From NCBI GenBank assembly GCA_944393235.1, contig CALXZJ010000003.1:1-64000 (forward strand): a stretch of 64,000 nucleotides of DNA. The letters are read 5' to 3'. Position numbers and translations under genes: made by a program. Below the pieces are notes generated by a model. It saw nothing but the letters and a program-made list of their open reading frames with translations, did not search any database and was not told the DNA's origin. The DNA comes from an uncultured Alphaproteobacteria bacterium (lineage in GTDB: Bacteria > Pseudomonadota > Alphaproteobacteria > RF32 > CAG-239). Below are positions 1 through 64,000 of this stretch, in pieces. Numbering within the stretch: the stretch's first letter is position 1; every line of letters begins with the position of its first letter.

Positions 1-1418
1 CGGTGACCGCGGATGATGTTATTTTTAGTTTTAAAGCGTTAACGGAACAGGGTGCGCCGATTTATCGAGTTTATTACGGCGATGTTGAGCGGGTGGAAAA
101 AATCGGAGAACGGCATGTGCGGTTTGTTTTTAAAAAAGGGAGTAATAATAAAGAATTGCCGCTTATTTTGTCGCAGCTTAAAATCTTTCCCAAAAAAGAC
201 TGGACGTATCGGGATTTTTCCAAGCCTTCACTGCAGGTTCCATTGGGCAGCGGTCCGTATGAAATCACGGATTTTGAGGCGGGAAAGTATATCGTTTTAA
301 AACGGCGGCGTGATTATTGGGGAAATAATCTGCCGACACGGCGGGGATTTTATAATTTTGATGAAATCAGGCTGGATTATTATCAGGATACGACAGTTAC
401 TTTGCAAGCGTTGTTTTCCGGTAATATTGATGTGCGGGAGGAATATATCGCCAAAATCTGGGCAACGGGTTATGATAATGAACCGGTGCGACGCGGTAAA
501 ATAGTCAAGCATGCATTTGAGCACCACAATCCGGCGATATTGCAACATTTTGCTTTTAATTTGCGGCGGTCGAAGTTTCAAGATAAGCGGGTGCGCCGTG
601 CCATAGATTTGGCTTTTAATTTTGAGTGGGCAAATGAAAAATTGTTTTATAAACAATATCAGCGCCTGTACAGTTACTTTACCAACAGCGGCATGGAAGC
701 AACCGGACTTCCGGAGGGCAGAGAATTGGAAATTTTGGAAAAATACCGCAATCAGCTCGATGAAGCGGTGTTTACGGAAGAATTTAAACTTCCGGATAAT
801 TCAACGATTGAAAAAGTGCGGCAGAATTTAAGACAGGCAGTGCGGTTGTTAAATGAAGCCGGATATGATTTTGTAGACGGTAAAATGACGAATCTCAAAA
901 CCGGAGAGCCGCTCAAATTCGAAATTTTAAGCAATTCCGCCAATGGGTCAAGCTTTACCCGCGTGATGCTGCCGTTTATTGCCAATTTGAAAAAAATCGG
1001 GATTGAGGCGACATTCCGTAATTTGGAAATCAATATTTTTAAGAATCGGATTGATAATTTTGATTTTGATGTCGCCATTATGTCTTATGGCATGAGTGCG
1101 ATGCCCGGCAATGAATTGAAAGAAATGTTCGGCAGCCGCGCGGCGGATGTTACCGGCAGTTATAACGTGATGGGCATTAAAAATCCGGTGGTTGATGCTT
1201 TAATCAACAACGTTGTACAAGCGCAAAATCGGGAAGATTTTGAAGCTTCTGTTAAAGCGTTGGATAGGGTTTTGTTGCACGAATATTATCTTATTTTTCA
1301 GTGGTATTCGCCATACAACAGGGTCGGATATGTCAATAAGTTCGGGATGCCTCAAAGCACTGTAAAAGCCGGTTTTCAACCTTTTACCTGGTGGTTGAAA
1401 GAAGAGGTTAAGCCATGA
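1..1418 (+). CDS. yejA: YejA-like peptide ABC transporter substrate-binding protein (5' end missing)
   Basis: C-terminal 470 or so residues of a family 5 periplasmic solute-binding protein. The segment TADDVIFSF at the window edge matches the conserved TAxDVxFS stretch of this family, so the true start lies upstream; the GTG at base 3 is internal. Full-length YejA proteins are about 600 residues, so roughly 130 residues including the signal peptide are missing. The protein would bind oligopeptides in the periplasm and hand them to the YejB permease, whose ATG overlaps this stop codon by 4 bases. Family assignment is firm; the substrate is inferred from the family. Confidence 0.9.
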
Positions 1419-2488
1419 GAAATTATATTATTAAAAGACTTTTGTTGATACCTCTGACGCTGTTGGGCATTTTGACGGTTAATTTCGGAATAATTCAATT
1501 GTCTCCAGGCGGACCAGTGGAATATATGTTGGCAAAATATCAGGGAATGAACGTTGATAGCAAGGCGCAGTTTACGGCTGCCGCGCCGGCGCAACAATCT
1601 TCCGGTATGCAAAAATATCAAGGTGCGCAAGGCGTTCCCGATGATTTGGTCAAGGCGTTGGAAAAACAATTCGGGTTTGACAAGCCGTGGCCGGAGCGTT
1701 TTGGCAAGATGATAAAAGAATATGCCGTGTTTGATTTCGGCAAAAGTTATTATCGGGATAAAAGCGTGGGCGAACTGATTTGGGAGCGGATGCCGGTTTC
1801 GGTTTCTCTGGGGCTTTGGTCAACGCTGATTATTTATCTCATATCCATTCCGCTCGGGATTAAAAAAGCCTTGTGCGACGGCAGTCGGTTTGATGTGTAT
1901 ACCTCTTTGGCGGTGATTGTCGGTTCGGCTATTCCGGTGTTTCTGTTTGCGGTTTTTTTGATTGTGTTTTTTGCCGGCGGGGTTTATTTGCAATGGTTCC
2001 CGTTGCGTGGGTTGACCTCGGATAATTGGGATGAACTTTCTTTTATGGCAAAAATCGGAGATTATTTTTGGCACATTGCTTTGCCGGTGTTGTCAATTGT
2101 TATCGGCGGTTTTGCCTCGCTGACCATGTTGACCAAAAATTCTTTTTTAGACGAGATCGGCAAACAATATGTTTTGACGGCGCGCGCCAAAGGATTGAGC
2201 GAAAAACAAATCCTTTACAAACATGTTTTCCGCAACGCGATGTTGATTATTATTGCCGGTTTCCCGTCGCTCTTGATTAAAATGTTGTTTACCGGTTCGT
2301 TGTTGATAGAGGTTATATTTTCTTTAAATGGGTTGGGGCTTTTGGGGTATGAGGCGATTATGACGCGCGATTATCCGGTTGTTTTTGGTACATTATACAT
2401 TTTTGCTTTAATCGGTTTGGTTTTAAAGCTTATTAGCGACATTACCTATTCGCTGGTGGATCCGCGAATCAATTTTGAACGGATTTAG
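1415..2488 (+). CDS. yejB: YejB-like peptide ABC transporter permease
   Basis: Inner-membrane permease of the binding-protein-dependent transport family, 357 residues. A first membrane segment near residues 7-28 is followed by the periplasmic insertion typical of YejB (residues about 45-75, Gln/Ala/Gly-rich). The cytoplasmic EAA loop ([15 protein letters not shown]) sits near residues 254-268 and would contact the ATPase. It overlaps yejA by 4 bases (ATGA). The usual partners yejE (second permease) and yejF (ATPase) do not follow; the next gene is convergent and ends 16 bases away. The transporter must be completed from another locus or be non-functional. Confidence 0.9.
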
Positions 2489-2503
2489 TATATTTTTCCG
2501 GTC

Positions 2504-3472
2504 TTAAAGAGCATCAATCATGGCAGCGGCGTCAACGGCTGCGTTTAACTTTTCTTTGGGCTTGAAGTTAAGATTATGTGTTTTGAGTGCAGCGGCATAA
2601 CCGTTTTTATATAGGCTGGCAATGAAACGTATGTGTTTGCGGGTGAGCCAATGGCGGCCGGTGAATATAAAAACAGGTTTGCCGGTGCCGCAAGCTTCGC
2701 AACACATGGAAACAGAATCGCCGGTGACGATAATGTTATCCGCACATGCTAAATAACCCATGTACGGGTTTTCTTTTTTATCGCCCCACAGGAATGTATA
2801 GGCCGGAATACCTGAAAGAGCATCCATAATGACTTTTTCGGCTTTGGCGCCGGTTCGACGTGAAGTGGTAATCAGAATAGAGCCGCCGGTTTTTTCGTTC
2901 ATCTCTCTGATTTTTTGTCCTAAAGAAGCGGCGTTTTCAAGTGAAAATTCTTTGTTTTTGATGGCACCGCCAATGACAACGGCGGTTAAAGGCTTGGGCA
3001 AGTCAGCGAACTTGGGCTGCCAAGTTTCACGCGCTTGGGCAAGTGTTTTTTCAGTAATACGGTGCGGTGCGCCGACAATATATTTGATGTTGGGATAAGA
3101 AACTTTATTTTTATCATGTTCCGGGACAATTGCCAAATCAAATTCGCGCAAGCCGGTGCGCCCCGGGTGCATCAGTTGAATGAGTTTGGTGGTTGGGCTT
3201 TGTTTCTTGATAAAACGGGCAACCGGTACAGTGCGCCGACTGGTAGAAAGTACTAAATCCGGAAAAGGCGGTGTAATGATGTTTTTGCTTTTGGGTGTCA
3301 GGCCTATTAAGGTTTTGCCGCGCAAGAAATTGGGTAAACCAGAAAATTTGGTATATTCGAGGCTTTTTTCGTTAATGTCGTAATTGTTCGGATTAAGCCT
3401 TTGAAGAACGCCGCGTGCTTGTCCGACGCTGCCGGTGCGACTGTCTAAAAGAACCCATAATGTTTTTTTCAT
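2504..3472 (-). CDS. Elm1-family (DUF1022) protein
   Basis: 322-residue protein of the mitochondrial-fission Elm1 family (formerly DUF1022), common in alphaproteobacteria and plants. The opening WVLLDSRTGSVGQARGV and the later PFPDLVLSTSRRTVPVAR, GAPHRIT and TGDSVSMCCEA stretches are family hallmarks. The fold resembles GT-B glycosyltransferases, so a role in cell-surface sugar transfer is possible, but no bacterial function is established to my knowledge. Transcribed towards yejB with a 15-base gap. No signal peptide or membrane segment is evident. Confidence 0.8.
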   Translation of the reverse strand: MKKTLWVLLDSRTGSVGQARGVLQRLNPNNYDINEKSLEYTKFSGLPNFLRGKTLIGLTPKSKNIITPPFPDLVLSTSRRTVPVARFIKKQSPTTKLIQLMHPGRTGLREFDLAIVPEHDKNKVSYPNIKYIVGAPHRITEKTLAQARETWQPKFADLPKPLTAVVIGGAIKNKEFSLENAASLGQKIREMNEKTGGSILITTSRRTGAKAEKVIMDALSGIPAYTFLWGDKKENPYMGYLACADNIIVTGDSVSMCCEACGTGKPVFIFTGRHWLTRKHIRFIASLYKNGYAAALKTHNLNFKPKEKLNAAVDAAAMIDAL

Positions 3473-3560
3473 GAAAATAGTACTTTCCTAAAATTAAAGT
3501 TTAGATTATATTATAAGAAAATTTTAACCATATCCTTTTTAACAGGTCAAGGAGAATCGC

Positions 3561-3869
3561 ATGAAATTTAAATTGTTTTTTATCGTTGCTGCTTTATCAG
3601 TATCGTTTTGCTTTTCAGCCCAAGCTCAATATGCAGCCCAAAAAGAAGCCGCTTATATGGCGACAATAAAAGCTGTGGCGGATTATAAAATTAATGATGA
3701 AGAAAATTTAAGAGATGTTGAAAAACTGAGAAATGATGAGCGCTTTAACCGCAAATTGCAAAAAATGCTTGATAAATTAAGCAATAAAAAGTCAAAAAAC
3801 GGTACGAACCGACGCGTTTATGAAATCTTACAGCGCGCGGGAAAAGATATTTATGATGAGTTAAGTTAA
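3561..3869 (+). CDS. small exported hypothetical protein
   Basis: 102-residue protein with a clear signal peptide: charged start, hydrophobic core, likely cleavage after AQA near residue 22. The mature part is short, Lys/Asn-rich and predicted mostly helical, with no recognisable domain. A good ribosome binding site (AAGGAG) lies about 8 bases before the ATG. The next gene, a small lipoprotein, follows after 49 bases in the same direction, so the two may be co-transcribed envelope proteins. Function unknown. Confidence 0.7.
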   Translation: MKFKLFFIVAALSVSFCFSAQAQYAAQKEAAYMATIKAVADYKINDEENLRDVEKLRNDERFNRKLQKMLDKLSNKKSKNGTNRRVYEILQRAGKDIYDELS

Positions 3870-3918
3870 GAATTGTTTAAATGTCAACGTTTTATGATGT
3901 TTTTGAAAGGATAATCTT

Positions 3919-4239
3919 ATGAGTAAATTAAAATTTATGGTCGTTCTTTGCGGTTTGCTGTCGGCGTGCAGTGTTTTTCAATCTGAACCGACAAAGGTGC
4001 AGGGCAGTTATTATGCCGATGATGCTGAGCGATATCGGCAAAATGTGGCTGTTAAGGCGGAAACGCCTGATTTTGTGACCTACGAATATAAAGACATCAG
4101 GGTCGATGAGTTGGCGCCGCTGGCTTCGCTTTATTGTGACAATCAGGGCGGAAAGCAGGCGTACTTGCGAGAAATCATTTTGTATCGCAATAATTTACGG
4201 CGTGCAACATTTGACTGCGTTAATCTTGCAATGGAATAG
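3919..4239 (+). CDS. small lipoprotein, hypothetical
   Basis: 106-residue protein with a lipoprotein signal: hydrophobic stretch MVVLCGLL, then the lipobox LSAC with the lipidated cysteine at residue 17. The mature part carries two further cysteines (in LYCDNQ and FDCVN), which could form a disulfide in the periplasm. No known domain recognised. It lies between another small exported protein and the DnaJ-like gene on the same strand. Confidence 0.7.
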   Translation: MSKLKFMVVLCGLLSACSVFQSEPTKVQGSYYADDAERYRQNVAVKAETPDFVTYEYKDIRVDELAPLASLYCDNQGGKQAYLREIILYRNNLRRATFDCVNLAME

Positions 4240-4291
4240 CAAATTTCCTATATACACCTTTAGGAATTAATGGAATTTTTAAAGGCTTTAG

Positions 4292-5242
4292 ATGATGAAC
4301 AAAAATTTATATGATGTTTTGGGCGTTAGCAAGTCAGCAAGCGAAGCGGAAATAAAATCAGCTTATCGGAAATTGGCGCGTAAATATCATCCGGATTTGA
4401 ATAAAGATGACAAAAGTGCGGCGGAGAAATTTAAGGAGGTTTCCGCAGCGTATGACATTTTGGGCAATAAAGAGAAGCGCCAAAAATATGACAACAACGA
4501 AATTGATGCCGAAGGTAAGCCGACCGGTTTCGGAGCGGGGTTTGGCGGTGGAAGCTATGGCGGTAACCCGTTTGGAGATGGTTTTGGCGGAAGTTATCGG
4601 ACATATTCAACACGTGGCGGCAATCCGTTCGGCGGCGATGGCGGTTTTGATTTTTCTTCTTTGTTCGGCGATGATATTATGTCGCAATTTACCGGCGGCG
4701 GAAGACGCAACTATCGTTACAGCGGTCCGCAAAAAGGGCAGGATTTGGCTTATACCATGAGTGTTGATTTTTTGGATGCGGCGCAAGGGGCTGAAAAAAA
4801 CATCAGTTTGAGCGGCAAAAATATTAATGTTAAAATTCCGGCCGGTACGGAGAACGGGCAGACTTTAAGGTTAAAAGGTTTGGGCGCCGCCAGCCCGAAC
4901 GGTGGTGAAAACGGCGATGTTTTGATTACGATTAATGTTCGTCCGCATCCGTATTTTAAGAAGGAAGGTTTAAATGTGCTTTTGGAGCTGCCAATCAGCA
5001 TTAAAGAAGCGGTGTTGGGTGCCAAAATCACGGTGCCGACCATCAGTGGTAAAGTTAAAGTGAGTGTTCCGCCGTATGCCTCAAGCGGTGAAAAATTACG
5101 CTTGAAAGGCAAAGGGATTAAAAGCAAAAGCGGGCAGGGTGATGAAATTATTGAACTGAAAATCGTTGCGCCGAAAACACCGGATAAAAAGCTTGAAGAA
5201 GCACTTAAAGATGTAACCGATACCGCAGTCAGGACGTTTTGA
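4292..5242 (+). CDS. CbpA-type DnaJ co-chaperone
   Basis: 316-residue J-domain protein that would stimulate the ATPase of a DnaK partner and bind unfolded clients. The J domain spans about residues 4-70 with the essential HPD at 33-35 (KYHPDLNK). A Gly/Phe-rich linker follows (about 75-140), then the two-part C-terminal client-binding region. The Cys-rich zinc finger of classical DnaJ is absent, which makes it a CbpA/class B type. Two ATGs stand in tandem at the start. The stop codon overlaps the ATG of the next gene by one base (TGATG), suggesting translational coupling. Confidence 0.88.
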
Positions 5243-5799
5243 TGAGGTTGGAAGATTTAAAAGGCTTTGATTGGTATAATGAACCGGAGAATGTTATTTT
5301 CAACGGGGCAAAAATGATTATTGCCGCTAAGCCGGAAACTGATTTTTGGCAAAGCTGCGGACATGGTTTTAATAAAGATGACGGACACTTTTTTTATAAG
5401 CAGCGCGAATCTGATTTTGTTATGTCGATTTGCTGGTCTTTTGATGATGTTTCAGATTTTAAGCAATGCGGCGTGATGGTGCGTGTTGATGAAGGAAATT
5501 GGTTTAAATCGGCATTGATGTGCCGAGATATCAAGCGCCCGGAAATCGGTCATTGCCTGACGGTGATGGGGAATTCCGATTGGGCGGCAGTGCAGCTTGC
5601 GACAACACCCATGAAATTATGGTATCGGGTCGTTCGCCGCAAAAATGATTATCTTGCTTTTTATTCGCTTAACGGTACAGATTATATTAAAATGCGGCAG
5701 TTTTATCTGACAGGAGAAAATGTTTGTATCGGCGCCTATATATGTAATCCGCAGCATGGCGCTTTTAGCGCTGCTCTTGAAGATGTTTCGTTTTCTTAA
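5242..5799 (+). CDS. DUF1349 concanavalin-like domain protein
   Basis: 185-residue protein of the DUF1349 family (regulation of enolase protein 1-like), which adopts a beta-sandwich related to lectins. Recognisable stretches are DFWQSCGHGF, KQCGVMVRVDEGNWFKSA and LWYRVVRRKNDYLAFYSLNG. A reading frame opens at a TTG 3 bases earlier; the ATG at 5242 is preferred because it overlaps the dnaJ-like stop by one base. No signal peptide, so probably cytoplasmic. The biological role of bacterial DUF1349 proteins is unclear; a carbohydrate-binding role is only suggested by the fold. Confidence 0.75.
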   Translation: MRLEDLKGFDWYNEPENVIFNGAKMIIAAKPETDFWQSCGHGFNKDDGHFFYKQRESDFVMSICWSFDDVSDFKQCGVMVRVDEGNWFKSALMCRDIKRPEIGHCLTVMGNSDWAAVQLATTPMKLWYRVVRRKNDYLAFYSLNGTDYIKMRQFYLTGENVCIGAYICNPQHGAFSAALEDVSFS

Positions 5800-5821
5800 C
5801 CTTTTTTTAGTAAAAAAGTTC

Positions 5822-5863
5822 TTGCATTTGGTTTTTTTTCGTTATACATACATGTAGGTATGT
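5822..5863 (+). promoter_or_regulatory. promoter with TetR-type operator for the RND pump operon
   Basis: A -35-like TTGCAT (5822-5827) is followed by overlapping -10 candidates TATACA/TACATA (5843-5850). Across the -10 lies an inverted repeat ACATAC-ATGTAG-GTATGT (5846-5863) with perfect 6-base arms. The arms resemble the ACATAC core of the AcrR operator. A repressor bound here would block RNA polymerase, and the gene 20 bases downstream encodes a TetR repressor, so autoregulation is likely. Confidence 0.6.
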
Positions 5864-5882
5864 TCGATTACGGAGATAAAAA

Positions 5883-6500
5883 GTGCGTAAAACAAAGGAA
5901 GAAGCGGAAGAAACAAGAAGGGCGATTTTAAAATCGGCGTTGGATACTTTTTATGAAAAAGGGTATTCCAAAACCACTTTTGATGAAATTGCCAAGCGCA
6001 TCAATCTGACCAAAGGCGCGGTTTATTGGTATTTTAGGAATAAGCCCGATTTGGTGGCGGCTTTGATTAATGAGTATATGGAATATGTGCGTACCTGCAT
6101 AGATAAAGAAGGGACAAGTGCGGAGACTTTTGACGATATTGTTAAAAGTTTTTTGAACTATGCCGATTATATTTTGAGTTCGCCGACCATTTATAAGGTT
6201 GCGTTTTTCTTAACCTGCCAGATGGAGTGGTCGGAAGCTATTATTACCAAGGTGGCGCCGCAAGTGGCGAGCAATAAAGACTATTGGTGTGAAAGGCTAA
6301 AAGAATCGTTGACAACTTTACAAAAAAATGGCGAAATAAGCGCAAATATTGATATTGGCATGTTGGTGTCGGTTATCATGAATATGTGGGCGGGAACGCT
6401 GGATGCTTATTTAAGCAAACGCTGTCGGACAGATTTAAAAACAATGGTTAAAGAGAGTTTTAATTTAATTTATAACGGCCTGAAAAAAGGAGAGGACTGA
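5883..6500 (+). CDS. TetR/AcrR-family repressor of the RND pump
   Basis: 205-residue TetR-family regulator. The N-terminal helix-turn-helix spans about residues 32-51 (TTFDEIAKRINLTKGAVYWYF), a classic AcrR/TtgR-like motif; the remaining residues form the ligand pocket and dimer interface. Translation starts at a GTG. It is the first gene of a three-gene operon with the adaptor and pump genes: the adaptor ATG follows 2 bases after this stop. A palindrome over the promoter is the expected operator, so the protein probably represses its own operon until a toxic ligand binds. Confidence 0.88.
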   Translation: MRKTKEEAEETRRAILKSALDTFYEKGYSKTTFDEIAKRINLTKGAVYWYFRNKPDLVAALINEYMEYVRTCIDKEGTSAETFDDIVKSFLNYADYILSSPTIYKVAFFLTCQMEWSEAIITKVAPQVASNKDYWCERLKESLTTLQKNGEISANIDIGMLVSVIMNMWAGTLDAYLSKRCRTDLKTMVKESFNLIYNGLKKGED

Positions 6501-6502
6501 AA

Positions 6503-7657
6503 ATGCGCGTAAGTAAACCTAAAAAAAGTGTTATTTTGAAAAATGTGGCATATTTTTTAATTTGTGTCGGTATCGGTTGGTATTTGAAAGGGCGCTTGAG
6601 CCCAAATTACGGTGCCAATATGGGCGGTCAACAAGAACCGTATGTGTTGATACAAGAAGTACAGGCACAAGATACAATGCAGGCTAAAGAGCATATTGCT
6701 CATGTGGAAGCAATCAATAGTGTTAATTTGCAGGCGCAAGTCTCCGGAACGATTGATGACGTGTTGTTTAAGGAAGGCAGCTTTGTTAAAGCCGGCGATG
6801 TGTTGTTTGTGATTGATCGCGACCGTTATCAGTCTACGGTTAATCTGCGTGAGGCAGAGCTTGCCAGTGCTAAAGCTAATTTAACGGAAGCAGAGCGCAA
6901 TTATAACCGCCAGTTGACTTTGAGTAAACAAAACATTGCTTCCAAAGCCGCTTTTGATGCAGCCGAAAGTGCTTATTTGCAAGGAAAAGCTGCGGTCAAA
7001 CAGGCAGAGGCAAATTTGGAACTGGCTAAAATCGATTTGGGCTACACCGAGGTAACGGCGCCGATTAGCGGTTATATCGGTAAAGCGTTGGTTACCAAAG
7101 GAAACTATGTGACGACATCTTCGCAGGTTTTGGCAAGAATTGTGCAAGTCAGTCCGGTACGGGTAACGTTTTCTTTAACCGACCGTGAGTTTTTGAACTT
7201 AAAAGAACAATATGAAATAGATTCCGATGTGGATATGAAAGCAAAAATTACGCTGCCGGACGGCAAAGACATGATTGAAGATTTCAGTTCGCGTTTTGCC
7301 GATAACGAGGTAAGTACCGATACGGCAACGGTTTCGATTTATGCAGATTTTACTAATACTGATGAAAAATTATTGCCCGGTAACTATGTGCAAATTGCTT
7401 TGTTTAAAGGCAAACCGGACACCAATGTGGTGATTCCGCAAGCTTCTTTGGCGCAAGATGAACACGGTTTTTACACGTTTGTCGTTAACGGCGACGAGGT
7501 GGTGGAAGAGCGCCGTTTGGTATTGGGTGATGTTATCGGTTCTAACCAGATTGTCAAAAGCGGTTTGAAAGCCGGCGATCAGGTTATTGTTCAAGGTTTG
7601 CAAAAAGTTCAGGACGGCACAAAAGTCAGAGCCGCTTTGATTCAGCCAACCGAGTAA
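6503..7657 (+). CDS. RND efflux periplasmic adaptor (AcrA-like)
   Basis: 384-residue membrane-fusion protein linking an inner-membrane RND pump to an outer-membrane channel. An uncleaved N-terminal membrane anchor (about residues 12-28) replaces the lipid anchor of AcrA; no lipobox is present. The lipoyl/barrel-sandwich halves (VNLQAQVSGTIDDVLFKEGSFVKAGD and LGYTEVTAPISGYIGKALV) flank a coiled-coil hairpin of about 60 residues (near 110-170), and a beta-barrel domain follows. Ribosome binding site AAGGAGAGG lies just upstream. The pump gene starts 16 bases downstream. No TolC-like gene is in the operon. Confidence 0.9.
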   Translation: MRVSKPKKSVILKNVAYFLICVGIGWYLKGRLSPNYGANMGGQQEPYVLIQEVQAQDTMQAKEHIAHVEAINSVNLQAQVSGTIDDVLFKEGSFVKAGDVLFVIDRDRYQSTVNLREAELASAKANLTEAERNYNRQLTLSKQNIASKAAFDAAESAYLQGKAAVKQAEANLELAKIDLGYTEVTAPISGYIGKALVTKGNYVTTSSQVLARIVQVSPVRVTFSLTDREFLNLKEQYEIDSDVDMKAKITLPDGKDMIEDFSSRFADNEVSTDTATVSIYADFTNTDEKLLPGNYVQIALFKGKPDTNVVIPQASLAQDEHGFYTFVVNGDEVVEERRLVLGDVIGSNQIVKSGLKAGDQVIVQGLQKVQDGTKVRAALIQPTE

Positions 7658-7673
7658 AGGGGATTGACGTAAT

Positions 7674-10600
7674 ATGTTTTCAAAGATTTTTATTGAGCGT
7701 CCGCGCTTCGCGATGGTGATTGCCATCGTGATGGCGCTTGCGGGCGTTATTTCTCTGTTTTCGTTGCCGATTTCACTTTATCCGCAAATTACGCCGCCAC
7801 AGGTTCACGTTTCGGCAAACTATACGGGTGCCAGTGCGGACGTGGTGGCCAGCACGATCGGTATTCCGATTGAGCAAGAAGTCAACGGCGTGGAAGACAT
7901 GCTTTATATGGAGTCAACTTCTTCCAACTCGGGCGATTACAGTTTGTCGGTCAGCTTTGAAGTGGGCACTGATCCGGATATGGCGCAAGTTAAGGTGCAA
8001 AACCGTGTGCAACAAGCTGTCAATAAACTGCCGGCTGAAGTGCAACAGTACGGCATTAGCGTTCGGCGTCGTTCCTCGGATATTTTGGGTTTTTTGAATA
8101 TTCGTTCGCCAAACGGGACGCATGACACGCAGTTTTTGAGCAACTATGTTGAAAACAACATTAAAAATAACTTGAGCCGTGTGTACGGCGTGGGCGACGT
8201 GAGTGTGCACGCCGCGCCTTTGAGCATGCGCGTGTGGCTTGATGCCGATAAAATTACGGCTTTAAATATCCCGATTTCAGCCGTAAGGTCGGCGATTGAA
8301 AGCCAAAACTATCAGCCGTCTTTGGGTTCGGTCGGCGCTATGCCGGGCGACGGCGGTCAGCAGATGATGTATTCTTTGCAAACGCAAGGCCGTTTGAATG
8401 AGGCTAAAGATTTTGAAAATATTATCGTTCGCACCGAGCAAGACGGCGGATTGGTTCGCTTAAAAGATATTGCCAAAGTTGAAATCGGCACGGAAACGTA
8501 TATGGTTAAATCCGAGCGTGACGGTGCGCCTTCGGTGGCAATTTCATTGAACACCTTGTCGGGTGCAAACGCCATTCAGGCCATGACGGCGTTGAAAGCT
8601 GAATTGGAGCGTTTGTCACACTTTTATCCGGACGATTTTGAGGTTGATATTTTTTATGATGCAACCGAATATATCGTGGCCTCGGTTGAGGAAGTGGTAT
8701 TTACGCTGGTGCTTACTTTTGCGCTGGTTATCGGCGTATGTTATGTCTTTTTGCAAGACTGGCGCTCAACCCTTATTCCGTCAATTGCCATTCCGGTGTC
8801 TTTGCTGGCAGCATTTGCGGTGATGTATGCTTTGGGCTTTAGCTTAAACATTCTGACATTGTTCGGTTTGGTGCTGGCTATCGGCTTGGTGGTGGATGAC
8901 GCCATTGTGGTGGTGGAACGTGTTTTGACGTTGATGGAAGAGGAAAAATTAACCCCGAAGGAAGCTGCCATTAAAGCCATGGAGCAGGTGTCAAGCGCGG
9001 TTATCGCGACAACGTTGGTGTTGATGGCTATTTTCGTGCCGATTGCGTTTTTGGGCGGTATTACCGGTAAAATTTATCAGCAATTTGCCGTGTCTATTTC
9101 ATTTGCGGTGTTGTTCTCGGGTATTAACGCTCTGACGTTGTCGCCGGCTTTGTGCGCGACGATGTTGAAACCTTTAAAACCGGTGACGCATGGTCCTTTG
9201 GCGTGGTTTAACAAATTGCTTTCCAGAACGCGCAACAAATATTTGGCAGTGGTGGCTTATTTTGCCCGTAAAGTGAGTGTGATTGCGCTGTTTTTGGGGT
9301 TGTTGGTGTTTTTTAACGGCATATTCCTGAAGTTAAGCAACACAACCTTTATTCCGGCTGAAGACCAAGGTGTTATTTTGGCAAATATTCAATTGCCGGA
9401 AGGTGCGACACAGCCGCGTGTTGAGAAGGTTGTAGATGAGATTTTGCCGATGATTAAAGCTGAAAAAAGCGTGCAGTCGGTGATGACGATTATGGGCTTT
9501 AGTATGCTTTCCGGTCAAGGCGAAAGCGTGGCAATGTCGGTTATCAGCTTGAAACCGTGGGGCGAGCGTAAGGAAGATTCGGAATATTCAACCAATATTT
9601 TGAACCGTTTGAAAGCACAGTTTTCACAAATTCCGGATGCGGAAATCAACTTGTTTGAGTTTCCGGCCATTCCGGGGTTGGGTACAACCGGCGGTATGGA
9701 TTTCCGTTTGCAGGCGTTGGATGATACCGACCCGAAACATTTGGAATCGGTCTTGCGCAGTTTCTTGAGCAAGGCGCAACAATTGCCGGAGATTTCGTAT
9801 GCGTTTTCAACCTACACGGCTGAAACGCCGCACGCTTATATTGAAATCAACAAAGAAAAAGCCGAGGTAATGAACGTGCCGATAAGCAATATTTATTCGG
9901 TTTTGCAAAATTACCTTGGTTCGGGCTATGTTAACGATATCAATATCGGTACGCAGGTTAACAAGGTGATGATTCAAGCCGACTGGCCATATCGTAAAGA
10001 TATTGACAGCATCAGCAAGCTGTATGTCCAGAGCACGACCGGAAATATGGTGCCGCTGGGCAGTTTGGTGTCGGTTAAGATTATTCAGGCGCCGCGCAGT
10101 ATTGACCGTTATAACCAATATCCGAGTGCGACGATTACAGCAATGGCTAACTCTTCGGTCAGTAGCGGTCAGGCGATGGCAGCTCTGGAAAAACTGGCGG
10201 AAGAAGCTTTGCCGGAAGGTTACAGCTATGAGTGGTCGGGCATGAGCTTGCAAGAGCGGCAAAACAGCGGGCAGGTCGGTATGTTGATTGCGCTTGCCGT
10301 GGTGTTTGGTTATTTGTTCCTGGTTGCCCAATACGAAAGCTGGATGTTGCCGGTATCGGTGCTGACATCGGTTACGGTGGCGGTGCTGGGTGCATTCTTG
10401 GGCCTGTTGATTACCGGTATGCCTTTGAGTATTTATGCTCAATTGGGTTTGGTGTTGCTGGTTGGTCTGGCAAGTAAAAACGCCATTTTGATTGTGGAGT
10501 TTGCCAAAGACGAGCGCGAAAAAGGCGTCAGCATTCAAAAAGCGGCGGTTACCGGCACGCGCGAAAGATTCCGTGCGGTGTTGATGACGGCGTTTACGTT

Positions 10601-10850
10601 TATTTTGGGCGTGTTTCCGCTGATTATTGCCAGCGGTGCCGGCGCGGGAAGTCGTGTGGCAATCGGTGTTCCGGTGTTCTATGGTATGTTAATCGGTACA
10701 TTTGGCGGCTTGGTCATTATTCCGCTGCTGTATGTGTTGGTTGAAACCATGGTGGAACGTTTGACCGGCAAGAAAGTCGTTGCGACGGCAGAAGTTGATG
10801 AAACGGTGCCGGCTGCGAAAACACCGAAAGGTAAGACTAAGGAAAAATAA
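7674..10850 (+). CDS. RND multidrug efflux pump, HAE1 family (AcrB-like)
   Basis: 1058-residue inner-membrane proton-driven drug exporter, the usual length for AcrB. The N-terminus ([19 protein letters not shown]) and the first large periplasmic loop are typical. In the transmembrane part the proton-relay aspartates appear in the [13 protein letters not shown] segment of TM4. The second half repeats the pattern ([19 protein letters not shown]). The C-terminal tail is Lys/Ala/Thr-rich and hydrophilic. It probably works as a trimer with the upstream adaptor and an outer-membrane channel encoded elsewhere. A strong hairpin terminator follows. Confidence 0.93.
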
Positions 10851-10870
10851 ATATTTCTCGGATTGAACAA

Positions 10871-10906
10871 AACCCCATTTGAAGGAAACTTTGGATGGGG
10901 TTTTTT
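10871..10906 (+). terminator. rho-independent terminator of the RND operon
   Basis: Hairpin with arms AACCCCAT and ATGGGGTT around a roughly 16-base loop, followed by a run of Ts. It lies 20 bases after the pump stop codon and ends the TetR-adaptor-pump transcript. Confidence 0.85.
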
Positions 10907-10998
10907 GATTTTGTTTTTATACGGTTATAACCTGAATTATCTGATTAATTTTATTTAAAAGATAGGAATTGAAAATTGTTTTTGATTATCAATTTCAA

Positions 10999-13086
10999 TC
11001 AACCGGAAAGGTAGGTTTTTAAGGAGCGGTCTTGTTCAAACAGATATAATAAAATTCTTAACGCCTGTCCGCGGGGTGAGGTGAAGTTTTTATCGGTTTG
11101 CAAAACAAATTCCGCATCTTTGCGCGCTGTATAAAGCAAATCTTTATGCACGGTCAAATCCGCTAATTTAAACTCGCCGAAACCGGATTGGCGGGTACCT
11201 AAAACCTCGCCGCCTCCACGCAATTCCAAATCTTTTTCGGCAATTAAAAACCCGTCTTCGCTGTTTTTCATGATATTTAAGCGTTCCCGCGAAGTTTGGC
11301 TTAACGGAAAGCCATACATCAAAATACAGGTTGAGGCTTCAAAGCCACGTTTGATGCGGCCGCGTAATTGGTGGAGCTGTGCCAGTCCGAAACGTTCGGC
11401 TTGTTCTATAATCATGACTGTTGCTTCCGGCACGTTGACGCCGACTTCAATTACGGTGGTTGCCACCAAAAGCGCCAGCGCTCCGGTGCGGAATTGTTCC
11501 ATCACGGCGTCTTTTTGTTTTTCTTTCATCTTGCCGTGCACCAAGCCGACTTTATCGCCAAAGATTTTTTGCAGTGAGGCAAAGCGTTCTTCGGCGGCGG
11601 CCAAATCGGTCTTTTCGGATTCTTCTACCAAAGGACAAACCCAATAGGCGCGGCAGCCGGTGGCAAGTTTGCGTTTTAAGCCGGCAACAACGCTTTCAAT
11701 TTTGCTCAATGGCAGCACACGCGTATCAACCGGTTTGCGGCCTTTAGGGACTTCATTAATTTTGGAATATTCCATATCGCCGTATTGTGTTAACACCAAA
11801 GTGCGGGGAATCGGCGTGGCGGTCATGACCAAAACATCTGCCTTGTTGCCTTTTTCGGAAAGCTCCAAACGTTGATTGACGCCGAAACGGTGTTGCTCGT
11901 CCACCACCACAAAGGCCAAATCCTTAAACGCCACATCTTCGGTAAACAAGGCGTGCGTACCGATGAGAACATTAATTTTTCCGGCTTGTAAATCTGCCAA
12001 AATTTCATCGCGCTTTTTGCCTTTGATTTTACCGGTCAACAATTCGGCGCGAATGCCGACAATCTGCGCCCAAGTCGACATGGTTTCCAGATGCTGTTTG
12101 GCCAAAATTTCGGTCGGTGCCATGATGGCCGCCTGCGCACTGCATTCCACCGCGTTTAACATCGCTAAAAAAGCGACCACGGTTTTGCCGCTGCCGACAT
12201 CGCCCTGCAATAGACGCAGCATTTTGTAAGGTGCAGTCATGTCATTTTTGATTTCGCTTAAAACCCGTTTTTGCGCATCGGTCAATTCAAAACCTAAATT
12301 TTCAAGTAAGCGGCGGCATAAATGTCCGTCACCGTCAAGAATGCGTCCGGCTTGTTTTTTGACACGCTCACGCGCCAAAGCCAAAGTCAGCTGATTGGCT
12401 AAAAGCTCGTCATAAGCCAAACGGCGTCGGGCGGGCGAATTGTTTTCTAAATCTGCCGGTTTTAACGGATGATGAACGCTCAACAATGCGGTTTTAAATG
12501 GCGGAAAACCTTCGCGGTTTAAAAAACGCTCGTCCTGCCATTCGGGCAAGTCAGGCACACGCGCCAGCGCCTGTTTTTGCAGTTTGAGCATTAATTTGTT
12601 GGAAACACCGGCACAAAGCGGATAAACCGGCTCGACACTTTTTAACGCATCCAGCATTTCCGGCGCGACAATATAGTCAGGGTGGTTCATCTGTAAACGA
12701 CCGTTGAAAATTTCCAACTTGCCGCTTATGGCTTTATAGGCGCCAACCGGAAGGTTTCTGGCCAGAGAATCTTTATAGTATTTGAAAAAATTTAAGGTGA
12801 TATCCGTCCCGTATTCATCCACGGCGGCAATCCGGTACGGTTGTTTTTTGGTGGGCGGTACCAAGTGTTCAATAATCCTGATTTTTCCGGTCCAGATGCG
12901 GCCGGTGGCAGCTCGGCTTAAAGGCGTGCCATAGGTGCGGTCAATCAAATTTATCGGTAAATGCCAGAGCAAATCCGCAATTTTTCTGCCGTTAACCAAG
13001 TTGCATACCAACTTGTTGTAACGGCTGCCAATGCCTTGTAAGTTTTCAATCAAGCCAAAGAGCGGATTTAGGATTTCCGGACGCAT
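10999..13086 (-). CDS. recG: ATP-dependent DNA helicase RecG
   Basis: 695-residue branch-migration helicase that reverses stalled replication forks and processes Holliday junctions. The N-terminal wedge/OB domain (about residues 1-240, with GRLQMNHPDYI near 130) precedes a superfamily 2 helicase core. Walker A GDVGSGKT lies near residue 294 and the RecG-specific DEQHRFGV motif near 394. The motif TATPIPRTL, the second RecA-like domain (QLRGRIKRG) and the C-terminal RecG region are present. It ends convergently with the RND operon. Confidence 0.95.
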   Translation of the reverse strand: MRPEILNPLFGLIENLQGIGSRYNKLVCNLVNGRKIADLLWHLPINLIDRTYGTPLSRAATGRIWTGKIRIIEHLVPPTKKQPYRIAAVDEYGTDITLNFFKYYKDSLARNLPVGAYKAISGKLEIFNGRLQMNHPDYIVAPEMLDALKSVEPVYPLCAGVSNKLMLKLQKQALARVPDLPEWQDERFLNREGFPPFKTALLSVHHPLKPADLENNSPARRRLAYDELLANQLTLALARERVKKQAGRILDGDGHLCRRLLENLGFELTDAQKRVLSEIKNDMTAPYKMLRLLQGDVGSGKTVVAFLAMLNAVECSAQAAIMAPTEILAKQHLETMSTWAQIVGIRAELLTGKIKGKKRDEILADLQAGKINVLIGTHALFTEDVAFKDLAFVVVDEQHRFGVNQRLELSEKGNKADVLVMTATPIPRTLVLTQYGDMEYSKINEVPKGRKPVDTRVLPLSKIESVVAGLKRKLATGCRAYWVCPLVEESEKTDLAAAEERFASLQKIFGDKVGLVHGKMKEKQKDAVMEQFRTGALALLVATTVIEVGVNVPEATVMIIEQAERFGLAQLHQLRGRIKRGFEASTCILMYGFPLSQTSRERLNIMKNSEDGFLIAEKDLELRGGGEVLGTRQSGFGEFKLADLTVHKDLLYTARKDAEFVLQTDKNFTSPRGQALRILLYLFEQDRSLKTYLSG

Positions 13087-13161
13087 AATGTTCTCCCTTT
13101 TATTTGCAATGTAACAATAAAAACGCAGCTTGTAAATAAGGGAAACTATCCGGCTGCTTGT

Positions 13162-14550
13162 TTATTCACCAGCTTTGATTTTTTCAATCAACTCTTTTAC
13201 CGTCGGGATGCCGTTGCGATACAATGGATCGGTGGCAAAGCGGTAAACTTGATGTCCGGCAAACAATAAGTGGTCTTTTACACTGCCGCCGTGACCGACT
13301 TCATAAAGAGTTTTATGAATACAGTAGGTGCGTGGGTCAGGTAGCTTGCCGGTGGTGCCGTTGGCGCGAGACCATGTTGAAAATTGGCATTGCGATAGGC
13401 AGCCGACGCATTCGGCGCGATCTTGTTTCATTTTCTTCCAGTCTTCTTCGCTCATAAATACGATTGTTTGATCCGGAGTTTCCTGAATGACGCTTAAACC
13501 GGCGTTAATTTGGTTTTGTGCTTTGTCGGTATCTTCGGGTTTGATATAAACCGTGCGGTGGGCGTTCATTTGTAAGGCGTTGGAAAACTCGGAATCCGGT
13601 TCGTTTTTGAAAGCAATCTCGCCTTTTTTACGTTCAATCAGTTTTTCTAAAAAGGAGTTTTTGATTGCTGATGAGAAAAATCCGGTCGGACTGAATTTTT
13701 GCAAAATTACGTCGCCTTTTTTGACGTGCATCATAACGTTTTTCCAAGCATCGCTTATCGGGCTTTCTTTGGTTATCATCGGACGGGTGCCGAATTGGAA
13801 CGCTACGTCGCCCAATTCCGGATTGTCGATATAATCTTGCCAGTCGCTTAACTTCCAGACGCCGCCGGCAATAATAATCGGGGTTTTTTCAAGCCCTAAT
13901 TCACGCAAAAGCTTGCGTAATTCAACCAAGCGGTTGTATGGAGATTGCGGCTGATTGGGGTCTTCGGCGTTAGACAGACCGTTGTGTCCGCCAGCCAACC
14001 ATGGATCTTCGTAAACAACGCCGCCTAAATATTCCGAACATTTGGAATAAGCCCGTTTCCATAAAACTTGAAAAGCGCGTGCCGAAGATATAATCGGGTA
14101 ATAATAAACTTTAAATTTTGAGGCTAATTCGCCCAAATGATACGGCAAGCCGGCGCCACAGGTTACACCATGAATAAGCCCTTTGCTTCCTTCCAAAATG
14201 GCGGTGATTATGCGTTCAGAATCAGCCATTTCCCAAAGCATGTTCATATGAATACGCCCTTTGCCTCCGGAAACCTCATGGGCAATTTTGGCTTGGTCTA
14301 TGCCACCTTGAATGGCATATTGAACCATTTCTTCGTGCCGTTCGGCGCGGATTTTTTTCTTGAAAGTTTCAATAATCACGTTGCCTTTGTTATCTACGAC
14401 ATCGGGACTGACCGCCGAGAATGTGCCGACGCAGTTTTCTTTTGCCCATGCGCCGGAGCTGTATCCGTTGCTGCCGTTGATGCCTTTGCCGCCTTCAATT
14501 AAGGGCAGAACTTCTTTTCCTGATAAGAGAATCGGGTTTAGGGTTTTCAA
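13162..14550 (-). CDS. nitronate monooxygenase-like FMN oxidoreductase with C-terminal Cys cluster
   Basis: About 462-residue protein related to nitronate monooxygenase/2-nitropropane dioxygenase and enoyl-reductase-type TIM barrels that bind FMN. Family stretches include GGIDQAKIAHEVSGGKGRI, GLIHGVTCGAGLPY, PIIIAGGVWKLSDW and VAFQFGTRPM. I prefer a TTG start at 14550 because AAGGA lies 8 bases upstream; a longer frame to 14625 adds 25 Lys/Phe-rich residues without a clear ribosome site. The C-terminus has cysteines spaced C-X2-C-X3-C (CVGCLSQC) and a further YC, not part of the standard enzyme, so an iron-sulfur or zinc site is possible. Physiological substrate unknown. Confidence 0.8.
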   Translation of the reverse strand: MKTLNPILLSGKEVLPLIEGGKGINGSNGYSSGAWAKENCVGTFSAVSPDVVDNKGNVIIETFKKKIRAERHEEMVQYAIQGGIDQAKIAHEVSGGKGRIHMNMLWEMADSERIITAILEGSKGLIHGVTCGAGLPYHLGELASKFKVYYYPIISSARAFQVLWKRAYSKCSEYLGGVVYEDPWLAGGHNGLSNAEDPNQPQSPYNRLVELRKLLRELGLEKTPIIIAGGVWKLSDWQDYIDNPELGDVAFQFGTRPMITKESPISDAWKNVMMHVKKGDVILQKFSPTGFFSSAIKNSFLEKLIERKKGEIAFKNEPDSEFSNALQMNAHRTVYIKPEDTDKAQNQINAGLSVIQETPDQTIVFMSEEDWKKMKQDRAECVGCLSQCQFSTWSRANGTTGKLPDPRTYCIHKTLYEVGHGGSVKDHLLFAGHQVYRFATDPLYRNGIPTVKELIEKIKAGE

Positions 14551-14705
14551 TGTTTTTTCCTTAAATATTAAAAAATTTTTCCTTATTTTATTTATGCATT
14601 TTTTTGTAAAAAGAAAAGTAGGCACTTGAAAGGTGTATAGTTTCTTTAAGGATACTAATGTGTATTTCTGCGGCTTTGAGCCGTATTGATGTGTTAAAAA
14701 ATATT

Positions 14706-16181
14706 TTATCCGGCAATTTTAAAAATGGAAAAATTTAAATTGTTTAAAATAATAAAGGCGACAATGATGTTGATGAAGGCGTAAATTTGAAGCATGTTAA
14801 ACAATGCTTGGTTTTGCAACAGAGGGAGTTTGCTTTGTATGAAATTTCCGGTGGTATACAGCGCTTTGATGAGTAATGCACAGATTATGAGCTGTATGCA
14901 ATAGCCTCCTGATGTCAGAAAATTTTGAGCCGGTTTTAAGATAAAGGAAAGGCTGCCGAAAAATAACAGGTAAAAAACAATGCCTAATAATGTGAGCTTG
15001 TTTAATTTGATAAACCGCAGTCGTTTTTCCAGTTTCAGCTGTTCGTTTTTTTCGGTGGAAAGTTCGGATATATCAAGCCCGCGAATTTTGGCAGGCATGG
15101 CTTTTTCTTCTTTGACGGCTGCCATGTTTTGTTTGAATTTTTCTTCTATGGCGCATAAACCACACCCTTTGGAGGTGAAATATACATGGTCAGGATTTTG
15201 TTTGCAGGTTTTTAAATTGCGGAAAAGATATTCCATATGTTCCTGCCATTCTTTGGCAGTCGGCCGTTTTTGACCTTTTAGAAATGCACGATCAAAAAGT
15301 TCTAATGTCTTTTTATCAAAATAACGGTGTATGCTATATGGGTTGGGTGATTGGTAAGAATCCGGCCATAAACCGTAGGCATAATGGTATTGTTCTATGC
15401 GGGTTTGAATGGTTAGCATTTCATCGGTGGTTTTACGCGGTGTGCCGGAAAACGGATGAATGCCGTTATTTAGTAATTTGAAGATGATGACGGCAAGTGC
15501 AAATTTATCCTGTTCTTCGCCCATGTCTTCACAATTTTGCAACATGCCTTCGGGATAAATATATTCTTCACTGACAAATTCAGCCGGATAACGTTCGGTT
15601 TCGCCTTTGATGGAGAAGCCGTCGCAATCAAACATTGCAACTAACATATTTTCTTTATAAACCGAAACATTAGCCGGTTTTAAATCTACAATGTAGTGTC
15701 CGCATTTGTGTAGCGCGGCTACCATAGATGCAATGTTGTATGCTGCGTATAAACGATTGCTGTAACTTTCGGATAGCCCAAGTTTTTTGCGGACGGCTTT
15801 TTGCATCAGATGGTCTAAGGAAACAGCCTCGTTCATATTAATTAACGGCATTAAATAGCCCACACAAAAACCGTCATCGTCTTCTAAAACAGCTTCCGGC
15901 CAAGCAATTTGCACATAAGTTTTGCCGTCGTGTTCAATCGGCGGAATGTTGGGCCGATTGTGCAGCATGGCTTCTAATTTTTGGCGGTTGGTGTGGCTTT
16001 TGGTGCGGTCATGGAATATTTTAGCGACAAATTCCGGATGATTGACATCTCGATATATTTTGCCGGCAGCACCACCCTTGTTTAATAGTTCATCTAGTTT
16101 TTCACGTTCAAAGTGACCGTCGCCGTATATGGCGTTGTAATATAAATATTTTGGTGGTGTTTTTGTATCTTGTTTGTTCAT
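14706..16181 (-). CDS. YegI-like protein kinase with C-terminal membrane segments
   Basis: About 491-residue Hanks-type Ser/Thr kinase-like protein. The nucleotide loop (GGAAGKIY), the lysine of VAKIF, the catalytic loop VDLKPANV and a DFG-equivalent DCDGFS are all present, so it may be active. A Cys/His group follows the kinase lobe (C-X5-H...C-X2-C), and three or four hydrophobic segments near the C-terminus would anchor it in the membrane. The ATG at 16181 overlaps the phosphatase stop by 4 bases (ATGA); an alternative ATG 15 bases upstream is possible. With the PP2C and VWA genes upstream it forms the YegL-YegK-YegI (TerY-P) triad. Confidence 0.8.
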   Translation of the reverse strand: MNKQDTKTPPKYLYYNAIYGDGHFEREKLDELLNKGGAAGKIYRDVNHPEFVAKIFHDRTKSHTNRQKLEAMLHNRPNIPPIEHDGKTYVQIAWPEAVLEDDDGFCVGYLMPLINMNEAVSLDHLMQKAVRKKLGLSESYSNRLYAAYNIASMVAALHKCGHYIVDLKPANVSVYKENMLVAMFDCDGFSIKGETERYPAEFVSEEYIYPEGMLQNCEDMGEEQDKFALAVIIFKLLNNGIHPFSGTPRKTTDEMLTIQTRIEQYHYAYGLWPDSYQSPNPYSIHRYFDKKTLELFDRAFLKGQKRPTAKEWQEHMEYLFRNLKTCKQNPDHVYFTSKGCGLCAIEEKFKQNMAAVKEEKAMPAKIRGLDISELSTEKNEQLKLEKRLRFIKLNKLTLLGIVFYLLFFGSLSFILKPAQNFLTSGGYCIQLIICALLIKALYTTGNFIQSKLPLLQNQALFNMLQIYAFINIIVAFIILNNLNFSIFKIAG

Positions 16182-16927
16182 TTTAAGCCAACCCATAAAA
16201 AGGTTTTATCATCGGGATTTAATTGGCAGGCTCGCGGCGTGCCAAGTGTGTTGTTTAAAGCCCGGACGGCTTTGCGATGGTTTGTTTCGTTTTGTAAAAA
16301 GCGGTTGATTGGCTCAATAAAACCGTTTTCTATATTGTCAAAACCTTTGGTAAAGGCAAAGCCGGTTACACCGTCGGTCATCAGTATCAGACTTTTGGCT
16401 TTTTCAAAAGGGGTAAAACGCAGGCTGTCTTTCCAATCGTCCATGGTGAAAAAATAAGTTTCACAAGAAAACAATCCATTTTCAGGGCGCGAAACAACGG
16501 TATGTGGGTGCGAATCGTTTAATGCAATAGCGGCTCCATCGCCGATATGAAAAAAAATGCCGCCTTTTTTGGTATATACAGTGCCGACAACGGTGGCGGC
16601 AAAGTCGATTAAACCATTTTCGCTTTTGGTTTTGTTGAAGCGGTGATATATTAGTTTTTGCCGAGAAATTTCTAAGGCTTCGGTTATCTTTTGTTGGATG
16701 TTTTTGAAAGAACAAGAAACCAAAATATCACACAAAGTGTTGCAAACGGTTTTTGCCCCGATTTTACCGTATTTGGCAGAGCCGGCACCGTCGGATACGA
16801 CAGCTACCAATCTGCCGCGGCGGCAAACGTGGGCATAACAATCCTGACATGGTAGATTTTTAGCGCGGTGATACTGACCGGTCACGCTGGTGGCAACAAT
16901 GTGTATGTTTGGTTTTTTATTCATCAT
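16178..16927 (-). CDS. PP2C-family protein phosphatase (YegK-like)
   Basis: About 249-residue metal-dependent Ser/Thr phosphatase of the PP2C fold. Metal-binding aspartates appear in NLPCQDCYAHV, VVSDGAGSAKYGKIGA, FHIGDGAAIAL and LMTDGVTG, in the expected order. The start was placed at the tandem ATG (16927) that overlaps the end of the VWA gene; the reading frame extends upstream but those codons lie inside the VWA gene. It probably reverses the phosphorylation made by the kinase encoded directly downstream. Confidence 0.85.
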   Translation of the reverse strand: MMNKKPNIHIVATSVTGQYHRAKNLPCQDCYAHVCRRGRLVAVVSDGAGSAKYGKIGAKTVCNTLCDILVSCSFKNIQQKITEALEISRQKLIYHRFNKTKSENGLIDFAATVVGTVYTKKGGIFFHIGDGAAIALNDSHPHTVVSRPENGLFSCETYFFTMDDWKDSLRFTPFEKAKSLILMTDGVTGFAFTKGFDNIENGFIEPINRFLQNETNHRKAVRALNNTLGTPRACQLNPDDKTFLWVGLK

Positions 16928-17606
16928 TCCAGTCGTTAATATCCTCAAGTAAATCATCAGCATTGGGCGCGGCTTTGGAAATGCAGGAAACGCTGCGGCT
17001 CAGCCATAAGAAAAATTCGGTAAATTTTAACCCGGTCAGGCGTTTGGGCGACATTAAGGAAAATTTTGCCAGTTTTTCCAAATTTGCCCCTTGTGTACCA
17101 ACGGCATGAATAATGACTTTTTTGTTTTGTTGAGCATAACGGCATTTTTCAGCAGCTTGTTCCCAGCCGTAGTCTGTGGGTTCGCCATCACTGATTAAGA
17201 ATATCCATGGACGCTTTGATGTCACGCCGCAGCTGTCGTAGAGGCATTTCTGTTCTTCAATTTTTTGCAAAGCCAATTCCATGGCTTTGCCAAGAGGTGT
17301 TAAACCACCGGCTTCCATGACCGGTGCGGTAAAATTCATGGCGTCAACCCAATCCGAACTGATGACGGCCTCGTCTTTGCCGCAGGCTTTGATAATTAAG
17401 AGTTGAACGCGTGAGCTGGCATCGATATCGTCTTTTAATTCTTTTTCTAAAGCGCTTAAACCGGCGTTGAGCTGCTTTATTGGTTCGCCGCGCATGGAAC
17501 CGGAACAATCCAATACCAGCACGCAGGGTGTGCGCTCATTGGCGTTGTCGGCAAATTCTACGTACGGAATCGTTTCATCAGAAGTTTTTTTGGTTTGTTT
17601 TTCCAT
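16917..17606 (-). CDS. VWA-domain protein (YegL/TerY-like)
   Basis: 229-residue protein consisting of a von Willebrand factor A domain. The metal-ion-dependent adhesion site is intact: DCSGSM near residues 29-34, the conserved Thr in GGLTPLGKA, and the Asp of FLISDGEPTD. No signal peptide, so it acts in the cytoplasm, probably as a substrate or scaffold recognised by the kinase and phosphatase. AAGGATG precedes the ATG. It is the first gene of the VWA-PP2C-kinase unit; all junctions overlap, indicating one coupled operon. Confidence 0.87.
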   Translation of the reverse strand: MEKQTKKTSDETIPYVEFADNANERTPCVLVLDCSGSMRGEPIKQLNAGLSALEKELKDDIDASSRVQLLIIKACGKDEAVISSDWVDAMNFTAPVMEAGGLTPLGKAMELALQKIEEQKCLYDSCGVTSKRPWIFLISDGEPTDYGWEQAAEKCRYAQQNKKVIIHAVGTQGANLEKLAKFSLMSPKRLTGLKFTEFFLWLSRSVSCISKAAPNADDLLEDINDWNDE

Positions 17607-17621
17607 TGGTGAACATCCTTT

Positions 17622-17756
17622 TTAATGTTGCGGATAGTTGTGCGGATATCCGCTTCCTTCAAGAGGTACGGGTTCGGAAACCTTACCGCAGGCGGTTAAA
17701 TTTCCTATGGTGAAAATAATAAGCGATATTATAAAAAAATTTAAAATATATTTCAT
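17622..17756 (-). CDS. 44-residue LptM-like lipoprotein
   Basis: A small gene with a hydrophobic signal (residues 4-18) and the lipobox LTAC, cysteine near residue 23, followed directly by CGKVSEPVPLEGS and a Tyr/Pro-rich end. This layout matches the short LptM/YifL-type outer-membrane lipoproteins of alphaproteobacteria (CGxxGPLxPPxGS...YPxxYP), which are thought to aid LPS-translocon maturation. It lies 15 bases before the VWA gene on the same strand. Its stop is followed at once by the VWA ribosome site, so co-transcription is likely. The LptM assignment is by resemblance only. Confidence 0.65.
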   Translation of the reverse strand: MKYILNFFIISLIIFTIGNLTACGKVSEPVPLEGSGYPHNYPQH

Positions 17757-17846
17757 TTTTTAACCTTTTTGTTGTATTCGGATTGAGGATTATTATATTC
17801 AAAGAGATTGTAAAATACAAAGTAAAATTAAGGATTTTCACAAGGT

Positions 17847-18374
17847 ATGTTAAAACTTATTATTCAAACAGTCGTTGGCGTTTTGTTGTTGTCGGCTCCG
17901 GTACAAGCCGAAGACAATGTTAATATTTATCCGGAGCCGCGTGAGGCTCCGACGCATGAAATTATTCATCAAAGCGGTAAAAGTTACCGGCTTTCGGATT
18001 TTAAAGGCGATTTTGTGGTGGCAATTTTTTGGTCGCGCGATTGTGGTCCTTGTTTGGCTGAGCTGGAAAGCTTGAACGGTTTTCATAACGCCGTTAAAAA
18101 TAACGGCGTCAGATTGCTGTTGATTTCACCAAAGGAAGAATGGCGTTCTGTTGAAGAGCAAAAGCGTTTTTTGAAACGTTATGATGCACCCGATGTGGAT
18201 TTTTATGTTGATGAAAGAGGGTTAACTGCTGCGGATTTGGGAATTTTTATCAGCCCGCATACGGTTTTGTTTAATGAAAAAGGTGAGGAAATCGGGCGTA
18301 TTCGCGGCAGTGCCAAATGGGATCGAGATGACGTGATTGAATATATATATCAATTGAAAGAAAAGTATGGTTAA
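17847..18374 (+). CDS. TlpA/ResA-like periplasmic thioredoxin-fold protein
   Basis: 175-residue exported protein with a signal peptide (cleavage after VQA near residue 21) and a thioredoxin fold. The redox site CGPC is present in FWSRDCGPCLAE near residues 70-73, as in TlpA/ResA reductases that keep cytochrome or other periplasmic cysteines reduced. A family cis-proline region appears in ISPHTVLFNEKGEE. Divergent from the LptM-like gene. The next gene downstream encodes a very Cys-rich secreted protein, so assistance with its disulfides is a conceivable but unproven role. Confidence 0.82.
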   Translation: MLKLIIQTVVGVLLLSAPVQAEDNVNIYPEPREAPTHEIIHQSGKSYRLSDFKGDFVVAIFWSRDCGPCLAELESLNGFHNAVKNNGVRLLLISPKEEWRSVEEQKRFLKRYDAPDVDFYVDERGLTAADLGIFISPHTVLFNEKGEEIGRIRGSAKWDRDDVIEYIYQLKEKYG

Positions 18375-18422
18375 AGTTTATGATGCAACGAGTTGCTGTT
18401 TGTATGGCATTTAGGAAAAACC

Positions 18423-18449
18423 TTGACGACAAGGCTTTAATGTTATACT
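18423..18449 (+). promoter_or_regulatory. candidate promoter of the Cys-rich protein gene
   Basis: TTGACG (18423-18428) and TATACT (18444-18449) separated by 15 bases, slightly shorter than ideal. It lies 41 bases before the preferred ATG at 18490. Confidence 0.4.
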
Positions 18450-18489
18450 CTTAAAATATGGGGATTTGAGATATCTGAGGGCTGACGGA

Positions 18490-19686
18490 ATGCGGATATT
18501 GTTTAAATTTTTTGTGTTATTGTTTTTGGTTATGGCAGCACAAGCAAATGCCAAAGTTTGTTTTTTGCCCGGTGTTTTAAATGGCGACGGCTGCCTTGAT
18601 AACAGCAGTTGGGCAGGCGGCTGCTCTAATTATCCCAGAACTCAGCCATGCGAGCCCGGCTATGAAGAACAAACATGTACCAGCAAAGGAAGGACGTATT
18701 ACCGTTGTTCTTGCCGAAGCGATAATTTTTTAGATTCTCAGGGAAAGTATGTGTGTAAAGGCGGCAGCTTTGATGATCCGTGCGGCTGCGCTCCAGAAAA
18801 CACTTATTGTAGTTCAGATTATAAGTATCAGAACTGTGATGAGTATCCCGGTACAACGGCGAGTTCTTCTTGCCTTAGCCCGGCAGAAGGGATTACTTAT
18901 TATAAAGACTGTGTTTGTTCAAAAGATATTTATCCTTTTAATAAATGCTCGGAAAAAGGTTTGAAAGAGCCAAGCGGTATTATCAGTGGTTTATATTGTG
19001 AAGAACCCAACGGAACCACTTGGTATTCGCAATGCGATTGTGATGATTCATGGAGTTATGAAGAATGCAATGATAGGTCAGACGGATGTACATTGTTGGT
19101 AGATTCTGTTTATAATGGTCGGGATTATTGCTATCTTTGCGGTGCGGAAACCTGCAGTGACTCTAACCAAGTTAATTTGGAATCTTATTGGTGCAATGTG
19201 TCAACTAGCATCACAACCAATTGTGCGTCTTTAGGATATGATTATAAAACAGTTTGTGCGGACGGCACAACCGGTACGAAATGTCCATTCGACAGCGATT
19301 ATGTTTATTGTTCCGAACCGAAAGTTTGTCCTAAGGGAAGTTATAGTACCAGATCTGCTTGTATGGGGCTTTCGCTTAACTTGACTGATAAAGTTGTTAC
19401 GGATGGGAGTTTGATCAAAGAGCCAATCGGAACAACCGGTTCGGCAACTTTAACGGCTACTAAAAGCAGCAGCGAGGATAAAGTTTTTGACCTTTCAGAT
19501 AAGTTCGTTGATGTTAATACAGGTTTAACGGTTGATTTTGATCACATCCTTGGAGATTATGAGCACGTCGTTGATTTTGATAAGATTCAAGCGTTATATC
19601 TTTGTAACCAAAATTCGGATGGATGTTGGTCGCGTAGAACTAATATTGTAAAGCCGGTAAATCCTGTTTTTCCCGTTAATCCTTGA
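18490..19686 (+). CDS. modular Cys-rich secreted protein
   Basis: 398-residue protein with a signal peptide (likely cleavage after ANA near residue 21). Residues 22-300 carry dozens of cysteines arranged in imperfect modules that end in an aromatic pair plus C-x-C: YYRCSC (70-75), YYKDCVC (137-143), WYSQCDC (178-184). The cysteine-free C-terminal third (from about residue 315) looks beta-rich and ends in a Pro/Val/Asn repeat. The ATG at 18490 was chosen over a TTG 24 bases upstream because it opens the signal peptide. Probably an extracellular or surface protein stabilised by disulfides; function unknown. Confidence 0.72.
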   Translation: MRILFKFFVLLFLVMAAQANAKVCFLPGVLNGDGCLDNSSWAGGCSNYPRTQPCEPGYEEQTCTSKGRTYYRCSCRSDNFLDSQGKYVCKGGSFDDPCGCAPENTYCSSDYKYQNCDEYPGTTASSSCLSPAEGITYYKDCVCSKDIYPFNKCSEKGLKEPSGIISGLYCEEPNGTTWYSQCDCDDSWSYEECNDRSDGCTLLVDSVYNGRDYCYLCGAETCSDSNQVNLESYWCNVSTSITTNCASLGYDYKTVCADGTTGTKCPFDSDYVYCSEPKVCPKGSYSTRSACMGLSLNLTDKVVTDGSLIKEPIGTTGSATLTATKSSSEDKVFDLSDKFVDVNTGLTVDFDHILGDYEHVVDFDKIQALYLCNQNSDGCWSRRTNIVKPVNPVFPVNP

Positions 19687-19710
19687 TCTTAATTTCAAGT
19701 TTATGGCGGT

Positions 19711-20307
19711 TTAGAGCCATTTAATCAGCATGAAACTGCCGATTAAAAGGATTAAGAACAAAACAGAAAGCCAACCCAAATTCTTTTCAATAAAGACTTT
19801 CATCGGTTCGCCGTATTTCTTTAACAGCCAAGCCACAAAGAAAAACCGCATGCCGCGCGCTAAAATGGAGGCAACCGTAAAGACAAACAAATCCAAATGG
19901 ACAACGCCGCTGGCAATGGTGATGATTTTATATGGGAAAGGCGTTAAGCCGGCACCAAAGACAATCCAAGCCCCGAATTTGTGATAGTAGTCTTCAAACT
20001 CTTGAAACTGCTCAAGCGCATTGTACATTTCCAAAATCGGTTTGGCAATCCAGTCAAAGCAAAAAGCGCCGATAACATAACCGAAATATCCGCCCAAAAC
20101 ACTGGCAATTGTTGCAAGGCCGGCAATACGCCAAGCTTTGTTCGGTGTGGCTAAAACCATCGGGATAATCATGACATCCGGCGGAATTGGGAAAAACGAG
20201 CTTTCGGCAAAAGCCACTAAAAACAAAAAGAACATGGCGTTGGTGTGCGCCGAAAGTTTGAGCATTAAATCATACATTTGGTGTAAAAGCTGGTGTATGC
20301 GTTGCAT
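19711..20307 (-). CDS. DedA/YqaA-family membrane protein
   Basis: About 198-residue inner-membrane protein of the DedA (SNARE-associated, VTT) superfamily, whose members act in lipid translocation and envelope homeostasis. Signature stretches are AFAESSFFPIPPDVMIIP, GGYFGYVIG and the re-entrant FGAGLTPFPYKIITIASG motif with its conserved Gly and Pro residues. The closest subfamily by eye is YqaA. The ATG at 20307 (GGGGA just upstream) is preferred to a TTG start 33 bases earlier. Confidence 0.82.
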   Translation of the reverse strand: MQRIHQLLHQMYDLMLKLSAHTNAMFFLFLVAFAESSFFPIPPDVMIIPMVLATPNKAWRIAGLATIASVLGGYFGYVIGAFCFDWIAKPILEMYNALEQFQEFEDYYHKFGAWIVFGAGLTPFPYKIITIASGVVHLDLFVFTVASILARGMRFFFVAWLLKKYGEPMKVFIEKNLGWLSVLFLILLIGSFMLIKWL

Positions 20308-20381
20308 GTTTTTCCCCGGTAAAAATTGAAACACCCTCAATTTATGCCGTATAATTTTTGTTTTGACAATACCTTATTTTT

Positions 20382-20756
20382 TTAATGTAGATAGTTTGTT
20401 TGATTTTTTTTGATAATGCTTAGTATTTGATCTTTTTTTAATGTGTTTGAGTTAAATTCAACCTGGTGAAAATTTTGGTTGTTTTGAAATTTGGCTGATG
20501 CGTTGAGATATACTTCCGGACAAGTTTTGCCGCATAAGATTTTTTCAACATTTTTCCACGTTTGAGAATCCGGTAAAAAATTGTCTGAAAAATTCATGAT
20601 GACAATATCGGGATTGATTTCACCGGAATATTGTAAAAGCTGATAAAGGTTATTGAACCCGAAAATTAAAAAACCTTGTGCCTCCATTTCTTGGCGGAGA
20701 AGTTGGTTTTGTTCAAGATTGTTTTCAAAAATAAAGACTTTCCCGAAAGCCGACAT
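20382..20756 (-). CDS. degenerate response-regulator receiver protein
   Basis: 124-residue stand-alone protein with a receiver-like pattern: KVFIFENNLEQNQLLRQEMEAQGF resembles the first strand and helix, and INPDIVIMNFSDNFLPDSQ the third strand. Where receivers have the phosphorylated Asp (DxxxPxxxG), this protein has Asn (IMNFSDN), and the acidic pair after strand 1 is FENN. It is therefore probably not phosphorylated, and may be a pseudo-receiver acting by protein contact. No output domain. Ribosome site GGAGAAAA precedes the ATG. Lies between dedA-like and folD on the minus strand. Confidence 0.6.
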   Translation of the reverse strand: MSAFGKVFIFENNLEQNQLLRQEMEAQGFLIFGFNNLYQLLQYSGEINPDIVIMNFSDNFLPDSQTWKNVEKILCGKTCPEVYLNASAKFQNNQNFHQVEFNSNTLKKDQILSIIKKNQTNYLH

Positions 20757-20817
20757 GGTTTTCTCCCGTTTGTTATAGGAGATTTTTATATATGCTTTGC
20801 GAGGTTTGTTTTGTAGG

Positions 20818-21660
20818 TTATTTATGATTTTGTTTTAAATATGCTTCGTAAGTGTTTTGTAACAGCATGGCAACCGTCATTGGTCCGACGCCTCCGGGAA
20901 CGGGGGTGAAAAAAGAGGCTTTTTCAGCGGCGGCGGCTTCAATGTCGCCGCAAAGTTTGCCATTTATGCGATTAATACCAACGTCGATTAGGACGGCGCC
21001 TTCTTTTATCCACTCGGCTTTAACCATTTGCGGGCAACCACAGGCAGCAATGATGATGTCAGCCGTTTTTACCAATTGGGGTAAATTTTGGGTGTGAATA
21101 TGTGCAAATGTAACTGTGCAGCCATGCTGCAAAAGCAACATGCCCGCCGGGCGGCCGACGATTTTGGAACAGCCGATGATAAGCGCGTTTTTGCCGGTTA
21201 AATCGATTTTTTCTTTTTCCAAAAGATATAAAATCCCTTTCGGGGTTGCGGCAAGCAGGGCTTTGCTTGAGCCGTTTTGCAAACGACCAATGTTTAGCGG
21301 GTGAAACCCGTCAACATCTTTTTTAGGGGCGATAAGGTCAAGCAGTTCTTCCTCATTTAAATGTGCCGGCAAAGGCAATTGAACAATCATACCATTGATG
21401 TTTTTATTATTATTTAAAGTGATAATTAAATCTGCAATTTCTTTTTGAGAAACATCTTCAGAAAATTTGTGCAAAACGGCATTTATGCCGATGGCGGCGG
21501 CAGCTTTGAGCTTGTTACGGACATAGATGGTGCTGGCTTCATCATCGCCGACTTGGATGATGGCAAGACCTGGCGCGGAAGGCAGTTCGGCAATGTCGCT
21601 TTTTAAGACGGCTTCCAATTCTTCGGCAGTTTTTTTGCCGTTGATGATTTGTGCACTCAT
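20818..21660 (-). CDS. folD: bifunctional methylenetetrahydrofolate dehydrogenase/cyclohydrolase FolD
   Basis: 280-residue enzyme interconverting methylene-, methenyl- and formyl-tetrahydrofolate with NADP. Family stretches: VGDDEASTIYVRNKLKAA with the Tyr/Lys active-site pair near residues 46-53, MIVQLPLPAHLNE, KKDVDGFHPLNIGRL, and the nucleotide-binding GCSKIVGRPAGMLLL. The C-terminal PVPGGVGPMTVAMLLQNT is intact. It overlaps the DUF167 gene upstream by 4 bases, so the pair is translationally coupled. Confidence 0.95.
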   Translation of the reverse strand: MSAQIINGKKTAEELEAVLKSDIAELPSAPGLAIIQVGDDEASTIYVRNKLKAAAAIGINAVLHKFSEDVSQKEIADLIITLNNNKNINGMIVQLPLPAHLNEEELLDLIAPKKDVDGFHPLNIGRLQNGSSKALLAATPKGILYLLEKEKIDLTGKNALIIGCSKIVGRPAGMLLLQHGCTVTFAHIHTQNLPQLVKTADIIIAACGCPQMVKAEWIKEGAVLIDVGINRINGKLCGDIEAAAAEKASFFTPVPGGVGPMTVAMLLQNTYEAYLKQNHK

Positions 21661-21962
21661 GTTTGTCCCTCTGCTAATTTTGAAATGTTTTTTGCGTCTA
21701 CGTTAGTTATGTATATTTTTTTTAACCGATTTTGCATGCCGTTGACAATGGTTATTGCTGATTTCGGAATGTTAAGCATTTTTGCCAAAAAGTCAATAAG
21801 TTCTTTGTTGGCTTTGCCGTTTTCCGGTACGGAAACGACGTTTATTTTTAAATAAGTCTGATTGTGTTCGTCAAAAAACAATCCGTTTATTCGACAACAA
21901 GAAGAGTTAGGGGTTAACCTAACTCTTAGTATATAGCCATTGTCTTTTTCTTCAAAAAACAT
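21657..21962 (-). CDS. DUF167 (YggU) family protein
   Basis: 101-residue protein of the DUF167/YggU family. The typical RVRLTPNSSCCRING start and the KINVVSVPENGKANKELIDFLAKML core (cf. VxxPPvdGkANxxLixfLA) are clear. Function is unknown across the family. It sits between yggT and folD; yggT-yggU neighbourhood is conserved in many proteobacteria. Confidence 0.82.
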   Translation of the reverse strand: MFFEEKDNGYILRVRLTPNSSCCRINGLFFDEHNQTYLKINVVSVPENGKANKELIDFLAKMLNIPKSAITIVNGMQNRLKKIYITNVDAKNISKLAEGQT

Positions 21963-21986
21963 GGGTGGATTAAACCCAAAGGTGGT

Positions 21987-22286
21987 TTATAACACCATTT
22001 CTCTTAAAACGTAAATCAGGCGGGCAACAAAAAACAGCGCCAACAGTAAAATAAACGGCGAAGCATCAAAGTCAGCAAATGGCGGAATTTTTGCCCGGAT
22101 TTTTTTGTATACCGGTTCTGTTGCCATTTTTAAGATGTCCATAAATTTTTGGGCATATTTGTTGGTTATGCTGATAATCTTGAAATGTAACAGCCAGAAT
22201 AACACAATTTCAACAACAACAATTTTGAAATATATGTCAACAACCAAAGCCAGTGTGTCAAAGAAAGGGATTAAAAGCATTCCCAT
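21987..22286 (-). CDS. YggT-family membrane protein
   Basis: 99-residue membrane protein with two hydrophobic stretches (near residues 10-35 and 75-95) and the KMATEPVYKKIRAKIPPFADFDASPFILLLALFF motif region characteristic of YggT (PxxxxIRxxIPxxgGiDlSP). Members are linked to cell division or ion homeostasis, with no firm biochemical role. It precedes the DUF167 and folD genes in one transcription direction. Confidence 0.82.
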   Translation of the reverse strand: MGMLLIPFFDTLALVVDIYFKIVVVEIVLFWLLHFKIISITNKYAQKFMDILKMATEPVYKKIRAKIPPFADFDASPFILLLALFFVARLIYVLREMVL

Positions 22287-22308
22287 TATTTTTCTCCTTT
22301 ATATAAAG

Positions 22309-23328
22309 TTAAAAGTCTCTTTCATTCATTTTTTCATTCAATCGAGCATTTACAATGTTGTACTTTACACGAAATGTATTTTTACGTCCAGATAATTCTT
22401 GCAGTTTATCAGCAATTTCTTGCGTCCGCGGCTGTTCGGTTTGTGTGTCCGGTATTGCATGACTAATATGCATTTCCGGTTCACGCGCCAGGTCATGTGC
22501 CAATTGGTATTCTTGGGCAATATAGTTTATATCTTCTTCTTCCATTTGGTCAAGTATGGCATTTAAGAGGTTGTCATAATAGTTAAAATCTTCGTCTAAA
22601 TCATCATCATCGTCATGATTGATGTTAAGATTAATTTTTTGTTGGCGGGTAATATCATAACCGAAGGGTAATTTTGCCAAGCCGCGATATAATTTATAAT
22701 AAGGAACTGCCGCTTCATATTCGGCTCGTGATATTTCTTTGTCGGCTTGATTGCGCGTGCGGTTTTCAATGGCTGAGCGCATTTCGCGTAATTTGGCAAG
22801 TTTGTAACGTATTTGTTTGGCTTTTTCATGAGCTTCAGGGTTTTTACTGCTTTGATAAAGCCCTAAGCAAACCAGTAGTTCTGCCTCGCGTTGGTGGCTG
22901 AAATCAAGAAATTCGTTTCTTTTTTCTAAATCTTCTTCAGTGACAAAACCGTCGTTCATATTTTTTAAAATATCGGTTGTTTCGTCCAGCCAACGGAAAT
23001 ATTCCTGTGAAGATGAGGTTTCGCTATTGATGTTTTCTATGCTTTGAGCAATCATGGATTGTAAATCCTGTGCGTGTTCAACACTCTTGCCGCTGCCTAA
23101 ATTTTCAATCGTGTTGGCAACTTCATAACGCAAATCTGATGCCGAAATATTGCGACCGCCAATTTTTACTTGTCTATCCTGCGGGGCAAAAATTGTTTCC
23201 CGTGTTGCTTGGCGCATTGCTTTTTCGTTAAGGTCTTTATAAGTAGAAAGCAAGGCACGTTTGATAATTTCTGTTTCTTTTTCTTTTTTGATGTTTTCTT
23301 CTTCGCGTTGTACGTCATATTTATCCAT
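22309..23328 (-). CDS. hypothetical cytoplasmic coiled-coil-rich protein
   Basis: 339-residue highly charged protein with no signal peptide, membrane segment or recognised domain. Long helical Glu/Lys/Arg/Gln stretches suggest coiled coils, and a very acidic patch (NHDDDDDLDEDFNYYDN) lies near residue 240. It follows the TerB-like gene after 22 bases on the same strand, so the two are probably co-transcribed and may act together. The ATG has a GGAGATGCAAC ribosome site. Confidence 0.6.
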   Translation of the reverse strand: MDKYDVQREEENIKKEKETEIIKRALLSTYKDLNEKAMRQATRETIFAPQDRQVKIGGRNISASDLRYEVANTIENLGSGKSVEHAQDLQSMIAQSIENINSETSSSQEYFRWLDETTDILKNMNDGFVTEEDLEKRNEFLDFSHQREAELLVCLGLYQSSKNPEAHEKAKQIRYKLAKLREMRSAIENRTRNQADKEISRAEYEAAVPYYKLYRGLAKLPFGYDITRQQKINLNINHDDDDDLDEDFNYYDNLLNAILDQMEEEDINYIAQEYQLAHDLAREPEMHISHAIPDTQTEQPRTQEIADKLQELSGRKNTFRVKYNIVNARLNEKMNERDF

Positions 23329-23350
23329 GTTGCATCTCCTGTGGCTTTAT

Positions 23351-23791
23351 TTAAGCATCTTCGAAAATGATTTTTCCTTGCTCAATCCAGATGATTTTAT
23401 CAACCACCCAATTGCTGATTTGTTCAATCTTTTCAAGTTCAATGCCAACGGCTTTGCCGATGTTGCCAATAAAAACGACCTCGTCATCGCTTAAATCGCT
23501 GTCGGAGTGCCCCAGTAAGCAGAGCTCTTTTATCAGCTCTAAATAAACGCGCCGATTGCCTAGTTTTTTTATTTCGTTTAAAATATTTTCTTCTGTTTGA
23601 AAGTCGAAAATTTGAGAAGATTGTTGAATTTGAAATTTTTCGGCAGCGTCTTTAATATATTTGATTTCTTCTTCATCAAGCCGACCGTCAATTTTTGCCA
23701 TATAGGCAAGCGCTTTTAAAAAGATGATTTTTTGTTCTTCGCTTAATTTTGATATAAAGCTGTTGGCTTCCAGAGTTTCAGTATAAGTCAT
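23351..23791 (-). CDS. TerB-like protein
   Basis: 146-residue all-helical protein resembling the TerB (tellurite resistance) fold. The signature ALAYMAKIDGRLDEEEIKYI (near residues 27-46) and the second acidic Asp/Glu cluster (HSDSDLSDDEVVFIGNIGKAVG) correspond to the metal-binding loops of TerB-like domains. It heads a two-gene unit with a hypothetical charged protein. TerB-like proteins often co-occur with TerY-P triads of the kind found 6 kb away, though here they are not adjacent. Confidence 0.65.
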   Translation of the reverse strand: MTYTETLEANSFISKLSEEQKIIFLKALAYMAKIDGRLDEEEIKYIKDAAEKFQIQQSSQIFDFQTEENILNEIKKLGNRRVYLELIKELCLLGHSDSDLSDDEVVFIGNIGKAVGIELEKIEQISNWVVDKIIWIEQGKIIFEDA

Positions 23792-23960
23792 AATTGTTGG
23801 TTTCCTCTATTTGTTTGATAACATCATAATGCTATTTCTGATTTTTTCAATAAAAAAAGAAAGTTTTTGATGTTGCCGGCAAAATTAAAAAAGTGTTTGA
23901 AAAATATTAAGGATTGGCATAGCATAATAGACAATTAAATAAAGATTAAAAGAAAGAAGC

Positions 23961-25292
23961 ATGTCTAAAAAATATTTTATCAAAACTTTTGGCTGCCAGA
24001 TGAATGTGTATGATTCACACCGGATGGCGGTTATGTTGGAAAATTTGGGGTTTGTGCCGGCAAAAAATCAGACCGAAGCGGATTTGGTGTTGTTTAATAC
24101 CTGTCATATTCGGGAAAAAGCCGCAGAAAAAGTTTTTTCCGATTTGGGACGCGCGTATTTAATTAAGCAAGAGCGTGCCGAAAAAGGGTTGGATACAATC
24201 ATCGGTGTTGCCGGCTGCGTCGTGCAGGCCGAAGATGAAGAAATTGCCAAACGGGCGCCGTATGTTGATTTTGCTCTCGGACCGTTGACATATCATCGCT
24301 TGCCGGAGATGTTGGCAAAAATCAGCCGTAAGCACGGAACAACATTAATAGATACGGATTTTCCGGCTGAGGCAAAATTTGATTTTCTGCCGGAAAACCG
24401 TGCTGAGGGCGGATGTTCTTTTTTGGCGGTGCAGGAAGGCTGCAACAACTTTTGCACTTATTGCGTGGTGCCTTATACCCGCGGTGCGGAATATTCACGG
24501 CCGGTGGCGGAAGTGGTGGCGGAGGCAAAGCGTTTGCTGGCAACCGGTACCTTGGAAATCAATCTGTTGGGGCAAAATGTTAATTCATATCATGGTGAAG
24601 ACGAATCCGGCAAAGAACGGAATTTAGCCTATCTTTTGCAAAAAATTGCTGAATTGGATGGTTTGAAACGGCTGCGTTACACGACTTCTTATCCAGCCGA
24701 TGTCGATGATGATTTAATCGCCTGTCATCGGGATTTGCAGGTATTGATGCCGTATTTGCATTTGCCGGTGCAGTCCGGTTCGGATAAAATTTTGAAGACG
24801 ATGAACCGTCGTCATGACCGCAAGCAATATCTTGAGGTGATTGAAAAATTGCAAAAAGCTAATGACAAGCTGCGTTTTTCATCGGATTTTATTGTCGGTT
24901 TTCCGGGAGAAACAGATGCAGATTTTGAACAAACCTTGAGTTTGGTCAATGAAGTTAAATATATTCAAGCTTTTTCTTTTAAATATAGTCGTCGGCCGGG
25001 AACGCCGGCAGCCGTGATGCCCGGACAGGTGGAAGAAAAGGTTAAAAAAGAACGTTTGGATATTTTGCAAAAGCTGTTGTTTGATTATCAAACAAAATTT
25101 AACGAGGCTTGCATCGGAAAGGCTTTTGAGGTGCTGTTTGAACAAAAAGGACGGCACAAAGGACAACTTATCGGTCGGACGCCGTATATGCAGAATCTGC
25201 ATGCGAAAGCCGATGAAAATATGTTAAATAAAATTGTTGAAGTTCGGGTTACGGACGCAACGACAAATTCTTTAAGCGGAGAGGTATTATAA
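23961..25292 (+). CDS. miaB: tRNA-2-methylthio-N6-isopentenyladenosine methylthiotransferase MiaB
   Basis: 443-residue radical-SAM enzyme that adds a methylthio group to i6A37 of tRNAs reading UNN codons. N-terminal UPF0004 cysteines at residues 12, 48 and 86 hold one iron-sulfur cluster; the radical-SAM C-x3-C-x2-C lies at 161-168 (CNNFCTYC). A TRAM domain ends the protein. The stop overlaps the phoH ATG by one base. First gene of the miaB-phoH-ybeY-lnt cluster. Confidence 0.96.
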   Translation: MSKKYFIKTFGCQMNVYDSHRMAVMLENLGFVPAKNQTEADLVLFNTCHIREKAAEKVFSDLGRAYLIKQERAEKGLDTIIGVAGCVVQAEDEEIAKRAPYVDFALGPLTYHRLPEMLAKISRKHGTTLIDTDFPAEAKFDFLPENRAEGGCSFLAVQEGCNNFCTYCVVPYTRGAEYSRPVAEVVAEAKRLLATGTLEINLLGQNVNSYHGEDESGKERNLAYLLQKIAELDGLKRLRYTTSYPADVDDDLIACHRDLQVLMPYLHLPVQSGSDKILKTMNRRHDRKQYLEVIEKLQKANDKLRFSSDFIVGFPGETDADFEQTLSLVNEVKYIQAFSFKYSRRPGTPAAVMPGQVEEKVKKERLDILQKLLFDYQTKFNEACIGKAFEVLFEQKGRHKGQLIGRTPYMQNLHAKADENMLNKIVEVRVTDATTNSLSGEVL

Positions 25293-26263
25293 TGGCTGAG
25301 ATTGAATTGGAACTTTTTAATAATCAATTGGTGCAAAAGCTGGTCGGTGTTTCGGATGCGAATCTGAGGCTGATTGAAAAAATGCTCAATGTGGAAATTT
25401 TGAGCTTTGGCAATCAGATTACGATTAAAGGCAGTCCAAAAGAAGTTGAGGAAGCCAAAGCCGCTATCAATGTTTTGTATGACAAGGTCAGCAAAAATAT
25501 TGAAGTCGGTGAGCAAGAAGTCAAGGCTGCGGTACGGATTTGCAGCGATTGTCATAATGATGAAGAAGTGCAAAACTTAAATGAAATCGTTTTGAAAACC
25601 AAAAAACGATATATTTATCCGCGTTCGGCAACACAAGCCAAGTATATTCAAGAGATGATGAAAAATGAGTTGGTGTTTGGTCTTGGTCCTGCCGGTACGG
25701 GTAAAACTTATCTGGCGGTGGCGTTGGCGGTTTCTATGATGTTAGAAGGCGCGGTTGATAAAATCATCTTGTCGCGTCCGGCGGTGGAAGCCGGTGAAAA
25801 TTTGGGCTTTTTGCCGGGGGATTTGAAGGAAAAAGTTGATCCGTATTTGCGTCCGTTGTATGACGCTTTGTATGAGATGCTGCCGGCTGAACAGGTAGAT
25901 AAAAAACTGGCGCTGGGCGAAATTGAAATCGCACCGTTGGCGTTTATGCGCGGTCGGACGTTATCCAACGCTTTTGTGATTTTGGACGAGGCGCAAAACA
26001 CCACACCGATGCAGATGAAGATGTTTTTGACCCGACTGGGCGAAAATTCACGCATGGTGGTCAACGGCGATTTAAGCCAAGTTGACTTGCCGCGGGGAAC
26101 GGTTTCGGGGTTGCGTGATGCGTTGGATACCTTGAAGAATATCAGCAATATCAGCTCTGTTACGTTTAGTGCGGCTGATGTTGTGCGTCATGGTTTGGTG
26201 GCTAAAATCGTTAAAGCTTATGAAGAAAAAAGCAAAAAGTTGCAGGAAAATGACAAAGATTAA
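25292..26263 (+). CDS. phoH: PhoH-family ATPase
   Basis: 323-residue PhoH-like P-loop protein (YbeZ type). An N-terminal KH-like segment (about residues 20-85) precedes the ATPase core: Walker A GPAGTGKTYLA, the LSRPAVEAGENLGFLPGDL stretch and Walker B FVILDEAQNTTPMQMKMFL. It acts with the RNase YbeY in rRNA maturation or ribosome quality control. Coupled to miaB by a one-base overlap and to ybeY by a 14-base overlap. Confidence 0.94.
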   Translation: MAEIELELFNNQLVQKLVGVSDANLRLIEKMLNVEILSFGNQITIKGSPKEVEEAKAAINVLYDKVSKNIEVGEQEVKAAVRICSDCHNDEEVQNLNEIVLKTKKRYIYPRSATQAKYIQEMMKNELVFGLGPAGTGKTYLAVALAVSMMLEGAVDKIILSRPAVEAGENLGFLPGDLKEKVDPYLRPLYDALYEMLPAEQVDKKLALGEIEIAPLAFMRGRTLSNAFVILDEAQNTTPMQMKMFLTRLGENSRMVVNGDLSQVDLPRGTVSGLRDALDTLKNISNISSVTFSAADVVRHGLVAKIVKAYEEKSKKLQENDKD

Positions 26264-26762
26264 AGTATTTGTTGATATTGAAGAGGCAAAATGGACGGCG
26301 GCGGTGGAGAACATCGCTGCCGTTGTTGAACGGGTCAAAGAGGCCGTGTTTAAAAGAGTGGAAGGCGAGGTTGATTTTTTGGCACTGCCTAAAACTTTTG
26401 GCGTTAATCTTTGTTTGAGCAACGATACGGCGGTGCATAAGCTTAATATGGAATTTCGGCATATGGACAAGCCGACGAACGTGCTTTCTTTTGCCAATCT
26501 TGACGATCCGGATTTTGATGATGTTTTGGCACATGAAGAGTTTGTGGAATTGGGCGATATTATCGTGGCGTTTGAGACCATGGAGCGGGAAGCTGAAGAA
26601 CAGGGTGTTTCTCTGCATGATCATTTTTGCCATTTGTGGACGCATGGGCTTTTGCATATTTTAGGCTACGACCATATGACTGCAGAAGAAGCCGCGGAAA
26701 TGGAATCGCGCGAAATAGATGTTTTGGCAAAATTAGGTGTTGATAATCCGTATCGGGAGTAA
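26250..26762 (+). CDS. ybeY: endoribonuclease/rRNA maturation factor YbeY
   Basis: 170-residue metal-dependent endoribonuclease needed for 16S rRNA 3'-end processing. The zinc motif HGLLHILGYDH supplies His132, His136 and His142. The ATG at 26250 (GCAGGAAA upstream) is chosen; a reading frame from 26169 adds 27 residues that lie wholly within phoH and lack similarity. The usual next gene corC is absent; lnt follows 3 bases later. Confidence 0.93.
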   Translation: MTKIKVFVDIEEAKWTAAVENIAAVVERVKEAVFKRVEGEVDFLALPKTFGVNLCLSNDTAVHKLNMEFRHMDKPTNVLSFANLDDPDFDDVLAHEEFVELGDIIVAFETMEREAEEQGVSLHDHFCHLWTHGLLHILGYDHMTAEEAAEMESREIDVLAKLGVDNPYRE

Positions 26763-26765
26763 ACG

Positions 26766-28307
26766 GTGGCAGAGCAAACGGCAGAAAAAAAAGAAAATTT
26801 TTTTATTAAGCATCGCAAGACAACGGCTTTGGTGCTTGGTTTGGCGGCGGCATTCGGGTTTGCGCCAAGTTATGCCGTGCTCGTGACGTTGTGTTCATTG
26901 CTTGCAGCGTTTGTTTTAACCGATAAAATGCAAAATTTGCGGCAGGCGGCAGCTGTTGGTTATTGGTATGGTTTCGGTATGTTTGCTGCCGGTTTTTATT
27001 GGATCGGCAACGCGTTGTTGATTGATGTTGCGGCATTTGGTTGGCTTTATCCGTTTGCATTGTTCGGCGCCGGTGCTTTTTTTGGTTTGTTTACGATTGT
27101 GCCGTTTATGCTTTGGCATCAGTTTTCGGCTTTGGGTGTGTGGCATAAAATAGTTGCTTTTGCTGCGGCATGGGTGTTGATGGAATGGGTCAGAAGTTTT
27201 ATCTTAACCGGTTTTCCTTGGAATCCGCTGGGTTCGGTTTTTGCTTTTCATCCGGTCTGGATGCAGACGGCAAGCTTGTGGGGCGTTTACGGCTTGAGCT
27301 TTTTGGCGGTTTGTTTGGCCGGAAGTTTGTATGTGTATTGTTACGGGCAAAAACGCGGTGCAGTCGTTTTTTTTGCAATGCTATTATTTATGATGGGTTT
27401 CGGGGCATGGCGCGTCGGGCAATATAAGCCTTATGCCGGAGAAATTACCGTACGGTTGGTGCAACCATCTATTCCTCAACAGATGAAATGGAAACGAGAA
27501 ATTTTGGAAGAAAATTTTGCCGCTTATATTGAGATGAGCCGACAAAAACCGTTGACAGATATTGATTTTGTTATCTGGGGCGAAACGGCAATACCGTTTG
27601 ATTTGGATCGGGATTGGCGGCATTTGCAACAGCTAAAGGGAGCCGTGCCGCCGCAAGGTTATCTGATTGGCGGCATGGTGCGTTTTGATGGTGAAAAAGC
27701 CTATAATTCGTTATATGTCTTTAATGAAGAAGGCGGGGTCGAAGGCTTTTATGATAAAAGTCATCTGGTGCCTTTCGGCGAATATATTCCGTTAAGAAAA
27801 TATCTGCCGGAATGGATAAAACCGGTGGCGGCGAATATGGCAGATTTTGGCGCCGGAAAAAAGTATAAAAATATTAAAATAGGCGATTATCCGATTTTTG
27901 GCGCGTTGATTTGTTACGAGATTATATTTCCGGGGGAGGTGGTCAATCCAAACGAGCGCCCCTCTTGGCTGGTGGTTTTGAGCAATGACGGGTGGTATGG
28001 CGACAGCGCCGGTCCGTATCAGCATTTGGCAGCGGCACAGATGCGCGCGGTTGAAGAGGGGGTTACGGTGGTGCGCAGCGCTAATTCTGGTATCAGTGCG
28101 GTTATCAATCCGGTTGGGCAGGTTGTTGCCAGTTTGCCACTTAATGAAGAAGGCATTTTAGATGTCAGGTTGCCGCATTATCTGCAAATATCTACGTTTT
28201 ACAGTCGGTGTAAAAATATACCTATCTTTTTTTCTATTGTCTTAATTTTGAGCGCTCTGATAATCTATGTTAGGTTGATAAGTGCGAACAATACAAAAAA
28301 TAGTTGA
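26766..28307 (+). CDS. lnt: apolipoprotein N-acyltransferase
   Basis: 513-residue inner-membrane enzyme that adds the third acyl chain to the N-terminal cysteine of lipoproteins. Six or so hydrophobic segments fill the first 200 residues; a nitrilase-like periplasmic domain follows. The catalytic Glu-Lys-Cys triad is visible as WGETAIPF, DKSHLVPFGEY and ALICYEIIFP. Starts at a GTG. Several predicted lipoproteins in this window would be its substrates. Confidence 0.94.
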   Translation: MAEQTAEKKENFFIKHRKTTALVLGLAAAFGFAPSYAVLVTLCSLLAAFVLTDKMQNLRQAAAVGYWYGFGMFAAGFYWIGNALLIDVAAFGWLYPFALFGAGAFFGLFTIVPFMLWHQFSALGVWHKIVAFAAAWVLMEWVRSFILTGFPWNPLGSVFAFHPVWMQTASLWGVYGLSFLAVCLAGSLYVYCYGQKRGAVVFFAMLLFMMGFGAWRVGQYKPYAGEITVRLVQPSIPQQMKWKREILEENFAAYIEMSRQKPLTDIDFVIWGETAIPFDLDRDWRHLQQLKGAVPPQGYLIGGMVRFDGEKAYNSLYVFNEEGGVEGFYDKSHLVPFGEYIPLRKYLPEWIKPVAANMADFGAGKKYKNIKIGDYPIFGALICYEIIFPGEVVNPNERPSWLVVLSNDGWYGDSAGPYQHLAAAQMRAVEEGVTVVRSANSGISAVINPVGQVVASLPLNEEGILDVRLPHYLQISTFYSRCKNIPIFFSIVLILSALIIYVRLISANNTKNS

Positions 28308-28310
28308 CTT

Positions 28311-28322
28311 GTTTGGTATAAT
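28311..28322 (+). promoter_or_regulatory. extended -10 promoter before the xre gene
   Basis: TGG-TATAAT: a perfect -10 hexamer (28317-28322) with an upstream TG extension, no good -35. It lies in the 54-base gap between lnt and the HTH gene and would start transcription about 35-40 bases before that gene. Confidence 0.45.
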
Positions 28323-28361
28323 CGGTTATTGATGTTGATATTACATTTTATGGGGGACTAG

Positions 28362-28859
28362 TTGATTATGGAATTGAAAAAAGAAAAATCTGTCCGCGGA
28401 AGAGTGGCTGAAGGCGTGCCTAATCCGGTTGATGTGCATGTTGGCAATCGTATTCGGTTGCGGCGAACTATTTTAGGATATAGCCAACAGTTTATGGCAC
28501 GTAAACTCGGTTTGACGTTTCAACAGGTGCAAAAGTATGAAAAAGGCTGCAACCGCGTGGGTGCCAGCCGCTTGTGGGATATCAGCAAAGTTTTGAAAGT
28601 GCCGATGGATTTTTTCTTTGAAGATATGGATAAATCGGTTGAAAGCCAAAGCCCGATGATGTTGACTATGCCTGATAATGAAGAAATCAGCATGTTGGCT
28701 GAAGATACCGATGATATAGATTTGGATCCGATGAAAAGAAAAGAAACTTTGGAGCTTGTTCGGGCTTATTACCGGATTTCTAATCGAAAAATTGCTAAAA
28801 ATTTATTTGATTTGATTGTGAGTATGTCGAGATCAAATTCAACGATGGCCGATGAATAA
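28362..28859 (+). CDS. XRE-family transcriptional regulator
   Basis: 165-residue regulator with a Cro/cI helix-turn-helix near residues 29-85 (RIRLRRTILGYSQQFMARKLGLTFQQVQKYEKG and GASRLWDISKVLKVPMDFFFED). This is the conserved alphaproteobacterial type often found between lnt and metK. Two starts are possible: TTG at 28362, 4 bases after GGGGGA, or ATG at 28368. The C-terminal 75 residues are acidic then basic and contain no known domain. A terminator follows. Confidence 0.85.
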   Translation: MIMELKKEKSVRGRVAEGVPNPVDVHVGNRIRLRRTILGYSQQFMARKLGLTFQQVQKYEKGCNRVGASRLWDISKVLKVPMDFFFEDMDKSVESQSPMMLTMPDNEEISMLAEDTDDIDLDPMKRKETLELVRAYYRISNRKIAKNLFDLIVSMSRSNSTMADE

Positions 28860-28886
28860 AGCTTGATTATTTATGGTTTTTAAAGT

Positions 28887-28923
28887 AAAAAAATCCCGTA
28901 TAGTTGTTTAACGGGATTTTTTT
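28887..28923 (+). terminator. rho-independent terminator after the xre gene
   Basis: Stem AAAAATCCCGT / ACGGGATTTTT with an 11-base loop and a T run ending at 28923. The T run touches the ATG at 28924, which argues against that codon being the trmB start. Confidence 0.88.
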
Positions 28924-28944
28924 ATGCAGCAGAGAGAAGTTTTA

Positions 28945-29670
28945 ATGTGTCAGATGAATGTGCCAAAATTTTTCGGAAGAAGAAAAGGACGGGTTTTGCA
29001 TAAGACTAAAAGCGTATTGTTGGCAAGGTTTTTGCCGAAAATTAAAATCGGGTTAAATACGTTTTTTGATAAGAAAAGTTTGTTTGGGAAGCCGGTTCAA
29101 AAAGTATGTTTAGAAATAGGGTTCGGCGATGGGGCGCATTTGGCAGGCTTGTCTTACAAACAACCTGATATCGGCTTTATTGGGGTTGAGGTTTTTCAAA
29201 ACGGGGTGGCAAATTTGTTGAATTTGTTGACCGGTGTGAAAGAAGGTAATCATATTCCGGAAGATATTTGCCTTTTACCAGAACGAGAAGATAATGTCAG
29301 AGTTTTTGATGACGATGTTCGTTTGTTGTTTCCACAAATTCCGGATGGCTTTATAGACAAGGTTTATTTGTTGTTTCCTGATCCATGGCCGAAAAAAAAG
29401 CATGCCGCGCGGCGCTTTATCAATCCGGGAAATTTAAAAGAATTGGCGCGGATTATTTCTCCCGGCGGGGTGCTGCAGATAGCGACTGATCATAAAATAT
29501 ATAAGTCATGGGTGTTGCACACGATGCACGATAATCCGGATTTTAAGTGGATGGCAAAAACATCAAACGATTGGCGTTATCCGCCGGCGGACTGGGTTGA
29601 AACCAAATATCAAAAAAAAGCCGTACGCGAAGGGCGGAAGCCGGTCTTTTTTGAATATGAGCGGGTTTAA
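28945..29670 (+). CDS. trmB: tRNA (guanine-N7)-methyltransferase TrmB
   Basis: About 241-residue SAM-dependent enzyme making m7G46 in tRNA variable loops. The SAM motif LEIGFGDGAHLAG and the family signature LLFPDPWPKKKHAARRF are present. The ATG at 28945 is preferred because AGAGAAG lies 5 bases upstream; an in-frame ATG at 28924 directly abuts the terminator of the preceding gene. It ends tail-to-tail, overlapping the next convergent gene by 4 bases. Confidence 0.92.
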   Translation: MCQMNVPKFFGRRKGRVLHKTKSVLLARFLPKIKIGLNTFFDKKSLFGKPVQKVCLEIGFGDGAHLAGLSYKQPDIGFIGVEVFQNGVANLLNLLTGVKEGNHIPEDICLLPEREDNVRVFDDDVRLLFPQIPDGFIDKVYLLFPDPWPKKKHAARRFINPGNLKELARIISPGGVLQIATDHKIYKSWVLHTMHDNPDFKWMAKTSNDWRYPPADWVETKYQKKAVREGRKPVFFEYERV

Positions 29671-30116
29671 TATTCCGGATAGGTGGTTATTGTCGGTTGG
29701 ATATTGGGTTCGGTTATGGTTTTGATGTCGTTTAGCGGAAATGACTGCACATCGTATATCCGGTCGCCGCTTTGATAAAGTGTGTTTTGAATTTGGTTTT
29801 GCTCTTCTTGAGGTGTTTCTGAAAAAGGAGCCGGATTTTGTTCAGACGTTTGATTTATGATGTCTGACGGTGTGGTTTGGCTTGGTTTTGTTTCGGGGAC
29901 GGCGGAAAGAGATTGTTGCGATGTTTGAGCGGCAGGTACTGTGTCCGGGACGGTTATAATCGGGTTGCCCAGTGGGTTGGGTGCATCTTCAGGCTGGACG
30001 ACCATAAACTGATTTTCTTTTCCGCCGGCAGTTTCGGCAGCGCCGTAAACAACGGTTGGGGTCTGTGCTTGTGCAGGAAAAATATACAGCAGGAATAAAA
30101 TAAGCGTTCTTACCAT
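29667..30116 (-). CDS. exported Pro/Gln/Thr-rich hypothetical protein
   Basis: About 149-residue protein with a short signal peptide (cleavage after AQA near residue 18). The rest is low-complexity, rich in Pro, Gln, Thr and Asn, with no cysteines or known domain, so probably disordered in the periplasm. The ATG at 30116 has GAGG 7 bases upstream; the ATG 6 bases earlier has the same GAGG too close. Function unknown. Confidence 0.6.
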   Translation of the reverse strand: MVRTLILFLLYIFPAQAQTPTVVYGAAETAGGKENQFMVVQPEDAPNPLGNPIITVPDTVPAAQTSQQSLSAVPETKPSQTTPSDIINQTSEQNPAPFSETPQEEQNQIQNTLYQSGDRIYDVQSFPLNDIKTITEPNIQPTITTYPEY

Positions 30117-30174
30117 CGGCATACCTCATTAATTATGCTTATATAAATATGTTTTGGTTTGATGTTTTAAAGAT

Positions 30175-30468
30175 TTAGGACATGATTTTTATGGTGTCAA
30201 AAATTCCTTTATAATCATTTTTATTGGTTTTCGGTTTGGGAAAATAATTTGGTAAATGTTTGTGCATGTAAGTAATGGTGAACAAACGCACAGAACAGGT
30301 AAAACCGAGTTTGGGATCTTTATTGCTTTCAATAATTTCAAAAAGTCGTTTGCGTTTGATATTTTCACGCCGGCAGATATCATCAACGGCCTCCCATTCG
30401 GGCATAGCCAAACGCATGCTTGTTTTACGATCAAAGACTGAGATAACGCGGTTTGCTAATTTGGTCAT
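30175..30468 (-). CDS. ribbon-helix-helix domain protein (RHH_4 type)
   Basis: 97-residue small DNA-binding candidate. VISVFDRKTSMRLAMPEWEAVDDICRRENIKRKRLFEII matches the alphaproteobacterial RHH_4 pattern (a beta strand with TS(M/L)RL, then two helices). The remainder (SVRLFTITYMHKHL) follows the same family. Ribosome site AAAGGAG precedes the ATG. It is divergent from the S10 operon, separated by 450 bases that contain repeated GACTCAA heptamers, so it could regulate its own gene or the operon leader. Confidence 0.7.
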   Translation of the reverse strand: MTKLANRVISVFDRKTSMRLAMPEWEAVDDICRRENIKRKRLFEIIESNKDPKLGFTCSVRLFTITYMHKHLPNYFPKPKTNKNDYKGIFDTIKIMS

Positions 30469-30513
30469 TTGGATCTCCTTTCTATGAACAGTTGCTTAAT
30501 AAACAAATATATA

Positions 30514-30540
30514 CTTATAGTAGAAACAAGAAATTTGCAA
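30514..30540 (-). promoter_or_regulatory. candidate promoter of the RHH gene
   Basis: On the minus strand TTGCAA (30540-30535) and TATAAG (30519-30514) are separated by 15 bases, upstream of the RHH gene. Short spacing makes it weak, but the hexamers match those of the S10 promoter. Confidence 0.35.
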
Positions 30541-30605
30541 CTATTAATTTATTTTTTTCAGCAACATTTTTAACAAAGTGTGTTTTTATTATATTTTATA
30601 TTTTA

Positions 30606-30666
30606 GACTCAATGGACTCAATAGACTCAAAATGGTTAATGCGAAGAATTGCGAATTGACTCAAAC
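30606..30666. repeat. direct repeats of GACTCAA between RHH gene and S10 operon
   Basis: Three abutting 9-base units GACTCAATG, GACTCAATA and GACTCAAAA (30606-30632) and a fourth GACTCAAAC at 30658-30666, with an inverted GAGTC at 30669. RHH proteins typically bind short tandem or inverted repeats, and an RHH gene is divergently encoded next door, so these may be its operator. This is inference from arrangement only. Confidence 0.6.
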
Positions 30667-30725
30667 AGAGTCAGGCTAACGGCTGGCGGTGTTAACTTTT
30701 TTTTGATTTTTTGTGCATTTTTTGC

Positions 30726-30754
30726 TTGCAAAGTTTGTTTTGCTATGTTATAAG
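30726..30754 (+). promoter_or_regulatory. S10 operon promoter
   Basis: TTGCAA (30726-30731), a 17-base spacer and TATAAG (30749-30754). It lies directly before a hairpin and a boxA sequence, giving an rRNA-like leader of about 165 bases ahead of rpsJ. The remainder of the leader (30790-30920) shows no other feature I can name. Confidence 0.65.
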
Positions 30755-30787
30755 CCCCTCACAACGTTTGTTCGGGGTCTTTAACAA
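30755..30787 (+). promoter_or_regulatory. hairpin plus boxA antitermination element in the S10 leader
   Basis: Immediately after the promoter comes a small hairpin (CCCC 30755-30758 with GGGG 30774-30777, inner ACAA/TTGT pair), then GGGTCTTTAACA (30775-30786), which matches the E. coli rrn boxA TGCTCTTTAACA at 10 of 12 positions. In rRNA operons boxA RNA binds NusB with NusE. NusE is ribosomal protein S10, the product of the first gene here, so the leader could both promote antitermination and allow feedback. Confidence 0.65.
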
Positions 30788-30921
30788 ACCTCGGTGATGT
30801 TAAATATAAAATATAGGGCAAAGCGTTGCTATAGAACGATTTGTCAGTGTTTTAACAAGTTAAATGGCAGGGTTCCGTTAAGGTGGCTTTTGCCGTTTAG
30901 TTATAGGGAATAATAAAAACT

Positions 30922-31233
30922 ATGATGGAAACCCAAAATATAAGAATCCGCCTTAAGGCTTTTGACCATCGTTTGCTTGATCTTTCTACTAAAGAAATCG
31001 TGCATACAGCCAAAAGAACGGGCGCAAATGTCAGAGGACCTATTCCTCTGCCGACCAGAATTGAAAAGTTTACGGTGAACCGTTCGCCGCATGTTGATAA
31101 AAAGTCGCGCGAACAATTTGAGATCCGTACTCATAAGAGACTTCTGGATATTGTAGATCCGACACCGCAGACGGTTGACGCTTTGATGAAGCTTGATTTG
31201 GCTGCCGGCGTGAATGTTGAGATTAAGTTGTAA
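30922..31233 (+). CDS. rpsJ: 30S ribosomal protein S10 (NusE)
   Basis: 103 residues, usual length. [32 protein letters not shown] and [21 protein letters not shown] are the family signature. Component of the 30S head and, as NusE, of transcription antitermination complexes. First gene of the S10 operon; two ATGs in tandem at the start. Confidence 0.97.
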
Positions 31234-31300
31234 TAATAAATTTTAATGTTGGCGTTTTGAAATATGAGGCGTCAACCAATTAGAAAAGGAAAAAATAATA

Positions 31301-32029
31301 ATGCGTACAGGTCTGATCGCAAAAAAATTGGGAATGTCCCGCATTTTTGAGGCAAACGGCGTTCATGTTCCGGTTACGGTTTTAAGCGTAGACGGGCTTA
31401 AAGTTGTTGCTGTTAAAACTGTCGAAAAGGATGGATATACTGCCGTTCAATTAGGAACCGGCGCCATTAAGGCTAAAAACGTATCCAAACCGATGAAAGG
31501 ACATTTCGCAAAAGCTAATGTTGAACCGAAAAAGAAGTTGGGTGAGTTCAGAGTTTCTGAAGATTGCCTGCTTTCGGTCGGGAACGAATTGTCGGTTGAA
31601 CATTTTGTTCCGGGACAGTATGTCGATGTTTGTGCAACCTCAATCGGTAAAGGTTTTGCCGGTGTTATGAAACGCCACAATTTTGCCGGTTTGGAAGCTA
31701 CGCACGGCGTTTCGATTTCGCACCGTTCACATGGTTCTACCGGTCAAAGACAAGATCCGGGTAAAGTGTTTAAAGGCAAAAAAATGGCTGGTCACATGGG
31801 TGCTGAGCGGGTAACTGTTCAAAACCTCAAAGTTGTTGCCATTGATGCTGCCAGAGGCTTGATTATGGTTAAGGGCGCTGTTCCGGGGTGTGAAAACACT
31901 TGGGTTCGGGTTACAGATGCCGTTAAAAAAACAGCCAATGTCCAGCTGCCGATGCCGGCCGGATTGAAAAAAGTTGATGAACCTGTTGCAGTTAAAGCCG
32001 AAGAAGCAGCTCCGGCTGAGAATGCATAA
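31301..32029 (+). CDS. rplC: 50S ribosomal protein L3
   Basis: 242 residues, about 30 longer than the E. coli protein because of an Ala/Glu/Val-rich acidic tail after LPMPAGL. The core motif [49 protein letters not shown] is intact, including the Gln region methylated by PrmB. Peptidyl-transferase-proximal 50S assembly protein. Follows rpsJ after 67 bases. Confidence 0.97.
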
Positions 32030-32049
32030 GATTGTAAGGATTGAAAATT

Positions 32050-32670
32050 ATGAAACAGGACATCTTAAATTTAGATAACAAAAATGTCGGTACGATTGAA
32101 CTTGACGACTCGATTTTCGGGCTTGAAGTCCGTGCTGATATTTTACACCGTGTTGTTGTTTGGCAACTCGCCCGCCAGCAGGCTGGTACCCACCAGACCA
32201 AAGGCCGTTCTGATGTTGCTTTGACACCTGCAAAGCCGTTTAAGCAGAAAGGCAGCGGCAATGCACGTCAAGGTTCTCGTAAAGGGACTCAGTTCCGTAA
32301 AGGCGGTATCGTGTTTGGTCCGGTTGTCCGTGATCATTCGCACGATTTGACCAAAAAATTCAGAAAACTCGGTTTGAAGACGGCTCTCTCCGCGAAAGCC
32401 AAAGAGGGCAATCTTGTTATTATTGATCAAGCAAAGTTGTCAGCGCCGAAAACAAAAGATTTGCAAGCCAAGTTGGATGTTTGCGGTTTGAAGAACTGCT
32501 TGTTTATTGATGGCAAGGAAGTGGATGTAAACTTTGCGTTGGCCAGCCGTAATATCGCAGGCGTTGACGTTCTGCCGACAATCGGGGCTAACGTATATGA
32601 CATCTTGAGAAGGGACAAACTGGTATTGACCAAAGATGCGGTTGAATGCTTGAAGGAGAGATTGAAATGA
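32050..32670 (+). CDS. rplD: 50S ribosomal protein L4
   Basis: 206 residues. The extended loop that lines the exit tunnel is recognisable ([22 protein letters not shown]). The ATG at 32050 is 9 bases after AAGGA and is preferred to a TTG at 32041. In E. coli L4 also represses its own operon; no such leader structure was identified here. The stop overlaps rplW (ATGA). Confidence 0.96.
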
Positions 32671-32987
32671 TAAAAAATCTTAAAAAATCAAACAATGTTA
32701 CCGCTAAAATGTACGATACATTGGTTCGTCCGGTAATTACCGAAAAATCTATGGTTTCATCGGAAGCCGGCAAAGTTACCTTTATGGTTCCGTTGTCAGC
32801 AACTAAAGATGAGGTTAAGGCCGCCGTTGAAACAATTTTCAACGTTAAGGTAAATAAGGTAAATACCATTCGTCAGTTCGGCAAGGTAAAAGTATTCCGC
32901 GGCCGTCAGGGTGTGCGCTCTGACTATAAAAAAGCCGTTGTGACGCTTGCCGAGGGTCAAAACATTGATGTTACAACAGGAATTTAG
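32667..32987 (+). CDS. rplW: 50S ribosomal protein L23
   Basis: 106 residues. [22 protein letters not shown] and the basic loop [22 protein letters not shown] are typical. Sits at the tunnel exit and docks SRP and trigger factor. The ATG at 32667 overlaps the rplD stop by 4 bases; a longer frame from 32646 lies inside rplD. Confidence 0.96.
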
Positions 32988-32989
32988 TC

Positions 32990-33823
32990 ATGGCTTTAAA
33001 AACATTTAAGCCCACATCTCCGGGGCTTCGTCAGCTGATTATTGTTGACAGAAGCGAATTGTACAAAGGTGCACCGGAAAAAACATTGACAGTCGGTTTG
33101 ACCAAAACCGGTGGGCGTGATAATTTTGGACATGTTACAAGTCGGAGAATCGGCGGCGGACATAAACGCAAGCTGAGAGTTATCGACTTCAAACGCAATA
33201 AATTTGATTGTGAGGCAACAGTCGAACGGATTGAATATGACCCGAACCGCACATCTTTCATTGCTTTGATTAAGTATGAAGATGGTACGTTGGCTTATAT
33301 TTTGGCTCCGCAAAGATTGAAAGCCGGTGATAAAGTTATCGCTTCGGCTAAAGCTGATATCAAACCCGGCAATGCGATGCCTTTGAAGAGCATGCCGGTT
33401 GGTACGATTGTCCACAATGTTGAGTTAAAGGCTGGTAAAGGTGGTCAGTTGGCTCGCTCAGCCGGCTGCTATGCTCAAGTTGTCGGTAAAGATGCCGGTT
33501 ATGCCCAATTAAAATTGAGCTCCGGTGAATTGAGAATCGTTCGTGAAGAATGTCTGGCAACGGTTGGTGCCGTTTCTAATCCGGACAATCAAAACAAGTC
33601 GCTTGGCAAAGCTGGTCGTTCCCGCTGGATGGGTATCAGACCGGTTGTCCGCGGTGTTGCGATGAACCCGGTCGACCACCCGCATGGTGGTGGTGAGGGC
33701 AGAACTTCCGGCGGCCGTCATCCGGTTACGCCGTGGGGTAAGCCGACCAAAGGCGCTAAGACTCGTTCTAACAAGAAGACGGATCGCTTTATTATGAGAT
33801 CACGTCATGATAACAAGAAATAA
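32990..33823 (+). CDS. rplB: 50S ribosomal protein L2
   Basis: 277 residues, standard length. The peptidyl-transferase-associated loop [18 protein letters not shown] (His near 229) and GRNNFGH-like [20 protein letters not shown] motif are intact. Essential 23S-binding protein needed for subunit joining. Confidence 0.97.
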
Positions 33824-33838
33824 TAAGGAGAAAAACTA

Positions 33839-34117
33839 ATGACACGTTCCGTTTGGAAAGGACCTTTTGTTGATGGTTATCTTCTTAAGAAAGCTGATGC
33901 TGCCAGAGCTTCAGGACGTAATGAAGTGATTAAAATTTGGTCACGTCGTTCCACGATGTTGCCGCAGTTCGTCGGTTTAACTTTCGGCGTTCACAATGGT
34001 CACAAATTTATCCCGGTTTTAGTTACCGAAGATATGGTTGGCCACAAGTTCGGTGAATTTGCACCGACCCGTACTTTTTACGGGCACGCCGCAGACAAGA
34101 CAGCGAAGAGAGGTTAA
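33839..34117 (+). CDS. rpsS: 30S ribosomal protein S19
   Basis: 92 residues; [39 protein letters not shown] and [11 protein letters not shown] are diagnostic. Head protein of the 30S subunit near the A site. AAGGAG ribosome site 7 bases before the ATG; rplV starts 2 bases after its stop. Confidence 0.97.
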
Positions 34118-34119
34118 TT

Positions 34120-34494
34120 ATGGGAAAAACTAAAGATGCAAGAAGAGTAGCTCAAAATCAGGCGATGGCCGTTTGCCGCTCTATCCGCACCAGCCCGCGT
34201 AAACTGAACTTGGTTGCCCAGTCTATCCGCGGTCTGTCGGCTGAAAAAGCTGTCGCAGAGCTCTCTTTCTCAAAGAAGAGAATCGCTAAAGTTGCATTGG
34301 GGTTGCTGCAATCAGCCATTGCCAATGCTGAAAACAACCACAACCTGAATATTGACAAGCTCGTTGTCAGCGAGGCTTTTGTCGGTAAAGGTTTAGTTAT
34401 GAAACGTATGCATGCACGCGGTCGCGGACGCGGAGCTCGGGTGTTAAAGCCGTTCTCCAGCCTGACTGTCGTTGTTACCGAGCGTGGGGAGTAA
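34120..34494 (+). CDS. rplV: 50S ribosomal protein L22
   Basis: 124 residues. [20 protein letters not shown] and the beta-hairpin end [26 protein letters not shown], which reaches into the exit tunnel, are clear. Confidence 0.97.
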
Positions 34495-34499
34495 AAGAG

Positions 34500-35171
34500 A
34501 TGGGACAGAAAGTAAATCCTACCAGTCTTCGTTTGGGCGTTAATCGCACTTGGGACTCTCGTTGGTATGCTGATGATGACAAGTTTACCGACTATCTCCA
34601 CGAAGATTTGAAAATTAAAGAATTCTTGAAAGAAAAATTGGCTCAAGCAGGTGTTAGCCGTATTGTGATTGAACGTCCGGCTAAGAAAGCCAGAGTTACA
34701 ATTCATTCTGCCAGACCGGGTGTCGTTATCGGCAAAAAAGGTCAGGATATTGAGAATTTAAGAAAAGAAATTCAGAAACTGACATCTTCAGAAGTTCAGT
34801 TGAATATTCTGGAAGTCAGAAAACCTGAGTTGGATGCCAAATTGGTGGCTGATTCGGTTGCCCAACAGTTGGAAAGACGCGTTGCTTTCCGTCGGGCGAT
34901 GAAGCGCGTGATGCAGTCTGCCCTGCGTTTGGGTGCAGAAGGTATCAAAGTTTGCTGCAGTGGTCGTTTGGGCGGTGCTGAAATTGCCCGTACCGAATAT
35001 TACCGTGAAGGCCGCGTGCCTTTGCACACTTTGCGTGCCGACATTGATTATGCTACCTCTACGGCTCATACCACTTATGGCGCTTGCGGCGTTAAAGTGT
35101 GGATCTATAAGGGCGAAATTATGGCTCATGATCCGATGGCTCAGGACAAAAAACTGGCTGAACAGAAATAA
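34500..35171 (+). CDS. rpsC: 30S ribosomal protein S3
   Basis: 223 residues. [24 protein letters not shown] opening, KH domain with [13 protein letters not shown] near residues 77-90, and the C-terminal [26 protein letters not shown]. Part of the mRNA entry site. Confidence 0.97.
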
Positions 35172-35191
35172 GATAGCGAGGTTAGAATAAG

Positions 35192-35620
35192 ATGTTAAGT
35201 CCAAAACGTATGAAGTTCCGCAAACAGCATAAAGGCCGCATTCACGGCTTGGCCAAAGGCGGATCAACATTGAGTTTCGGTACATACGGCCTGAAGGCTT
35301 TGTCTCCGGAACGCGTTACGGCGCGCCAAATTGAGGCAGCTCGTCGCGCGATTACCCGTGAGATGAAGAGAGCCGGCCGCTTATGGATCAGAATTTTCCC
35401 TGATGTTCCGGTGTCGGATAAGCCGGCCGAGGTTCGTATGGGTAAAGGTAAAGGTGCTGTTGAATTCTGGGTTGCAAGAGTAAAACCGGGTCGCATTATG
35501 TTTGAGGCGGAAGGTATTGATGAAGAAACCGCTCGCAGAGCATTTGCCCTTGGTGCTGCAAAATTGCCGGTCAAAAGCAAATTTGTTCAGCGCTTGAATT
35601 CGGATAGAGGAGAAGCATAA
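35192..35620 (+). CDS. rplP: 50S ribosomal protein L16
   Basis: 142 residues. [16 protein letters not shown] start, [24 protein letters not shown] and the central [17 protein letters not shown]-like loop are present. Organises the A site and the L7/L12 stalk base. The stop codon shares its final base with the ATG of rpmC. Confidence 0.97.
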
Positions 35621-35817
35621 TGGTTAAAACAAAAGATTTGCGTGCTATGACGATTGATGAGTTGGAAGCTAAACTGACCGAAAATAAAAAGGAACAGTTT
35701 AACTTACGTATTCAACAATCTACGGGGCAATTGACCAATACGGCTCAAATCCGTAAAGTCCGCCGCGAAATAGCCAGAATCAACACGCTCTTAGATGAGC
35801 GCAAGAAGAATAGTTAG
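35620..35817 (+). CDS. rpmC: 50S ribosomal protein L29
   Basis: 65 residues, two-helix protein: [32 protein letters not shown] and the [19 protein letters not shown] helix are typical. Surface protein next to L23 at the tunnel exit. Confidence 0.96.
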
Positions 35818-35827
35818 GAGAAAAGAT

Positions 35828-36064
35828 ATGCCTAAAAGAATTCTTCAAGGTGTTGTTGTTAGCGATAAACAGGATAAAACCGTCGTGGTCAGCGTAGAGC
35901 GTCAGGTGATGCATCCTGTTTACAAAAAGTTCGTGAAGAAGAGCAAAAAATATGCCGCTCACGATGAAAATAACCAGTTCAAAGTCGGTGATAAGGTTTC
36001 GATTATTGAATCTAAGCCTTATTCAAAGACGAAAACTTGGACTGTATTAGTTGATAACGCCTAG
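35828..36064 (+). CDS. rpsQ: 30S ribosomal protein S17
   Basis: 78 residues, OB fold. [40 protein letters not shown] is diagnostic. The ATG at 35828 (AGGAGAAAAG upstream) is used; a frame from 35795 overlaps rpmC and adds an unrelated basic stretch. Confidence 0.96.
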
Positions 36065-36082
36065 AAAAGAAGGAATTAGAAA

Positions 36083-36451
36083 ATGATACAGATGCAAACC
36101 AACCTAGATGTTGCAGATAATTCTGGAGCACGTCAGGTGCAGTGCATTAAAGTTCTTGGCGGGTCCAAGAGAATGCATGCTTCCGTAGGTGATGTTATTG
36201 TTGTTTCAATTAAGGATGCGATGCCCAAAGGGCGCGTCAAAAAAGGCGATGTTTGCAAAGCAGTTATTGTCAGAACCGCCAGCGATATTCGCCGCAAAGA
36301 CGGCAGCGTCATCCGTTTTGACAGCAACGCAGCAGTTCTTATCAACAAAGACGGCGAGCCGATTGGTACTCGTATCTTCGGCCCTGTCACCAGAGAGCTG
36401 CGCGCAAAGAAATTTATGAAAATCATTTCATTAGCACCGGAGGTATTGTAA
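36083..36451 (+). CDS. rplN: 50S ribosomal protein L14
   Basis: 122 residues. [27 protein letters not shown] is the canonical start; [28 protein letters not shown] the canonical end. Contacts the 30S subunit in intersubunit bridges. The stop overlaps the rplX ATG by one base. Confidence 0.97.
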
Positions 36452-36765
36452 TGCCTAAAATGAAAATTAAAAAAGGTGATAAAGTTATTATCTTGTCAGG
36501 TGATGACAAAGGTAAAACCGGCGAAGTTTTGAAAGCGATGCCCAAAGAGAGCAAGGTGGTTGTTCAAGGTGTCAATTTGGTTAAAAGACACACCAAGCCC
36601 AGCCAGACCACTCCCGGCGGAATTGTGACCAAAGAAGCCGCTATTCACGTTTCAAACGTCGCGATTGTAACTTCGGACGGGAAAGCTTCCCGCATTGGTT
36701 ACAAGGATGACAAAGGGACTAAAGTGCGTGTTGCACGTAAATCCGGTGAAGTAATCGATAAATAG
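36451..36765 (+). CDS. rplX: 50S ribosomal protein L24
   Basis: 104 residues with an N-terminal KOW motif ([20 protein letters not shown]) and the [15 protein letters not shown] stretch. Assembly-initiator protein of the 50S subunit. Confidence 0.97.
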
Positions 36766-36776
36766 GAGAAAATTTT

Positions 36777-37316
36777 ATGACAAACTTTGAAAAACTTTAC
36801 AATGAAGTCATAAAGAAATCTCTTGTGGAAAAATTCGGTTACAAGAACCCACACGAGATTCCGAAGCTGACGAAAATTGTATTGAACATGGGTATCGGCG
36901 ATGCCGTTACCGATAAGAAAAAGCTCAACAACGCTATGGAAGAGCTGGCTTTGATTGCCGGTCAGAAGCCGGTGATGACGACGGCTCGCAAATCCATTGC
37001 GACATTTAAGTTGAGAGAAGGTATGCCGATTGGCTGCAAAGTGACGTTGCGCTCTACCAGAATGTATGAATTCTTGGAAAGACTGATTAATATGGCTTTG
37101 CCGCGCATCAGAGACTTTCACGGCATATCGGGCAAAAACTTTGACGGCAAAGGCAATTTCGCTTTTGGTATCAAAGAGCAGGTTATTTTCCCGGAAATCA
37201 ACTATGAGAAAGTTGAAGACGTCCGCGGAATGGATATTGTGATCTGCACATCGGCCAAAACAGATGAAGAAGCTAAGTTTTTGCTGACTTCATTTAACCT
37301 GCCTTACAAGAAATAA
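36777..37316 (+). CDS. rplE: 50S ribosomal protein L5
   Basis: 179 residues. [46 protein letters not shown] and [14 protein letters not shown] are family marks. Binds 5S rRNA. Confidence 0.97.
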
Positions 37317-37330
37317 GCGGAGATTTTACC

Positions 37331-37636
37331 ATGTCAAAGACAAGTTCAGTATATAGAAACTTGAAAAGAGTAAAGATGGCTGAGAAGTATGCTAATCGCC
37401 GTCAAAAATTAAAAAACGTCGTTATGGACAAGAACGCTTCTCCGGAAGAACGTTTCCAAGCGACTTTGAAATTGGCCGCACTGCCGCGCAACTCTGCCAA
37501 AATCAGAGTGAGAAACCGCTGCAAATTGACCGGTCGTTCACGTAGTTATTACCGGAAGTTCGGTTTGAGCCGTGTGGAACTCAGAAACATGGCCAGCTTC
37601 GGCGAAATTCCGGGTTTGGTAAAATCAAGCTGGTAA
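37331..37636 (+). CDS. rpsN: 30S ribosomal protein S14 (zinc-independent type)
   Basis: 101 residues, the long form without the paired CxxC zinc ribbon; only one cysteine appears in NRCKLTGRSRSYYRKFGLSR. This is the usual proteobacterial form. Assembly and decoding-head protein of the 30S subunit. Confidence 0.97.
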   Translation: MSKTSSVYRNLKRVKMAEKYANRRQKLKNVVMDKNASPEERFQATLKLAALPRNSAKIRVRNRCKLTGRSRSYYRKFGLSRVELRNMASFGEIPGLVKSSW

Positions 37637-37648
37637 GGAGGAGATATT

Positions 37649-38047
37649 ATGTCAATGACTGATCCTTTGGGCGATATGCTCACACGCATTAGAAACGCAC
37701 AAAGAGCGAAGAAAAGTGATGTTGTATCACCGGCCTCTCGCCTGCGTGAAAATGTTTTGGAAGTTCTGAAAAAAGAAGGCTACATTGAAGGTTATGAAAA
37801 ACGCAATGTTAAGCCGGGCATTGATGAACTCGTCATTAAATTAAAGTACCATGAAGGTGCTTCGGTTATAACTGAAATTTACCGCGTTTCGACGCCGGGC
37901 CGCCGCGTTTATTCAAGCGTTAAGGACCTGCCGAGAGTGTATAACGGTTTGGGTATTTCCATTGTTTCCACCCCGCAAGGTGTGATGAGCGACAATGATG
38001 CCCGTAAAGCCAATGTCGGCGGTGAAATTTTGTGTCAGGTATTTTAA
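37649..38047 (+). CDS. rpsH: 30S ribosomal protein S8
   Basis: 132 residues. [16 protein letters not shown] start and [31 protein letters not shown] end. Primary 16S-binding protein and, in E. coli, translational repressor of the spc operon. AAGGAGG ribosome site is unusually strong. Confidence 0.97.
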
Positions 38048-38059
38048 GGGAGAAAACGG

Positions 38060-38596
38060 ATGTCAAGAGTAGGTAAATATCCGGTTGTTATCCCGGCTGG
38101 CGTAACGGCTGCTATTGAAGGCAATGTTGTTACGATTAAAGGAAAATTAGGTGAACTTAGCTGCACTTTTGACGACAGCCACATTGCAGCCAAGCTGGAA
38201 GACAATAAAATTGTCGTTTCCCCGCTGTCAAGCAGCCAGACGGCTCGTGCTTTATGGGGAACAACCCGTGCAAACATCAACACTTTAGTGAAAGGTGTGA
38301 GCGAAGGTTTCACTAAAAATTTGGAACTGGTCGGCGTTGGTTACAAAGCCCGTACTGAAGGCAATAAACTTGTTTTGTCTTTGGGCTTTTCGCATGATGT
38401 AAACTTTCCGGCTCCGGAAGGAATTAAGATTTCTTGCGAATCTCCAACCCAGATTAAAATTTTTGGTGTGGATAAACAGCTTGTCGGACAAGTTGCTGCG
38501 GAAATTCGCAAATACAGAAAACCGGAACCTTATAAAGGCAAAGGCGTGAAGTATGAAGGCGAATATGTACGTCGTAAAGAAGGCAAGAAGAAATAA
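38060..38596 (+). CDS. rplF: 50S ribosomal protein L6
   Basis: 178 residues, two tandem L6 folds. [14 protein letters not shown] start and the conserved [21 protein letters not shown] tail. Located near the factor-binding site. Confidence 0.97.
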
Positions 38597-38610
38597 GGGA
38601 TAGGCTTAAG

Positions 38611-38973
38611 ATGAATACACCAAGAAAATTGTTTGAAAAAAGAAAGGCGCGTGTCAGAACCGCTTTGAAAAAAGCCGCCAACGGAAAGTTGAGATTGTCG
38701 GTTTTTCGCAGCGGTAAGCATATTTACGCGCAGATTATTGACGATGCCAAAGGTGCAACGGTTGCTTCTGCATCTACTTTGGATAAAGAAGTCCGCGACA
38801 GCATCAAAAAGTCATCTACGGTTGAAGCCGCCGGCTTCATTGGTAAATTAATTGCTGAAAGAGCAGCTAAGTCAGGTGTAAGCGAAGTCGTGTTTGACCG
38901 CGGCGGCTATATTTATCATGGTCGTGTTAAAGCTTTGGCAGACGCTGCCCGTGCAGCCGGATTAAAATTCTAG
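38611..38973 (+). CDS. rplR: 50S ribosomal protein L18
   Basis: 120 residues. [29 protein letters not shown] and [26 protein letters not shown]-like end are typical. Binds 5S rRNA with L5. Confidence 0.97.
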
Positions 38974-38983
38974 GAGAAGTAAG

Positions 38984-39544
38984 ATGGCAGTAGATCGTCA
39001 TAACAAAAAAGAAAAAACCGAAGAATTGGTCGAAAAACTGGTTCACGTTAACCGCGTTGCCAAGACCGTTAAAGGCGGCCGTACGATGTCTTTTGCAGCC
39101 GTTGTGGTGGTTGGCGACCAAAAAGGGCGTGTCGGGTTTGGTTCCGGCAAAGCCGCCGAGGTTCCGGAAGCCATTGTTAAAGCGACCAACGAGGCGAAAA
39201 AGAATATGGTTCGCATTCCGCTGCGTGAAGGCAGAACGCTGCATCACGATGTGGCGGGTCGTTTCGGCGCCGGAAAAGTTATTTTAAGAACAGCTCCGGC
39301 CGGTACCGGTGTTATTGCCGGCGGTCCGATGCGTGCCGTGTTTGAAGTTTTGGGCGTGCAAGATGTGGTTGCAAAATCATTGGGTTCAAACAATCCGTAT
39401 AACATGATTAAAGCAACTTTTAACGCTTTGCAGTCTATCAATTCTCCGCGCATGATTGCCGCCAAACGCGGTAAAAAAGTCGGGGATATTGTCAGCCGCC
39501 GCGAGAATTCTTCAAACGTTAAAATGGAAAAAGAGGAGGCTTAA
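38984..39544 (+). CDS. rpsE: 30S ribosomal protein S5
   Basis: 186 residues. [38 protein letters not shown] (double-stranded RNA-binding fold) and [28 protein letters not shown] are diagnostic. Translational accuracy protein of the 30S. Confidence 0.97.
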
Positions 39545-39547
39545 TCC

Positions 39548-39730
39548 ATGGCTAAAAAGACATTGAAAGTTACTCAAATCGCGAGCCCTATCGGCAAGCC
39601 GAAAGACCAGAGAGCAACTTTAATCGGATTGGGCTTGAACAAAATGAATCGCACTGCGGTGTTGGAAGATACGCCGGCAATCCGTGGGATGATTAAAAAG
39701 GTTAGCCACCTCGTTAAAGTTGAGGAGTAA
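39548..39730 (+). CDS. rpmD: 50S ribosomal protein L30
   Basis: 60 residues. [57 protein letters not shown] covers the whole short fold. Followed by an unusual 158-base gap with a long palindrome before rplO. Confidence 0.95.
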
Positions 39731-39737
39731 CGGTTTT

Positions 39738-39827
39738 ACAAAGCAGGCTTCAAGTTGTCCGGTTTGCCCGCTTATGTGGCTGTTTGCACATGGTGCTTAC
39801 AAATCGGACAACGGTAAGCCCGTTTGT
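39738..39827. repeat. long imperfect palindrome between rpmD and rplO
   Basis: Two arms of about 28 bases, 39738-39765 and 39800-39827, pair almost completely: ACAAAGCAGGCTT/AAGCCCGTTTGT outside and GTTGTCCGGTTTG/CAAATCGGACAAC inside. The central 34 bases hold a second short hairpin (ATGTG/CACAT). The whole can fold as one 90-base stem-loop in RNA. No T run follows, so it is not a simple terminator; it may be a processing/regulatory site or a small palindromic insertion. Confidence 0.75.
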
Positions 39828-39888
39828 AGAAATCTGTTTATGACAAAACTTTTTATAGTAAAATTAAAAATTAGTTAGGTGAAAGAAA

Positions 39889-40344
39889 ATGAAACTTAAT
39901 GAATTGAAAAACAATCCGGGAGCGACCAAAGACCGTATCCGTGTCGGACGCGGTATCGGCAGCGGCAAGGGTAAAACCGGTGGCCGCGGCGTTAAGGGTC
40001 AGAAATCCCGCTCGGGCGGCGCCAAAAACGGTTTTGAAGGCGGACAAATGCCGATTTACCGTCGTTTGCCGAAACGTGGTTTTAAGAATCCGTTTGCGCT
40101 TCATTTTGCGGTTGTTAATCTGGATACTATTCAAAAAGCCATTGATGCCGGCAAGTTGGACGCCAGCGCTATTGATATTGAAGCTTTGTTGAAATCCAGA
40201 ATTATTTCCGGCAAAAAAGACGGTGTTCGTCTGTTGGCTCGCGGTGCGATTACCACCAGCATCAACATTTCAGTCAACTCCGCTTCCAAGGCGGCGGTTG
40301 AGGCGGTTGAAAAAGCCGGCGGTAAAGTCAACGTTGTTGCTTAA
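39889..40344 (+). CDS. rplO: 50S ribosomal protein L15
   Basis: 151 residues. [43 protein letters not shown] start and [17 protein letters not shown] are diagnostic. Last gene of the spc block before the island; a terminator follows 24 bases after its stop, so secY is not on the same uninterrupted transcript. Confidence 0.97.
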
Positions 40345-40368
40345 GTCGAGAGCTTAGAGTAAGTGCTA

Positions 40369-40401
40369 AAAAAGCCCACCATTTCAGATGGCGGGCTTTT
40401 T
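40369..40401 (+). terminator. rho-independent terminator after rplO
   Basis: Stem GCCCACCAT/ATGGCGGGC (one A-C mismatch) extended by A/T pairs, 5-base loop, and a T run to 40401. Its presence means the downstream island and secY need their own promoters. Confidence 0.85.
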
Positions 40402-40437
40402 GGTATGAAGAGCTTTGGTGCTTTTTGTTTATGGAAA

Positions 40438-40683
40438 TTATGTATGGGGAGGCGATTTGCTTGTAGTACTTTGAGTTCTGCGAGTTTTGGTTTTGGCAAG
40501 GTGTTGTTTTATTATGTACAAAAACGCCAGTACGATTGCCAACAAGCCGCCCCATAACGATACATTGATATGAAAAGTAAAATATGTTTCCAGCAATTCG
40601 GGGTTTGCGGGGATATACTCGGCGCCTTTGGCGGCGGCAAGGGCGAGGTTTGGTGATTTTGATTGCCCAAGGAAGATATCGTG
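40438..40683 (-). pseudogene. remnant of a membrane-protein gene (C-terminal part)
   Basis: A stop-to-stop minus-strand frame with no plausible start codon near its beginning encodes an unusually protein-like stretch: SKSPNLALAAAKGAEYIPAN, PELLETYFTFHINV, then one membrane segment (SLWGGLLAIVLAFLYIIKQ) and a basic Thr/Ser/Lys tail. It overlaps no other gene and lies just downstream (on its strand) of the island promoter. I read it as the C-terminal end of a deleted membrane-protein gene. The family is not recognised. Confidence 0.4.
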
Positions 40684-40690
40684 TTATAAT
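40663..40690 (+). promoter_or_regulatory. promoter of the antitoxin-like/zeta unit
   Basis: TTGCCC (40663-40668), 16-base spacer, TATAAT (40685-40690) with a TG extension (TGTTATAAT). An AAGGAG ribosome site follows at 40701-40706. Confidence 0.6.
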
Positions 40691-40715
40691 GCAGATATAT
40701 AAGGAGAAAAAAACA

Positions 40716-41015
40716 ATGGATGAAAAAACAGATTACAGCGACCCGACGGTTTTGGCACAGACGGACACAGCCATTGAGATTATGGCCGGAATGCGGGCAA
40801 CCCGCATTACGCGTCTTGCTTTGGAAAAAATGAAGCCGGAACAGGAAAGAGACGATAAGCTTATGGCGCGTTTGGAAAGAGAATTGCAACTGCTTAATGA
40901 AGAACGTCATTTGATGTATCAAGGCGACCGGGAAACCAGAGATAAAATTTTGAATGAATATTCCAAAGAAATGAAAGAATATCTTGCGGGAAAAAAGAAT
41001 GACAGAGGATTATAA
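40716..41015 (+). CDS. small charged protein upstream of zeta-toxin remnant (putative antitoxin)
   Basis: 99-residue, mostly helical and highly charged protein (Glu/Lys/Arg-rich, e.g. RLERELQLLNEERHLMYQ). No known domain recognised. Its own promoter and AAGGAG site place the start at 40716; a longer frame from 40584 crosses the promoter. It overlaps the zeta-toxin fragment that follows by 17 bases, the tight coupling expected of a toxin-antitoxin pair, so an antitoxin role is inferred from position only. Confidence 0.65.
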   Translation: MDEKTDYSDPTVLAQTDTAIEIMAGMRATRITRLALEKMKPEQERDDKLMARLERELQLLNEERHLMYQGDRETRDKILNEYSKEMKEYLAGKKNDRGL

Positions 41016-41329
41016 ACTTCCGCCAGAAGTTCACGATGCTATTTGTGAGGAAATAAAAAAAGGTTTATTTGACGGGAAAGAACCGGTTTCAAACCCGCAG
41101 ATTTTTATTTTGGGCGGTCAGCCCGGTGCCGGAAAAAGCGTTTTAACCAAAAGGGTTTATGAAAATTTTGGCAGTTTTAACCGGTTTGCGCCATCAACTT
41201 ACGGCGGGGCTTATTCAAAATGTGCGTTCTAAAATTGCAACACCTAAAAACAATCAAGATAATATAAAAGACACGCCGGCTTCTCGCGGTGAAACTATTA
41301 TCAGAAAAAACAATCAGAATACATTATAA
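40999..41329 (+). pseudogene. zeta-toxin-like kinase gene, internally deleted and frameshifted
   Basis: The first 77 residues (ATG at 40999) match the N-terminus of zeta-toxin domain proteins: an amphipathic helical lead, then the P-loop FILGGQPGAGKSVLTK. Zeta toxins are usually 200 residues or more and phosphorylate UDP-GlcNAc-type substrates. Here the frame stops at 41232, soon after the P-loop. A second frame (ATG at 41159, stop at 41329) carries on with LIQNVRSKIATPKNNQ and a polar tail, which looks like the original C-terminal end after an out-of-frame deletion. The catalytic Asp/Arg residues beyond the P-loop are gone, so it should be inactive. Confidence 0.65.
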
Positions 41330-41337
41330 GAATTTCC

Positions 41338-41368
41338 TTGCAAAAAAGTTTGTTTTCTTTAATATAAG
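41338..41368 (+). promoter_or_regulatory. promoter of the structured RNA, resembling the S10 promoter
   Basis: TTGCAA (41338-41343) and TATAAG (41363-41368), with the shared internal stretch AGTTTGTTTT also seen between the hexamers of the S10 promoter at 30726. Spacing is 19 bases, or 17 to an overlapping AATATA. The following hairpin and a TCTAACAAAC segment mirror the S10 leader. Confidence 0.55.
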
Positions 41369-41530
41369 CACTGCCGTCGGTTGACGGTGGTGTCTAACAA
41401 ACATCTTACAAACAAAAACTCCTTCTTGGGGAGTGGGCGAAATAAGACCTTCGGGTACGAATAAGCCTGACTGAGTTTGTACAGTTTTTGAGCTCCCCAC
41501 CTTAAAAGTTTTTAAGGTGGTTTTGTTTTA
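41369..41530 (+). ncRNA. candidate structured RNA / attenuator with rRNA-like leader
   Basis: About 160 bases of strongly structured RNA before a small HTH gene. In order: a 10-bp hairpin (41369-41378 with 41383-41392); a degenerate boxA-like TCTAACAAAC; a segment ACTCC (41418-41422) that can pair with GGAGT (41430-41434); the same G-tract GGGGAG (41428-41433) that can instead pair with CTCCCC (41493-41498), enclosing two small hairpins (ACC-TTCG-GGT and ACTG/CAGT); and a terminator (41497-41530). The C-tract is shared between the long-range helix and the terminator stem, so alternative folds are mutually exclusive, as in riboswitches and attenuators. Does not match any RNA family I can recall. 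Confidence 0.55.
41497..41530 (+). terminator. rho-independent terminator ending the structured RNA
   Basis: Stem CCACCTTAAAA (41497-41507) with TTTTAAGGTGG (41510-41520), 2-base loop extension, then TTTTGTTTTA. It lies 31 bases before the ATG of the HTH gene, in position to control it. Confidence 0.85.
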
Positions 41531-41560
41531 ATTTTATAAACAAATTAAGGAGCAAAAAAT

Positions 41561-41863
41561 ATGAGTAAAGGAAGCGGCCACGCCAAAGTGGTCAAAAGGT
41601 CATTTAACAAACAACTCATGCGTTGCCTGGGCGAATATCGCAAACAACTGGGTTTAAGCGCCTCGCGGGTTTCGGCGGCGACCGGCATTGCCGAAATCAA
41701 GTTAAAACGCGCCGAAATAACGGGAAACATTTTGGCGTTTGACATGGCAAAGTTGTTGTATTTTTACCGCAAATGGTTTACGGTCAGCTTGATTGATGAG
41801 CAGCCGCTTCATGAACAAATTGTTGTTTTGCTTAATCAAAAGCATGAAACGGGCGAAGATTAA
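41561..41863 (+). CDS. small helix-turn-helix (XRE-like) protein
   Basis: 100-residue basic protein with a Cro/cI-like helix-turn-helix in its middle (LGEYRKQLGLSASRVSAATGIAEIKLKRAE, residues about 23-52), followed by FDMAKLLYFYRKW, which fits helices 4-5 of the XRE fold. Ribosome site AAGGAG at 41549-41554. It sits directly downstream of the attenuator-like RNA and may be its controlled gene. Probably a transcriptional regulator; target unknown. Confidence 0.65.
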   Translation: MSKGSGHAKVVKRSFNKQLMRCLGEYRKQLGLSASRVSAATGIAEIKLKRAEITGNILAFDMAKLLYFYRKWFTVSLIDEQPLHEQIVVLLNQKHETGED

Positions 41864-42006
41864 AAACACTTAATATATTATTACTTGTAAAACTTTTTTG
41901 TACATAATCCTTTTTATGAGGTTTGTGGGGTTATATTATATGAAAAATATTGACGAATGGGTGTTTTTTTTATATCCTAAAATTGTCAGACATCGGGAGA
42001 GAGAAA

Positions 42007-42525
42007 ATGAAACTCAGTCTGCAGGATACTTTTGGCGCGACAATTGAGAAAGGCTCTTATGAAAGGGTGGATTTGAGCCGTGCCAAAGGTTTTTATATTG
42101 AACCCGGTGTCAAAATCAAAGTTCTTATTTTAAACAACACTTATCGTGCCAATATTCCCAAGGGAAAATACGGGCGGATTTTTCTTAATCAAGCCAGCGA
42201 ATTTCATATTGATGAAGAAGCAAAAATCAATAGTTTGATTTTGAGTTCGTCACGTCGTGCCAAAGTGCCGGCTTTGAAATATGATGAAATTAATTTGAGC
42301 GGCGCTTCAGGGTTTGAAATCGCGCCCGGCGTGCGTGTAGGGAAACTTTTTTTGGAAGGTTGCCGCCATTTTGTTATTCCGAAAGGGTGGTATCATTTTA
42401 TTTTTTTAGGCAACGCTTTGGATTATATGATTATGCCCGGTGTGAGACGTTGGCGGATTATCGGTGCCGACCCTAAACTTGTCCGTTTGGCTGAGGAACA
42501 CGGCAAACAGGCGGAAAACGGATAG
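42007..42525 (+). CDS. protein of tandem 37-residue repeats
   Basis: 172-residue protein almost wholly made of an exact 37-residue repeat: units at residues 13-49, 50-86, 87-123 and 124 onwards, with a half unit at the N-terminus (LSLQDTFGAT aligns with LILNNTYRAN). Consensus: (I/V)PKGxYxxIxLxxAxxFxIxPGVKIxxLILxxxxRA. Alternating hydrophobic residues suggest a beta-helix or beta-solenoid. The ATG at 42007 follows GGGAGAGAG; a frame from 41950 adds 19 unrelated residues. No signal peptide. I recognise no family; it lies in the rplO-secY island. Confidence 0.7.
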   Translation: MKLSLQDTFGATIEKGSYERVDLSRAKGFYIEPGVKIKVLILNNTYRANIPKGKYGRIFLNQASEFHIDEEAKINSLILSSSRRAKVPALKYDEINLSGASGFEIAPGVRVGKLFLEGCRHFVIPKGWYHFIFLGNALDYMIMPGVRRWRIIGADPKLVRLAEEHGKQAENG

Positions 42526-42580
42526 TCTCAACAGCGCTTGGCAAGCTTCCGGTAAAAAATTGAGGATAAAGAGAAAATTG

Positions 42581-42609
42581 TTGCAATAAATTTTTAATTT
42601 GTGTATTAG
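42581..42609 (+). promoter_or_regulatory. candidate promoter for secY-adk
   Basis: TTGCAA (42581-42586), 17-base spacer, TATTAG (42604-42609), 68 bases before the secY ATG. A small hairpin AGGGTTTTTTATGACCCT follows in the leader. A promoter is expected here because a terminator and the accessory island separate secY from rplO. Confidence 0.5.
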
Positions 42610-42676
42610 AGTATGCAAAAGGGTTTTTTATGACCCTGTTTATTTGTGTTTTAAATAATGATTTAAGGAAGAAGAA

Positions 42677-44029
42677 ATGGTATCATTGGCAGAAAAAATG
42701 GCGGCGAATATGGATATGTCCGCGTTTAGCAAAGCTGACGAACTTAAAAGAAGATTATGGTTTACGATTTTGGCGCTGATTGTGTTCCGTTTGGGTACGT
42801 TTATCCCGCTGCCGGGGATTGACGCCAGAGCTTTGTCGGAAATTTTTGCACAGCACTCGGGCGGAATTTTAGGCATGTTTAATATGTTTTCCGGCGGTGC
42901 TTTGTCGCGTATGACGATTTTTGCCTTGAACATCTTCCCGTATATTTCGGCTTCCATTATTATTCAACTTGGGCAGTCGGTTATTCCGTCGTTGGCGGCT
43001 TTGAAGAAAGAGGGCGAGGCAGGACACCGCAAGGTGACGCATTATACCAAGATTTTGACGGTGTTTATCACGATTATCCAAGGTTATGGTATTGCCGTCG
43101 GCTTGGAAAGCATGAGCGCCGGTGCCGGTGCTTCGGTGGTGGTTATTCCGAGCTTTGTGTTTAAGTTTACGACGATTGTTTCGCTGGTGGGCGGCACGAT
43201 GTTTGTGGTGTGGCTCGGCGATCAGATTACCTCCCGCGGGGTGGGCAACGGTTCGTCTTTGATTATTACCGTTGGTATTATTGCCAACATTCCGAACGCT
43301 TTGGCGCAAACTTTTGAGTTGGGTCGAATCGGCTCCATGTCTTTGGGTGTGATTGCCATGTTGTTGGTGATGGCTTTGGCTTTGATTTATATTATCGTGT
43401 TTGTGGAACGGGCGCAACGCAAAATCGTTATTCAATATCCGAAGCGTCAGATGGGCATGCGTATGACCGCGGCAGAAAGTTCGCATTTGCCGCTTAAGAT
43501 TAACCCGACGGGCGTTATTCCGCCGATTTTTGCCAGCTCGTTGTTGCTGCTGCCAATTACGATTGCCAATCTCTCGGCACAAAACGGGCCTTCATGGGCG
43601 CAGACCATGAGCCAGTGGCTCGGTCACGGCCAGCCTTTGTATTTGGCTTTGTATGCGTTCTTGATTATCTTTTTTGCCTTTTTCTATACCGCGGTGGTGT
43701 TCAATCCGGAAGAAACGGCGGATAATTTGAAAAAGCACGGTGGTTTTATTGCCGGTATCCGTCCGGGCAAAAATACGGCTGAATACTTAGATTATGTTAT
43801 TACGCGTTTGACGGTTTTGGGCGCGGCGTATTTAACAGCTTTGTGCATTTTGCCGGAAATTTTGATTTCCAAACTTTCGGTTCCGTTTGTTTTGGGCGGT
43901 ACGACTTTGCTTATCGTGGTGCAAGTAACCATGGACTTTGTAACGCAGGTTCAGTCGCATCTGATTGCTTATCAATATGAGGGGCTGATTAAAAAAGCTG
44001 CTTTGGTGCATAACAAGAAAAGAAAATAA
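42677..44029 (+). CDS. secY: preprotein translocase subunit SecY
   Basis: 450-residue ten-helix channel of the Sec translocon. Conserved pieces: FRLGTFIPLPGIDARAL near residue 40, the plug region, GNGSSLIITVGIIANIPNA, and the cytosolic loop QRKIVIQYPKRQMG that binds SecA and the ribosome. Followed by adk 5 bases later, the classical secY-adk arrangement. Confidence 0.97.
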   Translation: MVSLAEKMAANMDMSAFSKADELKRRLWFTILALIVFRLGTFIPLPGIDARALSEIFAQHSGGILGMFNMFSGGALSRMTIFALNIFPYISASIIIQLGQSVIPSLAALKKEGEAGHRKVTHYTKILTVFITIIQGYGIAVGLESMSAGAGASVVVIPSFVFKFTTIVSLVGGTMFVVWLGDQITSRGVGNGSSLIITVGIIANIPNALAQTFELGRIGSMSLGVIAMLLVMALALIYIIVFVERAQRKIVIQYPKRQMGMRMTAAESSHLPLKINPTGVIPPIFASSLLLLPITIANLSAQNGPSWAQTMSQWLGHGQPLYLALYAFLIIFFAFFYTAVVFNPEETADNLKKHGGFIAGIRPGKNTAEYLDYVITRLTVLGAAYLTALCILPEILISKLSVPFVLGGTTLLIVVQVTMDFVTQVQSHLIAYQYEGLIKKAALVHNKKRK

Positions 44030-44034
44030 TAGCC

Positions 44035-44724
44035 ATGGATAAAAACGGAAATGGTTTGCATGTGGTCTTTACCGGAGCCCCGGGTTGCGGTAAAGGCACA
44101 CAAGCCCGAATCTTGAAAGAACGGGCGCACATATGCCATCTTTCCACCGGTGAAATGCTGCGCACAGAGGCCGCCAAAGACACCCCCTTGGGGCGGGAGC
44201 TTAAAGCGGCACTTGATCGAGGCGAATTTGCCACCGATGAGATGATTATCAAAATGGTTTCAAACCGAATTGCTGAGAATGATTGCAAAAACGGTTTTAT
44301 TTTAGACGGCTTTCCAAGGACACTGCCGCAGGCGGAAGCCTTGGAAGGGATTTTGAGCGAAAAGGGCTTGAAGCTTGACCGCGTGATTGAGATTCAAGTG
44401 CCGGATGAGATTATTATGGAGCGTATTTTGGGACGTTATAGCTGTATGAAGTGTGGACAAGGCTATCATGACAAGTTTCAAAAGCCTAAAGTTTATGGTG
44501 TGTGTGATGTTTGCGGCGGCACGGAGTTTGCCCGCCGGGCAGATGATAATCGTACGACCGTGCAGAACAGGCTGATTAATTATCGGGCTTTGACGTATCC
44601 GACCATCCCCTATTTTGAAAAGAAAGGTTTGCTTTCGTGTGTGGATGGTACCGGAACAATTGAGGCTACGGCGCAAAAAATTGCTAAAGTTCTAGGGCTT
44701 AAAGACACAGAAACAGCTGGGTAA
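44035..44724 (+). CDS. adk: adenylate kinase with Cys4 zinc lid
   Basis: 229-residue enzyme catalysing AMP + ATP to 2 ADP. P-loop GAPGCGKGTQA near residues 14-24, AMP-binding STGEMLRTE and DGFPRTLPQAEAL. The lid carries four cysteines (C-X2-C ... C-X2-C in CMKCGQGYHD and VCDVCGG), the zinc-binding long form. The start ATG lies 5 bases after secY. Confidence 0.95.
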   Translation: MDKNGNGLHVVFTGAPGCGKGTQARILKERAHICHLSTGEMLRTEAAKDTPLGRELKAALDRGEFATDEMIIKMVSNRIAENDCKNGFILDGFPRTLPQAEALEGILSEKGLKLDRVIEIQVPDEIIMERILGRYSCMKCGQGYHDKFQKPKVYGVCDVCGGTEFARRADDNRTTVQNRLINYRALTYPTIPYFEKKGLLSCVDGTGTIEATAQKIAKVLGLKDTETAG

Positions 44725-44789
44725 ACGTTATAAAAGTCTGGTCAGGGCGGTTTTTATGAAAAAAAATGAATTTTTTGTTAAAAACGCTA

Positions 44790-44817
44790 TTGACTCTGAG
44801 AATTATTCGAATATAAT
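44790..44817 (+). promoter_or_regulatory. strong promoter for rpsM-rpsK-rpoA
   Basis: TTGACT (44790-44795), 16-base spacer, TATAAT (44812-44817), the best sigma-70-like promoter in the window. It lies 70 bases before rpsM and gives the alpha block its own transcript. Confidence 0.75.
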
Positions 44818-44886
44818 CCGCTTAATTTTGAAAAGTGGTGATCAACTTTTTAAATGTTTTAATTTTAATGAAAATGGAGAGTTAAT

Positions 44887-45255
44887 TTGGCTCGTATAGC
44901 TGGCGTAAATATTCCGACCGCTAAGAGAATAGAAATCGCACTGACGTATATTTTCGGCATCGGAAGAAAAACTGCTCAAGACATTTGTGCAAAATCGGGA
45001 ATTTCTGTTGACCGTCGTGTACAGGACTTAAGCGATGAAGAAGTTGCTAAAATCCGTGAAGTGATTGATCGGGATTATTTGGTGGAAGGCGAACTTCGTC
45101 GCGAAGTCGGCGTTAATATCAAGAGATTGATGGATCTTGGTTGTTACAGAGGTTTAAGACATCGTAAAGGTTTGCCGGTACGCGGACAAAGCACTAAGCA
45201 AAATGCTCGTACGCGTAAAGGTAAACGCAAAACAGTTGCGAATAAGAAGAAGTAA
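44887..45255 (+). CDS. rpsM: 30S ribosomal protein S13 (TTG start)
   Basis: 122 residues. [25 protein letters not shown] start and [18 protein letters not shown] end are diagnostic. The initiator is TTG: GGAGAG lies 7 bases upstream and no ATG or GTG is available in frame nearby. Head protein contacting the P-site tRNA. Confidence 0.96.
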
Positions 45256-45266
45256 GCGAGGTTGCA

Positions 45267-45659
45267 ATGGCTAAAGCAGTAACACAACGTGTTAAGAAAA
45301 AAGAAAAAAAGAATATCACTTCCGGCGTTGCCCACGTGAATTCTACATTTAATAATACCAGAGTAACAATCACCGATGCTCAGGGCAATACAGTTGCATG
45401 GTCGACAGCCGGTGCACAGGGGTTTAAAGGTTCACGCAAATCAACCCCATATGCGGCACAGGTTGCTGCTGAAGAAGCTGGTAAAAAGGCTCAGGAAAAC
45501 GGTATGAAAACTTTGGAAGTCGAAGTCAAAGGTCCGGGGTCGGGCAGAGAATCGGCAATTAGAGCTTTACAGGTTATCGGTTTTACAATTACATCAATTC
45601 GTGATGTTACACCGATTCCGCACAATGGTTGCCGTTTGAGAAAAAGACGTCGCGTTTAA
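45267..45659 (+). CDS. rpsK: 30S ribosomal protein S11
   Basis: 130 residues. [36 protein letters not shown] and the C-terminal [21 protein letters not shown] are typical. Platform protein of the 30S. A GCGGAG/CTCCGC hairpin (45676-45697) follows in the gap before rpoA. Confidence 0.97.
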
Positions 45660-45755
45660 GATAAGTTTTGTTCGGGCGGAGGTTTTTTAATCTCCGCTGT
45701 TTCAGTGTTTTTTATAAAATATATGCATATATAACTTAGAAAAGAGGGTATACCG

Positions 45756-46766
45756 GTGATTCAGAAAAATTGGCAAGAACTTATTAAACCAACTAATTTA
45801 GAAGTTACTTCCGGCGAAGGCGGAAATAAAGCTAAAATAGTGGTAGAACCCCTGGAGAGAGGTTTTGGTTTGACTTTGGGCAATGCCTTGCGCAGAGTTT
45901 TGCTCTCCTCGTTGCAGGGTGGTGCGGTAACCGCCATCAAGATTGACGGCGTTCTGCATGAATTTTCAGTTGTTCCGGGCGTCCGTGAAGATGTGACGGA
46001 TATCGTCTTAAACGTTAAAGGGTTGGCAGTGGCTGTTCATAATGAAGGTCAAAAAATAATGACCTTAAAAGCGGAAGGTCCCTGCACGGTAACGGCAGCA
46101 ATGATTGAAACCGGTCATGATGTCGAAATTATGAATCCGGATCATGTTATCTGCAATTTGGATGCAGGTGCAAAAATTTCTATGGAATTGACGGTGGATA
46201 CCGGCAAAGGTTATGTTCCGGCTTATCAGAACAAGCCGTCTGATGCACCTATCGGATTGATTGCCGTTGATGCAATTTATTCTCCGGTCAAGAAAGTGTC
46301 TTACAAAGTTGAAAATACTCGTGTCGGTCAAATTACCGATTATGATAAATTAACTTTGGTGGTTGAGACCAACGGCGTCGTTTCGCCGGAAGATGCCGTT
46401 GCTTATGCGGCGCGCATCCTGCAAGACCAACTCAAACCGTTTATTAACTTTGACGAGCCGGAAAATGAAGTTGAAGACGTTAAGGAAGAACTACCGTTCA
46501 ATCGCAATCTCTTGAAAAAGGTTGATGAACTTGAACTTTCCGTTCGTTCCGCCAATTGTCTCAAGAACGATAACATCGTTTATATCGGCGATTTGGTACA
46601 AAAGACCGAAGCCGAAATGCTCCGTACGCCAAACTTTGGTCGCAAATCTTTGAACGAAATCAAAGAAGTCCTAGCCAAAATGGGCATCCATCTCGGTATG
46701 GAAACCCCGGGTTGGCCGCCGGAGAATATTGAGGAGTTGATTAAGAAATGTGACGACCACTTCTAA
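45756..46766 (+). CDS. rpoA: RNA polymerase alpha subunit (GTG start)
   Basis: 336 residues. The N-terminal assembly domain contains [24 protein letters not shown]; the C-terminal DNA/activator-binding domain (about residues 250-336) contains [16 protein letters not shown] and [10 protein letters not shown]. Starts at GTG with AGAGGG upstream. Its stop codon lies at the edge of a large palindrome, and rplQ, normally next, is about 17 kb away. Confidence 0.97.
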
Positions 46767-46878
46767 AAAGTTCGTCTAACGGTCATCTACTTGCAAGCCC
46801 TGTCACTCATGTACTGTTTTGTGTACACTTCGTGACAGGGCTTGCGGCGTATCTGACGCGTTATCCGAACTTTTTAAG
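46763..46878. repeat. large nested palindrome at the rpoA stop codon
   Basis: Inner perfect arms GCAAGCCCTGTCAC (46793-46806) and GTGACAGGGCTTGC (46832-46845) enclose a GTAC-containing loop. Outer arms are also related: CTAAAAAGTTCG (46763-46774) pairs with CGAACTTTTTAAG (46866-46878), with similar CATCTAC/GTATCTG and TAACG/CGTTA steps between. The rpoA stop TAA is within the left outer arm. The right outer arm doubles as the start of the first 121-bp tandem unit. Confidence 0.8.
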
Positions 46879-47130
46879 CGGCTTGACCGAATGGTGGTTT
46901 GGAGTTGCAAGGAAGCTTTCTGCGTATCTGTCTCATTCTTTGCGCTTCTTGTGTAAAAAGGGGTTCGGCGTATCTGACGCGTTATCCGAACTTTTTAAGC
47001 GGCTTGTTCGGAGGGTGGCTTGAAGTTGCAAGGAAGCTTTCTGCATATCTGTCTCATTCTTTGCACTTCTTGTGCAAAAAGGGGTTCGGCGTATCTGGCA
47101 CATTATCCGAACTTTTTAAGCGGCTTATTT
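46846..47130. repeat. 121-bp tandem repeats downstream of rpoA
   Basis: Two complete units, 46846-46966 and 46967-47087, differ at about nine positions by eye, and a third, partial unit starts at 47088. Each unit begins GGCGTATCTG and contains CCGAACTTTTTAAGCGGCTT and AAGGAAGCTTTCTGC. The period is not a multiple of three, so reading frames through the array change frame from unit to unit and are not genes. The region 46767-47154 holds no gene. Confidence 0.85.
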
Positions 47131-47154
47131 GTGCTGATGTTTTGAGATGTATTT

Positions 47155-48123
47155 TTATTTAAAGTTGATATGCATGTATAAGGAACCTTCTTCAATGACA
47201 TGGGCACAAGCGTTTCGAATTTGGTTTAAGGTTGCTGTTTGAAGTGTTTTATTATTGTCGGTATTATGAAAATAATAGTTGGCTCCTTTTGAACTCCATA
47301 TTCTGAGCGTTGTAACATTTTCATATTCTTTGGCATGGTTAATGATGCTTTGACAATAGAATATTTCTGTTTCCCGGTTGTTTAAATTTCTGGCATTTAT
47401 GCTGAAAGTTCTGGTTTGTCCATTGCCGATTTCGGAGACAGCCATTTCGTGGCCCAGTTTGTCATAAACATGATTAAGGACGTTCTTTTTTATCATATCG
47501 CCGGGGATGAGATTCATTTTTATAAAATACGGAATATAACCAACTGATGATGTGTGTGAGGATTTAAATTCGTCTTTATATTCATTTGCCAGATATATTA
47601 TATAAAATGTTTGTTCCAAACTTTTATTAAGCCGATATTTCATCATGGCTTTAGAGTAACCGGCAATCGCGCCGACGCTTAAAACGCCGATAATAGCCAG
47701 CACGCCGAGCATCTCCACCATAGAACGACCGCATAACGGCACATCTGCTTGCCTTCTTCTCGCTCGTGTACTATTTTTGTACACGTCGCTCAAACAAGGC
47801 TGCGCATCTGCACCCTTCTTCGGTCGTTCACCTCTTGTGCATAGAGCCGCATCTACTTGCAACTTTTCTCCTCGTGTACCTAATGTTGTACACGTCGTCG
47901 AAAAGTTACGGCGTATCTGCAGCCCTCTGCGCAAGAATGAAAATAAGAAGGAAATCGCGTATAATGGCACATCTAAAGCGCTTTTACGCGAAGTCGGAAA
48001 ATTCACGTACGTCTTTTGTACGCTAGGATTTTCCTCCTCGCTAGAAGGCACTTTATCTGCACCATTCTCCGCAATTTCGTTGTGAGCAGGTGAAGAGGAT
48101 TTGAAAAAATTGAATAAATTCAT
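47155..48123 (-). CDS. pilin-like protein with a repeat-expanded 132-residue leader
   Basis: 322-residue protein. Residues 132-160 are a type IV pilin/pseudopilin N-terminus: cleavage site CG|RSMVE with Glu at +5, then the hydrophobic helix MLGVLAIIGVLSVGAIAGY. Prepilin leaders are normally 6-30 residues; here 131 residues precede the site. The ATG has an AGGAG site, so the long form seems genuinely translated. The leader holds recurring ADVPLC-like units (LDVPLY, VDAALC, ADAQPC, ADVPLC) encoded by palindromic DNA repeats. The mature 190 residues contain a conserved-looking globular part with no recognised domain. Confidence 0.7.
   Translation of the reverse strand: MNLFNFFKSSSPAHNEIAENGADKVPSSEEENPSVQKTYVNFPTSRKSALDVPLYAISFLFSFLRRGLQIRRNFSTTCTTLGTRGEKLQVDAALCTRGERPKKGADAQPCLSDVYKNSTRARRRQADVPLCGRSMVEMLGVLAIIGVLSVGAIAGYSKAMMKYRLNKSLEQTFYIIYLANEYKDEFKSSHTSSVGYIPYFIKMNLIPGDMIKKNVLNHVYDKLGHEMAVSEIGNGQTRTFSINARNLNNRETEIFYCQSIINHAKEYENVTTLRIWSSKGANYYFHNTDNNKTLQTATLNQIRNACAHVIEEGSLYMHINFK
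47741..48060. repeat. array of palindromic elements inside the prepilin leader
   Basis: Four successive palindromic units separated by (G)CATCTRC / GCGTATCTG motifs. Two share the core CGTGTAC-N6to8-GTACACG (47765-47786 and 47873-47895), also seen in altered form in the rpoA palindrome. Their outer arms differ but still pair: GCCTT/AAGGC (47751, 47796), TGCAC/GTGCA (about 47810, 47837), AACTTTTC/GAAAAGTT (47861, 47900) and GGAAAAT/ATTTTCC (47996, 48028). The array is in frame and free of stops on the minus strand. Confidence 0.75.
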
Positions 48124-48570
48124 AAAAAAGACTCCTAAGAAAAGCCAAAGAACATATACTTGCCCGTCATTCTAAACCGTTTTTTTTTTTTTCAATTTTA
48201 AAGAGTCTGGTGGGGATAAGTTTCTACTGTTACTTTATCATCATGCCCCAATCCTCGTCACCCCATGAGCCGACAACGTCGGCGAATTTAGGGGTCTCTT
48301 CCTATACATGCGACAGACGCCTAACCTCGAGTGCTAAAGCACTCTCAGGGCGTGACAGGAAAGGGGTAAATTGTGTGGTAGACGCCTTAACCACCGCGCT
48401 ATCGCGCGGCGGTGGCGTGACGGGGAAGGAAATCGTGTGGTGGTGGCGTGACGGGGAGGGGAAGCGCACTCTTGAGCGTGTGAAGGAAAAGAGAATCGTG
48501 CAGAGGTGGGTAATGGAGAAAAGAGGGACATTTATCTTAAAATATTAATTGGTACAAAATGGTATTGATT
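48124..48570. repeat. gene-free region with GC-rich hairpins and GCGTGACRGG repeats
   Basis: No supportable gene in this 510-base gap. It contains a 12-base T run (48180), hairpins GCCGA/TCGGC (48268-48282), GAGTGC-TAAA-GCACTC (48329-48344) and CCACCGCGC/GCGCGGCGGTGG (48391-48415), and three copies of GGCGTGACRGG (48348, 48414, 48445). It looks like interspersed repeat debris of higher GC than its neighbours. An ORF over 48210-48548 follows the repeats and is not believed. Confidence 0.6.
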
Positions 48571-48635
48571 GATTAAGCAAGATAAAATTTGACAAAAACA
48601 ATATTTTTGCTAAACTTAAACAAAGGAGTTTGAAG

Positions 48636-48884
48636 ATGAATAGCCATAAGGTTGTAAAAAAAGCTGCCGGCGGCATTTTTGGCAGTGCCGGTTATGTGCT
48701 TAAGCTTGCCGAGAGAAATTTGAGCGTTGCTGAAATTGTTTTGAATGGTGCTAGAAATATGGCGGATGGCTTTGTCAAGGCTCCGGAATTTGGTGTTGGC
48801 AAGGCTGCTTTTGATATGACCCAAAAAAGTGTGTCAACTTTGGCGAAAAAGTTTATGAAATATAGTAAAAGGATTGCCAGATAA
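48636..48884 (+). CDS. small hypothetical protein
   Basis: 82-residue basic, Ala/Gly-rich protein, mostly helical, with no signal peptide or recognised domain. AAGGAG lies 7 bases before the ATG at 48636 (a TTG 6 bases earlier is less likely). The stop overlaps the ATG of the next gene by one base (TAATG), so the two are translated together. Function unknown. Confidence 0.6.
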   Translation: MNSHKVVKKAAGGIFGSAGYVLKLAERNLSVAEIVLNGARNMADGFVKAPEFGVGKAAFDMTQKSVSTLAKKFMKYSKRIAR

Positions 48885-49192
48885 TGGAACATGAAAATGA
48901 TTATCAGGTTATTATTACCCATGAAGGGACTTTGGTTTTTTTGATTAAAAGCCGTGTGCATGAACCGGATAAGCCGTTTATTTTATATGACGGCGGCGAT
49001 CATGCTACATTTTACCGACGCGAAAATGAAACAATTTTATTAGATTATTTAAATGAAAAAGTTGTTTCTTATTTGCAAAATTCTGAATATGTGGTCGTAT
49101 TTGAGCTTGATGATGATTTGGAAGATGTCTTTCGTGACTATGAAGTTTATGTAAAACATATTAAAAAAAATGTATTTACGGATAGCTTATAA
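48884..49192 (+). CDS. small acidic hypothetical protein
   Basis: 102-residue acidic protein with alternating strands and helices (YQVIITHEGTLVFLIKS; FELDDDLEDVFRDYEVYV). No cysteines, signal or known domain. It is coupled to the preceding basic 82-residue protein by a one-base overlap; the opposite charges suggest the two might bind each other. A bidirectional terminator follows. Confidence 0.6.
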   Translation: MEHENDYQVIITHEGTLVFLIKSRVHEPDKPFILYDGGDHATFYRRENETILLDYLNEKVVSYLQNSEYVVVFELDDDLEDVFRDYEVYVKHIKKNVFTDSL

Positions 49193-49205
49193 AACAGTAA
49201 AAAGT

Positions 49206-49239
49206 AAAAAAAAATCGGCTTAATTGCCGATTTTTTTTT
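49206..49239. terminator. bidirectional terminator
   Basis: A-rich stem ending AATCGGC, 6-base loop, GCCGATT, then a T run. The A and T runs on either side serve both strands: the plus-strand hypothetical pair and the minus-strand TPR-like gene that ends at 49238. Confidence 0.88.
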
Positions 49240-50578
49240 ACTTTTGTTTGGATTTTTTTACATATTTTAGCAAAGGATTAAGTTGTTGATTGGGTGATGA
49301 ATTATACTTTGCAAGTATATTATCTAACTGTTGCATTTTTTCTTTGTCATTTTGTTGTTCATAAATAGGTCTTAAATTATGGGCTATTTTTTGTAGCAAA
49401 ATTCTTTTGCGGGGTTTGGTGATGCGTCTTGATTTATCAGCTTCTTTCAAAGCCTGTTCCAGATAAGGCAAGCTTAACTCTTTATTTTGGGCGGCAATTT
49501 TTAATAACGTGTAGCAACGTTCTTCTCCATGCAAAAACTTCATGGCAATTAGAGTTTCCGTTTCAGTCCATTCTTGTATTTTGTGCTGTCTTAACTGCAA
49601 TTTGGCAATATGTTGCAGTAAACCTAGCTTCTCGGGTTCTTTAGCGTATGATAAAGCTTGTTGATAGTGAAGCTCGGCTTGTTCCATGTCTTCGTTTTGG
49701 GTGTCACGGAAACCAGTCGGGCGATAGTTTTCAAGATAACATTCTGCCAAAGCTAGGTTTGTTTTATATAAGTCATTTGTTGTTTCTGCAGCGCTAAGTG
49801 CACGGCGATATGCGCTTAAGATGGTTTCTTTGTCGGTTAAACTGTTGCCGAAGCGGTTAAGGCAATAGTTGATACGTTTGTAATCAGAGGTGTATTCCAA
49901 AACCTTTTTTAAGCATTCTTTTTCGGCATTGTTTTGGTTTTGTTTGTATTCTTCTTTTTCACCTAACAGAACACGGTGGATAATGGATATGTTGTAATAT
50001 CCGGCTGCACGTTGTTCAAAATTTAAATATGGTGTGATGTCTTCAAATTTTTCTTGAATGCGATTGGCTTGAAAGGAAGTCATGCTTTTTTGTAAACCAC
50101 CATTTAAAAAGTTGGTAATCTCACTTTGAACATCGCACACATTTTTGGCCAGTATAAGTTCGGGAATTTGGGAAAAACGAATGTCAAGCTCGTTTAACAT
50201 ATTGCTGCTTATTTCAGTAAGTTCTTCATCACTGTTTTGATATGATGGAAGATCTGCAAAATATAAAAGCAGGGAATATGCTTTGGGCAAGTTTTCATCT
50301 AAAGCGGTATTGATAATTGATTTTGAACCATAATTTAAACAAGCTTCCTGAAATTTTGGATCGTTGGAATGTATTTGAAAGGTGCCGTTGCCTAAATTTT
50401 TAAGATTGGTAGCGGTGTTGGAAATGATTTCAGCTAAAAGTTCATTGGCTTCAGGTTGCGTTATGAAATAATTATATATTTTTAATGCAATTTTTTCTCT
50501 GGACGCCATAGGGGCTGGAAGATGTTTTAATGGTTCGCCGTATTTGTTAACCAGTTGTTTTTTCGTGTCGTTTGACAT
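49238..50578 (-). CDS. TPR-like helical repeat protein, hypothetical
   Basis: About 446-residue all-helical cytoplasmic protein. Several pairs of helices with Ala/Tyr/Leu spacing (e.g. KTNLALAECYLENY and AELHYQQALSYAKEPEKLGLLQHIAKL near residues 290-340) resemble tetratricopeptide repeats. The ATG at 50578 follows AAGGAGATTTTG; a longer frame to 50659 adds 27 unrelated residues. The gene stands alone, convergent with the small hypothetical pair. Function unknown, possibly a protein-binding scaffold. Confidence 0.6.
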   Translation of the reverse strand: MSNDTKKQLVNKYGEPLKHLPAPMASREKIALKIYNYFITQPEANELLAEIISNTATNLKNLGNGTFQIHSNDPKFQEACLNYGSKSIINTALDENLPKAYSLLLYFADLPSYQNSDEELTEISSNMLNELDIRFSQIPELILAKNVCDVQSEITNFLNGGLQKSMTSFQANRIQEKFEDITPYLNFEQRAAGYYNISIIHRVLLGEKEEYKQNQNNAEKECLKKVLEYTSDYKRINYCLNRFGNSLTDKETILSAYRRALSAAETTNDLYKTNLALAECYLENYRPTGFRDTQNEDMEQAELHYQQALSYAKEPEKLGLLQHIAKLQLRQHKIQEWTETETLIAMKFLHGEERCYTLLKIAAQNKELSLPYLEQALKEADKSRRITKPRKRILLQKIAHNLRPIYEQQNDKEKMQQLDNILAKYNSSPNQQLNPLLKYVKKSKQK

Positions 50579-50697
50579 CAAAATCTCCTTAAATTTTCCG
50601 TAATTTGGCTTTATTTTGCCATTTTTGTACATATTTGTCAATAAAAATAATCTCCGCAAAGTGGCGGAGATTATAAAATATGCTGATTTTTTTGATT

Positions 50698-51198
50698 TTA
50701 TTTATAATGTTTTTTAGTCAAAGCCATATCTTTTAAGAAGTCTTCCATTTCTTGTTCATGCTCAAGTTCTTCTTTTAAGATATGGGCAGATATACGGAAA
50801 GTTTCATAATCTTTGCCGAAACATAAGTCGCAGATGTTTTGATAACGACCGATGGCGCAGCGTTCGGAAGCCAGATTTTGAGCAACGAGCGTGGCGGTAT
50901 CTTCTTCATGCGGCGCTTCATATTTGCATTTGGCGAGTTTGCTCCAATCATCGGGGCTTAATACCGGCGTATCTCCTAATTGAATAATTCGTTCTGCCAA
51001 CATATCGGCATGTTCAAGTTCTTCTTTGGCATGTTCGACAAATTCTGCAACGATTGAGGTTCGCATCTGACCAGCGGCAAGTTTGGCTCCCAGCCAGTAT
51101 TGATAATATGCCAGCCATTCTTCGGCATAAGCTTCGTTTAAGGCTTGTGTGAGCTCGCTTAAATCGGTTTTGATAATTTTTTGTGCGGTTTCAGCCAT
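50698..51198 (-). CDS. ferritin-like (bacterioferritin/DPS-type) protein
   Basis: 166-residue four-helix-bundle protein of the ferritin-like superfamily. Diiron ligands are visible as EEWLAYYQYW and EFVEHAKEELEHADMLAERI in helices 1-2 and RYQNICDLCFGKDYETFRISAHILKEELEHEQEME in helices 3-4 (two ExxH motifs). It probably stores iron or detoxifies peroxide. Strong GGAGG-type ribosome site. Subfamily not certain. Confidence 0.8.
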   Translation of the reverse strand: MAETAQKIIKTDLSELTQALNEAYAEEWLAYYQYWLGAKLAAGQMRTSIVAEFVEHAKEELEHADMLAERIIQLGDTPVLSPDDWSKLAKCKYEAPHEEDTATLVAQNLASERCAIGRYQNICDLCFGKDYETFRISAHILKEELEHEQEMEDFLKDMALTKKHYK

Positions 51199-51339
51199 TT
51201 TTTCCTCCTTGTTTTGTAATTGCGGTTTATAGGTATGTGTGTTTTTTGGAAAATCAATTGTAAGATTTTAAAAAATTTTACCGGAGTTTAAGTTTTCTAC
51301 TTTATACTTTAATTATAGTCATGTCAGAAAGGGGGTAAA

Positions 51340-51975
51340 ATGGTTTTGATTGCACCTAGTATACTGGCTGCTGATTTTGGCAGGCTGCGTGAAGAGGTGG
51401 CGGCTTTGGAAAAGGCCGGTGCCGATTTGCTGCATTGCGATGTGATGGATGGGCAGTATGTTCCGAATTTGACTTTTGGCCCGGCGGTGCTTAAAAGTAT
51501 TAGACCTTATACCAAGCTTGATTTTGATGTGCATTTGATGGTGCAAAATCCTGATAAAATGCTTGCGTGGTTTGCTGATGCCGGTGCTGATATTTTGACC
51601 GTTCATGCTGAAGCTTGTCCGCATCTTGACCGGACGTTGGCGGAAATCAAATCTTTGGGTTTGAGAGCCGGCGTTTCACTCAATCCATCAACGCCAGAAA
51701 AAGTTTTGACTTATGTTTTGGATAAGGTTGATCAAATATTGGTGATGACGGTTAATCCGGGGTTTGGCGGTCAGAATTTTATTCCGGCACAACTTAATAA
51801 GATTGCTCGTGTTAAAGAAATGACTAAAGGGCGTCATATTAAAATAGAAGTTGATGGCGGCATTAACCCGTTAACGGCGGCGGAATGTACGGCGGCAGGT
51901 GCTGATATTTTGGTGGCAGGAACGGCGGTTTTTGCCGGTAAGGATTATAAGAAAAATATAGAGGCTCTGCGTTAG
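51340..51975 (+). CDS. rpe: ribulose-phosphate 3-epimerase
   Basis: 211-residue TIM-barrel enzyme of the pentose phosphate pathway. [54 protein letters not shown] and the phosphate-binding [10 protein letters not shown] are all conserved, with metal-binding His and Asp residues. Followed 26 bases later by a PhoB-like regulator. Confidence 0.95.
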
Positions 51976-52001
51976 TTTGTGATGTGTTTGGGAGAAGAGC
52001 A

Positions 52002-52703
52002 ATGGCGACAGTTATGGTGGTGGAAGATGAAGAAGCATTAGCCTTGCTGCTAAAGTATAATTTGGAAAAAGAAGGCTATGAAGTTGTTGTCGAATCGCGC
52101 GGAAATCGAGTTTTGGGGCAGGTTGAAAAATATTGTCCGTCGGTTATTTTGCTTGATTGGATGTTGCCGGAATTGTCGGGCGTGGATATATGCAAACTTA
52201 TCCGCTCCAAACCGGATATTAAAAATATTCCGATTATTATGCTGACGGCTAAAGGACAAGAAGAAGATAAAATCAAAGGTTTGTCAGCCGGTGCCGATGA
52301 TTATGTTACCAAACCGTTTTCAGTTCCGGAATTGATGGCGCGGGTTAAAGCAAACTTACGCCGTGCACCGGAAATTTCCACAGTTAAAGAACTTTTTTTT
52401 GAAGATATTCGTATGGATTTGGTCGCAAAAAAAGTTTTCAGAGGCGAAAATTATGTTCATCTCGGTCCGACGGAGTTTCGGCTGCTTAAGATGTTGATGG
52501 AATCTCCGGGAAAAGTTTTTTCACGCGAGATTTTGTTAAAAACCGTTTGGGGTGATAATATTTATGTGGAATCGCGAACGGTGGACGTGCATATTCGTCG
52601 TTTACGAAAGTCACTTAATGAATACGGGGCGGATTATATACGTACCGTACGCGCTACCGGCTATTCTATTGATAATCATCAGCCGGCTGATGAGGAAAAT
52701 TAA
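52002..52703 (+). CDS. PhoB-like OmpR-family response regulator
   Basis: 233-residue two-domain regulator. Receiver: acidic pair VEDEE (residues 8-11), phospho-acceptor D52 in LLDWMLPELSG, and K in YVTKPFS. The winged-helix DNA-binding domain (about 135-228) includes LGPTEFRLLKMLMESPGKVFSRE and SRTVDVHIRRLRKSL, most like PhoB. ATG at 52002 (GGAGAAG upstream) rather than 51984. No sensor kinase is adjacent, so its partner is elsewhere. Confidence 0.87.
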   Translation: MATVMVVEDEEALALLLKYNLEKEGYEVVVESRGNRVLGQVEKYCPSVILLDWMLPELSGVDICKLIRSKPDIKNIPIIMLTAKGQEEDKIKGLSAGADDYVTKPFSVPELMARVKANLRRAPEISTVKELFFEDIRMDLVAKKVFRGENYVHLGPTEFRLLKMLMESPGKVFSREILLKTVWGDNIYVESRTVDVHIRRLRKSLNEYGADYIRTVRATGYSIDNHQPADEEN

Positions 52704-52740
52704 ATAATATTATGGCTCATTTGCTGACGCGGGGCTTATG

Positions 52741-53334
52741 TTAAAGCGGCTTGCGGGAATTGAGCGCCAATTGAATGGTACCGTCGTCCATGTAGTCCAG
52801 CTCGGCGCCAACCGGTATGCCCTGCGCCAAAGTGGTTATTTTGACCGGCATATCTTTTAATCGGCTTAATAAATAATGTGTCGTGATTTGTCCGTCCACG
52901 GTTGCCGGAAGCGCCAGTATCACCTCTTCAATTTGTTCATCTTTAATGCGGGCGGGAAGACTTTCCATATTTAAATCTTCCGGAGTGATGCCCTCCAGAG
53001 CAGAAAGAACGCCACCCAAGACATGATATTTCCCTTTATAAAAACCAACACGTTCCATCGCCCATAAATCTGCGACATCTTGCACTACGCACAATGTTTT
53101 ACCGTCACGGGATGCAGAAGAACATATGGAGCAGGGCGATTGCGTGTCAAAGTTGCCACACGTTTCGCAGGTTTTGATATTTTGCGCCACATCCTGCAAA
53201 GCGGCAATCAGCGGCAAAAGTTGTTCGTCGCGCTTTTTTAAAAGTTGTAGCACAATCCGACGGGCAGAACGCGTCCCTAATGCCGGCAGTTTGGCAACCG
53301 CCTTAATCAGTTTTTCAATTTCTTTTCCGGCCAC
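52741..53334 (-). CDS. recR: recombination mediator protein RecR
   Basis: 197 residues. Helix-hairpin-helix start (IEKLIKAVAKLPALGTRSARRIVLQLL), zinc finger with four cysteines (CETCGNFD and CSICSSASRD) and a Toprim domain (CVVQDVADLWAMER). Loads RecA with RecO/RecF. Third gene of dnaX-ybaB-recR. Confidence 0.95.
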   Translation of the reverse strand: MAGKEIEKLIKAVAKLPALGTRSARRIVLQLLKKRDEQLLPLIAALQDVAQNIKTCETCGNFDTQSPCSICSSASRDGKTLCVVQDVADLWAMERVGFYKGKYHVLGGVLSALEGITPEDLNMESLPARIKDEQIEEVILALPATVDGQITTHYLLSRLKDMPVKITTLAQGIPVGAELDYMDDGTIQLALNSRKPL

Positions 53335-53351
53335 TTTGTTTGTCCTTAAGG

Positions 53352-53672
53352 CTAAAACGGAATTTTTAAGCCGCCGAAGTTTAGACCGCCGGTTGCTTCT
53401 TTCAAGCCTTCTTCCTGCATGGCTTCAATTTTTTGGTGAGCGTCATTATAAGCCGCCATAATCAAATCTTCCAAAACATCGCTTTCATCAGCAACAATCA
53501 GCGATTTATCAATGGAAATTTTTTTCATTTCCGAGCGGCCGTTTAAAGTGATTTTGACCAGTCCGCCGCCGCTTGTGCCTTCACGTTCTTCGTCACCTAA
53601 ACGATTTTGGGTTTCTTGCATTTTCTTTTGCATCATTTGTGCTTGTTTCATTAAACCTTGAATGTTCATCAT
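53352..53672 (-). CDS. YbaB/EbfC nucleoid-associated protein
   Basis: 106 residues. NIQGLMKQAQMMQKKMQETQNRL helix, then GTSGGGLVKITLNGRSEMKKISIDKSL and LEDLIMAAYNDAHQKIE: the YbaB/EbfC DNA-binding dimer. Lies between dnaX and recR with gaps of 3 and 17 bases. Confidence 0.93.
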   Translation of the reverse strand: MMNIQGLMKQAQMMQKKMQETQNRLGDEEREGTSGGGLVKITLNGRSEMKKISIDKSLIVADESDVLEDLIMAAYNDAHQKIEAMQEEGLKEATGGLNFGGLKIPF

Positions 53673-53675
53673 TGT

Positions 53676-55433
53676 TTATTCATCCTCATTTTCTGTTATG
53701 GTCATGTTTTCATCGTCGGCTTCTTCGTTTTTAACGCTTTCTGCCAAGTTTGTTTTGCGTGTTACAGTGTCAATCCGAGCACCTTTAAATTCACTTAATA
53801 TCGCTTTGACAAGCGGGTATTCTGAAATGTTGCGTTTGTCTTGTTCCAACACGGCTTTTTCTTTGTCAGCCAAAGTTTCGCCCAATGGACCGCGGCGGAT
53901 TTCAATCTGCCAGTTTCGGCCGGTGGCTTCAGTTAAGGCTTTTTGCAGATTGAGCATAAAATCCGGCTGGGTTTTGTCGGAAATTGCCATTTTGAGTCTG
54001 CCGTTGCCGAATTCTTCTACCGAAACATCGTTTTTTAAAGCATAAAGCAAGAGCATTTTTTTGTGCTCTTCCAAATATGCGGCGAATTCTTCAATTCGGG
54101 AAAAAGGACAGTCTTTGGCTTCAGCCGTTATATTTATAACGGGTTTTTCTGCCGTATTGTTTAAAGCAGAAGGAGCGGTTGCTGTATTAATTGTTGCGGC
54201 TTTTTCAACGGCTTTTGTCTGCGTAACGGTAAATTGTAACGGTTTTATGCCGGTATTAGAGTTTTTTTTTATGTCATCCAAAAGTTCGGCCGGTGTCGGC
54301 AGGTTTGCTGAATATGCCGTCCGAATCAAAATCATTTCCAGGGCATCAAGTGCTGAGGGCGCGGTGTTTATTTCGCTTAAACCTTTTATAAGCATTTGCC
54401 ACATGCGTGACAAAACAGCTATGGAAAGTTTGCTTGCCAGATTTTCGCATAAGTTACGTTCGTTTTCACCCAATGTCTCGGCATTTAAAGAGCCGGGAAT
54501 AATTTTGACCTTGGCTAACATGTGGGTGATGTTAATTAAATCTTGTAAAACCACCAGCGGGTTGGCGCCATTTTTGTATTGTTCTGCCAGATTTTTTAAA
54601 ACTGCCGGAATGTCGCCTTGTACCAAGTGCTCAAACAAATCAAGCATTTTGTTGCGGTCTGCCAAGCCAATCATTTCAACCACTGTTTCGGTCTTGATTT
54701 TGCCGTTACCCAAAACAATGGCTTGATCCAGCATTGATAAGCCGTCGCGAGCGGAACCGTCGGCGGCGCGTGCTACCATTTCTAAGGCTTCTTCGTCGGC
54801 AGCAATGTTTTCAGCACTTAAAACTTTATGAAAAAGTTTTAAGAGAGTTGCAATTGTCAGGCGTTGCAGATCAAAGCGTTGGCAGCGCGAAAGAATTGTA
54901 ACCGGAACTTTACGGATTTCCGTGGTGGCAAAAATAAATTTTACATGAGCCGGCGGTTCTTCTAAAGTTTTTAATAAAGCATTGAAGGCGCCTTTAGAAA
55001 GCATGTGGACTTCATCGATGATGTATATTTTATAACGCGCGTTGGTCGGTTTATAGCGAACGCCATCTAAAAGCTCGCGGATATCATCTACACCGGTGCG
55101 GGATGCCGCATCAAGTTCCATCACGTCAATGTGGCGACCGGCGGCAATCGCTTTACAGTTTTCGCATGCGCCGCAAGGGTGAATGGTTGGGCCGCCTTTG
55201 CCGTCTAAACCGGTGCAATTTAATGCGCGTGCAATCAGACGAGCCGTTGTGGTTTTGCCAACCCCGCGGATGCCGGTTAAAATGTAGGCATGATGCAAGC
55301 GGTTGTTTTTGATGGCATTGGTTAAAGTTTGCACCAAGGCATCTTGTCCGAGCAAATCTTCAAATGTTTGCGGGCGATATTTGCGGGCAAGTACCACATA
55401 TTGATTTTGATTGTTTTCTTCTTCAGCCATCAT
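53676..55433 (-). CDS. dnaX: DNA polymerase III subunits gamma/tau
   Basis: About 585-residue clamp-loader ATPase. Walker A GIRGVGKTTTARLIARAL, zinc-module cysteines (CGACENCKAI and an upstream Cys), Walker B IYIIDEVHML, sensor FATTEIRKVPVTILSRCQRFDL. The C-terminal third (tau) is variable. The tandem ATG at 55433 is the start; a frame extending to 55460 begins inside the SRP RNA gene. No slippery A-run frameshift signal was clearly seen. Confidence 0.94.
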   Translation of the reverse strand: MMAEEENNQNQYVVLARKYRPQTFEDLLGQDALVQTLTNAIKNNRLHHAYILTGIRGVGKTTTARLIARALNCTGLDGKGGPTIHPCGACENCKAIAAGRHIDVMELDAASRTGVDDIRELLDGVRYKPTNARYKIYIIDEVHMLSKGAFNALLKTLEEPPAHVKFIFATTEIRKVPVTILSRCQRFDLQRLTIATLLKLFHKVLSAENIAADEEALEMVARAADGSARDGLSMLDQAIVLGNGKIKTETVVEMIGLADRNKMLDLFEHLVQGDIPAVLKNLAEQYKNGANPLVVLQDLINITHMLAKVKIIPGSLNAETLGENERNLCENLASKLSIAVLSRMWQMLIKGLSEINTAPSALDALEMILIRTAYSANLPTPAELLDDIKKNSNTGIKPLQFTVTQTKAVEKAATINTATAPSALNNTAEKPVINITAEAKDCPFSRIEEFAAYLEEHKKMLLLYALKNDVSVEEFGNGRLKMAISDKTQPDFMLNLQKALTEATGRNWQIEIRRGPLGETLADKEKAVLEQDKRNISEYPLVKAILSEFKGARIDTVTRKTNLAESVKNEEADDENMTITENEDE

Positions 55434-55450
55434 TTTCTCTAAAACAGGGT

Positions 55451-55537
55451 GAAGGGACAAAAACCCCGATGCATCCGTTACGGCTGCTTCCTTCCGAACC
55501 TGACCGGGTTGGCGGATGAGTCGGCCTTTTGCCCTTC
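55451..55537 (-). ncRNA. ffs: signal recognition particle RNA (4.5S, small bacterial type)
   Basis: The minus strand carries the universal SRP domain IV: GGTCAGGTTCGGAAGGAAGC, with the GGAA tetraloop and the asymmetric internal loop that binds Ffh. The ends (GAAGGGCAAAA and TTTTTGTCCCTTC) pair to close a single long hairpin of about 87 bases. Located just upstream of dnaX, as in many alphaproteobacteria. Confidence 0.94.
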
Positions 55538-55624
55538 ATTAAAAAACTTATATTTAATATTGTGAAAATCTGTTCGATTTTCAAGCAAAAAATTGAACTA
55601 TCAACACGTCAAAAAGCTTAAAAA

Positions 55625-57043
55625 TCACCAATTGCCGCGAAAGATAAAACCTTCAAAAGCCGGGGGCTCTTGGTCGAATAAAAGTTTTTCGGCGGCGGCT
55701 TGATCTTTCCCATAGATTTTGGGCATAGATGTTGGTAAAATTGATGTAAAATCTACAGTTGGCGTTGATGTAAATTTTTTTGGAGCTTTGTTGATAACTT
55801 GTGTGCCGGAAGCTGTTATTTGCATAATATCCAAGCTATGTTGGTTGCTGCCGTCGGCAAAAATACGAAATGCACCATTGATGCCGATGTAGCCGTTGCT
55901 GTCGGTGATGTATTTTTCTAAATTTTTTGGATTTTTGCGCGCTAAGGCTGAAGCTAAAGCTATGCCGTCATAGCCAAAACTGAACAATTGGTTTGGTTTG
56001 GCTCCGAAATAGGTTTCATACTTTTCGTTGAAATAGGTGTTATGAATGCGCGACATCGCCGGAAAAACGCCATGATAAAGCGTGGTTTCTTTTGATAAAT
56101 TGGTGTTTTCCCATACAGATGTTCCCATAAACAACACGTCCGGATAGCTGATGTCATAATAGCCAAACATGGATACGGCAGATTTTAACCGGTTCCCGGT
56201 TTCGGGTATTAGAATCGCATTAAAATCAACCGCGCCGGTGGTGTAAACGGTTTTTAAAAGTTTGAGTTCTTTTTCAGCTTCTTGGTTGCCGGCTTTTGCT
56301 TCGCGGCTTAAAAGTTCCTTGCGTTCATTGATGTCGATAGAGCGTTCTTCATAATCGGTCATAGATTTGACAATTTGCGCAAAATCAAGAGTTTCCGGTG
56401 GATAGAACCCGATTTTTACAATTTCGGCATGGTGGCGAGCGGCTGTTTTTAATGCGGCTTTGGCTAGGTTTATGCCATAGTTATTGTCGGGAACCAGAAG
56501 GGCTATTTTGTTTCGATTTTCTTGACCGGCGTAAGCAATTATCCGTTCCATTTGTTCATTGCTTAAAAGCCCAAGTGTGTAAATGCCCGGTTGTAAAACA
56601 TCCGGTGAGGTAGAAAAAGAAATGACAGGCACATCTTTAGATTTTGCCGTACTGCTGATTGCAGAAACTTCAGCCGATGTTAAAGGTCCTAAAATAAGCC
56701 GGTTTTCATCACGAATGGCTTCTAATGCAGCCGTTTCGGCTCCGGCAGGTGAACTTTGCGTGTCATAAAAACTAACAAGCAAGCGAGAATTATCAGCATC
56801 TTCAAGCGCCATCATGGCGGCGTTTTTCAGCCCTTGTCCGTAAGGCGCCCCTTTGCCGCTTAAAGGTAAAAGCATGGCAACTTTGAAATTGTTTTCCGCC
56901 TTGAAAAATGAGGTGTCAACGGGGGAGCCATGGCTCGTGTCCCAACTGCCGCCGCGCATGGAAATCCGGTTACGATCGGATATGCCGCAGGCTGCTAAAA
57001 CGAAAATTAAAAAACAGACAGCTAATTTTTTAAACACTTGCAT
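55625..57043 (-). CDS. LpoA-like penicillin-binding protein activator lipoprotein
   Basis: 472-residue lipoprotein: hydrophobic signal and lipobox LAAC with Cys near residue 19. The mature part is a periplasmic-binding-protein type I fold (VAMLLPLSGKGAPYGQGLKNAAMMALEDA opening; LGPLTSAEVSAISSTAKSKDVPVISFSTSP), as in LpoA/YraM-type activators of peptidoglycan synthases. Divergent from rsmI-yraN; yraM-yraN linkage with rsmI is the classical arrangement and supports the call. Confidence 0.88.
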   Translation of the reverse strand: MQVFKKLAVCFLIFVLAACGISDRNRISMRGGSWDTSHGSPVDTSFFKAENNFKVAMLLPLSGKGAPYGQGLKNAAMMALEDADNSRLLVSFYDTQSSPAGAETAALEAIRDENRLILGPLTSAEVSAISSTAKSKDVPVISFSTSPDVLQPGIYTLGLLSNEQMERIIAYAGQENRNKIALLVPDNNYGINLAKAALKTAARHHAEIVKIGFYPPETLDFAQIVKSMTDYEERSIDINERKELLSREAKAGNQEAEKELKLLKTVYTTGAVDFNAILIPETGNRLKSAVSMFGYYDISYPDVLFMGTSVWENTNLSKETTLYHGVFPAMSRIHNTYFNEKYETYFGAKPNQLFSFGYDGIALASALARKNPKNLEKYITDSNGYIGINGAFRIFADGSNQHSLDIMQITASGTQVINKAPKKFTSTPTVDFTSILPTSMPKIYGKDQAAAEKLLFDQEPPAFEGFIFRGNW

Positions 57044-57118
57044 TTTTTCCTAAAATATAAAACAATTCACCTTATAAAATATGTAGACTAAAAAACCTCT
57101 AATGTAAAGAGTTATAAA

Positions 57119-57949
57119 ATGTTAAAATGCGGTTTGTATATTGTGGCTACACCAATCGGTAACTTAAAAGATATTTCAGCACGAGCCCTTGATGTTTTGA
57201 GCGATGCCGAAGTCATTGCCTGCGAAGATACGCGTGTGGCGCGCAAACTTTTTTCGTTGTTGGGTTTGCCGCTTAATAAAACTTTTATTTGCTATGAGGA
57301 TCATCATGAAAAAATCAAGGCGCCGGACATTGCCGCTTTGATTCAAAACGGGCAATCCGTGGCGCTTGTCAGCGATGCAGGGTCGCCGCTGATTTCTGAT
57401 CCGGGGTATAAATTGGTACGTTATTGCCGAGAACGCGACATTCCGCTTTGGGTTGTTCCCGGCGCATCGGCGGTTATTTCTGCTTTGCAGCTTTCGGGGC
57501 TGCCGACCAACCGATTTATGTTTGCCGGTTTTATTCCGAATAAAGACAAAGCTCGCAAAGATTTGTTTACAGAATTGAAAAACATCAATACAACTCTGAT
57601 TTTTTATGAAACAGCACCAAGGCTTGTCAAAACACTTTGGGCAGGAGATGAAATTTTTGGTATGCGCGAAGCGGCGGTTGCTCGTGAAATTACAAAGATT
57701 TATGAAGAATGTCGCAATGGTACGTGTGCTGAACTGGTGGATTATTTTGAAAAAAATCCGCCAAAAGGCGAAATCGTGTTGATGGTTGCACCGCCATGCG
57801 AATCGGCAGAAAAAAGTTTTGATGTTGAAGCCGAGCTTAAAAAAAGGTTGGCGGTTATGAGCTTAAAAACTGCCGTCAAGGAAGTCGCGGAACTTTCCGG
57901 TCAAAATCGAAATGAAATTTATGCAACGGCTTTGGCGTTAAAAAAATGA
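57119..57949 (+). CDS. rsmI: 16S rRNA (cytidine-1402 2'-O)-methyltransferase RsmI
   Basis: 276 residues, tetrapyrrole-methylase fold. YIVATPIGNLKDISARAL, ACEDTRVARKLF, LVSDAGSPLISDPGYKLV and AVISALQLSGLPTNRFMFAGFIP are hallmarks. Methylates C1402 in the decoding centre. Its last 4 bases overlap yraN. Confidence 0.95.
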   Translation: MLKCGLYIVATPIGNLKDISARALDVLSDAEVIACEDTRVARKLFSLLGLPLNKTFICYEDHHEKIKAPDIAALIQNGQSVALVSDAGSPLISDPGYKLVRYCRERDIPLWVVPGASAVISALQLSGLPTNRFMFAGFIPNKDKARKDLFTELKNINTTLIFYETAPRLVKTLWAGDEIFGMREAAVAREITKIYEECRNGTCAELVDYFEKNPPKGEIVLMVAPPCESAEKSFDVEAELKKRLAVMSLKTAVKEVAELSGQNRNEIYATALALKK

Positions 57950-58329
57950 AAACTCGGCTGAAAAATGTTATTGATATTTTTAAGCAGCGCGGCAAACGAG
58001 CGGAATTTTTGGCGCGCTGGTATCTCAGACTGCACGGGTATCGTATTTTGTGTCAGAATTATGTGACATGGCGCAGAGCCGGTGCCGGCGAAGTTGATAT
58101 TATTGCGAATCGTGGAAAAACTTTAGTGTTTGTTGAAGTAAAGAGTCGGAAAAATCTGGAAAAAGCAGCTTTCGCAATCAAGCCGCAGCAGCGTCAGCGG
58201 TTGATGCGGGCGGCATTATGTTTTTTGCAGGATAATCCATCGTATGGGACGTATGATGTGCGGTTTGATGCCGTGTTGGTCTGTCTGCCGTTTCGGGTTA
58301 AGCATATTCCGGATGCCTGGCGTCCATAA
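57946..58329 (+). CDS. yraN: YraN (UPF0102) family protein
   Basis: 127-residue nuclease-like fold. GKRAEFLARWYLRLHGYRIL, RAGAGEVDIIANRGKTLVFVEVKSRKN with the Glu-Asp-Glu-Lys pattern of restriction-endonuclease-like sites. Biochemical role unproven. Coupled to rsmI. Confidence 0.9.
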   Translation: MKTRLKNVIDIFKQRGKRAEFLARWYLRLHGYRILCQNYVTWRRAGAGEVDIIANRGKTLVFVEVKSRKNLEKAAFAIKPQQRQRLMRAALCFLQDNPSYGTYDVRFDAVLVCLPFRVKHIPDAWRP

Positions 58330-58351
58330 TTGATTTTAGATACATAAAAAC

Positions 58352-58378
58352 AAAGCTCCTTTTTAAAAAAGGAGCTTT
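58352..58378 (-). terminator. terminator of the parvulin gene
   Basis: Hairpin AAAGCTCC / GGAGCTTT with an A/T-rich extension. On the minus strand it is followed by a T-rich run (TTTGTTTTTATG), fitting termination of the gene that ends at 58396. Confidence 0.75.
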
Positions 58379-58395
58379 GCATCTGTCAAAATTGT

Positions 58396-59247
58396 TTATT
58401 TTTTAACCGGCTCGGGTTCGGGAATTTTTTTCCCTTCCAGGTCATATTTTTCAACACTGCCAGCTTTGTATAAGTTATCAAAAGTTTCAGCGACAACCTG
58501 CTGAGTGAGCATGTTGCGAATCTGCGGTTCAAGATCTTGCAGAGGCAGCGGGGTGGAATCGCGGAAATCTTCAGCGAAAATAATGTGATAGCCGAACTGA
58601 GTTTTGACAGGAGCTTTGGTGTATTCACCTTTCTTTAAGGCAAAAGCGGCTTGGGTAAATTCCGGAACCATAATGTCTTCGGTGAAATAGCCAAGTTCAA
58701 CAGACGAATCCTTGGTATAATCTTTGGCAAGTTCATCAAAGTTGCCGCCGTTGTTTAATTTTTCAATCACTTCGTTAGCGGTTTTTTCGTCTTCGACCAA
58801 AATGTGTTTGGCTTTTACTTCTTTTTTGCTTTCAAACTTTTTCAGGTAAGTGTTATCGTAAGCATTTTTAATGGCTGCGTCATTGACTTTTTCTTGGACC
58901 AGCTGTTCTAAGTAAATTTTACGAGCCAAATCTTCTTGAACAATTTTTAATTGTTCTTTATATTCCGGCGTTTCCTGAACTTTGGCATTGCTTGCTGCCT
59001 GGTAAAGCAAAGCGCCGTTAACATAAATGTCAATAGCTTGGGGGTAAAATTGTTCAAACGTCATTTGGGCAGCCAGTTGAGGATTGGCTTCATAACCCTT
59101 TTTGACGTCTTCAATGCTGATGACTTCGCCATTAACACGGGCGGCAACCCCTGCATTTTTTTCAGCGTAGACCTTAAAGGCACCAAAGGCAGCTGCTGCA
59201 ATTACGACAACAGCAGCCGTTGTGGTTAAAGCGTATTTTTTTTGCAT
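58396..59247 (-). CDS. membrane-anchored parvulin-type peptidyl-prolyl isomerase
   Basis: About 283-residue exported foldase of the PpiC/SurA/PrsA kind. An N-terminal hydrophobic segment (TTTAAVVVIAAAAFGAF) serves as signal or anchor, then a SurA-N-like helical region (ARVNGEVISIEDVKKGYEAN) and a rotamase domain (about 150-245: VKAKHILVEDEKTANEVIEKL, PVKTQFGYHIIFAEDF). ATG at 59247 follows GGAGGAAA; a frame to 59310 adds 21 unlikely residues. Probably assists folding of secreted or outer-membrane proteins. Confidence 0.87.
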   Translation of the reverse strand: MQKKYALTTTAAVVVIAAAAFGAFKVYAEKNAGVAARVNGEVISIEDVKKGYEANPQLAAQMTFEQFYPQAIDIYVNGALLYQAASNAKVQETPEYKEQLKIVQEDLARKIYLEQLVQEKVNDAAIKNAYDNTYLKKFESKKEVKAKHILVEDEKTANEVIEKLNNGGNFDELAKDYTKDSSVELGYFTEDIMVPEFTQAAFALKKGEYTKAPVKTQFGYHIIFAEDFRDSTPLPLQDLEPQIRNMLTQQVVAETFDNLYKAGSVEKYDLEGKKIPEPEPVKK

Positions 59248-59349
59248 ATTTTCCTCCATATATAAAAAATCACTGCCTAAAGATATAAACTTTTTTTTGT
59301 AATATTCCAAGTATTTTTTATAAGTCGTTTATAACTTTATGCCATAGTA

Positions 59350-59378
59350 TTGACAATGATTTTGATAAACACTAAATG
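59350..59378 (+). promoter_or_regulatory. candidate secA promoter
   Basis: A consensus -35 TTGACA (59350-59355) with 17 bases to TAAATG (59373-59378), a weak -10. It lies 33 bases before the secA ATG. Confidence 0.45.
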
Positions 59379-59410
59379 TAGTTTATTGTGAATAAAGTAA
59401 GGTAAAACAA

Positions 59411-62164
59411 ATGTTAAATAAAATAGCTCGCACGCTTTTTGGCAGTGCTAATGACAGATTTGTAAAAAAACAGTTTAAAATTGTAGAAAAAATCAATGCT
59501 TTAGAGCCTGATTTTATCAAGTTAACCGACGGTGAGCTCAAAGCTAAAACCGATGAATTCCGCCAAAGGATTAAAGACGGCGAAACTTTGGATGAACTTC
59601 TGCCGGAGGCTTTTGCTACCGTGCGTGAAGCCGCTAAACGCACTTTAGGGCAGCGCCATTATGACGTGCAGATGGTGGGCGGCATTGTGCTGCACAAAGG
59701 TATGATTGCCGAGATGAAAACCGGTGAAGGTAAAACGTTGGTGGCAACTTTGGCGGCTTATCTTAACGCTTTGGAAGGAAAAGGCGTGCATATCGTGACG
59801 GTTAATGACTATCTGGCCAAGCGCGATGCTGAATGGATGGGGCAGATTTATCGCTTTTTAGGCCTGACGGTTGATTATATCGTTCATGAGAAAAACGATA
59901 ATGAGCGGCGGGCGGCTTACAACTCAGACATTATTTACGGTACAAACAATGAGCTGGGTTTTGATTATTTGCGCGATAATATGAAGTTTAATTTGGAAGA
60001 CCGGGTACAGCGCGATTTTAATTTTGCCATTGTCGATGAAGTGGACTCTATTTTGATTGACGAAGCCAGAACACCGCTGATTATTTCCGGTGCGGCGGAA
60101 GATTCTTCCGAGCGCTATATCAGCGTCAATAAAATTATCCCGCAATTGACGACTGCTGATTATGAAAAAGATGAGAAAGCACGCACGGTCACTTTAACTG
60201 AAGCCGGTATGACGCATGTGGAGCAGTTGTTAAAGGAAGTCGGGCTGATACAAGAAGGCGGTTTGTATGATATCGGCAATGTGCAGCTGGTGCATCATGT
60301 TAATCAGGCTTTGCGGGCGCATAAAATGTTTACCCGCGATGTGGATTACATTGTCAAAGACGGCAGAGTGGTGATTGTTGATGAATTTACCGGACGTATT
60401 ATGGAAGGCCGCCGTTACAGCGACGGCTTGCACCAAGCTTTGGAAGCCAAAGAGCATGTTAATATTCAATCCGAAAACCAAACTTTGGCATCCATTACGT
60501 TCCAAAATTATTTCCGGCTTTATCCGAAGCTTTCCGGCATGACAGGTACAGCAATGACCGAGGAGGCTGAATTTAACGATATTTACGGTTTGTCTTGTGT
60601 GGAAATTCCGACCAACAAACCGGTTATCCGCCAAGATGAGCATGATGTGATTTATCGGACGGAAAAGGAAAAATATAAAGCGATTATTGATACGATTTTG
60701 GATTGTCATCGCCGCGGTCAGCCGGTTTTGGTGGGTACGACCTCGGTTGAAAAATCGGAAATTGTAGCAGATTTATTGAAAAAAGCGGCGCCGGATTTGC
60801 ATTTTGAAGTGTTAAACGCCCGTCATCACGAACGTGAGGCAGCTATTGTGGCACAAGCCGGTGTTTTGGGCGCGGTTACGATTGCAACTAATATGGCCGG
60901 ACGCGGTACCGATATTCAGTTAGGCGGTAATTTAGATATGAAATTAAAATCTGTTTTGACAGGGAATGAAACGCCGGAACAGGTCAATGAGATTAAAGAA
61001 AAATTGAAAAAAGAAATTGAGGCGGATAAGCAAAAAGTTCTGGAAGCAGGCGGGTTGTATATTTTGGGTACGGAACGGCATGAAAGCCGGCGAATCGATA
61101 ACCAACTGCGCGGACGTTCCGGTCGACAGGGTGACCCGGGAACTTCAAAATTTTTCCTTTCAATGGAAGATGATTTGATGCGGATATTTGGTTCTGAGCG
61201 TATGTCTTCCGTGTTGCAAAAACTCGGGCTTCCGGAAGGTGAGGCTTTGGTGCATCCGTGGATTAGCAAGGCTTTGGAAAAAGCGCAGCAGAAAGTTGAG
61301 GAACGCAATTTTGATATTCGTAAAAACTTGTTAAAATATGACAATGTTATGAATGAACAGCGTAAGGTGATTTATGCCCAACGCAAAGAGTTGATGGAAA
61401 CCGATGATGTTTCGGATACGGTTAGAGATATGCGCCAAGAATATTTGAGCGGTGTTATTGCCGGTTGTGTTCCATATGGCAGTGCGGTTGAAGAATGGCG
61501 TTGCGAAGAGTTAAAACAAGAGTTGGCTAAAGTTACCGGTTTTGTTCTGCCGGTTAGCAATTGGGCAAATGAACCGGAAATTGACAGCGAAGAAATGACG
61601 CAGAAAATTTTGGATGAGGTGGAAAAACGTATTGCAGAAAAAAATGAAAAAGTTCCGGACAATATTGTCAAATTGGTGGAAAAAAGCATTTTGCTGCAGA
61701 TGTTGGATCAGTTATGGAAAGACCATATTGCCACCCTTGATATGATGCGGCATACGATTGTTTTACGTGCTTATGGGCAAAAAGATCCGCTTAATGAATA
61801 TAAGCGGGAAGCATTTAATATGTTTTCTAATATGTTGGATGTGTTAAAAGAGCAGGTTACGATTGTTGTTTGTCGGACAGTTATTAAAAGCAATGCTGAA
61901 GAATCAATGCAGCGGGCAGAACAACGCCAGCAAAATGTTAAAATGCAAGCCGTGCATGAACAACCACAAAATCTGGTTGGCGGCAGCCGACAGAGTGCGG
62001 CGGAACAGCCGGCAGCAGAAGAAAATAAGCCAGAACCTTTCCGTTATGGCAGCGGCGAAATTAATCCCAATGATCCGTCAACTTGGGGTAAGGTTGCCCG
62101 CAATGATCCTTGTCCTTGCGGCAGTGGTAAAAAATATAAGCATTGTCACGGACGAATTGAGTAA
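59411..62164 (+). CDS. secA: preprotein translocase ATPase SecA
   Basis: 917 residues. DEAD motor with [20 protein letters not shown] (Walker A near residues 100-110), [20 protein letters not shown], the preprotein cross-linking domain, and [14 protein letters not shown]. The C-terminal zinc SEC-C motif [17 protein letters not shown] binds SecB/ribosomes. Works with SecY encoded at 42.7 kb. Single gene between its promoter and a terminator. Confidence 0.97.
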
Positions 62165-62166
62165 TG

Positions 62167-62196
62167 AAAAAAGCACCCTTACGCGGGTGCTTTTTT
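62167..62196 (+). terminator. rho-independent terminator of secA
   Basis: AAAAAAGCACCC / GGGTGCTTTTTT with a 6-base loop, 3 bases after the secA stop. Confidence 0.92.
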
Positions 62197-62291
62197 GTGG
62201 CGTATTTAATTGCTAGGGTTATGATAGATTTTATCTGAAAATATTGAAAAATGCTTGGCGGTTTTGTTTTTTTTGATATAAACCTTTTGAT

Positions 62292-63281
62292 ATGAATAAT
62301 GATTTATCAAAAAAGCTTTTAGACTGGTATGTTGCAAGTGGTCGTGATTTGCCGTGGCGTTTTAAGGGCGGCGCGCATCCTAGCCCATATGCCGTGTTGG
62401 TTTCGGAAATTATGCTCCAACAAACAACGGTTAAAACGGTTTTGTCCTATTTTGAGCGGTTTATGAAACGTTTTCCGACAGTTGAAGCGTTAGCTGCGGC
62501 ACCAATTGAAGAGGTTTATCTTTACTGGCAGGGGTTGGGTTATTATTCCCGTGCGCGTGCGCTGCATGCGTCGGCAAAAATGATTGTCAGTGATTTCGGC
62601 GGCGTATTTCCTTTTCGCAAAGAGGATGTCAGGAAATTAAAAGGCCTCGGGGATTATACCGTTGCCAGTTTTCTGGCTCTGGCTTTTAATCTGCCGGAAA
62701 CGGTGGTGGACGGTAACGTGATGCGCATTATATGCCGTTTATATCATCTGACGCAGCCGCTTGACGAGCTTAAAGACATTATCCGGCAAAAGGCGGAAGC
62801 CCTAACCGATAAAGCTCATCCGGCCGATTATGCTTCGGCTATTATGGATTTGGGCGCGCTTGTGTGTACGCCTAAAAAGCCGCAATGTCTACTTTGCCCG
62901 TGGAAGGGAGCTTGTTTGTCGTTCGGGCGCGCTGATATTGAGAAAATTCCGCTGCGTATCAAGCCCTTAAAAAAAGAAATCAACGGTTTTGTTTATATTA
63001 TCCGTAATCAAAACGGCGATGTGTTTATCCGTAAACGGACGGAAAAAGGCTTGCTTTCCGGCTTGTACGAGTTTCCGTGGAGCGAGGGAGAAATCTTTGC
63101 CGGTGCCGAAAAAAGCGGTTTGATTGTTACACATATTTTTACACATATCCGGATGCGGCTTGAAATTTGTTTTGTTCAGACTGAAAATGCCGGTGACGGT
63201 TTTTTTGTTAAAGCCGCGGATTTGGATTTATATCCTTTTTCAACCTTGATGAAGAAGGTCAGACAAAAAGCTTTACTTTAG
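62292..63281 (+). CDS. mutY: A/G-specific adenine glycosylase MutY
   Basis: 329 residues. WYVASGRDLPWR start, EIMLQQTTVKTV, the helix-hairpin-helix LKGLGDYTVASFLALAFN with catalytic Asp following (VVDGNVMRI), and the 4Fe-4S cluster C-X6-C-X2-C-X5-C (CTPKKPQCLLCPWKGAC). The C-terminal Nudix-like domain senses 8-oxoG. Removes A opposite 8-oxoG. Confidence 0.95.
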   Translation: MNNDLSKKLLDWYVASGRDLPWRFKGGAHPSPYAVLVSEIMLQQTTVKTVLSYFERFMKRFPTVEALAAAPIEEVYLYWQGLGYYSRARALHASAKMIVSDFGGVFPFRKEDVRKLKGLGDYTVASFLALAFNLPETVVDGNVMRIICRLYHLTQPLDELKDIIRQKAEALTDKAHPADYASAIMDLGALVCTPKKPQCLLCPWKGACLSFGRADIEKIPLRIKPLKKEINGFVYIIRNQNGDVFIRKRTEKGLLSGLYEFPWSEGEIFAGAEKSGLIVTHIFTHIRMRLEICFVQTENAGDGFFVKAADLDLYPFSTLMKKVRQKALL

Positions 63282-63607
63282 AGATTTTTTTTAAGAACAA
63301 ATGTCCGGTAGAGATAAAAAAAGTCGGCAATAAATGTATATGTATGCGGTTCATAAGGTAAAAACAAAAGGGTGCATGCTAAAAAATATTGCGGTAATGG
63401 CGAAAATATTGCTTTGGAAGCGAAAAAAGTATATGTCTTTTGGCTTTTATAAGGAAGATTCTTCTTGCGTTTAAAAATTTTATATGTTACATACTGTTTC
63501 CGAGTTAGGGGCTTTTATGCATGAACTATATAAGTAACCGTGGTAAAAGCCGTTGTTTTTATCCGCTTTGCCTGACAAAGCAATAGAGAAAAGAAAGGAA
63601 TTTTAAT
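63282..63607 (+). promoter_or_regulatory. gene-free leader before rplQ with two hairpins
   Basis: No gene is supported in this 326-base stretch. Near rplQ there are two inverted repeats: GGCTTTTA (63510-63517) with TAAAAGCC (63544-63551), and GCTTTG (63565-63570) with CAAAGC (63576-63581). An AAAGGAA ribosome site precedes the ATG. The hairpins could be a promoter-proximal control region of the detached rplQ. The first 200 bases show nothing recognisable. Confidence 0.4.
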
Positions 63608-64000
63608 ATGAGACATGGTGATAAACATAGAAGATTTAATATGCCGAAAAGCCAACGCAGAGCTTTGTTTTCAAATTTGACAAACGCTTTGCTGACACAT
63701 GAACAAATCAGTGTGACTTTGCCGCGTGCCAAAGAGTTGCGTACTTTTGCCGACAACATGATTACTTATGCCAAAAAAGGTGATTTAAACAGTCGTCGTC
63801 TGGCTTTAGGTTTCTTGCGCGATAATGAAGTGGTTTCTAAGCTTTTCTCAACATTGGCAGAACGCTACAAAAATCGCAACGGCGGTTATACACGGGTTTT
63901 GAAAGCCGGTTTCCGTTATGGCGATTGTGCTCCGATGGCTATCATTGAGCTGGTGGATCGTGATGTTAATGCCAAAGGTGCTAAAGACTTAGCCCGCGTT
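63608..64000 (+). CDS. rplQ: 50S ribosomal protein L17 (3' end beyond the window)
   Basis: 131 codons are present, open to the end of the window. MRHGDKHRRFNMPKSQRRALFSNLTNALL and ERYKNRNGGYTRVLKAGFRYGDCAPMAIIELVDR are diagnostic of L17. Normally the gene directly follows rpoA; here it stands alone after mutY, about 17 kb away, with its own leader. The missing end should be short, as L17 core is about 120-140 residues. Confidence 0.95.
   Translation, partial: MRHGDKHRRFNMPKSQRRALFSNLTNALLTHEQISVTLPRAKELRTFADNMITYAKKGDLNSRRLALGFLRDNEVVSKLFSTLAERYKNRNGGYTRVLKAGFRYGDCAPMAIIELVDRDVNAKGAKDLARV

Follow-up and report, generated by a model that had tools for sequence, protein, structure and literature searches.

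In-frame palindromic repeats at the prepilin cleavage site as a probable source of long leader peptides in a family of uncultured Alphaproteobacteria

How does a prepilin come to carry its cleavage motif at residue 132, and is the long leader in front of it made at all? The gene that raises these questions lies at 47155-48123 on the minus strand of the window (the 64,000-nt stretch of DNA analysed here) and encodes 322 residues, the leader being the 132 residues up to G132. As the first-pass annotation had proposed, the ORF carries the motif G132↓RSMVE at this distance from its start, followed by the pilin helix, and the ATG (48121-48123, minus strand) has a Shine-Dalgarno AGGAG 8 nt upstream (48132-48136, minus strand). 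The prepilin peptidase motif is read from GGT CGT TCT (47722-47730, minus strand), that is, G132 (codon 47730-47728), R133 and S134; the predicted mature pilin, its cut placed by this motif, extends from R133 to residue 322 (47158-47727, minus strand). Glycine at -1, glutamate at +5 and about 20 hydrophobic residues thereafter are all present (G↓RSMVEMLGVLAIIGVLSVGAIAGYSKAM). The N-methylation domain is weakly recognised (TIGR02532, E = 0.94; PF07963, E = 0.14), the prepilin scoring above cut-off in neither NCBIfam nor Pfam and the leader having no match in them beyond the pilin motif; similarity to pilins with the same motif is unambiguous at 63 other sites of the genome. A processing enzyme is also encoded, by a single Peptidase_A24 gene (PF01478, G000:C5:12287-12631, E = 1.6e-16).

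The leader consists almost wholly of three palindromic elements, each a nested hairpin (palindromes in the window were sought with a centre-based scan, since RNALfold on the full window gave mostly coding-region noise). All are in frame on the minus strand and match the covariance model described below, R1: type A (47950-48080; NGADKV...ALDVPLYAIS; 41.5 bits, E = 1.2e-8), type B (47830-47940; LRRGLQIRRN...LQVDAALC; 104.5 bits, E = 2.9e-24) and type C (47722-47831; ERPKKGADAQP...RRQADVPLCGR; 114.9 bits, E = 2e-28), which ends with the GRS codons, the peptidase motif lying within its 3' outer arm. One open frame spans the three, so that the earlier description of palindromic repeats staying in frame and stop-free holds, and the recurring ADVPLC-like peptides remarked on at the time correspond to the in-frame translation of the 3' arms of the three elements (LDVPLY in A, VDAALC in B and ADVPLC in C). 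The leader RNA is predicted to fold as three successive long hairpins (MFE -183.6 kcal/mol against -118.6 +/- 5.6 for shuffles, z = -11.6, 0/100), and Rfam had no match to 46500-48700 up to E = 1. A fourth element, type D (46765-46876, minus strand; R1, 88.1 bits, E = 3.2e-21; fold z = -9.0), lies between rpoA and the pilin gene and shares the architecture with different stems; with an A-run and a T-run as outer arms it has, after rpoA, the look of a two-way terminator, as do copies in other genera. Close by, a 109-bp direct repeat (46900-47129; 93% identical, spacing 121) joins the 3' half of element D to other 5' halves, and 48240-48500 holds a further palindromic spacer repeat, of a CGTCACCCC.../...GGGGTGACGGGG type that also adjoins the pilin genes L008, L011, L014, L015, L021 and L023.

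R1 was built from 13 elements and 38 pairs. The elements are about 105-131 bp long, and constant blocks (about TGCAGATRCGCMG, GACGACGTGTACA-loop-GTACACGAG and CAAGYAGATG) alternate in them with stems that vary between copies yet remain complementary: 21 of the 38 pairs changed on both sides, and the covariation score of 0.374 was reached neither by slid controls (at most 0.129) nor by shuffles (0/500). Within the host's GTDB family the model matches 26 of 33 genomes, which represent 15 of 16 genera, and it matches none of 56 sampled genomes from other alphaproteobacterial families; among named relatives, the nearest are MAGs from uncultured Alphaproteobacteria of the gut and rumen. Many copies sit in prepilin leaders in g1 and in G018 (g3). 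G006, which has two pilin genes, carries about 20 type A copies, mostly in spacers and within a longer repeated unit, and the copies examined in G004, G015, G037, G044 and others have no adjacent prepilin and apparently lie in spacers too, often with A-run/T-run outer arms like those of two-way terminators. The coding copies among those examined, a part of all copies across the genomes, lie in prepilins. The element is presumably mobile; a Y1/RAYT transposase was rejected as its mobiliser, PF01797 being absent from the element-rich G001 (33 copies) and G006 (27 copies). One row of several elements stands outside a pilin gene (L121, G001:C27:5794-6267), with open frames on the opposite strand.

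How the leader grew can be read from genes that lack the element. The host genome (1.43 Mb, 62 contigs) has 64 pilin matches, and 57 distinct pilin genes were read: plain leaders are 6 residues long (MRENGR/SMVEML) in 33 of the 37 with a recognisable start and filled leaders 42-133 residues, both counts including R133. The contrast recurs in two congeners and in one genome of another genus. In G002, plain MKFNELGR/SMVEML stands against filled MKFNELGRSFFRKKLQIRSN...DATFSGR/SMVEML, and in G018 plain ...QSGR/SMIEML against filled ...QSGRSLLPESGADAP...ADVPQYGR/SMIEML. Two genera, then, carry elements in frame in their prepilin leaders, placed precisely at the predicted cut. Leader lengths compared across paralogues and congeners, a check proposed in the first-pass annotation, are mostly 6-9 residues in repeat-free genes and at least 42 in repeat-bearing ones; the idea that would have undone its reading, orthologues sharing the long leader without repeats, fails because plain genes are mostly short-leadered.

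At its simplest the insert measures 108 nt, or 36 codons, and separates the Ser codon of GRS-MVE from the Met codon. A new GRS is read from its 3' arm, and the old GR(S) remains upstream as a relic: the codons change from GGACGCTCA in the relic to GGAAGAAGC in the new site in G018, similarly in G002, and from GGTAGAAGT to the GGTCGTTCT kind in G001. Across 67 filled genes the downstream GR is invariant (67/67) and the upstream relic partly decayed (DR, GL, SR, WR, RR, LC). On the 5' side the outer arm usually matches the new codons in reverse complement (CTTCTTCCG...CGGAAGAAG; GAACGACCG...CGGTCGTTC); that it should in every case be newly copied and inverted from the target was rejected as a general rule, type A and intergenic copies having outer arms of their own. 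Because the relic and restored GRS codons differ, there is no plain target-site duplication, nor was a nucleotide-identical one found in the filled genes, and we therefore infer insertion as such from the comparison of plain with filled genes. Neither the cleavage motif restored from the element's own 3' arm nor the family-wide repeat was part of the first-pass annotation.

Selection on these inserts appears to act on frame. Four leader-element sets, with 39 sequences and 142 distinct changes between them, contain no in-frame stop against 6.1 expected (P = 0.0016, a value that overstates independence since the copies are related), and stops are present in frames +1 and +2. In type B and in the L104/L105 type the frame shifts inside the element and an opposite one-base change restores it, the total of 108 nt being kept. 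The elements have no third-position bias (P 0.18-0.52), whereas the mature pilin has a strong one over its first 90 nt (P < 0.0002, filled and plain genes pooled). The absence of stops, the restored frame and the lack of third-position bias together indicate that the frame is selected and the amino acids are not, which is the pattern that a translated but discarded spacer should leave, and which fits the earlier suggestion that the leader is tolerated as the peptidase removes it.

We therefore regard it as probable that the long leader consists of in-frame copies of a family-specific palindromic repeat at the prepilin cleavage site, translated, cut off and selected for frame. The repeat would enter at the Ser-Met junction, and because its 3' arm encodes a second GRS that abuts the mature pilin, G↓RSMVE would be restored there and the old GR left behind. 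The whole leader would then be translated from the original ATG, remain cytoplasmic and be removed by the prepilin peptidase; only the reading frame of a discarded leader would be under selection, and with the amino-acid sequence free, further elements could pile up. Prepilin peptidase acts at the membrane face and the leader is cytoplasmic (PMC10191384), so that leader length may not matter. The best reading is thus of a protein-coding palindrome like the Rickettsia palindromic elements (RPEs), probably neutral and tolerated because the peptidase should remove it.

Alternatively, the hairpins themselves could be functional, either as control structures in RNA or DNA or as points of recombination by which leaders and bodies are shuffled within a repertoire of 50-150 members, although we think this unlikely. 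The prepilin family is extremely expanded in several of these genomes: besides the 64 matches of the host, each of two congeners has 52 pilin matches, G018 at least 150 and G006 2, and many contigs of the host assembly end at a pilin start. The deep covariation of the stems speaks for function, as do the within-species changes, which are rarer in paired columns (69 in 280) than in unpaired ones (69 in 152), and the B/C hybrid element of gene L010. Moreover, within none of four genomes does leader type cluster on the mature-pilin tree (changes against shuffles 14/14.6, 11/11.7, 10/10.2 and 14/13.1) despite a genome signal in the tree (50 vs 88), a quick tree of divergent proteins that is itself poorly resolved. 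This lack of clustering would mean either that the element is gained and lost often or that leaders and bodies are exchanged at the conserved GRSMVEMLGVL region; that region could, however, serve shuffling by itself, most of the pilins read have no element beside the site, and the leader stems are also often broken. Similarly doubtful is an element specialised for prepilin genes, in which the outer arm encodes the peptidase motif, so that each GRS^M insertion would restore the cleavage site, and the hairpins would act as exchange points between leaders and bodies among the 50 to more than 150 pilins of a small genome.

Our preferred reading of a translated, discarded leader also competes with the improbable one that translation starts inside the last element (at the GTG of DVPLCGR, for example, or at the ATG that some loops contain), which would leave a short leader of the ordinary kind and make the remainder 5' untranslated RNA. 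Many type C and A copies do have an in-frame GTG 15-30 nt 5' of the site, but GCG replaces it in many others, the only in-frame start codons near the cleavage site being GTG or TTG and 19 copies having neither; an SD-like site precedes none of the internal GTGs. The upstream start, in contrast, is kept: where the upstream sequence of a filled gene is complete, a frame opened by ATG crosses the element in about 55 cases, and all but 3 of 56 filled genes have an SD-like site at the upstream in-frame ATG. The four exceptions have lost that start or frame in different ways, no upstream ATG being in frame with the hybrid element in L010, L203 lacking the ATG, L177 running into a stop after a one-base change in an A-run and L184 reading AGG at the start. 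All four keep intact pilin bodies, so that some starts may be internal or the genes silent; all genomes appear to be MAGs, and assembly errors are possible. On balance the upstream ATG with its SD site, the open frame and the lack of a conserved internal start favour the first-pass opinion that the long leader is probably made, and the internal start near residue 125 that was named as its refutation did not emerge from the sequences. A few filled genes have lost start or frame, which would suit a reading of filled genes as silent or dead, their extended leader blocking export; this is very improbable, as nearly all keep frame, SD site, cleavage motif and mature ORF, and the third-position bias at the mature start (filled and plain genes pooled) is strong.

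Protein-coding palindromes of Rickettsia and Wolbachia are reportedly the subject of work by Ogata et al. from 2000, 2002 and 2005. Such palindromes, RPEs among them, are reviewed in PMC2229807 and used in PMC3767692. Like RPEs, the host-family element is alphaproteobacterial, forms a single long stem-loop within their size range of about 105-146 bp and is found both in spacers (in the window, G004, G006 and others) and within ORFs, whose frame stays intact. RPEs occupy many unrelated housekeeping genes (PMC3767692), whereas the coding copies examined here belong to a single gene family and occupy a single site, in another bacterial family, with stems that covary strongly between copies and an arm that regenerates a protease site; this comparison is one of size, fold and placement, to which may be added that the leader has no NCBIfam or Pfam match beyond the pilin motif, in libraries that may or may not hold RPE models. 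In Yersinia, reading frames derived from the MITEs YPAL/RU-2 and ERIC/RU-1 are fused to exported proteins (PMC2229807), so that there too a small repeat supplies an N-terminal export region; the Yersinia repeat, however, is part of the signal peptide, while the prepilin element stands in front of an entire class III signal and should be discarded. Long-leader type IV prepilins are known among T4b pilins and the major pilins of S. sanguinis (PMC10191384), which share with the host prepilins a variable leader length and a peptidase cut at the membrane face next to the helix, but the host leaders are built of repeats, span 42-133 residues and vary between paralogues of one genome. REPs are palindromes dispersed in bacterial genomes as well but measure 20-40 bp (PMC3733652), shorter than the host-family element, and in contrast to REP/RAYT systems the presence of Y1 transposase genes does not follow that of the elements. 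Integron attC-like recombination sites were considered and dropped because the conserved boxes are lacking.

The phenomenon is thus known from Rickettsia and Wolbachia; the open literature searched yielded neither this bacterial family nor the prepilin cleavage site as target nor the restored motif, and held no report of prepilin-leader insertions or pilin expansion in these bacteria. The family provides a further case of a protein-coding palindrome outside those two genera, and one in which plain and filled paralogues of the same genome serve as internal controls, so that whether such inserts are tolerated junk or put to use becomes testable. It places the insert in a part of the protein that should be cut off, the frame being kept and the amino acids free, and leaders in this family of uncultured gut bacteria seem to have lengthened, with no evident harm, from about 6 amino acids to 42-133. 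Prepilin leaders can therefore exceed their usual length more than 10-fold, and pilin finders and gene callers may miss them. Other in-frame inserts occur in the G018 leaders L168, L172, L179, L188 and L191, one giving the peptide CHAALAMTK and derived from a GCTGCGCTCGCAATGACG repeat, another of the DLQINFNQAEDALTIPAES type.
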